A DNA stretch of 42,234 nucleotides from Myxococcales bacterium (GTDB lineage Bacteria; Myxococcota_A; Polyangia; Fen-1088). Below, piece by piece: positions 1 through 42,234 of the stretch. The notes beneath the pieces are model-generated. The model was not told the origin of the DNA and ran no database searches. It worked only from the letters and a program-made list of their open reading frames with translations. Position numbers and translations under genes: made by a program. The stretch covers positions 1 through 42,234 of the forward strand of contig JANXXE010000200.1 of assembly GCA_025350815.1 (NCBI GenBank), given 5' to 3'. Position 1 is the stretch's first letter, and the number at the start of each line of letters is the position of its first letter.

Positions 1-659
1 TCCCGCCCGGCCTGGGCAGAGCCAATCACGAAGGTCACCGAACGATCCTCTTTTGGATCTCGCCGTGGCCCATCGAAACGGTATTTCCAAAGCGTCTCGC
101 GTGCCAGCGGCGCCGCACCGCCACGGCTTTCGACCAGCGTCCAGTCGGGGGACAGGTCGAGGGCGATCTCGGTTTCGCCCAGACGGGGCAGGTCGTGCCC
201 CCCGTCCAGGCGCAGGCTGTGCCGTCCGGGTGTGACCGCGCACGAAGCCGCGATCTCGATAACCGCCGGTGCGGTGGAGTCGGCCGTGGTGCCGTTCAGA
301 TGCACGGAAGCCGCGAAGACCAACTCGGCAGGTTTGCCGTCGAGGGAAAACGCGAACGTCCGTTGGGTGTCTTGGCGCCACTGGCCTTGCGCCGCCGCAA
401 TTTCACTGTCGCTGATCGTTCCATCTGCGTCGCTGTCAATCTTCCGTCGAAGCTCGGCGGCCGGCACCAGCCCAAACAGCAGGGTCAGTGACAGCTGGAT
501 CTTGTCGCCGAGAACCGCAGCGGCCAGGTAGCGGTTGACCAACGTGGGCGAGATCTCGGGATGCGCCTCCACGCGGGTCGCGAGCAGCCCAAGGGCGCAA
601 AGCACCAGCCCAGCGGCGCCGGGCATTCGCTTTCGCTGCTTGACCACCCGACCGACCAT
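1..659 (-). CDS. Secreted EF-hand protein, 3' end outside window
   Basis: The reading frame is open from an ATG at 659-657 to the window edge, about 219 residues, with no stop, so the C-terminus is missing. Residues 1-32 look like a signal peptide: a basic start (RVVKQRKR), a hydrophobic stretch (AAGLVLCALGLLA) and a likely cleavage after VEA. Residues 75-86 read DSDADGTISDSE, a full EF-hand calcium loop with acids at positions 1, 3, 5 and 12 and Gly at 6. The mature N-terminus starts HPEISPTLVNRY. A His-Pro start followed by an Asp-rich loop and an F-x-LDGKPAEL segment recalls the extracytoplasmic domain of some NicO/HupE-like nickel transporters, but membrane spans would lie beyond the window, so this is only a suggestion. 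It is divergent from the biotinyl carrier at 678. Confidence 0.6.
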   Translation of the reverse strand, partial: MVGRVVKQRKRMPGAAGLVLCALGLLATRVEAHPEISPTLVNRYLAAAVLGDKIQLSLTLLFGLVPAAELRRKIDSDADGTISDSEIAAAQGQWRQDTQRTFAFSLDGKPAELVFAASVHLNGTTADSTAPAVIEIAASCAVTPGRHSLRLDGGHDLPRLGETEIALDLSPDWTLVESRGGAAPLARETLWKYRFDGPRRDPKEDRSVTFVIGSAQAGR

Positions 660-668
660 ACCTAGTCT
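640..668 (+). promoter_or_regulatory. Predicted sigma70-type promoter of the biotinyl carrier gene
   Basis: TTGACC at 640-645 is followed, after exactly 17 bp, by TAGTCT at 663-668. The expected start of transcription is near 675 and the ATG is at 678, so the mRNA would be essentially leaderless. The boxes lie inside the 5' end of the divergent EF-hand gene. Confidence 0.5.
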
Positions 669-677
669 GCGAGGCCA

Positions 678-893
678 ATGGCTACCAGTGTGAAGGCTCA
701 TATCGCGGGAACCGTGTGGAAGATCGAGATCGCCGTCGGTGACGTTGTGAAAGAGGGCCAGACCCTGGTGATTCTGGAATCCATGAAAATGGAAATGCCT
801 GTGGAATCGCCAGGCCCCGGCCGCGTGACCGCCATCCGCGTGGTGCCGGCGCAGCCGGTCGAAGAGGGTGCCGTGCTCGTCGAACTCGATTAG
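678..893 (+). CDS. Stand-alone biotin/lipoyl-attachment carrier protein
   Basis: A 71-residue protein made of one biotinyl domain. The modification site is E34-S-M-K-M-E39, with Lys37 the residue biotinylated by biotin ligase. The glycine turns expected of the flattened beta-barrel are present (AGTVWKI, VGDVVKEGQ, GPGRVTAI). Such small carriers deliver carboxyl groups for acyl-CoA, pyruvate or urea-type carboxylases. No carboxylase gene is in this window, so its partner enzyme cannot be named. The family also includes lipoyl carriers, but the M-K-M core favours biotin. No Shine-Dalgarno is seen; a good -35/-10 pair sits just upstream. The gene overlaps the convergent gene ending at 890 by 4 bp. 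Confidence 0.9.
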   Translation: MATSVKAHIAGTVWKIEIAVGDVVKEGQTLVILESMKMEMPVESPGPGRVTAIRVVPAQPVEEGAVLVELD

Positions 894-1354
894 CTGCGCG
901 GCCCGCCGTCGGGCGAAGGCTTTGTTTCACCTGCTGGAGGCTTGCGGGGCGGTGGAGGCGCCGGCGAGCCGCGGTCGTCCTTGACCTTGGCGCCCAGTTT
1001 GTCCAGCAGCATGGTTTCGAAGTGCCGCGGCAGCGCCGGCAACGAAAGGGCCGCCCGCGTTTCATCCCGCCCGTCACCGTTGGTGGTGCGGATCAGTTCG
1101 AGCGAGCCGCCATATTTCTTGTCGCCATCGACAAAGTCGAAAAGGATGTACCCGCTTGATTCGTCCTTTTCGCGTATCGGGAAGCCGCGGTCGATGCGCA
1201 AAAACCGAACCGCGCTTGGCCACACGTCGACCACGGGGTAGGGAAGTTCCGCGACACTGCGGGCCCAGGTGGCCGGCGCGAGCGCCGTCACTGCAACACC
1301 CAGGAGGAACCCGACTGCCTTCCGCCGATACGGGGGGCTCGGGTGGCGGTTCAT
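890..1354 (-). CDS. Small secreted protein of unknown function
   Basis: A protein of 154 residues that I do not recognise. Residues 1-31 form an export signal with YRRK followed by a hydrophobic run (GFLLGVAVTALAPATWA). The twin Arg could suit Tat or Sec export. The mature part has a compact region from about 35 to 120 (YPVVDVWPSAVRFLRIDRG, then FVDGDKKYGGSLELIRTT), and the last 35 residues are low-complexity Pro, Lys and Gly. Its ATG overlaps the stop of the upstream UPF0104 gene in an ATGA arrangement at 1351-1354, so the two are probably translationally coupled and may act together at the envelope. Confidence 0.7.
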   Translation of the reverse strand: MNRHPSPPYRRKAVGFLLGVAVTALAPATWARSVAELPYPVVDVWPSAVRFLRIDRGFPIREKDESSGYILFDFVDGDKKYGGSLELIRTTNGDGRDETRAALSLPALPRHFETMLLDKLGAKVKDDRGSPAPPPPRKPPAGETKPSPDGGPRS

Positions 1355-2394
1355 GGGACCCCGGGCGAGCCGGTTTCCACAGCTCGGTTCGACTCGGTCA
1401 CGACCGTGCGAAGTGATTCCGTTCCGCCGACCAGCTTCAGGCAGATGAGTCCCACGCCGACGTACCAGACGGTCTGGATGGCGTGTAGGGCGATCGCATA
1501 GGCCTGTCCGTACGAACTGACCACCGACGCCGGCAGGTACGCCGCAAGCCCCAGCAGGATGCCTGCGTGAAACTGTCCGACGTTGCCGGGCGCGTTGGGC
1601 AGTGAGATCACGACGCCCGTGAAGGCCATGGTCGCGAACGCCGCGGACACAGAGATATCGAGATTCATGTCGTTCGCCAGCAGCCACATGCCAAACCCGT
1701 TGACACCCCAGTAAAGGACCGACTGCAGCAGGAAGGGCAGAAGGTTCTTGGGATCGCGCAAAACCTGGAATCCCTGAATCAGCGCTCGCAGCTTGTCTGC
1801 GATCTTGGTGGCGATCGCGGGGGAAAAACGCGGCAGAAGGGTCATGCCCAGGGCCACGCGGATGGTGGTCTCGGTCCAGCGCAGGGCGCACAGGAGAAAG
1901 ACGGTCAGGGACAGAAAACCCAGCACGGACGCCCAGGCCGCGAAACGCAGGGGGGCGGAATAGGTGCTGGCGTCGGACGCCAGGTACGAGCCGAAGAACA
2001 GAAGCGAGATCAGCAGTCCGTCGACGATGCGCTCGACCGCGACGGTGCCGAGCACGGCGCTCATGCGTGATTGCCCGCCGCGCACCACAAAGTACGGTCG
2101 AATGAATTCGCCAAGCCGCACCGGCATCGCGAGGATGGCCATGAAACCCACCGACGAAATGGACAGCAGCCGGCCCGGTGCCAGCGAGACGCCGATCGGC
2201 CGAAGCAGATACTGCCAGCGCCAGGCCCGAAAGAAATGCGTGACCGCCAGCGTCGCTGTGTACAGCAGCACGGCGCGCACGCCTAGCTGCCGAAGGGCCG
2301 CCCACATAGCGGGCGGATCCATCCTGCGGACCACGAACCAGACGCACAGGGCGCCCATGCCCAGCGACAGCGCTATCTTGCCGAACATCTTCAT
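1351..2394 (-). CDS. UPF0104 / LPG-synthase-TM family integral membrane protein
   Basis: A polytopic membrane protein of about 347 residues. It has the hallmarks of the lysylphosphatidylglycerol synthase transmembrane (UPF0104) family: an N-terminal span, a THFFRAWRWQYLL segment, the MPVRLGEFIRPY motif, a VAVERIVDG motif, and near the C-terminus the LPNAPGNVGQFHAG motif. Members without the soluble aminoacyltransferase domain, such as this one, are usually thought to move or modify lipids or lipid-linked glycans; the substrate is not known. I took the ATG at 2394 (MKMFGK) because it directly precedes the first hydrophobic span. A GTG at 2418 would add eight residues. It lies 39 bp after the phosphatase gene and overlaps the secreted-protein gene by 4 bp. 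Confidence 0.85.
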   Translation of the reverse strand: MKMFGKIALSLGMGALCVWFVVRRMDPPAMWAALRQLGVRAVLLYTATLAVTHFFRAWRWQYLLRPIGVSLAPGRLLSISSVGFMAILAMPVRLGEFIRPYFVVRGGQSRMSAVLGTVAVERIVDGLLISLLFFGSYLASDASTYSAPLRFAAWASVLGFLSLTVFLLCALRWTETTIRVALGMTLLPRFSPAIATKIADKLRALIQGFQVLRDPKNLLPFLLQSVLYWGVNGFGMWLLANDMNLDISVSAAFATMAFTGVVISLPNAPGNVGQFHAGILLGLAAYLPASVVSSYGQAYAIALHAIQTVWYVGVGLICLKLVGGTESLRTVVTESNRAVETGSPGVP

Positions 2395-2433
2395 GTCGCA
2401 CCCATCGTCATGCCGCACCCCTGGCCCAGTTCT

Positions 2434-3168
2434 TCAAGGCAGCTCTCCGGCCAGGATGCGGCGGGGATTCTCGTCGAGCAATCGATCCAGGCTGCCGGGT
2501 CCGAGCCGCTTGGTTATCCACGCCATGCCCGCCGCGATCGATCGCTGATCCTCGGCCGTGTGGATGTCCGATGTCACCGCGTGCACGAAACCACTTTCCA
2601 TCAGTTTGCGCGCGGTCTTCTTTTCCGCGCGTCCGTGTGCGCCATCCAGCGCCCCAAGGTCCACGACCAGCGCGGCCGTGCGCCCGAGGACCTCGGCCCG
2701 TCCGATGTCGTTTTGGACCTCCACATAGCGTTCGGGGTGGGCCATGACCGGCAGTCGGCGCGACAGACGGATCTGAAAAAGTTGCTGCTCGATCATCGGC
2801 GGCATCAGACGCGGGTCGAACTCGAAGAGGAAAGACTTACCTGATGGGTAGCAGGGCAGGCCCCCTTCCATCAGTCGCTGGCGGAAAACATCATCCCAGA
2901 AATTCTCGGCGGCAAGTCCCAGTTGTAGTTGCGGGAAAGCCCCTGCGACCTCGTGGCCGACGGTCTTGTACGCACTGTCGATGTCCGTGCGCGTCGGCAT
3001 GAACTTGTTTGCCCGCTGGTGGGGCGTCGCGGTCAGCACCTCGAAGCCCAGCGAGGCCAGGGCCGAGACCATCTCCAGCGACATGGGCAGGTCTTTGGCT
3101 CCGTCGTCGAGAGCGGGCAAGAAGTGTGAATGGAGATCGACGTAGCGCCCCATGAGCGGACGCAACAT
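2434..3168 (-). CDS. CpsB/YwqE-like PHP-family protein-tyrosine phosphatase
   Basis: A protein of 244 residues of the PHP fold. Metal-binding motifs are visible in order: D11-L-H13-S-H15 followed by LPALDDG (Asp21, Asp22), TATPH50, AHPERY (His144) and TSDIH (Asp201, His203). This is the pattern of the Mn-dependent tyrosine phosphatases CpsB and YwqE, which dephosphorylate bacterial tyrosine kinases that control capsule or exopolysaccharide assembly. No BY-kinase is in this window, so its partner must lie elsewhere. Family members usually begin a few residues before the DxHxH motif, so the in-frame ATG at 3153 (MGRYVDLH) is an alternative start. A perfect 12-bp palindrome lies 10 bp upstream of the longer start. 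Confidence 0.85.
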   Translation of the reverse strand: MLRPLMGRYVDLHSHFLPALDDGAKDLPMSLEMVSALASLGFEVLTATPHQRANKFMPTRTDIDSAYKTVGHEVAGAFPQLQLGLAAENFWDDVFRQRLMEGGLPCYPSGKSFLFEFDPRLMPPMIEQQLFQIRLSRRLPVMAHPERYVEVQNDIGRAEVLGRTAALVVDLGALDGAHGRAEKKTARKLMESGFVHAVTSDIHTAEDQRSIAAGMAWITKRLGPGSLDRLLDENPRRILAGELP

Positions 3169-3178
3169 ATCGGATATT

Positions 3179-3190
3179 CACGCCGGCGTG
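3179..3190. promoter_or_regulatory. Perfect 12-bp palindrome upstream of the PHP phosphatase gene
   Basis: CACGCCGGCGTG reads the same on both strands. It lies 10 bp before the leftward phosphatase start and about 135 bp before the rightward gene at 3326. It could be an operator. The same 12 bases also occur inside the aspartokinase coding region, so chance is a real alternative. Confidence 0.25.
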
Positions 3191-3325
3191 GAATTCGCGA
3201 GCGGTGGGGACCATGAACCCCAGGTGGCGAGCCGCAACAGTACGTAGATTCACATGATATCAGATGCTTGCGACATCATTCCCTGGCGGAACGTCACTTG
3301 CATCACCAATCGCTCGGGAGGATTC

Positions 3326-3823
3326 ATGAGACAACCGATCGTGCTGCCGAAATTCACTTTGCCCGGCGACCGGGCGCACTGGGCCGTTCGCACCCTGTGG
3401 ATAGCCGGTGGGTTGGTCGTGGTTCAGGCTGGATTTCTGGGCCTCGCGGTCCTCAGGCATCAATCGGCAGCGACTGTCGCCTCATCGCAGGCAGCGGCGC
3501 TGGTCGAGCGGGTCGCCGTCAAGACCCCCGTCGCCTCGGCCGCCGCCGTTGCGCCCGCGCCCTCGGTGGCGTCGACCTCTGCAATTGCACAGGAAACGCC
3601 CGCGCAGCCGGCCGCGTTGGCGGCGGCTGTTGGCGCTCCCGAGTCGGGCCCTCGCGCTGGCCACTCGGCCCGCAAGGCCGCATCGCACAGGCTGCGCCAT
3701 TCGGCGCGATCCGGCAAATTGTTGGCCGCGGCGGGCGCGTCCCAAAGTCGTGCGGGCAAGGTCGTGGCCAAGAAGTCGACCAAGCCGGACGCAATCGACG
3801 ACCTGCTGCGGAAGTTCAAGTAA
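3326..3823 (+). CDS. Single-span membrane protein with Ala/Pro-rich periplasmic tail
   Basis: 165 residues from the ATG at 3326, which follows GGAGG at 3317-3321. A longer in-frame start at 3254 lacks this signal. Residues 1-22 are cytosolic and basic, 24-43 form one hydrophobic span (LWIAGGLVVVQAGFLGLAVL), and the rest is an Ala/Val/Pro linker followed by a Lys/Arg/Ser-rich region. It ends in a short amphipathic segment, DAIDDLLRKFK. No catalytic domain is visible. The layout suits an anchor or a spacer that reaches across the periplasm. The next gene also encodes a single-span protein with a charged tail, so the two may form an envelope pair, but this rests only on position. Confidence 0.7.
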   Translation: MRQPIVLPKFTLPGDRAHWAVRTLWIAGGLVVVQAGFLGLAVLRHQSAATVASSQAAALVERVAVKTPVASAAAVAPAPSVASTSAIAQETPAQPAALAAAVGAPESGPRAGHSARKAASHRLRHSARSGKLLAAAGASQSRAGKVVAKKSTKPDAIDDLLRKFK

Positions 3824-3982
3824 GAGTCCTGACGCCTGTCGCAGCCATGGGCGGTGGTGTGTTGCCACCCCAGGGCCCGGGGTGTAGAAGCACCGGCCGG
3901 TCGGGGTTTGGAGGCATCGGCGTGGCGTGTTACAAGGGATTACGCAGGTTTCGTGTTTTTCTGACCGTGCAGAAAGGGCCCG

Positions 3983-4714
3983 ATGGCCGAACAGCAGCGT
4001 GAAAATTCCGTCCTCTTTTCCCTCCGAGAGCTTCGGAAGATGGAGGACGATCGGATCCGCCAGGAACAGGACGAGGCCACCGCCAAGGCCAATGCCGAGC
4101 GAGCCGCGCGCGAGGAAGCGGAGCGTCGGACGCGCGAAGAGGCAGAGCGCCGCCGGCACGAGGAAGAGGAGCGCCTGCGCCGGAACGAGGAGGCCAAAGT
4201 CTCCCGCGAGCGTGAGGAGCAGATGCGGCTGCAGGAGGCCGAAAGACGCGCGCGCGTTGAAGGCGAGATGCGCCTACAAGAAGAGCGTATGCGTCTGGAG
4301 GTTCACGCGCGCAAGGCGGGCTCGCCCATGGGGGCGATTCTTGGCGTGGCGGTCGTCTTGGTGTTGATCGGCGGTGGCGTCATCTACAAGTTGTATTCGG
4401 ACAATCAGGCGGCGCTGGCTGCGGCGCAGGTCGAGAAGATTCGGGTCGAGCAGGAGCAGGCGCGCAGACAGGCCGAGGCCAATCGCGTGTTCGAGGCGCG
4501 CATCGCGGCCATGCAGCACCAACTGGATGTCGCGAAGACCGACGAGGAGAAGGCGCGTCTCAGGGCGGACATCGCTCGCGAAAGTGCGCGACGTGTGGCC
4601 CCGAGTCGCCCGGCCCCACGTCAAGAGGCCGCAAGTCCGGCCGCTCCGAAGGCCCCCAAGGTCCAGGAGAAGCGGAAGATCAACGACGATCCGCTGGAAG
4701 GCATCAAGCTTTAG
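3983..4714 (+). CDS. Coiled-coil membrane protein, Glu/Arg-rich
   Basis: 243 residues. From about 15 to 112 the chain is an almost unbroken Glu/Arg/Ala heptad-type helix with repeats such as REEAERR. Residues 115-136 form one membrane span (MGAILGVAVVLVLIGGGVIYKL). A second coiled coil runs from about 140 to 205, then a Pro/Ala tail ends in DDPLEGIKL. The N-terminal helix is probably cytosolic and the second one periplasmic. An AAAGGG sequence lies shortly before the ATG. Proteins of this look are common in Myxococcota as scaffolds, but I cannot assign a role. The 159 bp between this gene and the one before hold only short GC-rich inverted repeats and no clear terminator. Confidence 0.75.
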   Translation: MAEQQRENSVLFSLRELRKMEDDRIRQEQDEATAKANAERAAREEAERRTREEAERRRHEEEERLRRNEEAKVSREREEQMRLQEAERRARVEGEMRLQEERMRLEVHARKAGSPMGAILGVAVVLVLIGGGVIYKLYSDNQAALAAAQVEKIRVEQEQARRQAEANRVFEARIAAMQHQLDVAKTDEEKARLRADIARESARRVAPSRPAPRQEAASPAAPKAPKVQEKRKINDDPLEGIKL

Positions 4715-4768
4715 CCGGGTTCGTCGGGGTCGCGGCTGCTGCGGCCGCTGTGTGATACAAATGCCGCT

Positions 4769-5347
4769 GTGAGCGCGAATATGAGCGGCAAGGATCTTTT
4801 TGAACGTCATCGCACGCGTCTTGGCGAACTGCTGAAGACGCTGGCCTATGAGCAGCGCGAGGTCGTGCTGGCCTCGGGGCGCAAGAGCAATTTCTACATC
4901 GACTGCAAGCAGGCCGTTCTCGGGGCTGAGGGGCACTTTCTGGTGGGTTCCTTGTTCGGCCGCATCCTGCAGGACACGGCACCCGAGGTCGAAGCGGTCG
5001 GGGGCCTCACCATGGGCGCCGATCCGCTGGCGTCCGCAGTTTCCACCATGAGTTATCTCAGCGGTCGCCCACTGCAAGCTTTCTACGTTCGCAAAGAGCC
5101 CAAGGGTCACGGGACCGGCCAGTGGCTTGAAGGCATAAAATCGTTGCGTGCGGGTATGCCCGTCGCGATTCTTGAGGACGTCGTGACATCGGGCGGCTCG
5201 GCGCTGAAGGCGATTGTACGGGCGCGCGAATTTGGTCTGAAGGTGTCGCTGATCCTGGGCCTGGTCGATCGGGAAGAGGGCGGGCGCGAGGCCCTCGAGG
5301 CCGAGGCGCCGCTGGTGACCCTGTTCCGCAAGCGAGACTTTGTTTGA
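4769..5347 (+). CDS. pyrE: Orotate phosphoribosyltransferase
   Basis: 192 residues. PyrE joins orotate to PRPP to give orotidine 5'-phosphate, the fifth step of pyrimidine synthesis. The orotate and ribose-binding segment SGRKSNFYIDCK is at 37-48. The flexible catalytic loop RKEPKGHGTG is at 108-117, with Lys109, Lys112 and His114. The PRPP-binding motif VAILEDVVTSGGS spans 132-144. The length is normal for the family. The GTG at 4769 is used here; an ATG at 4781 is the other possible start, and neither has a strong Shine-Dalgarno. A TACAAA -10-like element lies 8 bp before the GTG. The stop overlaps the next start in a TTGA arrangement. Confidence 0.93.
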   Translation: MSANMSGKDLFERHRTRLGELLKTLAYEQREVVLASGRKSNFYIDCKQAVLGAEGHFLVGSLFGRILQDTAPEVEAVGGLTMGADPLASAVSTMSYLSGRPLQAFYVRKEPKGHGTGQWLEGIKSLRAGMPVAILEDVVTSGGSALKAIVRAREFGLKVSLILGLVDREEGGREALEAEAPLVTLFRKRDFV

Positions 5348-5991
5348 GCGGAGGGGCGCTTCTTCGTGGCGCGGTTTGCGCGGCCCTGCTGGTGTGCGGC
5401 GGCTGCGCGGAGACCAATCCGTTGCCGGTCGATTTCGCGGACGCGACGCGGGCCTACCGGGCCGCTGACTACCCGCGGGTTCGGGACGGCTGGACCCGTC
5501 GCGGAAAATTGATCACGGATGCGGGCACCGTTCTGGAAGCGTCGGCGACTTTCAAAACCTCTGACTTCCGTCAGGCCTACGTCGAGTATTACGGCGACGC
5601 CTATGGCCTGTCCGAGTCCGATCGTCAGACCCTGCGGCAGTCGCAGCTTGAGGCAGCCTCCCGCACCTTCGAGTTTCACGTCTGCGCCGAATCCACGAAT
5701 TTCAAGTGGAACGACCTTGAGAAGAAGACGTCGCCCTGGCGGGTGACGTTGGTCGATGGCACGGGCGTGGAGATCAGCCCAGACAGCATCGAGACGCCGA
5801 AGCTGCCCGAGCTGTACGAGTCGCAGTTCTTTCCCATGCGGACGGCTTTCTCGCGGACCTATGTCTTGCGTTTCAGCCGAGCCCCGCGCGACACGGAGGG
5901 GCCGCCCTTTGCCGGAACTGCGAGCGGACGACTGATCCTCAGGTTCGCTAGCCCCGCGGGACGCGTCGACCTGGTCTGGCAGGGACAGTAG
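5344..5991 (+). CDS. Putative lipoprotein of unknown function
   Basis: 215 residues from a TTG start whose last two bases are also the first two of the pyrE stop (5344-5347), so translation is probably coupled. The N-terminus is a lipoprotein-type signal: GALLRGAVCAALLVCGGC, with the lipidated Cys at about residue 21. The -3 position is atypical, so lipidation is likely rather than sure. The mature domain has a mixed alpha/beta look (YVEYYGDAYGLSE, FKWNDLEKKTSPWRVTLVDG, FSRTYVLRFSR), and I recognise no family. It ends 5 bp before the convergent PATAN gene. Confidence 0.7.
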   Translation: MSGGALLRGAVCAALLVCGGCAETNPLPVDFADATRAYRAADYPRVRDGWTRRGKLITDAGTVLEASATFKTSDFRQAYVEYYGDAYGLSESDRQTLRQSQLEAASRTFEFHVCAESTNFKWNDLEKKTSPWRVTLVDGTGVEISPDSIETPKLPELYESQFFPMRTAFSRTYVLRFSRAPRDTEGPPFAGTASGRLILRFASPAGRVDLVWQGQ

Positions 5992-5996
5992 TCCGG

Positions 5997-7877
5997 TCAG
6001 CGCCGTTTCGGGCCGGGCTGCGAGCGATCGAGATCTTCGAAGTTGTCTTCTTTTTCGCGTTTGTAGAGCTCGGCTTCGCGTGCGAAAAAATCCGCCTCGA
6101 CGGCGTTGAATTCACCCGACGGGCGCCGCCCATGGCGCGCGCGTTCCTCGTCCGACGGGGGCACAGGCGTCGCCCGGCGCACCGATATCGGGCGCGACGG
6201 GGTCATGGGCGCGGGCGCCGCCGGCGTGGGGGCGGGTTCGGGCTTCACGAACGAGACGACTTCAGGCGCTGCCGGCGCCGCCGGGCGCTGGGCCGTGAAA
6301 GGAAGAAGCAGCGGGGCTGGCGTCGCGGGGGTGTTGGCCATCTCCAGTGCGTCCATCTCCGCCATCAGGCTGGGATCGATCTCGATGGAGCCGGTGCTGG
6401 CGCGCGAGGGACCCAGCGTCTCGGCCAGTGGCACCGGGGCGGCAGCGGGCGCGACCGGCGCAGGCAGGGGGATCGGGGTGGGAATTCGTATCGGGGTCGG
6501 TACCGGAACGGTCGGGATCGAGTCTTCGCTCGCGACCGCCACGGGGACGGGAGCCGACGGCTCGATTCCCTCACCCTCGGGTCCGAGGTCGACGACGAAG
6601 GAGGGGCCAGCGGCGACAGCCGGCTGCTTGCGTTTGGTGGCGCGAATCTCGCCGCTGACGTTCACGTCGACCGTGGCCACCGGGGCTTCGGGCTGTCGTT
6701 CGGGTGTCTGGGGCGCCGGCGTTTGGGCAGCGGGGGCCGCCGGCTTGTTGGCCGGGATGGTCCCCAGTTCGGAAGTCGTCTTGTCGCGACGTGCGCCCTT
6801 GCGCTTGCCACTTCCGGTCGACCGCTGCTCAGTGCGCACCGTCCCGTGCATCGCACCGCCACCCCGCGGCTGCTCAAGCCAGTCCTGGGCCCGCGGAACG
6901 CCGCCGGCAGGGGCAGGCGTCGCCGAGGATGGGCCGGCGGGCTGGCGATGAAGAACCCCGACCTCGGCCATGCGCGAGACGATACGAAGCGTGTCGAACA
7001 CGCGGAAAGGACTGTCCTCGATCACATCACCCAGCGAGCGCTGGCCGTCGAACAGTTTGACCACCGGCACGACCTCGGCCGGGATCAGATCGGTGGGATC
7101 GCCTGCCTTGGGGCTGGTCGCCTGGAAGATTGCCTGGACCGAACCAAGATCTCTGGTCGCGTGGGCAAAGTCCCGCAAGAAGCGCTCCGAGTCCTCGATG
7201 AGATCCTCGGCCTTCTTGCGGAATTGTCCGCCCCGCACCACCGAGCGGAATTTCAGGTCCAGTGCAGCCTCTTCCCACAGCAGGAGGTGATGCAGGGCCG
7301 GAAAGCCGTGCAGAGATCCGACCTCAGCCGAGGTGACTTCCCCTTGCCTGAAACGGATCTCGCCCCTGCGGTTCGCGCGTTCCACTTGAAGGATGCCCGA
7401 GGCACCAAGGCCCAGCATCGTCCGCACGAGGAAGAAAAGGCCGTAGTCAGACAGAGCGCCTTGCAGTTCCGTGTCACCCGCCGCGCCCCCGTCGCTGATT
7501 CGCAGCGCCACCAGGATGCGGCAGGCCGTGATCACGTCGCGGACGAAGACTGGACTTGGCAGAAAGTACAGGCCACCGACATCTTTGAGTTGCTCACGTG
7601 CGGGGTCAGCGCCGAGGACCAGGAAAGGTAATCGATCCGTAGATGGGTTGGCCCGCAGTCGCCGGACTTGCGCCAGGTCCTCCGCGAGGTCTTCGGGCGA
7701 CCCATCGCGCAGCGACACGACCAGGACCTGCGCGTCGCTGGTCTTGGCCGTTTCGGCGGCCTGTGCCAGGTCGCTCACGGAATCGACGCGGCAACCTTGT
7801 CCCTCGAACCCATAAAGAAGGACCTCTAGGCCCCTGGGGTCCGTATCGGCGATCAGAACTGCTGAAAGGCGAGCCAT
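5997..7877 (-). CDS. PATAN (DUF4388) protein with degenerate receiver domain
   Basis: 626 residues in three parts. Residues 5-125 resemble a response-regulator receiver: the acidic pair region reads IADTDPRG and the fold rhythm is kept. The phospho-acceptor position after beta-3 reads VLVVS55LRDG, with Ser instead of Asp, and the usual Lys near the end is missing (LPSPV). It is thus a pseudo-receiver. Residues 139-210 match the PATAN/DUF4388 domain (GLFFLVRTMLGLGASGILQVER, then GEIRFRQGEVTSAEVGSLHG). Residues 325-575 are a Pro/Ala linker, and the tail is a charged helix (FNAVEADFFAREAELYKR). PATAN proteins are thought to be scaffolds in bacterial signalling and motility. A TATACT -10-like box at 7909-7914 lies upstream. 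Confidence 0.8.
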   Translation of the reverse strand: MARLSAVLIADTDPRGLEVLLYGFEGQGCRVDSVSDLAQAAETAKTSDAQVLVVSLRDGSPEDLAEDLAQVRRLRANPSTDRLPFLVLGADPAREQLKDVGGLYFLPSPVFVRDVITACRILVALRISDGGAAGDTELQGALSDYGLFFLVRTMLGLGASGILQVERANRRGEIRFRQGEVTSAEVGSLHGFPALHHLLLWEEAALDLKFRSVVRGGQFRKKAEDLIEDSERFLRDFAHATRDLGSVQAIFQATSPKAGDPTDLIPAEVVPVVKLFDGQRSLGDVIEDSPFRVFDTLRIVSRMAEVGVLHRQPAGPSSATPAPAGGVPRAQDWLEQPRGGGAMHGTVRTEQRSTGSGKRKGARRDKTTSELGTIPANKPAAPAAQTPAPQTPERQPEAPVATVDVNVSGEIRATKRKQPAVAAGPSFVVDLGPEGEGIEPSAPVPVAVASEDSIPTVPVPTPIRIPTPIPLPAPVAPAAAPVPLAETLGPSRASTGSIEIDPSLMAEMDALEMANTPATPAPLLLPFTAQRPAAPAAPEVVSFVKPEPAPTPAAPAPMTPSRPISVRRATPVPPSDEERARHGRRPSGEFNAVEADFFAREAELYKREKEDNFEDLDRSQPGPKRR

Positions 7878-7908
7878 CTCAGGTCCGGCGGGCGCGGCAA
7901 GACCTAGA

Positions 7909-7914
7909 AGTATA
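7909..7914 (-). promoter_or_regulatory. -10-like element before the PATAN gene
   Basis: On the minus strand the sequence reads TATACT, 31 bp before the ATG at 7877. No convincing -35 hexamer is found 16-18 bp further upstream, so this is a partial promoter call. Confidence 0.3.
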
Positions 7915-7968
7915 AGACACTCTTCGAGAAATCACTGAGGGATTCTAGACTGGCACGGGCCGATTCCC

Positions 7969-8046
7969 AAAAAAGCCGGTCCGCCAAAATGCGGTTTCCG
8001 CAGACGGCCACGGGAGCCCCGATGGGCTGGCCGTGACGGTGCCGCG
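7969..8046 (-). ncRNA. Candidate small RNA: two hairpins and a U-tract
   Basis: On the minus strand a TTGCCT box (8080-8075) and a TACGTT box (8058-8053), 16 bp apart, predict a start near 8046. The RNA would then contain a strong stem (CACGG and AGCCC pairing with GGGCT and CCGTG, 8035-8009). A second stem follows (GCCG-TCTGC with GCGGACCGGC, one bulge, 8008-7975), and then six T residues at 7974-7969. That is an intrinsic terminator, and no gene on this strand ends just before it. The product would be about 78 nt and would lie between the PATAN gene and gshA. It could instead be a leader attenuator for the PATAN gene. A 62-codon reading frame across it has no protein features. Confidence 0.35.
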
Positions 8047-8141
8047 AGACCGAACGTACGCGGCCGTCATCAAAAGGCAAGCTAACGCGCAAGTCGCTCT
8101 GTAAGATGGCCCGCCTTTTTCACTTTTCGAGTATCCCCCGC

Positions 8142-9479
8142 ATGCCTTCAAGCGCGCAGCCCATAACGTCCGAGCAGCAACTGGTGATGTATTTTCACGA
8201 GGCGGCCAAGCCTGCCCGTGCTTGGCGTGTGGGGATCGAGCAGGAGAAGATCGGGGTGCGGTCGGACGGCTCGCCGGTGCCCTACGACGGGCCCACGGGG
8301 ATTGCCGAGTTGCTGGGACGGTTGCGCGCCCGCGGACACACACCCTATCTGGAGGACGGGCACGTGATCGCCCTGTCGCGGGACGGGGCACAAATAACTC
8401 TTGAGCCCGGTGGCCAGGTTGAATTTTCCGGGCCGGCGGTCGCAACGGGCCGGGATGCCGCGGCGGCGTTGCGGCGCCACCTGCGCGATCTGCGCGAATG
8501 CAGCGCGGGTCTGGACATTCGATTCATCGCCGGGGGATTTCGGCCCTTCGGCTCGATTGACGATGTGCCATGGCTGCCGAAGCGCCGCTACAAGGTCATG
8601 CGCGCGTACCTACAGGGCGCAGGGCGGCGACTGGGTCACGAGATGATGAAACGAACCGCCACTGTGCAGGCCAACCTGGATTTCAAGGACGAGCAGGACG
8701 CGGTTGAGCGAATGCGCGCGGCGATGGGGATCACGTCGGTGGTAACGGCGTTGTTCGCGGCGTCGCCGATCAGCGAGGGGCGACCGAACGGCTTCAAGAG
8801 TTACCGGGCGGCGGTTTGGCTGGAGATGGACGACGCGCGCTGCGGTCTGCTGCCCTTTGTCTTCCAGTCGCAGTTTTCATTTGGCGACTACGTGCAGTGG
8901 GCCCTCGATGTGCCCATGTTTTTCGTCGTGCGCGACGGGCATTACCACGGCGGCGTGGACATGACCTTTCGGCGCTTCTTAGGTGAAGGCTGGCAGGGAC
9001 AGCCGGCGACCATCGCGGACTGGGAGATCCACCTGTCGACCTTGTTCCCGGAGGTCAGGCTCAAGCGCTACATCGAAGTGCGCGGCGCGGATGCGGCTCC
9101 GTTGCCGGTCACGGATGGGCTGGCGGCCCTGTGGCGCGGTCTGCTGGACGCCCCGGAGGCGCGCGCGGCTGCGTGGGGGCTGGTCGAGGGGGCGTCGATG
9201 GACGAGCGTGAGCGCGTGCGGCGTGAGGTGCCGCGGAGCGGACTGGCCACACGCCTTGGTGGGCGAGCCCTTTGGGAGATCGCCGTCGAACTGTGTCGGC
9301 TGGCCCGCGCGGGCTTGCAGCAACTGCCAGGCGGACGCGACGATCAGGCGTTGCTGGAACCCCTGATCGCCTACGCCGCGCAAGGGCGCTGTCCCGCGGA
9401 CGACATGCTGGCCGACTTCAGCCGCGCCGGTGGCGATCCGACGAAGCTGGTCGACGCCTGGGAAATCCCCGTCGACTGA
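8142..9479 (+). CDS. gshA: Glutamate-cysteine ligase, plant/proteobacterial type
   Basis: 445 residues from the ATG at 8142. It makes gamma-glutamylcysteine from Glu, Cys and ATP, the first step of glutathione synthesis. Signatures of the GCS2/plant-type class are WRVGIEQEKIGV near the start, ITLEPGGQVEFSG with the metal-binding acids, and MMKRTATVQANLDF. MDDARCGLLPF and HYHGGVDMTFRRFL follow in the ATP/Glu-binding half. An in-frame ATG at 8106 would add 12 residues. That stretch is AT-rich and lacks the GC-rich third positions of the gene, so I prefer 8142. No gshB is in the window. The gene converges on tRNA-Cys 7 bp downstream. Confidence 0.9.
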   Translation: MPSSAQPITSEQQLVMYFHEAAKPARAWRVGIEQEKIGVRSDGSPVPYDGPTGIAELLGRLRARGHTPYLEDGHVIALSRDGAQITLEPGGQVEFSGPAVATGRDAAAALRRHLRDLRECSAGLDIRFIAGGFRPFGSIDDVPWLPKRRYKVMRAYLQGAGRRLGHEMMKRTATVQANLDFKDEQDAVERMRAAMGITSVVTALFAASPISEGRPNGFKSYRAAVWLEMDDARCGLLPFVFQSQFSFGDYVQWALDVPMFFVVRDGHYHGGVDMTFRRFLGEGWQGQPATIADWEIHLSTLFPEVRLKRYIEVRGADAAPLPVTDGLAALWRGLLDAPEARAAAWGLVEGASMDERERVRREVPRSGLATRLGGRALWEIAVELCRLARAGLQQLPGGRDDQALLEPLIAYAAQGRCPADDMLADFSRAGGDPTKLVDAWEIPVD

Positions 9480-9486
9480 GTACTAG

Positions 9487-9558
9487 AGGTGCCGCCCGGA
9501 TTTGAACCGGGGAATAAGGGTTTTGCAGACCCTCGCCTTACCACTTGGCCACGGCACC
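9487..9558 (-). tRNA. tRNA-Cys (anticodon GCA)
   Basis: A 72-nt cloverleaf on the minus strand. The acceptor stem GGTGCCG/CGGCACC pairs at all seven positions. The D arm is GCC/GGC, the anticodon stem AGGGT/ACCCT, and the anticodon loop CTGCAAA carries GCA. The T arm is CCCGG/CCGGG with loop TTCAAAT. The discriminator base is U73, the known identity element for cysteinyl-tRNA synthetase. The 3' CCA is not encoded. Confidence 0.97.
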
Positions 9559-9607
9559 GGATGTTTCGGGCTGTCTATCACATTTCTGGCGCCGACGGAC
9601 CGCAGAT

Positions 9608-11995
9608 TCAGATCGTTTCTGTGTCGGCAGCCTTGTCGGGCCGGGCTTCGGTCGGTGCGCCTGTGCGCAGGTAGCGGGTCGCCATCTCGAATTCGAAGAA
9701 GGAAAACATCATGGTCTCGACCACCTTGTTCCACAGGGCATGCGCATCGTCGCTGTGCCCGTCGGCCAGGCGCCGCATCGCTTCGTAGAAATAAAGTTCC
9801 GCGCGCTTACCGGTTGTGTCCGCCATCGCCGCAAGCTGGCCGTAGCTAAGGCCGCCCACCGCGTAGCGGGCAAGCGGTAGATACCAGGCCGCGGCGCGCG
9901 GCGGTCGCAACACCATGGGGCGTGAGGAAACGCTTCTGAGGTAGGCCTCGGCGTTGGTGTCAGGACCTTTCCCACTGCGACGGGTCAGATCCAGGATCCA
10001 CAGTGAAGAATAGATCTTCACGTACTCGGACACGACGCGGTTCGGTTTGGACAGGGCGCGGCGGTAAATTTCGCGGGCCGCGTCGGTCTCGCCGTGCTGG
10101 ACCAGGAACGCCAGGGCGTCGATATAGCCCTGATCGCGGCTTTCGTTCTGCTCGATGGCTTCGAGGAATTTCTGCGCCCCCTCCTCGCGTCGGGAGGTCA
10201 GGTAGTACAGACGCCCGACCTCGAAGGTGGCCTCCGATGACGCGGCGGTGTTCTTCCGGCGCAGCTGCTCGCCCATCAGGCGCTCCCAGCCTTGTAGGGA
10301 CTGTTTCCAGGCCTTTTTCGCCTGGTCGAGGTTGCCGGTGACCTCGTACGCGTTGCCCAGCGCGCGCGCCAGCTTCGCCTGCGACTCGACGTAGGGGATG
10401 GTCTCTTGCGCCGGGGCCTGGGCCAGTTGGCGGTCGAAGGCCTCGCGGAGAATCTGCGCGGCCCGTCCGGCATCACCGCGCTTGAGCGCCAGATTCGCGA
10501 GCTGCAGGGTGATTTCCGCGTTCGGCTCGCCCGCCATCCGGGCGCGTGTGAACAGGGATTCGGCGCGGTCGATGAGTCCCGCGTCGACCAAGCCGCGGCC
10601 GAGTTCGAAGTCGATCTCTGCATCGCGCAGCTTGAAGCGGCCTTCGCCGAAACGCTTTCGGCTTTCAGCGAACCGTCGGTGCAGAAGGTCTGCTTCGCGC
10701 GCGGCCGGTTCGATGCGATCCGGATCGATGCGGACGCGCAGGCGGGTGAAGGACAGGTCCAGCAACTCGGCCGACAGGTCCGCCAGATCATCGGCGCTGG
10801 CGTGCGCATTCTCCAGCAAGGTCTGCGCCTCTTCCAGGTAGCGCAGAGACAAGTACGTCGCCGGCACAAAGCGCGCGACGCGCGAAGCTAGGATCAGCAA
10901 CGTGGTGTCCCGGGGAAAGCGCTGCATGCCGCTATCGAGGACCTGCGTGGCGGCAAAGGGATCGACACGGTCGTTGGACGTGCCGCCAAGAAGCTCGAGG
11001 CGCGGAAGAAATCGCCGCGCCAGTGCCAGATAGTCGGCCGCAGCGGCGTTGGTACGTGTCGTGGCGGCGACAAGCTGGCGCAGATCGGGATCGTCGCCGG
11101 GCTTGTTCGCCACCCGTTCCAGCACCGTCGCGGTCAGCGGCAACTGGCCGGCGCGCAGGTGCAGCGAGGCGAGATCGAGGGCCGTGGCCTGCACGGTTTC
11201 ACCGTCGGCAAATAGATCGCCAAGTCCCCCACGTGGGCTGTTGAGTCCGAGTGGGCGTCGAAGCGCGGCGCTGAGCTTCTTCTGGCGATCGAAATAGGTG
11301 TTCGTGAGACGGTCGATGACGGGTGGGGCGGGCCACGTGGTGGCGACGCTTTCAAGAACCTCGACGGGGGTGGGGGAGGATCGCGGCCCCGGGCTGCCAA
11401 GCGACAGGTCGGCGCCGGCCTGCACCCAGGGCAGCAGTTGGTCCAGGCGTTCGGTCCATTCGTGGTTCTGTGGCTCAAGAGTGGCAAGCACGCACAGACC
11501 CATGGCCACGGCGGTTTCGGTCCCTCGGGGCGAGTAGATCGTCACGACTGTGCGGGCCGCGCTTGTCAGCAGGCCCTGTTCCTCGGCCGGCAGGCGCAGT
11601 CCTGCCTTGGCCCACAATTCTGTCGGGGCAAAAAGGTCGAGGGCGTCGCGCAGTGAATCGACGATCCGGTCAAGGTCGTCAACTGTGGCCAGGCCATCCG
11701 TCTGGCGCCGCATCAGCGCGGGATCGATGCGGGCGATGGGGCCCAGGAGGTAGGCCAGCATCTTGCGCCGCAGCGCGGGGCGCTCGTGCGCGTTGAGGGG
11801 CAAGGCCTGGTACACGAGGCGCGCGTCGACGAAGTCCTCTTCGTAGGCGATGGCCTTGATCTTGGAGGCCTCGTCATCGAGCTTGCGGGCGGCGTCGCTG
11901 ATGGAACCGCGCTGGCCGCCCGACAAGGCGCACCCCACCGTCATCGCCGCGACAACCACCGCCATCGTCGTCAGGCGCGCACGCGTTTGGACCAT
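9608..11995 (-). CDS. TPR-repeat lipoprotein, large
   Basis: 795 residues. The first 22 form a lipoprotein signal (RLTTMAVVVAAMTVGC, Cys22). The rest is almost wholly helical. TPR-like helix pairs are clear between about 445 and 700: FELGRGLVDAGLIDRAESLFTRAR, LQLANLALKRGDAGRAAQILREA, ALGNAYEVTGNLDQAKKAWKQSL and FEVGRLYYLTSRREEGAQKFLEA. No enzyme motif is present. A periplasm-facing outer-membrane scaffold is the natural reading. A TAAACT -10-like box ends 6 bp before the ATG, with no -35 found. The 49 bp between this gene and tRNA-Cys hold no clear terminator. Confidence 0.8.
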   Translation of the reverse strand: MVQTRARLTTMAVVVAAMTVGCALSGGQRGSISDAARKLDDEASKIKAIAYEEDFVDARLVYQALPLNAHERPALRRKMLAYLLGPIARIDPALMRRQTDGLATVDDLDRIVDSLRDALDLFAPTELWAKAGLRLPAEEQGLLTSAARTVVTIYSPRGTETAVAMGLCVLATLEPQNHEWTERLDQLLPWVQAGADLSLGSPGPRSSPTPVEVLESVATTWPAPPVIDRLTNTYFDRQKKLSAALRRPLGLNSPRGGLGDLFADGETVQATALDLASLHLRAGQLPLTATVLERVANKPGDDPDLRQLVAATTRTNAAAADYLALARRFLPRLELLGGTSNDRVDPFAATQVLDSGMQRFPRDTTLLILASRVARFVPATYLSLRYLEEAQTLLENAHASADDLADLSAELLDLSFTRLRVRIDPDRIEPAAREADLLHRRFAESRKRFGEGRFKLRDAEIDFELGRGLVDAGLIDRAESLFTRARMAGEPNAEITLQLANLALKRGDAGRAAQILREAFDRQLAQAPAQETIPYVESQAKLARALGNAYEVTGNLDQAKKAWKQSLQGWERLMGEQLRRKNTAASSEATFEVGRLYYLTSRREEGAQKFLEAIEQNESRDQGYIDALAFLVQHGETDAAREIYRRALSKPNRVVSEYVKIYSSLWILDLTRRSGKGPDTNAEAYLRSVSSRPMVLRPPRAAAWYLPLARYAVGGLSYGQLAAMADTTGKRAELYFYEAMRRLADGHSDDAHALWNKVVETMMFSFFEFEMATRYLRTGAPTEARPDKAADTETI

Positions 11996-12029
11996 GCCGC
12001 GAGTTTAGCCCGGTCTGCCACGGGCGCGC

Positions 12030-12035
12030 TATAAC
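12030..12035 (+). promoter_or_regulatory. -10-like element before the GDPD gene
   Basis: TATAAC at 12030-12035 ends 12 bp before the ATG at 12048, which fits a transcript with a very short leader. No convincing -35 box is seen at the right distance. Confidence 0.35.
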
Positions 12036-12047
12036 GTTGCCCTGATC

Positions 12048-12809
12048 ATGCCGAGGCAATGGGCTGTGCGGGCAACAGGGGGCGCTGGCCCTTTGATCAT
12101 CGGGCACCGCGGCGCAAGCGCCCTTGCCACCGAAAACACCGTCGAGGCGTTCGAGCGCGCGCGGCGGGATGGCGCCGACGGGGTCGAACTGGATGTTCTG
12201 TGCTGTCGGAGCAACGAGGTGGTGGTCTTTCACGACGACGATCTGGCGCGCCTGGCTGGGCGGCCACAGCGCGTCGCCGATCTGACCCTGGACGAACTGC
12301 GCGCGGTCGAGTTGCACGGCGGGGCCCGGATCCCCACGCTTGCCGAGGCGCTGGAGGCGTCTGGCCCGCAGATGTTGGTGAATGTCGAATTGAAGACCGA
12401 TGGTTTGCTGGACAGGAAGGTGGCCGGCGTGGTCGAGCGCGTGGCGGCTGTGATCGAAGGGGCCGGGGCGGCGGCGCGCATCGTGGTGTCGTCGTTCAAC
12501 CCGCTGGCAATTCGGCGCTGGCAGCGCCACCGACCCCAGATCAAGGCCGCGTTGTTGTTCGAGGCCCCTGCCGCCCGACCCCTGCGACGGGCGTGGGCGT
12601 TGCCCTGGCTGCGGCCGTTCGGCGCGCACCCCGAACACGTCCTGTGCGACGAGCGTTCGGTCGCCGGGTGGCACCGGGCGGGTTATGCGGTTAACACGTG
12701 GACCGTCGATGATCCGGCGCGGCTGCGCGCGCTTCGCGATCTAGGCGTGGACGGCATCATCACCAACGATCCCGCCGCCGCGCGCATCGCCCTGTCAGTG
12801 AATCAGTAG
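12048..12809 (+). CDS. Glycerophosphodiester phosphodiesterase
   Basis: 253 residues of the GDPD TIM-barrel family, which splits glycerophosphodiesters into glycerol 3-phosphate and an alcohol. The catalytic set is complete: GH20R21GAS, E29-N, E47-L-D49, FH62DDDL, and VELK with Glu114 and Lys116. The C-terminal VNTWTVDDPARLRAL and DGIITNDP segments are also typical. No signal peptide is visible, so it is a cytosolic UgpQ-like form. Its last 7 bp overlap the convergent M16-like gene. Confidence 0.92.
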   Translation: MPRQWAVRATGGAGPLIIGHRGASALATENTVEAFERARRDGADGVELDVLCCRSNEVVVFHDDDLARLAGRPQRVADLTLDELRAVELHGGARIPTLAEALEASGPQMLVNVELKTDGLLDRKVAGVVERVAAVIEGAGAAARIVVSSFNPLAIRRWQRHRPQIKAALLFEAPAARPLRRAWALPWLRPFGAHPEHVLCDERSVAGWHRAGYAVNTWTVDDPARLRALRDLGVDGIITNDPAAARIALSVNQ

Positions 12810-14191
12810 CTATCGTAGGCGACGACGTCGATGGCGCCCGGATCCACACGGGCTTCCGTCAGTCGCGCGGTGACGACGCTGGCGGTCGCCACCAGGGTGA
12901 TCGTCAGATTGTCGGCCGTGATGTGCTTTCCGATCGCGGCGGCCACCTGCTGGGGTGTTACGGCCCGAATGCGTTCTACGTACGTGTCGACAAAGTCAGC
13001 CGGCAGGCCTTCTAGTTCAGCGCCGAGGCGCGCGGCGAGACGGTGAGCGGGATCGTCCATGTCGGAGGCGAAGGTTCCGGCGAGGAAGTTCTGGAAGAAT
13101 CTTACCCGCGCGGCGGCAGGCGGCGTTCGGGCGAGATCTTTGTACAGCCGCAGCATCAGCTTGAGGGTGGTGACGGTCTTGTCCGCGCCCGTGAAGATCC
13201 AGCCCCGGAAGAAGCCCGGCCCGCGGCGGGGCACAAGGTCCATGTACGCGCCGTAGGCCAGGCCCCGCTTGGTCCGGGCCTCGTCCATCAGCGTCGAGCG
13301 CATGCCCCGTCCGCCGAAGCTGGACATGGCCACCGCGAGTGGCAGAAAGTCAGGGTCGGAAGCCGGCGGGCCCGCGTGCCCGAACATGATCTGTGTTTGC
13401 TTTCGGTCGGGTTTGTCGACGATCTGCACGCGCCAGCCAGGCCGGACGGGGGGCCGCGCGAGGTCGGGCGCCTTCGGTGGCGGGCCTTCGGGCAGCCCGG
13501 CAAAGGCGGCGGCAAGGACTTGTCGGAAGCCGTCCAGGGTCACGGCACCAGCGGCGGCGAAGACGAGATTGCCGCCCACGAAGGTCCGCCTGAACGCGGC
13601 TGCGACGTCGGGTCGACGAATGCGCGCCAGGCTTTTGGATGTGCCGTCGGCGGCTTTGCCGTAGGGGTGATCACCGTACAGGCGGTGGTCGAAGAAGCGC
13701 CCGCACAATGCGTGATCGTCGTTTCTCAGCTCGTCCAGTTGGGCGAGGATCTCGTCGCGCGTGCGGCCAAATTCGCCGGCGTCGAAGTCGGGTCGCACGA
13801 TGATGTCAGCGATGATCTTCAGGAAGGGCCGCAGGTTGCGCGCCAGGACCTGACCGACGAATCGAACGGAATCCGGTTCAACCAGGACGTCGAGCGACGC
13901 GCCCAGAGCGTCGATGGCCTCGTCGAGCTGATGCCGCGTTTTCCCGCCGGCGCTGCGGCGGGCAAGTTCGGCGGCGAAGTTGGACAGTCCATCCAAACCT
14001 CGCGGATCGCTGGCCGAACCGGTGCGCGCCGCGATGGCCACCTGGACGATCGGGATAGCCTGACTTTCCTCGACGATCACAAGCGAGCCGGCCGGGCCGG
14101 GCGCACGCGCGGTGGCGGCCAGACTGGCGGCGGGCAGGGGCAGCAGGGTAGTCAGGGTCATGGCGATGGTCACAAGGGGGCGCCGGTGCAT
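12803..14191 (-). CDS. M16-family peptidase-like protein, inactive partner
   Basis: 462 residues with a signal peptide at about 1-26 (VTIAMTLTTLLPLPAASLA). It has the two-domain M16 layout, but the zinc site is lost. Where an active enzyme has HxxEH, this one reads GLSN71FAA74E75L, so no metal ligand remains. The C-terminal half keeps the KRGLAYGAY segment, with an Arg and a Tyr that in M16B heterodimers come from the non-catalytic subunit and bind the substrate C-terminus. It follows the active M16 gene by 2 bp, so the two very likely form one periplasmic heterodimer. Confidence 0.88.
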   Translation of the reverse strand: MHRRPLVTIAMTLTTLLPLPAASLAATARAPGPAGSLVIVEESQAIPIVQVAIAARTGSASDPRGLDGLSNFAAELARRSAGGKTRHQLDEAIDALGASLDVLVEPDSVRFVGQVLARNLRPFLKIIADIIVRPDFDAGEFGRTRDEILAQLDELRNDDHALCGRFFDHRLYGDHPYGKAADGTSKSLARIRRPDVAAAFRRTFVGGNLVFAAAGAVTLDGFRQVLAAAFAGLPEGPPPKAPDLARPPVRPGWRVQIVDKPDRKQTQIMFGHAGPPASDPDFLPLAVAMSSFGGRGMRSTLMDEARTKRGLAYGAYMDLVPRRGPGFFRGWIFTGADKTVTTLKLMLRLYKDLARTPPAAARVRFFQNFLAGTFASDMDDPAHRLAARLGAELEGLPADFVDTYVERIRAVTPQQVAAAIGKHITADNLTITLVATASVVTARLTEARVDPGAIDVVAYDSY

Positions 14192-14193
14192 CG

Positions 14194-15624
14194 TCAGCTC
14201 GGATCGCGGGGTTTGGGCGTGTCCCTCGATTTCGCGATGACCAGCGAACGCGCCGGCGTGCCCAGGTATTTGCGCGCGACTCGCAGAACGTCTTCGCCGG
14301 TGACGCGCGCGTATTCGTCGGCGCGGCCGAGTAGGGTGCGGTAGTCGCCAGCGGAAATCTCGAACTGCCCGAGGTGTTCTGCCTTGCCTTCGCTTGACGC
14401 GAGGCCGGCCCAGAACGCGGTCTCCAAATGGTTCTTGGCCTTGGCAAGATCAGGCGCACCGACGGGGCGAGCCAGCAGGCGGGCTATTTCCTCGTCGATG
14501 ACCGCCTGGGCCGCCGCCGCTTCGTGCCCCTTCACCATCTGAACCCACAGTGCGTAAAGGCCTGGATCCTTCGTCGCAGCCACGTCCCCGTGCACGGACG
14601 AGGCGATGGCCGCGTCGACGACCAGGCGCTGGTAAAGCCGGGACGACGGCCCCGCGGTCAGGATCTGGTCGAGGACTTCGTAGGCCGCGCGGTCCGCGTC
14701 GCCCAGCGCCGGAGCGGCATAACCGACCACGAAGCGATCGGCGGGAACGGGGCGCACGATTTCCGAGCGGCTCTCGGCGATGGGGGCACGCTCGGGTTTG
14801 ATTTCGTCGACGGGCAATCGATCGGACGCGGGCAGCGCGCCGTAGTGATCGGCGATGCTGGTCAGCACAGCGTCCGGGTCGAAGCGGCCGGCGACCACGA
14901 TGACGGCGTTGTTGGGCGCGTAGTGCGTCTTGTAAAAGCGCATCGCCTTGGCGGTCGTGATGCCCTTGATGTCCTCCATCAAGCCGATGACCGGGAACCG
15001 GTACGGGTGATTCCGGAAGGCCTGGCGGTAAAGAATCTCGTCGAGCAGACCATCCACACTGTCTTCCACGGAGGACAACCTTTCCTCGATGACCACGTTG
15101 CGTTCGATCTGCACCTGCTTGTCGCCCAGCGCGAGATTGGTCATGCGATCGGCCTCAAGTTCGACGGCGAGGGGCAGCGCATCGGGCGGCACGTTGTCGA
15201 TGTAGGCCGTGAAATCGTAGTAGGTCATCGCGTTGCTGTTGGCGCCCACCTCTTCCATCCGGGTGTCGAAGTCGCCCCGGTTGTTCGCGCCCTTGGTCTG
15301 CGTGAACATCAGATGTTCGAACAGGTGGGCCAATCCCGTGTCGCCCGTCTGTTCGTGGCGCGAGCCCACGCGAAACCAGGTCAGGTAGCTGACGCTGGTG
15401 GCGGCCGGATCGGGCAGCAAGATCGCCTGCAAGCCGTTGTCGAAGCGCCACTTGGTCACGCGCAGCGGGCCGAGGGCCGCGTCGTTGACGGCCGTCGGTC
15501 GGGGCGCACCAACGGACGCACGCTTCTTGCCGTTCGAGGGGGACACGGGGGTGTTCATTCTACCAAGGGAGCCGCACGAGAGCGCTGCCAAGGCCAGGCC
15601 AGCCAGGTACGGGGCCATTCGCAT
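14194..15624 (-). CDS. M16-family zinc peptidase, active subunit, lipoprotein
   Basis: 476 residues. The signal ends in LAALSC with Cys17 as a likely lipidation site, which would anchor the enzyme to a membrane. The zinc site is intact: H100-LF-E103-H104 in GLAHLFEHLMF, with the third ligand Glu180 in VVIEERLS, 76 residues after His104 as expected. The MEEVGANSNAMTYYDFTAY segment, which lines the chamber, is typical of the PqqL/pitrilysin-like M16 group. Members degrade or process peptides in the cell envelope. It is preceded by an outer-membrane barrel gene and followed by the inactive partner, which suggests a leftward operon. Confidence 0.93.
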   Translation of the reverse strand: MRMAPYLAGLALAALSCGSLGRMNTPVSPSNGKKRASVGAPRPTAVNDAALGPLRVTKWRFDNGLQAILLPDPAATSVSYLTWFRVGSRHEQTGDTGLAHLFEHLMFTQTKGANNRGDFDTRMEEVGANSNAMTYYDFTAYIDNVPPDALPLAVELEADRMTNLALGDKQVQIERNVVIEERLSSVEDSVDGLLDEILYRQAFRNHPYRFPVIGLMEDIKGITTAKAMRFYKTHYAPNNAVIVVAGRFDPDAVLTSIADHYGALPASDRLPVDEIKPERAPIAESRSEIVRPVPADRFVVGYAAPALGDADRAAYEVLDQILTAGPSSRLYQRLVVDAAIASSVHGDVAATKDPGLYALWVQMVKGHEAAAAQAVIDEEIARLLARPVGAPDLAKAKNHLETAFWAGLASSEGKAEHLGQFEISAGDYRTLLGRADEYARVTGEDVLRVARKYLGTPARSLVIAKSRDTPKPRDPS

Positions 15625-15684
15625 GCCCGTTTCTACCAGAGCGAGCGACCCTTCGCGCGACCGGGCCCGCGATCCTGGCGACGG

Positions 15685-17262
15685 TCAGAACAGGGCCGTC
15701 AGGGTCAAGCTGAAGGCCTGGCCACGCTGCCGATACGTGCCTGCAGCGGTCGGCCGGGCGGCCCCAGCGAGGCGCGTGCGACACGCCGGGGATTCGAGAT
15801 TCCCGCCCGCCTGCTGGCACGCCGTCGCCGCGGCCGGGTCGAAGACCGAAGGGTTCGCGTCGAGGGCGGGCATCAAGGTCAGCGCGTACCCGGCGGCAAG
15901 AAGAAACGTCGAGCCCACGCGCAGCTGCGCCGCGAGCGCCGGTTCGATCTTGAAGCCGTCGACGGCACCCGGGTTCAGCGCCTGGGCGGGCACGGCCGAC
16001 GTCTCTGCGCGCAGCGTGGCCGCCAGGCGCAGACGGGGCAAGACGGCGACCGTCGCGCGCGCGCGCAGGTCAAGCGTGTCGCGAAAGCCGCGGTACAAAG
16101 TGATCTGGTCGGGCAATCCCGCGGGCCGCAGGCCGTCGGTCGCGGGGCCCACCACGCGCAAGAAGATCCTGTCGTGGCGCGACCAGGTCATCCAGCGCGC
16201 GATGCCTGTCAGTTCCACGCGCGGGGTCACGTGCGAGGTGACGCCCACCGTGAACACATCGGGCAGTCGGTAGGACAGATGACCGAACACGCATTCGCCC
16301 GGCTGGTTCACCGGGCACAGTGGACCGCGGGCGCTGTCACGCGGCGGGCGCAGGACGGACGTCTGGCGCGCGTCGATCTCGACCGACCCGCCGCCGTTAC
16401 CAAAGGGGCGACTGGCGTAGGCGAGGCCAAATTCCCAGCGGTCGCGCCGGTAATGGATGCCGGCCCCCACTGTGAATGACGGTGACGACGACACAGGACC
16501 CAGGCCCGAAGCCACCTTGTAGCGCGCCGCCGCGGCAGGGTTTTCGACGCCGCACGGCTGGCCCCCGCAATCGGCCGCCAAACCCGCGGGGCCCGCATCG
16601 GCAGCGGTGTCCTCGTCGAACACGACCTGTCCGGCGGAGAACAAGAAACCCGGGGCGACACCGACGCGCAGATCGTTTCCGATGCGGAAGGCCAGCGCCG
16701 GCACCAGCGCGACGTTGCGGATGTCGGCCTCCAGCAAGTGGAAGCGCGTGGCCTCCTGCGCGGCGGGATCGTCCGACACTTTCGTGCGTTGGGCGAACGG
16801 CATGTAGCTGGCCAGGGCGATCACGAAACGGCCGCCGAGGTCAGCGCCAATGCCCACGAAACTGCCGGGCCCCGGTGGCCAGTGCGCGGGTTGGTAGACG
16901 CCCCGTTCGGTGGCCGACGCGAAGCTGCGCGGGCCCCCTGGCTGGCCGGTGGCAGGATCGATGGCGGTCCGATCGATTGTCGTATTGACCAGGCGGCCAC
17001 CCGCGCTGACCATCGCCTGGTTGCCTTCGAGAAGACCGAGGGCCCCGGGGTTCCAGTACACGGCCGTGAGATCCCCGGTTGTGGGGCCACCCCATCCCAC
17101 GCCGCCCACCTGCGAATCGTCAAGCGGGCTGGCATCGACGCTGCGACTGAACGTGACCGACGCCGCCGTCCCCATGAGGAGGCCCAGCGCGGCGACCCAG
17201 AAGTGGTGGCCACGCGACGTCGGCGGGGACGGGGACGAGGACGACAAGCGGCGCGGCACCAA
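15685..17262 (-). CDS. FadL/OmpP1-like outer-membrane barrel protein
   Basis: 525 residues. An N-terminal export segment (FWVAALGLLMGTAASVTF) is followed by a sequence like the start of OmpP1/FadL proteins: VGWGGPTTGDLTAVYWNPGALG. The body alternates polar and hydrophobic residues in beta-strand style, and the chain ends in Phe (SLTLTALF), the usual signal for barrel assembly. FadL-type proteins move hydrophobic compounds across the outer membrane; the substrate here is unknown. Two Cys pairs (near CGGQPC, and CPVNQPGEC) suggest disulfide-stapled extracellular loops. The start is TTG at 17262, or GTG at 17259. It is preceded by a good promoter and followed 60 bp later by the M16 operon. Confidence 0.8.
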   Translation of the reverse strand: MVPRRLSSSSPSPPTSRGHHFWVAALGLLMGTAASVTFSRSVDASPLDDSQVGGVGWGGPTTGDLTAVYWNPGALGLLEGNQAMVSAGGRLVNTTIDRTAIDPATGQPGGPRSFASATERGVYQPAHWPPGPGSFVGIGADLGGRFVIALASYMPFAQRTKVSDDPAAQEATRFHLLEADIRNVALVPALAFRIGNDLRVGVAPGFLFSAGQVVFDEDTAADAGPAGLAADCGGQPCGVENPAAAARYKVASGLGPVSSSPSFTVGAGIHYRRDRWEFGLAYASRPFGNGGGSVEIDARQTSVLRPPRDSARGPLCPVNQPGECVFGHLSYRLPDVFTVGVTSHVTPRVELTGIARWMTWSRHDRIFLRVVGPATDGLRPAGLPDQITLYRGFRDTLDLRARATVAVLPRLRLAATLRAETSAVPAQALNPGAVDGFKIEPALAAQLRVGSTFLLAAGYALTLMPALDANPSVFDPAAATACQQAGGNLESPACRTRLAGAARPTAAGTYRQRGQAFSLTLTALF

Positions 17263-17271
17263 AGAGTTTCA

Positions 17272-17300
17272 GATGTAGCCCATCGGCGATGACCCGGCAA
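17272..17300 (-). promoter_or_regulatory. Predicted promoter of the outer-membrane barrel gene
   Basis: On the minus strand TTGCCG (17300-17295) is followed after 17 bp by TACATC (17277-17272). The -10 box ends 9 bp before the TTG start at 17262, so transcription should start within about 2-3 nt of the start codon. Confidence 0.4.
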
Positions 17301-17305
17301 TCTCC

Positions 17306-17335
17306 TTGACCCTATGATCGTGCGCCGGCTAACAT
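17306..17335 (+). promoter_or_regulatory. Predicted promoter of the HEAT lipoprotein gene
   Basis: TTGACC at 17306-17311, an 18-bp spacer, and TAACAT at 17330-17335. The ATG at 17346 lies 10 bp after the -10 box, and no Shine-Dalgarno is present, which fits a leaderless mRNA. The -35 box stands 5 bp from the -35 of the divergent promoter. Confidence 0.45.
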
Positions 17336-17345
17336 TCCCGCGGCC

Positions 17346-18650
17346 ATGAAACGGCTTACCCACGCCTTCCTTCCTTCCCTGGTCTGCGGTGTCCTTCTGG
17401 CAGGTGCCGGCTGCGACAGCGTCACCTCGGACCGCATCACGCAGTGGAAGACGACGGAGAAGGGGCCGGGCAAGCTGAAGGAGGCTCTCGCCAATCCGTC
17501 GGTCGCGCCCCCGTTGCGCGCGGAGGCGGCGGCGGCGTTGATCGACATCGGATCTTTCGACGACGTGGACGACACCATCGCCGCGATGGAGGCGACCGCC
17601 CGCCTGGAAATGATCAAGACCCTGGCGCCGCTGTACATCGCGGGCATGCAGGGCGCGTCGGGTGAGAAGGCGCGGGATGCGCGCGACGGCCTATTCAGCG
17701 TGCGGCGCTACCTGCCGGTGGATGAACAGAAGGGCCTGGACGCGGCGCTGATGCCGTCTGTTGAAAAGGATCTACGCGCCGGGCGTACCTCTGGTGGCCG
17801 CCATTCCATCGACCAGATCTTGATCGCCATCGGCGCACCGGCGGGACCTTTGCTGGTGAACCTGCTTCAGGATCCGGTGACGCCCTACGTGGCCATCGCT
17901 GACATCCTGGTGAAGGTCAACGACGCGGCCGCGCGCGAAAAGGGTGGCGCGGCGCTGGTCAAGCGCGCCGAGGGCATGAAGGACGTTCCCCTGGCGATGT
18001 TTCGCGCGCTGGGCCTGCTGGGCGGCAGCGCGGCCAACGGATTTTTGGTCGCCAAAATGAAGAAGGGTGCGCCCGCGCAGGCGGTGCTGGCGTCTCAGGC
18101 GCTGCAGCAGAACCGCGATCCATCACTGTTGCCTGTGGCGCTTGAGATTGCCGGTGATGCAAGCGTGGCCAAGGGGGTTCGCGACGAGGTCTTTGGGCTC
18201 ATCGAGGTGATCGGCGGCGTTGCCGCGCGCGACGGTTTGCTGAAGATCATTGCCACCGACCGCGAGGAGATCGTTCGTTATCGCGCCTACGAGGCGGCGC
18301 TGGTCGCGTTCAAGGCCGCGTCGATCTTGCCGGCGCTGGAGGCGTTTCCAGCCAAGGAATCGTACAAGCGGGACGACGTCGTGGATTTCCTGGTCAAGGA
18401 CATCCTGAAGATCGGAAAAAGTACGCGACCCTTGCTGTTGACTGCGCTGGTCTCGCCGGCGGCCCTCGCGCGGATGACGGGTGTCCTCGCGCTCGAATCG
18501 CTGGGCTCGACGGCCGATGCGGCTGCGCTTGCCAAGCTTGCGGGCGACAAGGGTACCGTGAAAGGCTTCCCGGCTGGGCAGACCGTCGGCAAAGAGGCGC
18601 TGCGAGTGGCGGCGTTACTGCAGAAAAAGGGCGGCGGCGCGACGCCCTGA
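17346..18650 (+). CDS. HEAT-repeat lipoprotein
   Basis: 434 residues. The signal ends in VLLAGAGC, a canonical lipobox with Cys23. The rest is built of helical repeats of HEAT type: LRAEAAAALIDIGSFDDVDDT, GVRDEVFGLIEVIGGVAARDGL, and ARMTGVLALESLGSTADAAAL near the end. No catalytic motif is visible. It is probably a periplasmic scaffold. It is the first gene of a rightward set that continues with the FHA protein 13 bp later. Confidence 0.8.
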   Translation: MKRLTHAFLPSLVCGVLLAGAGCDSVTSDRITQWKTTEKGPGKLKEALANPSVAPPLRAEAAAALIDIGSFDDVDDTIAAMEATARLEMIKTLAPLYIAGMQGASGEKARDARDGLFSVRRYLPVDEQKGLDAALMPSVEKDLRAGRTSGGRHSIDQILIAIGAPAGPLLVNLLQDPVTPYVAIADILVKVNDAAAREKGGAALVKRAEGMKDVPLAMFRALGLLGGSAANGFLVAKMKKGAPAQAVLASQALQQNRDPSLLPVALEIAGDASVAKGVRDEVFGLIEVIGGVAARDGLLKIIATDREEIVRYRAYEAALVAFKAASILPALEAFPAKESYKRDDVVDFLVKDILKIGKSTRPLLLTALVSPAALARMTGVLALESLGSTADAAALAKLAGDKGTVKGFPAGQTVGKEALRVAALLQKKGGGATP

Positions 18651-18663
18651 GGAGCCACATTTC

Positions 18664-19299
18664 ATGGCAGCTGAGCTGAACAAGAAGACGCTGCGGCATT
18701 TTTACTGCCGCGACACCCTGTGGCAGAGCTTCGAACGGATGTCGGAGGATCTGGATCGTGGGATCGACGACCTCGTCAATGAGGCCATGCGTTTGCTGGC
18801 CCGCGAAAAGGGTTATGTCGCGGCCGAGGGTGACGGGCGTCCGCCGTCCAATATGAAGAACCAGCCCGTGCGCGTGGCCCCGCCGGCCCCGCCGCCGCCC
18901 CCGGTCGCGGCGCCCCCCTTGCCGCCACCGCGGGCAACCACTGCCGGGCGTCCGGCCGTCGGTGGGGTGACGCAGGGCCGGCCGCCATCTGTCGAGCACC
19001 TGCCGGTGGACCGACCCGCGGGGGCGCTGTACCTGACGTTCCAGAATCAGAAGTACCTCATCGACAAGGATCAATTCATCATTGGGCGCGGTTCCAAGTC
19101 GTCCGACTTGCCCATCCGCGACGGGAACATCTCGCGCAAGCATGCGGCGGTGGTTCGCCGCAACGGGGCGTACTTCATCAAAGATCTCGGTTCGACGAAC
19201 GGCATCGATTTCAACGGCGCACGAGTCGACAACAAGCGGATTGAAGAGGGCGACGTCTTTTCGATCTGCGAATACCAGCTGAAGTTTTCGTATCACTGA
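18664..19299 (+). CDS. FHA-domain protein with helical N-terminus
   Basis: 211 residues. The first 50 (HFYCRDTLWQSFERMSEDL, then LVNEAMRLLAREKGY) look like the ribbon-helix-helix-like module often found before FHA domains in Myxococcota. Residues 60-115 are a Pro-rich linker. The FHA domain spans about 120-211 and keeps its phosphothreonine-binding residues: G141-R142, S157-R-K-H160, and S177-T-N-G180. It should bind Thr-phosphorylated partners of Ser/Thr kinases, none of which is encoded here. TGAGGAG lies upstream of the ATG and includes the stop of the previous gene. Its stop codon lies within the open frame that continues into recG. Confidence 0.88.
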   Translation: MAAELNKKTLRHFYCRDTLWQSFERMSEDLDRGIDDLVNEAMRLLAREKGYVAAEGDGRPPSNMKNQPVRVAPPAPPPPPVAAPPLPPPRATTAGRPAVGGVTQGRPPSVEHLPVDRPAGALYLTFQNQKYLIDKDQFIIGRGSKSSDLPIRDGNISRKHAAVVRRNGAYFIKDLGSTNGIDFNGARVDNKRIEEGDVFSICEYQLKFSYH

Positions 19300-19339
19300 G
19301 CTCGGCGACCCACTTGCGGATCTGCCTGGCGCAGGCCCG

Positions 19340-21436
19340 GTGACGACTGCGCGGCTGGCGGCGCAGGGCATCCGCACCCTCGGTGATTTGCTGATGTTCC
19401 TTCCGCGCGGCTACGACGACCAGCGTCGGGTCTATGCGTTGTCCGCCCTCGCCGCGGTGCCGGAAGGAACCACGGTGGTCGTCAGGGGAACAGTGCGGCG
19501 TGTACACGTATTTCCACACCGGTTGATGGATGTTCACCTCGAACAAGACGGCGCGTCCCTGCGCGCGCGCTGGTTTCGCCCCGGCCGCGGCATGTCGAAG
19601 GCGTATCCAAAAGGTGGCGAGGTCGCGCTGGCCGGCGCCGTGCGGTGGGGGACCGATGGCGGCGCAGAGCTTGTCCATCCCACGAACGTCACGTCCCAGC
19701 TGGCGAACAGCAACGGCGGGCTGGGGATTCGGCCCCGCTACCCGAAGGTGCAAGGAGTGCCCGGGCGAACGGTGGAAAAGCTGGTCGCAGCGTCGCTGGA
19801 TCGCTGCATCGTGGACGTCGTCGATCCATTGCCGGCCGTCTTGCGGCATCGACTGAAGCTGGCGGAACTGTCGAAGGCGCTGACTTCCGTCCACAGACCC
19901 GCATCGTCGCTGGACGAGGCGGCCTTGAACACGCTGGCATCGGGGCAGTCCGAGGCGCACAGGCGGCTGGCGTTCGACGAGGCCTTTGTGGTGCAACTGG
20001 CGCTGCGTCGCGCGCGGAATCGCACGCGGACGGATTCGGCGCGACCCTGCCGGGCGGTGGCGGCGGCGGTCCTGTCCGAGCTGCGTGCCCAGTTGCCCTT
20101 TGTGCTGACGGGCGCGCAGGGGCTGGCCATCGCCGCCATCTTCGCCGATCTGTCCCGGCCTTTTCCCATGCAGCGGCTGCTACAGGGTGACGTCGGCAGC
20201 GGAAAGACCGCCGTGGCCTTGGCGGCGTCAGCGCTGGTCGCGCGATCGGGATGCCAGGTCCTGCTCATGGCACCGACCGAGATCCTGGCTGAACAGCACG
20301 CCGCGGTCTTCACGGCCCTGGGCGCGGGCCTGGGCCTGCGGGTGGGCCTTCTGACGGGATCGCTGAAGCCCGCGCAACGCCAGGCGGTTCTTGCCCGCGC
20401 GGCGACGGGCGATCTGGATGTCCTCATCGGAACGCACGCCTTGCTCGACGGCCGGGTGATATTGCCCGCCCTGGCGCTGGCCATCGTGGACGAGCAGCAG
20501 CGTTTCGGCGTCAGACAGCGTGCGCGCCTGGGCCGGACGGCCGACTTGGGCTCGCCGGCGACGGCGAATGCTGGAATACTGCCGCACCTTTTGGTGTTGA
20601 GTGCGACGCCTATCCCGCGGACCCTGGCATTGACCCTCTACGGCGATCTCGATCTGACAACCCTGGACGAACTGCCGCCGGGGCGGACGCCTGTTGTCAC
20701 CACCGTGTGCGTGGGCGACGACCAGCAGGCTCGCGCGTATGCCGCCGTGGCCCAGGCGGTCGCAGCGGGGCGGCAGGCCTTCATCGTCTGCCCCACCGTG
20801 GGCACGGGCGCTGGGCCGGGGTCGTCGATAAGCGTGAATACGCACGCCGCCCGGTTGAGTCGATCCGGCATCCTCAAGTCGGCCCGCATCGGCGTCGTCC
20901 ACGGGCAGCTCGACCGCGGCGCGCAGGAACGCGTGCTGGGCGCGTTTCGCGCCGGCAGCCTGGACATACTGGTGGCCACGACGGTCATCGAGGTCGGTCT
21001 GGATGTGCCGCGCGCGTCCGTGATGGTGGTGGAAGACGCCGAACGCTTCGGCCTGGCCCAGTTGCACCAGCTGCGCGGGCGGGTGGGGCGGGGCACCGAG
21101 ACCGGGTCGTGCTGGCTGTGCACTTGTAGCGCCGCGCCCGAGGCCGGCGACCGCCTGCGCGTTTTGGCTGCCACCACCGACGGTTTTCGCATCGCCGAGG
21201 AGGATTTGCGTCTGCGCGGGCCGGGGGACATCCACGGGGCCGAGCAGTCGGGCGCGCCCCGCTTTCGCTTCGGCGATTTCGCCGGCCACGTCGCGCTGCT
21301 GGATGCGGCGCGCGTCGAGGCGGAACGCCTGCTGTCCGTGGACCCGGAACTTTCTTCGCCGATCCATCAGGCCCTGCGCCGGGCGGTCGATGCGCGCTGG
21401 GCCGAGCGCCCGGTCTTCGCCGAGGAGGCCGGGTGA
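19340..21436 (+). CDS. recG: ATP-dependent DNA helicase RecG
   Basis: 698 residues from the GTG at 19340. RecG remodels stalled replication forks and branched DNA. Seen in order: the wedge region, GDVGSGKT at 283-290 (Walker A), motif Ia MAPTEILAEQH, motif II D384EQQRFG, motif III LSATPIPRTLAL, motif IV/V TTVIEVGLDVPRA, and motif VI QLHQLRGRVGRG. Motif II has Gln where most RecG proteins have His (DEQH). The same frame remains open upstream to 19283 and encodes DPLADLPGAGP, the conserved start of the RecG wedge, so the true N-terminus probably lies upstream at a non-standard codon (ATC 19292 or CTG 19322). It overlaps the next gene by 4 bp (GTGA). Confidence 0.95.
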   Translation: MTTARLAAQGIRTLGDLLMFLPRGYDDQRRVYALSALAAVPEGTTVVVRGTVRRVHVFPHRLMDVHLEQDGASLRARWFRPGRGMSKAYPKGGEVALAGAVRWGTDGGAELVHPTNVTSQLANSNGGLGIRPRYPKVQGVPGRTVEKLVAASLDRCIVDVVDPLPAVLRHRLKLAELSKALTSVHRPASSLDEAALNTLASGQSEAHRRLAFDEAFVVQLALRRARNRTRTDSARPCRAVAAAVLSELRAQLPFVLTGAQGLAIAAIFADLSRPFPMQRLLQGDVGSGKTAVALAASALVARSGCQVLLMAPTEILAEQHAAVFTALGAGLGLRVGLLTGSLKPAQRQAVLARAATGDLDVLIGTHALLDGRVILPALALAIVDEQQRFGVRQRARLGRTADLGSPATANAGILPHLLVLSATPIPRTLALTLYGDLDLTTLDELPPGRTPVVTTVCVGDDQQARAYAAVAQAVAAGRQAFIVCPTVGTGAGPGSSISVNTHAARLSRSGILKSARIGVVHGQLDRGAQERVLGAFRAGSLDILVATTVIEVGLDVPRASVMVVEDAERFGLAQLHQLRGRVGRGTETGSCWLCTCSAAPEAGDRLRVLAATTDGFRIAEEDLRLRGPGDIHGAEQSGAPRFRFGDFAGHVALLDAARVEAERLLSVDPELSSPIHQALRRAVDARWAERPVFAEEAG

Positions 21437-24249
21437 CCGACGGCGTCGCCACTTCGGGGTCGGGCTCCCCGTGGGCCGGTCCCCTCGCAGGGCTCGCAGG
21501 CGGGCTTATCTGTGGCGCCGTTGACGGCCTGTCAACGCTAAGTGCAAGGATCCCCGGCCTCGGGGGCACGCGGTCGGTCTGGTTCCTTGTACTTTGCATG
21601 GCTCTTGGGGGCGCGGCCGGCTTGCTGTTCGCCCTCGTCGCAGCCGTTGTCGCGGCCGCTGCGAAAGGGATCATCCGTCGTTCGGGCGGCAACACGACCT
21701 TCGACCGAGTCGGCGCGGCGGTGACCGTCATCCTGGCGGCGCCCCTCGTCACCTATGATTCCTTTGCTTTGTTCACGGGCGCGCAGGCCGCGCGCGTCCC
21801 GGGCCATCACATCCTGTCGGTTGTCCTGGCGTTGGGCGGCGCGGTCTTGCTGGCGCAGATGGGCGGCCGCGTCGGGCCAGCTGTCGCGCGCCTGCGACAA
21901 GCTCGCGGGTCGTGGTGGGTCGCGGTGACGGTGGTATCTGTGGCGACGCTACTTGCGGGCACTGCCTACTGGGCGAATCGCGCTGTGCTGCCGCGCTTGT
22001 ATCCGTGGTTTCACCTGACCTTGTCCCTGGCATTCGTGGCCCTGTGCGTGCTGGCCGTGCGCCTCGCGCGCTGGCAGCGACCCACAGGTCGCTGGGAGGC
22101 GCCGTTGGTGTTTGGATTGTTCGCGGTGACGGGCGCGTTGTTGGGTCTGTCGTTGCCGCGGATGCAGGCCAGTCAAAGTTTGCGTTTCGCTCTGCACGAG
22201 AAAACGGTTATCAGCAGCATGGTGCTCAAAGCCGTCCCGCTGGTCACCGGACGGCGGGTTGGCCGTGATTTCGAACGTCGGTCGCTGGCGCCGCTGCTGG
22301 CGCCGCTGCGCGAGGGTCCCCACAGGCCGCACGCCGATGTTGTGCTGGTGACGATCGATGCCGTGCGCGCGGATCACGTTGGGGCCTACGGCTATGGGCG
22401 CGCGACCACGCCGAACATCGACGCGCTGGCAAAACGAGGTGTCCGTTTCGAACGGGTCTACGCGCAGGCGCCGCACACATCGTTTTCTGTCGCGTCGATG
22501 CTGACCGGAAAGTACTACCCGACCATTGCGCGTTTGGCGCCGGGCGATGCCCACGATCCCGTTGCCGAGGTGCTGCGCCAGTACGGCTGGAAGACCGCGG
22601 CTTTCTACCCGCCGGCTGTGTTCTTCGTGGACGCAAACAAGCTACGCGCCTACCAGGACAACAATTTTCGTTTCGAGTACGTGAAGGTCGAGTTCCTCGA
22701 CGCCAACAAAAGACTGGATCAGATCTCCACCTTCCTCGACCAGGAGAAGCCCGAGCGCCTGTTCCTGTGGCTGCACCTGTTCGAGCCGCACGAGCCCTAC
22801 GACCAGCGCGACGGCTTCGCGTTCGGAAAAACGGACATGGATCGCTACGACAGTGAGATCGCCTATGCGGATGCCGCCGTGGGCCGCTTACTGGCCTACC
22901 TGCAGCGCAAGCGTCCGGGCGCGATCGTCATCCTGGCCGCCGATCACGGCGAGGCCTTCGACGAACACAAACGCCGCTATCACGGCACAGAGCTGTACGA
23001 AGAACAGCTAAGGATTCCACTGGTCATTGCCGTGCCGGGCGTGCCGCCCCACGTGATCAGCAACCCCGTCGAATTGCTGGATGTCGCACCGACAGTCCTG
23101 GGACTGCTCGATATTCCAATTCCGGTACGCATGCGCGGGACGGATCTGGGTCCGTGGCTGGCCTCGCCGCCCGCCCCCGAGGATCGACTGCCCCCGGCCT
23201 TTGCCGAGGTCGAGGACAAACGCATGGTGGCCTGGCGCCGCGAAAAACTGATCTGCGAGCTGAACTGGGGTTATTGCGCGTATTACGATCTGACGGCCGA
23301 TCCGGGCGAGGAAACGAACCTGGCGGACGCGCGGCCGGATCGCGTCGTGGCCTTGCGCCAGATGCTGGATGTGTGGCTTGACGATCACAGCCGCTATGAG
23401 CCGCAATTGCTGCGCGGGCAGGCGAATCCCGAGGGGGGCACGGTCCCCAAACCGATCGAGCGCGGGCGCCTGGGCGATCTGGGATCGGTGATGGACTTGG
23501 CCGCGATGCTGGATTCGGCGCAGCCGCTGCCGGTACGACGGGAGGCGGCGCGCCTGCTGGCGACAACCTTGCCGCCACGCAAGGAAACGCGGGATCTGAT
23601 CGAACGGGCGCTCGGCAACGCAGACGTCGATATCGCCGACTGGGCGGCTGTCGCGGCCGGCCGCCTGGGCGTGGTCCGGGCTGTTGAAAGGTTGCGGGCG
23701 GTACTGTCCCAGCCCGCGTCGGATGATCGCGCCCGGGATCTGCATGTTCAGGCCGCTTTCGCCCTGACCTATGTCGGCGACGGACAGGGGGTGCCGGTAC
23801 TGGCCGATGCACTGGACGCCTGCGAGAACGTGCGCCTGTGCCGGGACATCATCGTCCGCCTGGGGACCGTGCGGGACAAACGCGCTGTACCGGCCCTGCT
23901 CAAGCATCTGTCCGAGGTGCTGACCCGGCGGGAGATCGTGGTGGCCTTGGGCGAAATCGCGGATCCCGTCGTCGTCCCGACGTTGGTCGAACACTTGCTG
24001 GGCGACGAATACGTTCCGGTGCGCGAGGAGGCGGCGCGCGCCCTTGGCAAGATAGGCGGCGACGCGGCGCTGGCCGGGTTGAAGGACGCTTTGTCGCACG
24101 AGCACGAGGCCCCGGTGCTGTCGGCCGTGCGCGCGGCCGTTGTATCCCTGCGCCAGGCGAAGGCAGCGGCCGATGCTACGCGGCCGCAGTCGAGGCCAGC
24201 AGCCACGCCAGGTAGGGCGCATTCCCTTCGGTCGGCGCCAGGCCGATGA
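21433..24249 (+). CDS. Membrane-anchored sulfatase/phosphotransferase-fold protein with HEAT repeats
   Basis: 938 residues in three parts. Residues 15-270 hold about six or seven membrane spans. Residues 300-630 form an alkaline-phosphatase-superfamily domain of the sulfatase type: TID309AVRADHVGAYGYGRATTPN, and AAD504H505GEAFDEH for the metals. Where sulfatases carry Cys or Ser for formylglycine (C-x-P-S-R), this protein has T349-S-F-S-V before ASMLTG. A Thr nucleophile is what LtaS and EptA phosphotransferases use. Residues 690-910 contain HEAT repeats such as REEAARALGKIGGDAALAGL. It may transfer or hydrolyse a phospho- or sulfo-group on an envelope substrate. The last 74 bp are antisense to cutA. 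Confidence 0.85.
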   Translation: MTDGVATSGSGSPWAGPLAGLAGGLICGAVDGLSTLSARIPGLGGTRSVWFLVLCMALGGAAGLLFALVAAVVAAAAKGIIRRSGGNTTFDRVGAAVTVILAAPLVTYDSFALFTGAQAARVPGHHILSVVLALGGAVLLAQMGGRVGPAVARLRQARGSWWVAVTVVSVATLLAGTAYWANRAVLPRLYPWFHLTLSLAFVALCVLAVRLARWQRPTGRWEAPLVFGLFAVTGALLGLSLPRMQASQSLRFALHEKTVISSMVLKAVPLVTGRRVGRDFERRSLAPLLAPLREGPHRPHADVVLVTIDAVRADHVGAYGYGRATTPNIDALAKRGVRFERVYAQAPHTSFSVASMLTGKYYPTIARLAPGDAHDPVAEVLRQYGWKTAAFYPPAVFFVDANKLRAYQDNNFRFEYVKVEFLDANKRLDQISTFLDQEKPERLFLWLHLFEPHEPYDQRDGFAFGKTDMDRYDSEIAYADAAVGRLLAYLQRKRPGAIVILAADHGEAFDEHKRRYHGTELYEEQLRIPLVIAVPGVPPHVISNPVELLDVAPTVLGLLDIPIPVRMRGTDLGPWLASPPAPEDRLPPAFAEVEDKRMVAWRREKLICELNWGYCAYYDLTADPGEETNLADARPDRVVALRQMLDVWLDDHSRYEPQLLRGQANPEGGTVPKPIERGRLGDLGSVMDLAAMLDSAQPLPVRREAARLLATTLPPRKETRDLIERALGNADVDIADWAAVAAGRLGVVRAVERLRAVLSQPASDDRARDLHVQAAFALTYVGDGQGVPVLADALDACENVRLCRDIIVRLGTVRDKRAVPALLKHLSEVLTRREIVVALGEIADPVVVPTLVEHLLGDEYVPVREEAARALGKIGGDAALAGLKDALSHEHEAPVLSAVRAAVVSLRQAKAAADATRPQSRPAATPGRAHSLRSAPGR

Positions 24250-24523
24250 TTTCCGGCACCTGATAGGGATGCAGCGCCGTGATGCGGTCCCGCAGACGGC
24301 CGAACAGCGTCCGGCGCGTCTTGATGACGCACAGGCTTTCGGTCTCGTCGCACACCTTGCCTTCGAAGATGTAGACGGACCGCGCCGCCGGGACGATGTT
24401 GACGCACGCCGCGAGGCCGTCGTTCACCAGGCTGTGTGCGATGCGCGCGGCCACCTCTGCGTCGGGCGCCGTCATGAGGACAATCAGGACATCTTCAGGC
24501 GAAGGCGTCTGGGGCTGTACCAT
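24176..24523 (-). CDS. cutA: CutA1-family divalent-cation tolerance protein
   Basis: 115 residues, the normal size for this small trimeric PII-like protein. Typical segments are VLIVLMTAPDAEVAARIAHSLV at the start, LAACVNIVPAARSVYIFEGKVCDETES in the middle, and HPYQVPEIIGL near the end. CutA has been linked to copper tolerance, but its biochemical role is unsettled. It converges on the sulfatase-fold gene and overlaps its 3' end. A TAGATT box ends 8 bp before the ATG on the minus strand, with no clear -35. Confidence 0.93.
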   Translation of the reverse strand: MVQPQTPSPEDVLIVLMTAPDAEVAARIAHSLVNDGLAACVNIVPAARSVYIFEGKVCDETESLCVIKTRRTLFGRLRDRITALHPYQVPEIIGLAPTEGNAPYLAWLLASTAAA

Positions 24524-24545
24524 GGCATCGCAATCTAGCCGACGG

Positions 24546-24575
24546 TTGACGCCAAAGGGACCGGTTTAGTAGAAG
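24546..24575 (+). promoter_or_regulatory. Predicted promoter of the aspartokinase gene
   Basis: TTGACG at 24546-24551, an 18-bp spacer and TAGAAG at 24570-24575, with the GTG at 24585 starting 9 bp later. The AGAAGG at 24571-24576 could instead serve as a Shine-Dalgarno for the same GTG, so the two readings compete. Confidence 0.35.
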
Positions 24576-24584
24576 GTGCGCGCA

Positions 24585-25808
24585 GTGCTCATCGTTCAGA
24601 AATTTGGCGGAACCTCCGTTGGCTCGGCCGAACGAATCAAGGCGGTGGCCCGCCGTTGTCTGGCCACGCAGCGCCAGGGGCACCGGGTCGCCGTCATCGT
24701 CTCGGCCATGTCGGGCGAAACAAATCGGCTACTGGCCCTCGCGCGCGAGATCAGCCCCGAGCCGAACGAGCGCGAACTCGATGTGATTGCGTCGACCGGC
24801 GAGCAGGTCACGGTCGGCCTGCTGGCCCTGGCCATCCAGGCCGAGGGCGGCAATGCCATTTCGCTGCTGGGACATCAGGTGCGCATTCTGACCGACAGTG
24901 CCTTTGCGCGCGCCCGCATTCGCGAGGTGGACGTTCACGCGATCACCGATGCGTTCGCGCAGGATCGCATCGTGGTCATCGCCGGGTTTCAGGGCGTGAA
25001 CAAGGGCGGCAACATCACGACTCTCGGCCGCGGCGGCTCGGACACGTCGGCGGTCGCGGTGGCGGCGGCCTTGAAGGCTGATGTCTGTGAGATCTACACC
25101 GACGTGGACGGCGTCTACACCGCCGATCCCAATGTGGTGCCGTCGGCGCGCAAGATTGCGCGCATCAGCTACGAAGAAATGCTGGAACTGGCGTCGCTGG
25201 GCGCCAAGGTGTTGCAGATCCGGTCGGTCGAGTTCGGAATGAAGTACGGCGTTCCGATTCACGTTCGATCCAGTTTCAACGACAACGAAGGGACGTGGGT
25301 TGTGCCCGAGGACAAAGCAATGGAATCCGTCGTGGTGTCCGGTGTGACCGAGACCCGCGCAGAAGCGAAGATCACCATGGTCGGTATTTCCGACGCGGCG
25401 GGAATCCAGGCCAGGGTATTCCGGCCCCTGGCCGAGGCCGGGATTGTCGTGGATGTGATCGTCCAGGCCTCGAGCTCCGAGGGCCACACCGACCTGACGT
25501 TCACGTTGCCGAAGGGCGACCTCAAGCGGGCGCGCGATCTTCTGGCCAAACACTGCGGCGACATCTGCCCGGCCGACCGCATCCGATCAGAGGAGAACCT
25601 GTCGAAGGTGTCCGTTGTGGGCGTCGGGATGCGTTCCCACGCCGGCGTGGCACTGAAGATGTTCGAGATTCTGGCGCGCGAGAACATCCGCATCCAGCTC
25701 ATTTCCACCTCGGAGATCAAGATTTCCTGTGTCATCGACACCAAGTACAGCGAGCTGGCCGTCCGCGCCCTGCACGATGGCTTCGAGCTGGGCACCGTTC
25801 GCGCCTGA
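24585..25808 (+). CDS. lysC: Aspartate kinase
   Basis: 407 residues from the GTG at 24585. It phosphorylates aspartate, the entry step to Lys, Thr, Met and diaminopimelate. The N-terminus [14 protein letters not shown] holds the nucleotide-binding [22 protein letters not shown] and [12 protein letters not shown] mark the kinase domain. The C-terminal third carries two ACT domains (about 265-407) with [17 protein letters not shown] and [19 protein letters not shown], the usual sites for feedback by Lys and Thr. A GTG at 24576 would add three residues, but homologues start at the chosen site. An internal Shine-Dalgarno and ATG suggest a separate beta subunit. Confidence 0.95.
25308..25808 (+). 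other. Possible internal translation start for an aspartokinase beta subunit
   Basis: Inside lysC, GAGGA at 25308-25312 stands 7 nt before an in-frame ATG at 25320. The product would be 162 residues, starting [17 protein letters not shown], and would hold just the regulatory ACT region. In Bacillus and Corynebacterium aspartokinases a beta subunit is made in the same way from a start at this point of the alignment. Confidence 0.4.
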
Positions 25809-25828
25809 GCTGAACCGTTGTACTATCC

Positions 25829-28132
25829 GTGCGGTTGGCACGGACTGCGGATACGACTGACGAGGGACTGGAACGCCTGCGAGCGGTGGTCAGCGCAAAT
25901 CCACGTTCGACCGCATTCGTGGCCTTCGCCCATCGCCTCTGCGACGCCGGCCGCGCGGCCGAGGCCGAGGAAGTTTGTCGTCAGGGGTTGGCCCAGCACC
26001 CGCGCCTGGCGACCGGCCAAGTGGCGCTGGGCCGCGCGCTGTTGGAGCGGGCGCGCTTGCGCGAGGCCCAGGATGTCCTGATTGAGAGCGTGAAGGCCAA
26101 CCCCGAGCACGGCGACGGCTTTCGCGTCTTGGGCGAGGTGGTCCTGCGCAAGGGCGATCTCGTGCGTGCGCGCGCCATCCTCGAGCACGCCGAGGAGCTG
26201 ATGCCCCACGACGGCCGGGTCGCGGACCTTCTTGTTCAGGCGGGCGGAGCCCCGGCGGCGCGGGCGCCCCGTCCGAAATCGGACTTCGAGCACACGCGGG
26301 TCGCGAACGCCCGTGCGCTGGCCGATCACATGCACGAGGCGCCGGCCGATCCCAATAACGCCAAGACGCCGGGCCCGATGCTGATCGCACCAGATGCAGG
26401 CCCCGCCGACGATGCGACGACGGTCAGCAATACGGCCTCGGCGCATGCGTGGTTCGCGGCGGGCCCCGCCACCCCACCGCCCACGATCCGTCCCGTTCCG
26501 CCGGCCGCGGCCCTGCCGCCCCGCCTGCCGATCGCGCCGACGCCGGGGCCTGTGCCCTTGCACGGCCTGCCACGCGCGGCTGTGTCGGGTGGTTTGGCGG
26601 GCTTGGTGCCGGATGCCCAGGCGGTCCCCGTCGGTGGGCTGCGCCCGCCCGTCGTCGCTGGCTTTTTGTTGGTGGTCGCACTGGCCACCACCGGGGCGGT
26701 CTATTTTGCGCGCAGGGCGCCCCAGGGCCTTGGGCAGGTCGACTTGCGCGCGCAGATGATGCGGGCGCTGGCGAAGGGGTCGTTCCGACAGTTGCTGCTG
26801 GCGAAGGAACTGGGCACCCGCATCGTCGCCGCTGCGCCGGATGACGCCGACACGGAAGCCGCGCTCGCGCTGACGAACGCCTTTCTCGCAGTTGACTACG
26901 GAATGCCGACCGAGGCCGCTGCGGGCACCTCGGCAGGCCATGCAGAGACTGGGCGCAACGCCTCGGCCGAGCGAACGGCATCGCTGGCGGCCACGCGCGC
27001 TTTGCTGGCTCTTTACGCCGGCGATCTGCGGGCAGCGCGCGAACACGCGGCGCGTGGCGTGGCGTCGTCGCCCGATTCGGTCGTGGCGCTGGTCGCGTCC
27101 GAGCGGGTCAAGAACCTGGTCGGCGATCTTGGCGGCGCGCGCATCGACCTCGAGCGGGCCATTGCCCGCGATCCCGACTTCGGGACGGCGGTGTTGGACT
27201 GGGCCATTTTGTGGATGGAAATGGGCGACGCCACGACGGCGGCCGGTTCCTTGCGCGGCATCATCGGGAACAGCAGAGATCACGCGCGCGCCCATCTGCT
27301 GCTGGCCGAAGCGGAACGAGCGGCGGGGGTCGGCGGCGCGCGTTCATTCGCCGAGCCGTGCCGCGACGAGGGCAAAGAATCGCGCAATCTTCAGGCCGCA
27401 TGCGCTCTTGGTGCGGCGGCCGACGCGCGCATGACCGGCGACCGGGTCTTGGCCTTGAAGCAGACCAAGGTTGCGATCGCCGCGGCGCCCACCGACCCGC
27501 GCCTACTGGCCGTGGCAGCACAGCAGTTGGCCTTGCTGGGTGAGATTGATTTGGCCGCCGGCGCCGTGGAAAAAGCGCGCCGACTGTCGGGGCCGGCGTA
27601 CGCGCCCGTGGTCTGGGCCGAGGCGGCGATAAGGCTTGGCAGGGGCAAGAAAGTGACGGTCGTGGCGGCGTTGCAGACGGCGGTCAGTCCCGAGACGCGA
27701 CTGGTGGCGGCGCGCATGGCCTATGCCGCCGGTGGCCTGTCTAGCCTGGCGGTAGCGTTGCGTGGATTCGGGGCGGGGCCGGTGGCGGCGGATGCGGATC
27801 TCAAGGACTTTTCGGTCCTCGCGCGCGAGCGTCCCCTGCCGTCCGAGCGGGCCTCGCTGGAGACGCGGGCGGCGACGGGTCACCCGATGGCGGCCTACGT
27901 CCTTGGTCGAATCGCCCAGCGGGCAGGCGACCTGAAAGCGGTTGGGCAGATGATGGACGGCGCGCTGTCTGGTCATGGGGATGCGTGCGTCGCCGCGGGC
28001 TTGCTGCTGGGCGCCCCGACCACCGTTCATCGGTCGGCCGCGACTCAGCGGGCGCTGCGGGCGCTCAAGGCGCGCAACGCGGGCTGCGAGGCACTCGGTG
28101 GTCCGCCCAAGGTCCGCCCGGATGAACCCTGA
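25829..28132 (+). CDS. TPR membrane protein with cytosolic and periplasmic helical domains
   Basis: 767 residues. Residues 10-130 form TPR-like helices (FAHRLCDAGRAAEAEEVCRQGL, LGRALLERARLREAQDVLIES, LGEVVLRKGDLVRARAILEHAE). Residues 140-270 are a Pro/Ala-rich linker, and 272-295 form one membrane span (VVAGFLLVVALATTGAVYF). The rest is again helical and TPR-like, for example LLALYAGDLRAAREHAARGVA. There is no enzyme motif. A protein that reads or scaffolds partners on both sides of the inner membrane is plausible. The GTG start lies 20 bp after the lysC stop, without a clear Shine-Dalgarno. Confidence 0.75.
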   Translation: MRLARTADTTDEGLERLRAVVSANPRSTAFVAFAHRLCDAGRAAEAEEVCRQGLAQHPRLATGQVALGRALLERARLREAQDVLIESVKANPEHGDGFRVLGEVVLRKGDLVRARAILEHAEELMPHDGRVADLLVQAGGAPAARAPRPKSDFEHTRVANARALADHMHEAPADPNNAKTPGPMLIAPDAGPADDATTVSNTASAHAWFAAGPATPPPTIRPVPPAAALPPRLPIAPTPGPVPLHGLPRAAVSGGLAGLVPDAQAVPVGGLRPPVVAGFLLVVALATTGAVYFARRAPQGLGQVDLRAQMMRALAKGSFRQLLLAKELGTRIVAAAPDDADTEAALALTNAFLAVDYGMPTEAAAGTSAGHAETGRNASAERTASLAATRALLALYAGDLRAAREHAARGVASSPDSVVALVASERVKNLVGDLGGARIDLERAIARDPDFGTAVLDWAILWMEMGDATTAAGSLRGIIGNSRDHARAHLLLAEAERAAGVGGARSFAEPCRDEGKESRNLQAACALGAAADARMTGDRVLALKQTKVAIAAAPTDPRLLAVAAQQLALLGEIDLAAGAVEKARRLSGPAYAPVVWAEAAIRLGRGKKVTVVAALQTAVSPETRLVAARMAYAAGGLSSLAVALRGFGAGPVAADADLKDFSVLARERPLPSERASLETRAATGHPMAAYVLGRIAQRAGDLKAVGQMMDGALSGHGDACVAAGLLLGAPTTVHRSAATQRALRALKARNAGCEALGGPPKVRPDEP

Positions 28133-28155
28133 AGCCCCCAGGATCCGATATGTAG

Positions 28156-28184
28156 TTGACGATCCTTTACGGCAGGGGTAGGAA
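28156..28184 (+). promoter_or_regulatory. Predicted promoter of the efp gene
   Basis: TTGACG at 28156-28161, a 17-bp spacer and TAGGAA at 28179-28184, 10 bp before the ATG at 28195. AGGAAG at 28180-28185 could also act as a Shine-Dalgarno, 9 nt from the ATG. Confidence 0.35.
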
Positions 28185-28194
28185 GCCCATTCCC

Positions 28195-28767
28195 ATGTCT
28201 ACGTACGACACTTCCGACATCCGTAAGGGGCTCAAGATCATGATGGACGGAGCCCCGTACAACGTGGTCGAGTTTCAGTTCGTCAAGCCGGGCAAGGGCG
28301 CGGCCTTCACGCGCACGAAGATCAAGAACATGCTCACCGGGGCGGTTCTCGAGCGGAACTTCCGTTCCGGTGAAAAGTTCGAGCCGGCCAATGTCGAGAC
28401 GAAGACGATGCAGTACCTCTACAAAGAGGGCGATTCCTTCGTGTTCATGGACACGACGACCTACGACCAGGTGTCGATTCCGTCGGAGACCGTCGGCGAT
28501 TCCGCGAATTTCATGCCCGAAAACCTGGCCGTCGAGGTGCTGTTCTTCCGCGATCGCGCGGTCGGGATCACGCTGCCGAATTTCATCGAGCAGAAGGTTC
28601 TTGAGACCGAGCCGGGCTTCCGCGGCGACACCGCGACGGGCGTCAGCAAGCCTGCGAAGATCTCGACGGGCGCGTTCGTCAACGTTCCCCTGTTCATCAG
28701 CGTGGGCGACGTGATCAAGATCGATACCCGCTCGGGCGAGTACCTGGAGCGGGTGGGGCGCGCCTGA
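28195..28767 (+). CDS. efp: Elongation factor P
   Basis: 190 residues, the standard size with three beta-barrel domains. EF-P enters the ribosomal E site and restores peptide-bond formation at consecutive prolines. The loop that reaches the peptidyl-transferase centre reads FVKPGK34GAAF, with Lys34 the residue that EpmA beta-lysylates in Escherichia coli. The C-terminal domain signature GDVIKIDTRSGEYLERV is intact. The start at 28195 (MSTYDTSDIRKGL) matches the family; an earlier in-frame codon at 28156 does not. The gene directly precedes epmA, and they share bases at the stop. Confidence 0.97.
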   Translation: MSTYDTSDIRKGLKIMMDGAPYNVVEFQFVKPGKGAAFTRTKIKNMLTGAVLERNFRSGEKFEPANVETKTMQYLYKEGDSFVFMDTTTYDQVSIPSETVGDSANFMPENLAVEVLFFRDRAVGITLPNFIEQKVLETEPGFRGDTATGVSKPAKISTGAFVNVPLFISVGDVIKIDTRSGEYLERVGRA

Positions 28768-29750
28768 GCGCGGTCGTCACCCGCGACGACGCTGGCATAG
28801 ACGCCGCCCGGATCGCCGGTCGGCGGTCGGCCCTTGAGGCGCGGGCGGCCGTACGCCACGCCCTGCGCGCCTGGTTCGAACGTGAGGGCTTTCTTGAGGT
28901 GGAGACGCCGTCACGTGTTCCCTCGCCCGGGCAGGAAGTCCATCTCGAGGCCATCCCGGCGGGCAACGGTCGCTATCTAATCACCTCGCCCGAGTACCAC
29001 ATGAAGCGATTGGTCGCAGCCGGCCTGCCGCGCATCGTTCAGATGGGGCGCGCCTTTCGCGCCGAGGAAAGCGGGCCGCACCATGAATCCGAGTTCACAA
29101 TCATCGAATGGTACCGGGCCGGTGAGCCGCTGGACGCCGTGGCGCGCGACTGCGAGCAGATCTTGCGCGTGGCCTACGAGGCCGTCGGTGGTCACGCCCC
29201 GCCGCCACCCGAGCGCACGACGGTGATCGCGCTTTTCCGCCGGTGCGCCTCCATTGACCTGACCGGTCACGAGACAGCCGAAGAGTTGCGCGACAAGGCC
29301 TTGGCGGCTGGCATTGACGTGGGCTCGGCCACGGCGTGGGACGATATATTCTTCCAGATCTTCCTCGACCGCGTCGAGCCGCAGCTCGGCCAGGGTCGGC
29401 CGACCTTCGTATTCGACTGGCCCGCGCCTCTGGGCGCTCTGGCCCGACGCCAGACCGACAACCCCGCATTCGTCGAGCGATTCGAGCTCTACGCCGGCGG
29501 GCTTGAACTGGCGAATGCCTTCGGCGAACTGACCGATCCCGTCGAGCAGCGGGCCCGTTTTGTCGAGGAGACCGCCGCGCGGCGCGCACGCGGCAAGGCC
29601 ATCTACCCCATTGACGAAAAGCTGTTGGTGGCCTTGGGTCAGATGCCGCCGACCGCGGGGATCGCGCTGGGGTTCGACAGGCTCATGATGCTGGTCCTTG
29701 GCGCGAAGCAGATTCGTGACGTGCTCGCCTTCGCGGACGACGAAGTCTGA
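28764..29750 (+). CDS. epmA: EF-P--(R)-beta-lysine ligase EpmA (PoxA/GenX)
   Basis: A lysyl-tRNA-synthetase-like class II enzyme without an anticodon domain that attaches beta-lysine to EF-P. Key motifs are TSPEYHMKRL, FRAEESGPHHESEFTIIEWYR (motif 2) and GIALGFDRLMMLVLG (motif 3). Homology begins well before the first usual start codon, a GTG at 28899. The upstream frame encodes AVRHALRAWFEREGFLEVETP, the expected first helix. No ATG, GTG or TTG lies in that stretch. A CTG at 28764 overlaps the efp stop as CTGA and gives 328 residues, close to the 325 of E. coli EpmA. I take it as the likely start. EpmB is not in the window. Confidence 0.9.
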   Translation: MSAVVTRDDAGIDAARIAGRRSALEARAAVRHALRAWFEREGFLEVETPSRVPSPGQEVHLEAIPAGNGRYLITSPEYHMKRLVAAGLPRIVQMGRAFRAEESGPHHESEFTIIEWYRAGEPLDAVARDCEQILRVAYEAVGGHAPPPPERTTVIALFRRCASIDLTGHETAEELRDKALAAGIDVGSATAWDDIFFQIFLDRVEPQLGQGRPTFVFDWPAPLGALARRQTDNPAFVERFELYAGGLELANAFGELTDPVEQRARFVEETAARRARGKAIYPIDEKLLVALGQMPPTAGIALGFDRLMMLVLGAKQIRDVLAFADDEV

Positions 29751-29760
29751 CGCCGCAAAT

Positions 29761-30174
29761 TCAGGCGCGCTCGCGCACCCAGACGGTCTCGTGGCCCTTG
29801 AAGTGCGCGGTCCACTTCGCGACGTCTTCGATGTGACGGCCCTGGGGCAGAATCGCGCGGTAGCGTTCGAGGATCGCGATGGCTTCGCCGGGATTCGCTT
29901 TGTGCCCGAGAGCGACCAGGCGCAGGGCATCGAATAGCTCGTCGTCGACAACAGCGGGGTCCAGCGCACTGCCGCTGGCGTCCAGGGACAGCGCACGTTC
30001 GTAATCGGCCACCGCCTCCAGGTGACGCTGCAAGCCGGCGTGGGCCTGCGCGCGGTTGAAGTAGGCTTCCGGCTCATCGGGCTGGGCGGCGATTTCCTGG
30101 CCGGCCTTGGCAACCGCCGCCTCATAGTCACCCTGCGCCACCAATTTGGTCGAAAACAGCGCGCCGTAGCTCAT
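29761..30174 (-). CDS. Small TPR protein
   Basis: 137 residues with no signal peptide. Two TPR units are clear: QGDYEAAVAKAGQEIAAQPDEPEAYFNRAQAH and GLQRHLEAVADYERALSLDASG. The C-terminal third (GEAIAILERYRAILPQGRHIEDVAKWTAHFKGHETVWV) is also helical. It is a small cytosolic adaptor-like protein with an unknown partner. It converges on epmA 10 bp away and is divergent from yajC. A TAGTGT box ends 6 bp before its ATG. Confidence 0.75.
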   Translation of the reverse strand: MSYGALFSTKLVAQGDYEAAVAKAGQEIAAQPDEPEAYFNRAQAHAGLQRHLEAVADYERALSLDASGSALDPAVVDDELFDALRLVALGHKANPGEAIAILERYRAILPQGRHIEDVAKWTAHFKGHETVWVRERA

Positions 30175-30204
30175 GGCCGAACACTACACGGAACGGTGCC
30201 AGGC

Positions 30205-30233
30205 TTGACCCCGGATCTGCCCTCTGCTATGCG
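30205..30233 (+). promoter_or_regulatory. Predicted promoter of the yajC-secDF-recJ operon
   Basis: TTGACC at 30205-30210, a 17-bp spacer and TATGCG at 30228-30233. The yajC GTG at 30243 starts 9 bp after the -10 box, and no Shine-Dalgarno is present. Confidence 0.45.
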
Positions 30234-30242
30234 TTTCCGCCC

Positions 30243-30590
30243 GTGACTTATTCTCTGTTCGCTATCGCCCAGCAAACGCCCGCGTCGGCGCCGGCCAACC
30301 CGCTGATGCAGTTCATGCCGCTCGTGCTGATCTTCGGCGTGTTTTACTTCCTGGTCATCCGGCCTCAGTCGAAGAAGGCCAAGCAGCATCAGCAGATGCT
30401 GTCCGAGCTGAAAAAGGGCGACGACGTCGTGACGACCGGGGGCGTGCTTGGGCGCATCACGGGGATCAAGGATGACGAGGTCACCTTGCAGGTTCAAGAA
30501 GGTGTCCGCCTGCGTGTTCTTCGCAGCGCGGTGACTGGTCGTGGGAAGACGCCCGATTCCGCCAAGGCGGACTCGAAAGCCGCCTCATAA
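30243..30590 (+). CDS. yajC: Preprotein translocase accessory subunit YajC
   Basis: 115 residues. One span at about 22-40 (QFMPLVLIFGVFYFLVI) is followed by the family signature RPQSKKAKQHQQML and the GDDVVTTGGVLGRI turn. YajC binds SecDF at the inner membrane. It opens the SecDF operon and is 15 bp from secD. The GTG at 30243 gives the expected short N-terminus before the span. The C-terminal tail is Lys/Ala/Ser-rich. Confidence 0.95.
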   Translation: MTYSLFAIAQQTPASAPANPLMQFMPLVLIFGVFYFLVIRPQSKKAKQHQQMLSELKKGDDVVTTGGVLGRITGIKDDEVTLQVQEGVRLRVLRSAVTGRGKTPDSAKADSKAAS

Positions 30591-30605
30591 GTTTCGGGGA
30601 ACTTC

Positions 30606-32387
30606 ATGGAAAAATCTTGGTGGTGGAAGGCGGTCCTTTACGGGGTCGCCACGGTTATGGCCTGCCTGTACCTGGTGCCGACGCTGGTGCCCGAGGAAAA
30701 GCGGCCGGCCTTCTTTCAGAAGCATTTTCAAAAGCGCATCCAGCTCGGGCTCGACCTTCAGGGTGGCCTGCATCTGGTGTACGAGGTCAACGTCGACAAG
30801 GCCGTCTCCAGCAAGGTGGATCGCTTTGCAACGGATCTCGAAGATCACCTGCGGCCGAAGACCAAGGACGTCGTCGTTTCGCGCGAGGGCCGCGACGACA
30901 TTGTCTTCACGTTCAAGAATCCCGCCGACCAGGCCAAGCTGGACGACGAGTCGCTCAAGAGCTACCGCAACAGCCTGGACGTGATCGAGCGCGACGCGGC
31001 CAAGGGCGTTGTGCGCCTGCGCCTGGATCCCGACCAGGTCGCCGAGGTCGAAGACTATGCCCTGCGCCAGGGCATCGAGACCATCCGTGGCCGCGTCGAT
31101 AAGTTCGGCGTCGCCGAGCCCACCATCATCAAGAAGGGACGCGACATCGTTGTCGAGCTGCCCGGCCTCAAGACCGCGGACTTTGATCGCATCAAGTCCA
31201 TCATCGGTCGCACGGCGCAGCTGGAATTCAAGATTGTCGATGACGATTCTGACTACATGAAGCGCCTGGGTGCGACTGTCCCGAAGGACGGCGATATCAA
31301 GGTCGAGCCCGACACGTGGTCCGAGAAACAAACGGGCAAGCGCCACGAGACCTATTACTTGCGGGCCAAGGCGCGCGCCTCGCTGGAGAAGTTCGTCGCC
31401 GGTCTGCAAGGCGACGTGGCCATTCCCGCCGATCGTGAAATTGGCTTCGAGGAGCAGTCCGCCAACGAAAGCGGCGATGCGGCGCCCGAGAAGTACTGGC
31501 GGACGTACTTTCTCAAGAAGCGAGCGGTCGTCACCGGTGACTACCTGGCCAACGCCGAGCTGACCTGGGATCCGCAGACCAACCGCCCAGAGGTTGCATT
31601 CACGATGGATCGCGAAGGTGGCGCGTTGATGGAACGTCTGACGGGCGAGAACGTCGGCCGCAAGATGGCCATCGTCCTCGACGAGAAGATCAACAGCGCC
31701 CCGGTCATCGAATCGCAGATCGGCGAGCGTGGCCGGATCACGCTGGGCGGCGGTTTCTCAAACCCCTTTGCCATCCAGCAAGAAGCCAAGGATCTGGTGG
31801 CCGTCCTACGGTCAGGCGCGCTGCCGGCACCGCTGCGCCAGTCTCACGAGATGCAGGTCGGGCCGACCATGGGCCGGGACGCGATTTCGAAGGCGAAGTT
31901 CTCGATGTACATCGGGGCCGTCGCCGTCGTGCTGTTCATGCTGATCTACTATCGATTTTCCGGCGTGATCGCGAATCTGGCGATGTTGCTGAACATGCTG
32001 TTCATGGTCGCCATCCTGGCCGCCTTCGAGGCGTCACTGACATTGCCGGGGATTGCGGGCCTGGTGCTGACGGTTGGTATGGCCGTGGACGCCAACATCG
32101 TCATCTACGAGCGCATCCGCGAGGAATTACGCTTGGGCAAGTCTGCGCGCACGGCCGTCGATTCGGGATTCGCGCGTGCTTTTTGGACCGTCTTCGACGC
32201 GCACGTGACGAACTTCGTGGCCGGCATCGTGCTGTATTCGTACGGCTCGGGGCCCATTCGCGGCTTCGCCGTGACCCTGCTGGTGGGAATCGTGACGAAC
32301 CTCGTGACCTCGGTCTGGGTGTCACGCTGGATGTTTGATGTCGTCGTCGGCCGCCGTGGGGCCGCTGTCGCCACGCTTTCGATTTAG
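30606..32387 (+). CDS. secD: Protein translocase subunit SecD
   Basis: 593 residues. SecD uses the proton gradient to pull exported proteins through SecYEG. The first span (about 9-27) is followed by the D1 motif LGLDLQGGLHLVYEV. A large periplasmic region runs to about 430. Five more spans begin at MYIGAVAVVLFMLIYY and include the conserved GMAVDANIVIYERIREEL with the Asp needed for proton coupling. The DEKINSAPVIES and GGGFSNPFAIQQEAKDL segments are typical of the P1 head region. It has a weak GGGGAA sequence upstream and is followed by secF after 9 bp. Confidence 0.96.
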   Translation: MEKSWWWKAVLYGVATVMACLYLVPTLVPEEKRPAFFQKHFQKRIQLGLDLQGGLHLVYEVNVDKAVSSKVDRFATDLEDHLRPKTKDVVVSREGRDDIVFTFKNPADQAKLDDESLKSYRNSLDVIERDAAKGVVRLRLDPDQVAEVEDYALRQGIETIRGRVDKFGVAEPTIIKKGRDIVVELPGLKTADFDRIKSIIGRTAQLEFKIVDDDSDYMKRLGATVPKDGDIKVEPDTWSEKQTGKRHETYYLRAKARASLEKFVAGLQGDVAIPADREIGFEEQSANESGDAAPEKYWRTYFLKKRAVVTGDYLANAELTWDPQTNRPEVAFTMDREGGALMERLTGENVGRKMAIVLDEKINSAPVIESQIGERGRITLGGGFSNPFAIQQEAKDLVAVLRSGALPAPLRQSHEMQVGPTMGRDAISKAKFSMYIGAVAVVLFMLIYYRFSGVIANLAMLLNMLFMVAILAAFEASLTLPGIAGLVLTVGMAVDANIVIYERIREELRLGKSARTAVDSGFARAFWTVFDAHVTNFVAGIVLYSYGSGPIRGFAVTLLVGIVTNLVTSVWVSRWMFDVVVGRRGAAVATLSI

Positions 32388-32396
32388 GAGACGACC

Positions 32397-33671
32397 ATGG
32401 CGGCCAACCAGAAATTCACCGAGATCATCAAGCCCGGCGCCAACGTCGACTTCATCGGCAACCAGAAGTACTGGATCGGATCTTCGATCGTCCTGGTGCT
32501 GCTGACGCTGGCGATGCTGCCCATCAATGCCTTCGTCCTCAAGGATCGCGGGCACATGTTGAACTGGGGCGTCGATTTTCGCGGTGGTACCGAACTCATC
32601 GTCGACTTCAACAAGACCGCCGACCCGTCGGACATCCGGGGCGCCCTTGAGGCGGCCGGTTACGGCGGGGCCGAGGTGGTCAAGTACCAGGCCATCGAGG
32701 GCGGCGCTTCGAACACCTACATGATCCGAATGGGCGCCGTTTCCGTGGTGTCAGCCGACCACGCCGCGAAGGCGCAGCAGTCGATGGCCAAGGTGGGCGA
32801 TGCGTCGCTGAAAAAGTTCGAGTGGTCCGAAGGCGGCGACAAGGTCTACCTGCGCTACGACCGTCAGGTCGATCCCGAGACGCTGGGCCAGGCGCTGAAG
32901 ACCGCGGTGGGTCTTTCGACGACCAAGGTGCAGCCCTTCGGCCGCGCTGAAGAGAACACCTACGAGGCCACGCTGGTTGGACTCGACACAGAAGTGAAGA
33001 AGGCCCTTGAAGCCAAGATCGGTGGGGGCACTGTCACCATCCAGCAGGTCCAGTCGGTCGGCGCCAAGGCCGGCGACCAGTTGAAGAAGGACGGCGTGCG
33101 AGCGCTGTTCGGCGCGATTGTCCTCATCGTCATCTACGTGGCATTTCGTTTCGACTTCCGGTACGGCCCGGGCACCATCGTCGCCCTGTTGCACGACGCC
33201 CTCATCACGGTGGGGGCCTTCGCAGTCACTTACAAAGAATTCTCGCTGACGACTTTGGCGGCGCTGTTGACCATCATCGGCTTTTCGATGAACGACACGA
33301 TCGTTGTCTTCGATCGAATCCGCGAAAACGCCTTGCGCTACCGCGACCGGCGTTTCGACCGCGTCGTGAACCAGTCGATCAACGAGACGCTGTCCCGAAC
33401 GATTCTGACCAGCGCCACGGTGTTCTTCGTGACGCTGGCGATGAACGTGTTCGGCACGGGCGTCATCCGCGACTTCGCCTTCGCGATGAACGTCGGTGTC
33501 ATCGTCGGGACGTATTCGTCGATCTTCATCGCCAGCCCGATCTTGATCTCGCTGAACGATCGATTCCTGGCCGCGCAGAAGCGCCAGGCGTCGAAGCCCG
33601 AGCGCCAGGCCCGTCGCCCGCTGCGCGACAGCCAGGACAACGAAGAAGAGCCAGAGGCCATCGAGAAGTAG
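32397..33671 (+). CDS. secF: Protein translocase subunit SecF
   Basis: 424 residues, longer than the roughly 320 of E. coli SecF because the periplasmic region after LNWGVDFRGGTELIVDF is extended. Six spans are visible, the first at about 28-46. The GFSMNDTIVVFDRIREN motif holds the coupling Asp/Arg set. NQSINETLSRTILTSATVF and GTYSSIFIASPILI follow. The tail is Lys/Arg and Glu-rich. AGGAG lies within and just after the secD stop, at a normal distance to the ATG. Confidence 0.96.
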   Translation: MAANQKFTEIIKPGANVDFIGNQKYWIGSSIVLVLLTLAMLPINAFVLKDRGHMLNWGVDFRGGTELIVDFNKTADPSDIRGALEAAGYGGAEVVKYQAIEGGASNTYMIRMGAVSVVSADHAAKAQQSMAKVGDASLKKFEWSEGGDKVYLRYDRQVDPETLGQALKTAVGLSTTKVQPFGRAEENTYEATLVGLDTEVKKALEAKIGGGTVTIQQVQSVGAKAGDQLKKDGVRALFGAIVLIVIYVAFRFDFRYGPGTIVALLHDALITVGAFAVTYKEFSLTTLAALLTIIGFSMNDTIVVFDRIRENALRYRDRRFDRVVNQSINETLSRTILTSATVFFVTLAMNVFGTGVIRDFAFAMNVGVIVGTYSSIFIASPILISLNDRFLAAQKRQASKPERQARRPLRDSQDNEEEPEAIEK

Positions 33672-33683
33672 GCGAGTCGGCTG

Positions 33684-35393
33684 TTGCCCCACTGGCGCCT
33701 TCCACCAGCCGATGACGCGGTGGCGATTGCGCTCGGCGGGCAACTGGGCCTGCGTCCGCTGACGGCGCGAATTCTCGCTGCCCGGGGCGCCCTGGCGGGT
33801 CCCGCGGCGTCTCGCTTTCTGGCACCTCGTCTGGCGGATCTCCGGCCGCCGGATGGTATCGCCGACCTGGATCGGGCACTTGATCGCCTTGTCGCTGCGT
33901 TGGCTCGCCGCGAGCGAATCGGCGTCTTCGGCGACTACGACGTGGATGGCATTAGCAGCGCCGCGGTGCTGACGCTGACGTTGCGCGGTCTGGGCGGCGA
34001 GGTGTTTCCCCGCATCGCCAGCCGGACCTCGGGCTACGGGCTGACCGCCGCGGACGCGGGCCGATTCGCCGACGAGGGCTGCAAGGTCCTGGTCACCGCC
34101 GATTGTGGGACGACCGATCACGAGGCGTTGGCCCTGTGTCGGCTGCGGGGCGTCGATGCGATTGTCATCGACCACCACCAAATCCCGTCGGGGGAAAGCG
34201 TCGCCTACGCTCTCATAAATCCACACCGCGCCGACGACATCTTTCCCTTCAAGGGCCTGGCGTCGTGCGGGTTGGCGTTCTACCTGGCGGCCGCCCTGCG
34301 TTCTCGCCTGCGCGCCGACACCGCCAACGCCGCTGCCTTGTTCGACCCGCGCAGTCTTCTGGATCTGGTGGCGCTGGGCACTGTGGCCGACATGGTCCCC
34401 CTGGTCGACGAGAATCGGATTCTGGTCGCGGCGGGCCTGAAGGAACTGACGACCCTGCGCCGCCCCGGCCTGCAGGCCCTCGCGAAAATGGCCGAACTGC
34501 CGCCCGGCGTGCCGATTCGGTCCACCGACGTCAGTTTCCGTCTGACGCCGCGCCTGAACGCCGCCGGCCGGATGGGCGAGGCGCAGCGGGCGCTTGATCT
34601 GTTGCTGGCCGTCGATGAGGCCGATGGCCGGCGGCGCGCCCAGGAACTGGATGACGTGAACCGAGATCGGCAGCGAATCCAGGAACAGGTGTGGCGCGAG
34701 GCCGTGATCGCCGCCGAGACCCAGATCGAGCAGGGCGCGGCGGCCTTGGTGCTGGGCGCCGACGGCTGGCATCAGGGCGTCGTCGGCATCATCGCGGCCA
34801 AGCTGGTGGAAAAGTACGGTGTTCCCGCAGTGGTCGTCGGTTTCAAGGACGGGCGGGGCAGGGGGTCGGCCCGGACGCTCGACGGATTCAACCTTTTTCA
34901 GGCGCTGTCGGACTGCCGGACGCATCTGACGACCTCGGGCGGCCACGCGGCGGCGGCGGGGCTCAGCGTCGAACTGGACCGCTTCGCTGAATTTCGCGCG
35001 GCGTTCGTGCAAATCGCCCGCGAATACTTTCGGCAGCGTGACGGTGGCGCCCGTATTCCCGTGGATGCCGTGGCCGACCTGGATGAACTGGATCTGCGAG
35101 CTGCCGAAGAGCTGGAACGCCTGGGTCCCTTTGGGGTCGCCAACGCCGAGCCGCTGATCGCGATTCCCGGGGTCACGACCCGCACAACCCGGGTCGTCGG
35201 CCAAAAACATCTGCAGTTGACCGTGTCGTCGCGTTCCGGCGCGGTAGCGGATGCCATCGCCTTCGGTATGGCCGAGCGCGATCCGGGGCAGGGCGCCGTC
35301 CTCGACCTGGTCGGCAGCCTCGATGTGGATACCTTTCGCGGGTATCGTAGAGTCCGCCTGCGCGTGAAACACATCTTGCGAGCCGATTCATGA
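33684..35393 (+). CDS. recJ: Single-stranded-DNA-specific exonuclease RecJ
   Basis: 569 residues from a TTG at 33684. RecJ degrades 5'-ended single-stranded DNA in recombination and repair. The DHH-family metal sites are intact: GD84YD86VD88G, VTAD140CG, and VID163H164H165. The DHHA1 part shows GASARTLDGFNL-like residues (GRGSARTLDGFNLFQAL) and TSGGHAAAAG. The C-terminal OB-like domain contains LGPFGVANAEP. The length is close to that of E. coli RecJ. It follows secF by 12 bp and overlaps the next ATG by 4 bp. Confidence 0.95.
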   Translation: MPHWRLPPADDAVAIALGGQLGLRPLTARILAARGALAGPAASRFLAPRLADLRPPDGIADLDRALDRLVAALARRERIGVFGDYDVDGISSAAVLTLTLRGLGGEVFPRIASRTSGYGLTAADAGRFADEGCKVLVTADCGTTDHEALALCRLRGVDAIVIDHHQIPSGESVAYALINPHRADDIFPFKGLASCGLAFYLAAALRSRLRADTANAAALFDPRSLLDLVALGTVADMVPLVDENRILVAAGLKELTTLRRPGLQALAKMAELPPGVPIRSTDVSFRLTPRLNAAGRMGEAQRALDLLLAVDEADGRRRAQELDDVNRDRQRIQEQVWREAVIAAETQIEQGAAALVLGADGWHQGVVGIIAAKLVEKYGVPAVVVGFKDGRGRGSARTLDGFNLFQALSDCRTHLTTSGGHAAAAGLSVELDRFAEFRAAFVQIAREYFRQRDGGARIPVDAVADLDELDLRAAEELERLGPFGVANAEPLIAIPGVTTRTTRVVGQKHLQLTVSSRSGAVADAIAFGMAERDPGQGAVLDLVGSLDVDTFRGYRRVRLRVKHILRADS

Positions 35394-35668
35394 CCCCACA
35401 GGATTTGCCCCCGCGTGACGACCTTCGCATTCCCCGCAAAAGCTTCTTTCAGCTTTTGCCGCGCAGAAGTCTCGCCCACGTCGTCCTGATGCTGGCGATC
35501 CTGTTCGGGATCATCGTCCTGCGCCGGCGTTCGGGGACCATCGTGAAGAATCTCAGCGAATCGCTGATGCCCCTGTTCCCCCCGGCCCCGCCCGGCGCCC
35601 CGCTGCGGTCGCCGCCGACGGTTCGCCTGGGACCGGTTGTGCCACCTGCCGGCACGAGCCCGCGGTGA
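35390..35668 (+). CDS. Small single-span membrane protein
   Basis: 92 residues. It starts at an ATG that overlaps the recJ stop (ATGA) and ends in an overlap with the terC start (GTGA). One hydrophobic segment lies at about 29-44 (HVVLMLAILFGIIVL) and is flanked by Arg. The C-terminal third is Pro-rich. No family is recognised. The two 4-bp overlaps argue that it is real and translated with its neighbours. Confidence 0.6.
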   Translation: MTPQDLPPRDDLRIPRKSFFQLLPRRSLAHVVLMLAILFGIIVLRRRSGTIVKNLSESLMPLFPPAPPGAPLRSPPTVRLGPVVPPAGTSPR

Positions 35669-36594
35669 GTTCGATTGCCTCGCCGCTGACCTGGGCGATA
35701 TTCGCAGCCGTCATCGCCGTCGCGCTGGCCATCGATCTGGGGATCTTTCACCGCCACGCCGCGGTTGTGCGCATGAAAGAGGCCGCCCTGTGGACCGGCA
35801 TCTGGTGCCTGGTGGGCCTGTCGTTCAACGCCTTCGTCTTCCATCGCTTTGGCAGCGAACGCGGCTTGCAGTTCTTGCAAGGCTGGCTGCTGGAACTGGC
35901 GCTGTCGATCGACAACGTCTTCGTCTTCCTGGTCATCTTCAGTTACTTCAAGGTGGCGGACAATCTGCAACACCGGGTGCTGTTCTGGGGCATCCTCGGC
36001 GCCCTCGTGGCGCGCGGGGCATTCATCGCGGCGGGGGCCGCCCTCATAGAGCGGTTCCACGGAGTGATGTACGTCCTCGGTGTCTTTCTCGTGTTCACCG
36101 CGGTCAAGATCCTCACGCAGAAGCCGGAAGACCTCGACCCTTCGAAGAACTTGGTCTTGCGCCTCTTCAGGCGGGTCGTGCCTTCAACGCCCGACTACCA
36201 CGGCTCCCGTTTTCTGGTTCGCGTCGACGGTCGCGCCCTGGCGACACCTTTGCTGGCAGTGCTGGTGGTCATCGACGCCGCCGACGTGGTGTTCGCCGTC
36301 GATTCGATTCCGGCGGTGTTCGGCGTGACTACGGACGTATTCGTCGTTTACACCTCCAACATCTTCGCGATCCTCGGCCTGCGCTCGCTGTTCTTCTTGG
36401 TGTCGGGCCTCGTGCGGAAGCTGCACTATTTGAACGTCGGCGTCGCGGTGATCCTGGCGTTTATCGGCGTCAAGATTCTGGTCGAACGCTTCTACAAGAT
36501 TCCTGTCGGTGTCTCGCTGGGCGTGCTGGCATTCGTCCTGGCCGCCTCGGCCGCAGCGTCGCTGTTGCTGCCGCCCCAGGCACCGGATGCGTAG
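35665..36594 (+). CDS. TerC/Alx-family membrane protein
   Basis: 309 residues with about eight or nine spans. Two internally related acidic motifs mark the family: ELALSIDNVFVFLVIFSYF in the first half and DAADVVFAVDSIPAVF in the second, each with an Asp inside a span. TerC proteins are implicated in manganese export, some acting with the Sec machinery to metallate exported proteins. That link would fit its position after the SecDF operon, but it is an inference. The GTG start at 35665 overlaps the upstream stop. The stop abuts that of the convergent amidase gene with no gap. Confidence 0.92.
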   Translation: MSSIASPLTWAIFAAVIAVALAIDLGIFHRHAAVVRMKEAALWTGIWCLVGLSFNAFVFHRFGSERGLQFLQGWLLELALSIDNVFVFLVIFSYFKVADNLQHRVLFWGILGALVARGAFIAAGAALIERFHGVMYVLGVFLVFTAVKILTQKPEDLDPSKNLVLRLFRRVVPSTPDYHGSRFLVRVDGRALATPLLAVLVVIDAADVVFAVDSIPAVFGVTTDVFVVYTSNIFAILGLRSLFFLVSGLVRKLHYLNVGVAVILAFIGVKILVERFYKIPVGVSLGVLAFVLAASAAASLLLPPQAPDA

Positions 36595-37416
36595 CTAAAG
36601 CCGGTGGTGCGACAGGCAGGGCAGGTTGAGCCGGACCTTGTCCTGGTAGTCGAAGTCCAGTTCCGCCAGGGCATAACCCTCGCGCTCGCCGCATTCGGCC
36701 AGCACCACACCCCAGGGATCGACGACCAGCGCATGGCCGTAACTGGCGCGTTTACCGCCGTGCAGGCCGAACTGCGCCGGAGCAAAAACGAAGGCCTGGT
36801 TCTCGATCGCGCGCGCGCGCAGCAGCACGTGCCAGTGATCCTTGCCGGTGTCGCGGGTGAACGCCGCCGGCACCGCCAGGATGCGTGCGCCCTGGGCCGT
36901 CAACGCCCGGTACAGTTCGGCAAAGCGCAGGTCGTAGCAGATGGTCAGGCCCAGGCCCCCCCACGGGGTTTGCGCCACGACGACCTCGGTCCCGGCCTGC
37001 ACGGTGTCCGATTCCCTGAAGTGCTGGCCGTTCGGTGTCTCGACGTCAAAAAGGTGCATCTTGCGGTATCGCGCCTGGATGGCGCCTGCCGGATCCAGAA
37101 GGACCGTCGTGTTGCCGATTCGGGCGGCGTCCGGGCCGGCGACGGCTTCGGGAAAGCCGCCCAGCAGCAGCCAGACGCCAGCGTCGCGGGCGACGTTCCG
37201 CATCGTCGTCAGGATCGGCCCGTCAACGCCATCCAGCGGCTCGGCCAGGGCCAACTTGTGATCCCTATCGCTGCCGAGGTAGGCGAAGTTTTCCGGCAGA
37301 CCGACCAGCGACGCCCCGGACCGGGCGGCGTCCGCGACCAGGCGGGTGCAGCGCCTCAAATTCTCGGTCACATCCTCGGTCGAGCAGATCTGCACCGCGG
37401 CAATCTTCACGGTCAT
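36595..37416 (-). CDS. Carbon-nitrogen hydrolase, NIT1/deaminated-glutathione amidase type
   Basis: 273 residues from the ATG at 37416 (MTVKIAAVQI); an upstream in-frame codon lacks homology. The nitrilase-fold triad is complete: Glu42 in LPENFAYLGSD, Lys119 in YRKMHLFDV, and Cys160 in LTICYDLRFAELYR. The HLFDVETPNG segment and the overall length place it in the NIT1/NitFhit branch, whose known activity is repair of deaminated glutathione. A glutathione-pathway gene, gshA, is in the same window, which is consistent. An extended -10 (TGC-TAGGTT) ends 8 bp before the ATG. Confidence 0.88.
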   Translation of the reverse strand: MTVKIAAVQICSTEDVTENLRRCTRLVADAARSGASLVGLPENFAYLGSDRDHKLALAEPLDGVDGPILTTMRNVARDAGVWLLLGGFPEAVAGPDAARIGNTTVLLDPAGAIQARYRKMHLFDVETPNGQHFRESDTVQAGTEVVVAQTPWGGLGLTICYDLRFAELYRALTAQGARILAVPAAFTRDTGKDHWHVLLRARAIENQAFVFAPAQFGLHGGKRASYGHALVVDPWGVVLAECGEREGYALAELDFDYQDKVRLNLPCLSHHRL

Positions 37417-37522
37417 GGCCCGCAAACCTAGCACGAACGCTCGACAACCCGTCGCCTGCGTACCCGTCGGAGAGCTTGGCAAATGGCCCTGGATCCAAAG
37501 GTTTGCGATATGGACTTCCCGT

Positions 37523-37551
37523 TTGCCTCGCTTTTCGGACCGTGATAAAAA
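37523..37551 (+). promoter_or_regulatory. Predicted promoter of the rimP-nusA-infB operon
   Basis: TTGCCT at 37523-37528, a 17-bp spacer and TAAAAA at 37546-37551 with TGA just before it (extended -10). Transcription should start near 37558, about 78 nt before the rimP ATG. Unlike the other predicted promoters here, this leaves a real leader. Confidence 0.4.
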
Positions 37552-37585
37552 GCCCGTTCACTTTCAGGCACTCCTCTCATTCGAG

Positions 37586-37613
37586 GGCGGGCCACTGAGC
37601 CCGCCTTTTTTTT
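37586..37613 (+). terminator. Intrinsic terminator in the rimP leader
   Basis: GGCGGGC (37586-37592), a 6-nt loop, GCCCGCC (37599-37605) and eight T residues (37606-37613). No gene on this strand ends just upstream: the preceding gene is on the other strand. It therefore stands between the predicted promoter and rimP and would cause premature termination. A smaller stem, CCTC with GAGG just before it, shares one base with the terminator. Confidence 0.8.
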
Positions 37614-37635
37614 GTCCAACGAAACAACCCAAAAC

Positions 37636-38280
37636 ATGCGCAAGGAAACCGCCGACCTGTGGAAGCTGGCCGACCCCTATGTCGATGGGGCGGGGCTTGA
37701 ATTGGTGGAGCTTCAGTACACCCGCGAAAGCGAAGGGTGGACGCTGCGCGTGTTCATTGATCGCCCCACAGATGCGCGCCCCACAGATGCGGCGCGTCTG
37801 CCCGGGGCCTCCGAGCCCGATGCGCTGTTCGTCGCCCCGGCCATCAGCCACGAGGACTGCGAACGGGTCAGCCGGGATCTCTCGGCCGCGCTCGACGTCG
37901 CGAATCTGATTGGGCACACCTACCGCCTTGAGGTCAGCTCGCCCGGCATCGATCGGCCGCTGCGACGGGAAAAGGACTTCAATCGATTTTCAGGACAGAA
38001 GGTGAAAATCCGCACGGGGGACCCGGTGGATGGGCGGCGGAACTTCTCCGGCACGCTCCGCGGCGCCCACGAGGGCGTCGTGGACATCGAGGGTGACGGC
38101 CAATCGTACAAGGTGCCCCTGGACTTCATCGTCCGGGCCAACCTCGTGCCCGATTGGGCCGCCGAATTTCGCCGCGTGGGTTCCGAGCAGGCCATGTCGC
38201 CTGACCGGTCTCATCGCGGGGGCGCAGGCGGGGCCACCTCGGCTTCCGTACACAATGGATCCGACAGGAGCGCATCATGA
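37636..38280 (+). CDS. rimP: Ribosome maturation factor RimP
   Basis: 214 residues from the ATG at 37636. RimP helps assemble the 30S subunit. Family segments are [28 protein letters not shown], and [25 protein letters not shown], followed by the SH3-like C-terminal domain ending VRANLVPDW. An insertion of about 25 residues follows LRVFIDRP and holds two RPTDA copies from a 15-bp tandem duplication. The tail beyond residue 185 is low-complexity. A TTG at 37612 in the T-run of the terminator is a less likely start. It overlaps nusA by 4 bp. Confidence 0.93.
37762..37791 (+). repeat. Perfect 15-bp tandem duplication in rimP
   Basis: Two identical 15-bp units, CGCCCCACAGATGCG, at 37762-37776 and 37777-37791. 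The repeat keeps the frame and encodes RPTDA twice, inside a segment that E. coli RimP lacks. Confidence 0.9.
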
Positions 38281-39704
38281 ACGAAGGTGCTGGCCTCGGC
38301 CTGGTTTTGGATCAGGTCTCGAAGGACAAGAACATTGACCGCCACGTCCTGGTCGAAACCCTGGAACAGGCGATCCTGACGGCTGCCAAGCGCGCCTTCG
38401 GGATGCAACGAGAAATGGAAGCCAAGTTCAACGAAGCCAACGGCCGCGTCGACCTCTTCCAGATCATCGTGGTGGCTGTCCCGGTGACCGACGCGGGCAA
38501 GGAAATCTCGCTCGACGACGCCAACCGGTTCAATCTGAACGCCGAGGTCGGGGACGAACTGCTGTTCCAGATTTTCTACGACGAAAAGGATGCCGCCAAG
38601 GCCGAGGAACAGGACGCCAAGTACGGCCTGCTGCTGCAGCTGAACCGGGCGTGGAAGACCTTCGGGCGCATCGCCGCGCAAACGGCCAAGCAGGTCATCC
38701 TGCAGCGTGTGCGTGAGGCCGAGCGCGAGAACGTCTTCAACCAGTATCGTGACAAGAAGGGCGAGCTGATCTCCGGCATCGTGCGCCGTTTCGAGCGCGG
38801 CAACATCATCGTCGATCTCGGCGGCGCCGAGGCGATCCTGCCGGTGCGCGAACAGGTCCCCCGTGAGTCTTACCGCGCAGGCGATCGCATCGTTGCCTTC
38901 GTGACCGAGATCGACAAGGCGGCACGTGGGCCCCAGATCATCATTTCGCGCGCGCACAAGGGGTTGCTCGAAAAGTTGTTCGAGATGGAGGTCCCCGAGA
39001 TCTACGACAAGATCGTGCGCATCGAGGCGTCCGCCCGTGAGGCCGGCGCCCGTTCGAAGATCGCCGTCAGCTCGCGCGATCGCGACGTGGATCCGGTGGG
39101 TGCCTGCGTGGGCATGAAGGGCTCGCGCGTGCAGGCCGTCGTCCAGGAATTGCGCGGGGAAAAGATCGACATCGTGCCCTTCGATCCCGATCCGGCGCGT
39201 TTCGTCTGCAACGCCATCGCGCCGGCCGAGGTGGCACGGGTCATCATCGACGCAGCGGCGCACACGATGCAGCTCATCGTCCCCGACGAGAAGCTGTCCC
39301 TGGCCATCGGCAAGAAGGGCCAGAACGTTCGCCTGGCATCGCAGCTTACCGGCTGGCGCATCGACATTCACTCGGAGGCAAAGGTGCGCGAGATGGAAGC
39401 GCGCGCCCGCGTGTCCCTGTCCGCCATCGAGGGCGTCACCGCCGATGTCGCCGACGCTTTGTTCAAACAGGGCTGGCGCTCGGCCGGCGAAATTGCCCGC
39501 GCGAACGCCGACGAACTGGCCACTGTGACCGGCATTGGCAGCGCGCAGGTCGCGGGGCGTATCGTCCAGGCGGCGGCCGTCGCTGCGGAGGTCGAGGAGA
39601 AGCGCCGCGCCGACGACATGGCCCGTGCGGCCGCCGAGGCGGCTCTGCGCGAATCGGCGGTGCCGGTGGCAGCCGCTGCCGCCGCCGAGGATCAACCCCG
39701 ATGA
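38277..39704 (+). CDS. nusA: Transcription termination/antitermination protein NusA
   Basis: 475 residues. NusA binds RNA polymerase and controls pausing, termination and antitermination. The N-terminal polymerase-binding domain spans about 1-125. The S1 domain ([19 protein letters not shown]) follows, then KH1 ([19 protein letters not shown]) and KH2 ([21 protein letters not shown]). A helix-hairpin-helix-type unit ([22 protein letters not shown], then [13 protein letters not shown]) and an Ala/Glu tail close the chain. AGGAG stands before the ATG, inside the end of rimP. In other bacteria NusA is known to regulate its own operon, which matters for the leader terminator. Confidence 0.97.
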
Positions 39705-39722
39705 TAGGTGAGGGCACACGAC

Positions 39723-40001
39723 ATGCGCGGGCACATTCCCAACAGGACCTGTGTGGGCTGTCGACGGGTCTGTTTGGCCGCCGAATTGGTGCGCCTGCGC
39801 GCGCCCGATGGGCTGTTGCAGGTCTCGGGCGCTTCCGCTTCGGCAGGACGGGGCGTCTGGGTTCATCCCCAGGCGGCCTGTGTTGCCGCTGCGGTGAAGG
39901 CACGGGCGTTCGCCCGGACGTTGCGTCGGGCTCTAGTGGTCCCGGAGTCGGGCGAGCTGACCGTCGCGGTCATGCAAACTTTTGCGCAGGGTACAAAGTG
40001 A
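39723..40001 (+). CDS. ylxR: YlxR (DUF448) RNA-binding protein
   Basis: 92 residues from the ATG at 39723. The signature [10 protein letters not shown] is followed by LVRLRAPDG and [28 protein letters not shown], as in YlxR, which sits between nusA and infB in most bacteria. In Bacillus the homologue (RnpM) binds and modulates RNase P. A GTG at 39708 would add five residues, but AGGTGAGGG upstream better serves the ATG. Confidence 0.92.
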
Positions 40002-40029
40002 ATTCGACCCCAAGATCGGGGAGAGCATC

Positions 40030-42234
40030 ATGATCGGAAGCGGATTCGAACGTAGAGACCCGCCGGCTGATATTGGGGCCGTCCCCGGGGCGAAACTGCG
40101 CGTCTATGAGATCGCCAAGGATCTCGGCGTGCCTCACCGGGATCTGGTCGCAAAGATCAGGGCCCTCGGCATCGAGGTCGCCAACCACATGTCGAACCTC
40201 GACCCCAGCGACGCCGACCGCGTTCGACGGGCTGTCGACCGCGAGCGCCACGAAAGTCTGGTCGAGACGCGTCTCACCGACACGGTGATTCGCCGGCGCT
40301 CCCGGACGGCGCCCCCGGTCGCTGCGCCCCCCGAGGCCGCGGTTCCGTCGGCCCCTGTCGCCCGTTCAGCCGCCTCAGTCGGCGCGCCGGCTCCCGCACC
40401 CGTTTCGGCCCTGTCGCCCACCATCGAGTCCCCCCGTCGGGTTGTCGAGGTGCCCGAGGCGCCCGCACCCGAGCCCATATCCGCCAGGGATACGGCGCGC
40501 GAATCCGCGCCGAGCCCCGTGGTCAGGCAGCCCGAGCCCGAAGTGACACCAACGCGCGAATCCGCAGCCCCGGCGCCGGCCACTGAGCGGCGGGCCCCGG
40601 CGGTCGTCGCTGCCGCGCCGTCGGCCAGCCCTGGCCCGACGATCAAGCAGATCCCGTCGCCTGTGGTAACGGGTTCTGCCGCGACCGGCGCCTTCATCCA
40701 GCTTCCGGGCATGGGCGCGCGAGGCGAGGCGACCGGACCCAAGATCGAGATCAAGGATCGCGACGAAGAGTTGCGCAAGCTGGGCCGTGCCGGTCTGATG
40801 ACCCGTCAGCCCGCCGGACGGGGACCGTTTGGCCGCACGGGTTTCGGTGGTGGTGGCCCTGGCGGCAAGCCGGGCGGTCCGCCGCGCAAGCGTGTCGCTG
40901 CTGCCGGCAAGAAGCTGAAGCAAACGCAGATCACGACGCCCGCCGAGCACAAGCGGGTCATTCGCATGACCGAGGCCATCGCCGTGTCCGAACTGGCCCA
41001 GAGAATGGGCATCAAGGGCAACGAGGTCGTCAAGAAGCTGTGGGCTCTGGGCATGATGGGCGTCAACATCAACCAGAGCATCGATTTTGACACCGCGACA
41101 CTGATCGCGACCGAATTTGGCTATCAGATCGAATCGACGGCCTTCCGCGAGGAGACCGTTATCGCCGAAGGCGAGGAAGAGAATCCCGACGATCTGTCGC
41201 CGCGCGCCCCCGTGGTCACCATCATGGGCCACGTCGATCACGGGAAGACCTCGCTGCTGGACGCGATCCGCAAGGAAAACGTCGCTGGCGGTGAGGCCGG
41301 TGGCATCACGCAGCACATCGGTGCGTACAAGGTGAAGGCACCACAGGGCGAAGTGGTGTTCCTGGATACGCCCGGCCACGAGGCCTTCACGGCCATGCGT
41401 GCGCGTGGCGCCCAGATGACGGACATCGTCGTGCTGGTCGTCGCGGCCGACGACGGTCCGATGCCGCAGACGGTGGAAGCCATCAATCACGCCAAGGCGG
41501 CGGGCGTTCCCATCATGGTGGCTGTCAACAAGGTGGACAAGCCGGGCGCGAATCCGCAGCAGATTCGTCAGCGCCTGATGGAGCACGGTCTCATCTCGGA
41601 AGAATTCGGCGGCGAGACGATCTTCGTGGATGTGTCCGCCAAGACCAAGCAGGGCATCGACAAGCTGCTTGAAATGCTGGCGCTTCAGGCCGAGGTGCTT
41701 GAACTGCGCGCCAACGCCAAGAAACCCGGACGTGGTTATGTCGTCGAGGCGCGTCTCGATCGTTCACGTGGCGCGATCTCCACGATTCTCGTGGAAGAAG
41801 GCACCCTCAGGGTGGGCGATCTCCTGGTTGCCGGCGAGGCGTCTGGGAAGATCCGAGCCATGCTGGGCGACAACGGCCAGAACCTGGTCGAGGCGGGACC
41901 GTCGACGCCGGTCGAGGTTCTGGGCCTCGATGGCGTACCGGATGCAGGTGAAACCTTCAACGTCGTCACCGACGAGAAGGCGGCCAAGTCTCTGGTCGAA
42001 CACCGCCGCGAACAGCGCAAAAAGAAAGAGGCCTCCACGACCTCACGCGTTTCCCTCGAGAACATTCTCGAAAAGATTCGCGCCGGCGAGGTCAAGGAAG
42101 TCCGCATCGTTCTCAAATCCGACGTGCAGGGATCGGCCGAGGCGGTCTCCAACGCTCTCAAGGCCTTGTCCACGCCGACGGTGGGTGTGAACGTTATCTC
42201 GACGGGTGTTGGTGGCATCACCGAATCCGACGTG
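40030..42234 (+). CDS. infB: Translation initiation factor IF-2, 3' end outside window
   Basis: 735 codons are present and the frame is still open at the last base. GGGGAGA stands just before the ATG. Residues 19-72 form a first IF2N unit ([22 protein letters not shown]). Residues 95-290 are a long Ala/Pro/Glu linker ending in a Gly-rich patch. A second IF2N unit follows ([22 protein letters not shown]). The GTPase domain has G1 G400HVDHGKT407, G2 GGITQHIG, G3 DTPGHE, G4 NKVD and G5 SAK. Domain 2 and part of domain 3 follow. IF-2 brings formyl-Met-tRNA to the 30S subunit. Confidence 0.97.

Follow-up and report, generated by a model that had tools for sequence, protein, structure and literature searches.

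A candidate CTG start codon for epmA at the efp stop codon of a Myxococcales draft genome, and a family-wide CTG site before a recQ-like gene

The DNA that we analysed, hereafter the window, is a stretch of 42,234 nucleotides (contig C69) from the 4.51-Mb draft genome of a Myxococcales bacterium in 226 contigs, whose closest relatives with a name are metagenome genomes that carry the label Myxococcales, Deltaproteobacteria or Proteobacteria bacterium. On its forward strand lie efp, which encodes elongation factor P, and, in the -1 frame relative to it, epmA, which encodes a predicted EF-P lysine aminoacylase. The upstream neighbours of the pair are an aspartokinase-like gene and an ORF for a TPR protein, and epmA is followed by a small TPR ORF on the opposite strand and then by SecD, SecF and RecJ. 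Elsewhere the genome holds two EpmB/KamA-like genes (G000:C8:2125-3081 and G000:C146:19457-20458), both under the EpmB curated cut-off. The ORF table of the window contains ATGA, GTGA and TTGA overlaps (e.g., at 16476, 21433 and 5344), as the initial annotation had observed in proposing that epmA begins with the same geometry, at a CTG that overlaps the efp stop. The features of this junction are the following.

28195 to 28767, forward strand: efp, elongation factor P, 190 amino acids, stop codon TGA (NCBIfam TIGR00038, 256.7 bits)
28749 to 28757, forward strand: GCGGGTGGG, a weak anti-Shine-Dalgarno match inside the efp coding sequence, 6 nt before the CTG (duplex -6.4 kcal/mol)
28764 to 28767, forward strand: CTGA, in which the candidate CTG start overlaps the TGA stop of efp at 28765-28767 (from the sequence)
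28764 to 29750, forward strand: epmA read from the CTG, predicted EF-P lysine aminoacylase, 328 amino acids (TIGR00462, 332.3 bits; Foldseek)
28767 to 28811, forward strand: the 15 codons that separate CTG from ATC, coding-like in their usage (+4.5 bits)
28797 to 28799, forward strand: ATA, a rival non-canonical start at residue 12 (in-frame codon scan)
28812 to 28814, forward strand: ATC, a rival non-canonical start at residue 17 (aligned with the usual starts of relatives)
28899 to 28901, forward strand: GTG, the first usual start codon, encoding V46 of the VETP motif (in-frame codon scan)

The efp product matches the Pfam domains EFP_N, EFP and Elong-fact-P_C. Translation of epmA from the CTG gives the 328-residue product that had been proposed, and its match to TIGR00462 (residues 24-323 on profile positions 1-304) clears the curated cut-off of 286.9 bits; against the PRK09350 equivalog model NF006828, a narrower model named for elongation factor P--(R)-beta-lysine ligase, the protein scores 250.6 bits, below the curated cut-off of 264. 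The AF2 model of the 328 residues has a pLDDT of 94.2, with low confidence in the first 10 residues, and the model and its best Foldseek matches (GenX/YjeA) present a class II LysRS-like catalytic core alone. Its closest structures are E. coli GenX and Salmonella YjeA (3a5z, 3g1z and 3a5y; TM to query 0.82-0.86), the top match being E. coli GenX 3a5z at a TM of 0.84-0.85, and identity to the eight best Foldseek chains is 36-38%. The reading frame is intact and without internal stops, and these sequence and model comparisons mark epmA as an ordinary gene for an EF-P lysine aminoacylase, with beta-lysine aminoacylation of EF-P as its predicted function.

What sets the gene apart is its 5' end. 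Following a TGA at 28602, the epmA frame runs open from 28605 onward, with 159 open bases inside efp, and between 28605 and 28920 its only ATG, GTG or TTG is GTG 28899. The other near-cognate codons up to 28920 are CTG 28764, ATA 28797, ATC 28812 and CTG 28863; the first three precede the conserved EpmA helix, and CTG 28764 is the sole near-cognate in frame upstream of 28797 among the seven codons tested. The frame scan agrees with the initial annotation that the CTG overlaps the efp stop as CTGA and that no usual start precedes GTG 28899. The first helix likewise lies upstream of this GTG as had been described; the VETP motif, which had been placed upstream as well, does not, since the GTG itself encodes its V, residue 46.

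Translation from GTG 28899 would mean that EpmA is N-terminally truncated or that the gene is decaying, which we consider very improbable. This codon is the first usual start and is preceded by a fair anti-Shine-Dalgarno match (-6.2 kcal/mol), but a start there would delete both predicted N-terminal helices (residues 7-19 and 21-40 of the AF2 model) together with R35, F38 and E45, all of which lie upstream of the GTG and are invariant in an alignment of 27 EpmA stretches, several rows of which begin only near residue 20-35. Given the loss of helix 21-40 and of these residues, translation should begin upstream, and an enzyme started at 28899 should, as far as model and alignment can predict, not be normal. 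The codon signal between CTG and GTG, at +14.4 bits, also opposes this reading, as do the 17 other sampled genomes of the same family, in every one of which epmA has a usual start upstream of VETP, the motif at which the initial annotation had envisaged that relatives' proteins might begin. Frame scan, conserved residues and predicted helices together indicate that no usual start codon can serve epmA, and gene callers limited to ATG, GTG and TTG would, as had been anticipated, lose the first 45 residues, the invariant ones included.

Could epmA instead be read as an extension of efp, through a -1 frameshift near the efp end that produces a fusion protein? The 159 bases over which the epmA frame stays open inside efp would permit it, but over the final 48 bases of efp the epmA-frame codon signal is negative (-9.1 bits), no slippery heptamer was seen by eye, and in six relatives a stop closes the epmA frame either past the end of efp or a little ahead of the start; of all the readings that we weighed, this is the one to which we give the least credence, regarding it as extremely improbable.

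Codon usage, scored with a model built from this genome's genes, places the coding onset at 28758, two codons from CTG 28764, and assigns 118.8 bits to a start at the CTG, 113.0 at ATA, 112.9 at ATC and 104.4 at GTG. The +4.5 bits of the 15 codons between CTG and ATC are attained by 68% of stretches inside genes and by 5 of 13 gene starts, and by 0.4-0.5% of same-strand off-frame stretches, 1.0% of random stretches, 1.1% of shuffled ones and 6.5% of intergenic ones; in the three antisense frames of genes the figures are 33%, 11% and 0.3%. Pairing with the anti-Shine-Dalgarno sequence is stronger before the CTG than before ATA or ATC (-1.5 kcal/mol), on a loose measure by which 13 reference ORF starts span 0 to -11.8 kcal/mol. 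Coding signal and anti-Shine-Dalgarno pairing thus moderately favour CTG 28764 over ATA and ATC.

The case for ATC 28812 (or ATA 28797) comes from the relatives, near whose starts these codons lie: a usual start codon would have mutated to ATC, and translation would begin there still. Under ungapped anchoring, the sole usual starts of G001 (ATG), G007 (GTG) and G011 (GTG) and one of the two usual starts of G002 (a TTG) align with ATC 28812, and MAFFT also puts the starts of G001, G007 and G002 on residue 17. Set against this, the 15 codons upstream of ATC look coding, almost no anti-Shine-Dalgarno match precedes it, and it lies 45 nt past the efp stop, a distance that would presumably suit re-initiation less well, although some relatives start further away. 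We judge a start at ATC or ATA unlikely.

Across the family, every one of the 17 relatives has a usual start codon within window-equivalent residues 8-20, upstream of the 21-40 helix; in 12 of them no usual codon of the open frame comes earlier than the one at equivalent residues 8-17, and five (G002, G003, G006, G015 and G016) have usual-start options further upstream. An upstream stop falls at residue 4-13 in six (G007, G009, G010, G011, G012 and G014), whose frames open at residues 5-14, and from these stops and from the starts at 8-17 it follows that the first 10-16 residues are dispensable in the family. The comparison of this junction in related genomes, which the initial annotation had put forward as a check, went against the proposed geometry: when the start nearest the window range is taken, no usual start overlaps the efp stop in any of the 17 genomes, the usual starts lie nearer the first helix, and the distance from the first base of the efp stop to the start is 7-17 nt in seven relatives and 28-464 nt in ten (G015 has, in addition, an in-frame TTG 20 nt inside efp). 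The efp stop itself varies (TAG in 13, TGA in three, TAA in one), and the CTGA of the window arises because the last efp codon, GCC, precedes TGA. As the overlap is absent from all 17 relatives and is self-made by GCC-TGA, the geometry does not represent a design passed down in the family, and the CTG start is not conserved, each of the 17 having a usual start in its place. Of the proposal that epmA starts at the CTG, what survives is that the start lies upstream of 28899 and that CTG is the best non-canonical candidate by coding signal and anti-Shine-Dalgarno pairing; conservation of the 4-bp geometry does not. Two genomes of another family in the class (loci L015 and L017) have a longer EpmA N-terminus, together with a GTG that forms a GTGA overlap with the end of efp; the additional N-terminal part resembles, by eye, a small beta domain.

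The non-canonical epmA start is seen in one draft genome alone, and a base error in that draft may hide a usual start, either at 28764 or at a downstream near-start codon. The relatives, all with a usual start in the region, and the origin of the window in a 226-contig draft speak for such an error. The error rate of a draft assembly could compete with the rarity of switches to CUG. That rarity is documented in the counts of a study which finds switches to CUG at 2 of 61,358 AUG, 1 of 5,080 GUG and 1 of 2,468 UUG starts (PMC5622118). Yet an insertion or deletion alone would rescue no existing usual start: no ATG, GTG or TTG begins in any frame between 28754 and 28833, so a one-base indel brings none into frame, though it could create one, and a substitution or a new codon would be needed in a gene that is otherwise intact and without stops. 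We hold a base error to be improbable, while giving it more weight than any other alternative.

How often genes of this genome might start at CTG was assessed on 633 genes called by coding signal in 893 kb (61 stretches, window included), in 13 of which the signal leads the first usual start by 15 codons or more and by over 6 bits. Counting as a real overlap any TGA gene end that is followed, in the -1 frame, by a gene whose coding signal sets in within ten codons, we found 78, in which the base preceding TGA is A in 45, G in 20, C in eight and T in five; at the other 261 TGA ends it is C in 144, G in 55, A in 32 and T in 30. The eight C among 78 real overlaps, against 144 of 261 elsewhere, indicate that CTG is avoided at real overlaps. 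Seven of the eight CTGA overlaps have a usual start within 17 codons, and epmA alone lacks one. Shine-Dalgarno motifs in start zones are enriched before ATG (91/507) and slightly before GTG (37/436), and are not enriched before CTG (33/736, or 4.5%, against 6.8% for all codons); CTG as a general start in this genome is rejected on this ground. The initiator-tRNA pattern was matched once, at a locus that holds a single tRNA-Met gene, so a usual initiator tRNA is likely present.

Besides epmA, 12 genes were flagged, ten of which were scanned with Pfam (L163 and L167 lay outside the scan); six of these ten frames had no match. Several cases look to be explained by a later usual start: the inositol monophosphatase domain of L158 is found from residue 109, the ApaG domain of L156 begins at residue 148, and in L161 (FtsH) there is a TTG 17 codons on. 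L175, a further CTGA case, likewise has an ATG 17 codons on. On the minus strand of the window, at 40375-41763, a coding-like signal sets in right at an upstream stop, 59 codons ahead of the first usual start; this stretch has no match in the Pfam scan and is possibly an opposite-strand shadow. The MutS-like gene L165 (G000:C48, minus strand) has an in-frame CTG at 13795 after GAAGGAG, and is a weak candidate for a CTG start on sequence grounds: in 16 of 17 relatives an ATG stands nine codons after the position of the CTG, with CTG in none of those, and the 17th match stops short.

One flagged gene differs from these in its conservation, a helicase gene found through its coding signal and Pfam.

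CTG at 8635, stop at 6176, minus strand of contig C2 of the same genome (L119 in G000): recQ-like helicase gene

The 5' region of this gene carries AGGAGT-N5-CTG-AG[TC], present with identical spacing in all 18 family genomes, from seven genera (L188 and L193-L208 being the loci in the relatives); in the 1.70 million strand-bases of the sample of this genome, which includes the recQ-like gene, the motif occurs once. Conservation of the 5' region peaks at the Shine-Dalgarno and CTGAG, with averages of 0.50-0.51 upstream and 0.58-0.65 downstream. Six genomes (G000, G002, G005, G006, G010 and G014) lack an in-frame ATG, GTG or TTG anywhere from the upstream stop to a conserved motif of the PT[ILV]VI type; the first usual codon comes 18-30 codons after the CTG in G013, G015, G016 and G017, a TTG comes six codons after it in G003 and G008, and the remaining six have usual codons further upstream in frame. 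By eye, no upstream ORF ending at a TGA that overlaps the CTG looks common to the genera, so that this looks like initiation driven by the Shine-Dalgarno. Since 18 assemblies agree, a base error is no explanation here, and from the conserved motif we infer that ribosomes start at the recQ-like CTG, a site more solid and more interesting than the epmA CTG. Among 13 loci taken from other families, a single one (G021) shows a GTG with the same STE(S) residues behind it; no separate SD-CTG site is present in any of the 13 apart from one in which the CTG immediately precedes an ATG. After its CTG, the recQ-like gene of G002 (L207) carries a long Asp/Glu-rich run with repeats.

With CTG initiation made plausible in this lineage by the recQ-like site in all 18 genomes, CTG 28764 is in our view the likeliest start codon of epmA, an assignment in which our confidence, based on comparison of sequences, stands at about even. 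On that assignment, epmA would be translated from an efp-epmA message, and ribosomes finishing efp at the TGA would re-initiate at the CTG that overlaps it, using initiator tRNA; ahead of helix 21-40 of the catalytic domain, the first residues of the 328-residue product would serve as a leader. A weak start would keep EpmA scarce relative to EF-P, as might suit a catalyst. The use of the CTG, the re-initiation route and the purpose of a low output are all things that we infer. Somewhat more tentatively, with less than even confidence, we suggest that the family employs CUG in a few genes as a start that is weak by design, at the recQ-like site in 18 of 18 genomes and, through overlap with the efp stop, at epmA. 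Callers limited to ATG, GTG and TTG would misplace the recQ-like start in at least six genomes of the family. Our literature search found no paper on a CTG start codon under the stem Myxococc- and none on a bacterial CUG initiation codon with a Shine-Dalgarno, results that describe the search and carry no wider claim of absence.

The epmA of E. coli starts with ATG. With E. coli EpmA/GenX (PDB 3a5y, 3a5z) the protein shares its fold and the TIGR00462 family; here, efp adjoins epmA, and, in contrast to E. coli, a usual start is absent before the first helix. CUG is regarded as almost unused in bacteria, at 0.024% of starts and 0.86% of AUG output (PMC11497404), and the family-wide CUG site therefore offers a natural case in which to ask why a weak start is kept. 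Stop-start overlaps are widespread and commonly couple translation (PMC6728339); epmA would likewise overlap the upstream stop by 4 bp, as NTGA, but with CTG in place of a usual start and with an overlap that is not kept in the family. In S. aureus, conserved non-canonical starts with extended Shine-Dalgarno sequences are described for cvfC1 (AUU), ccpN (AUA, common to S. aureus and B. subtilis) and infC (AUA), and in poor medium such AUU and AUA starts reach about 10% of the output of AUG (PMC13009471). The recQ-like site resembles these starts in joining a strong Shine-Dalgarno to a weak codon and in being conserved, whereas the epmA CTG has no strong Shine-Dalgarno, is not conserved and differs in its codon, CUG. 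Seen beside these systems, epmA is an ordinary enzyme gene with a rare start codon, an unusual case of a known kind.
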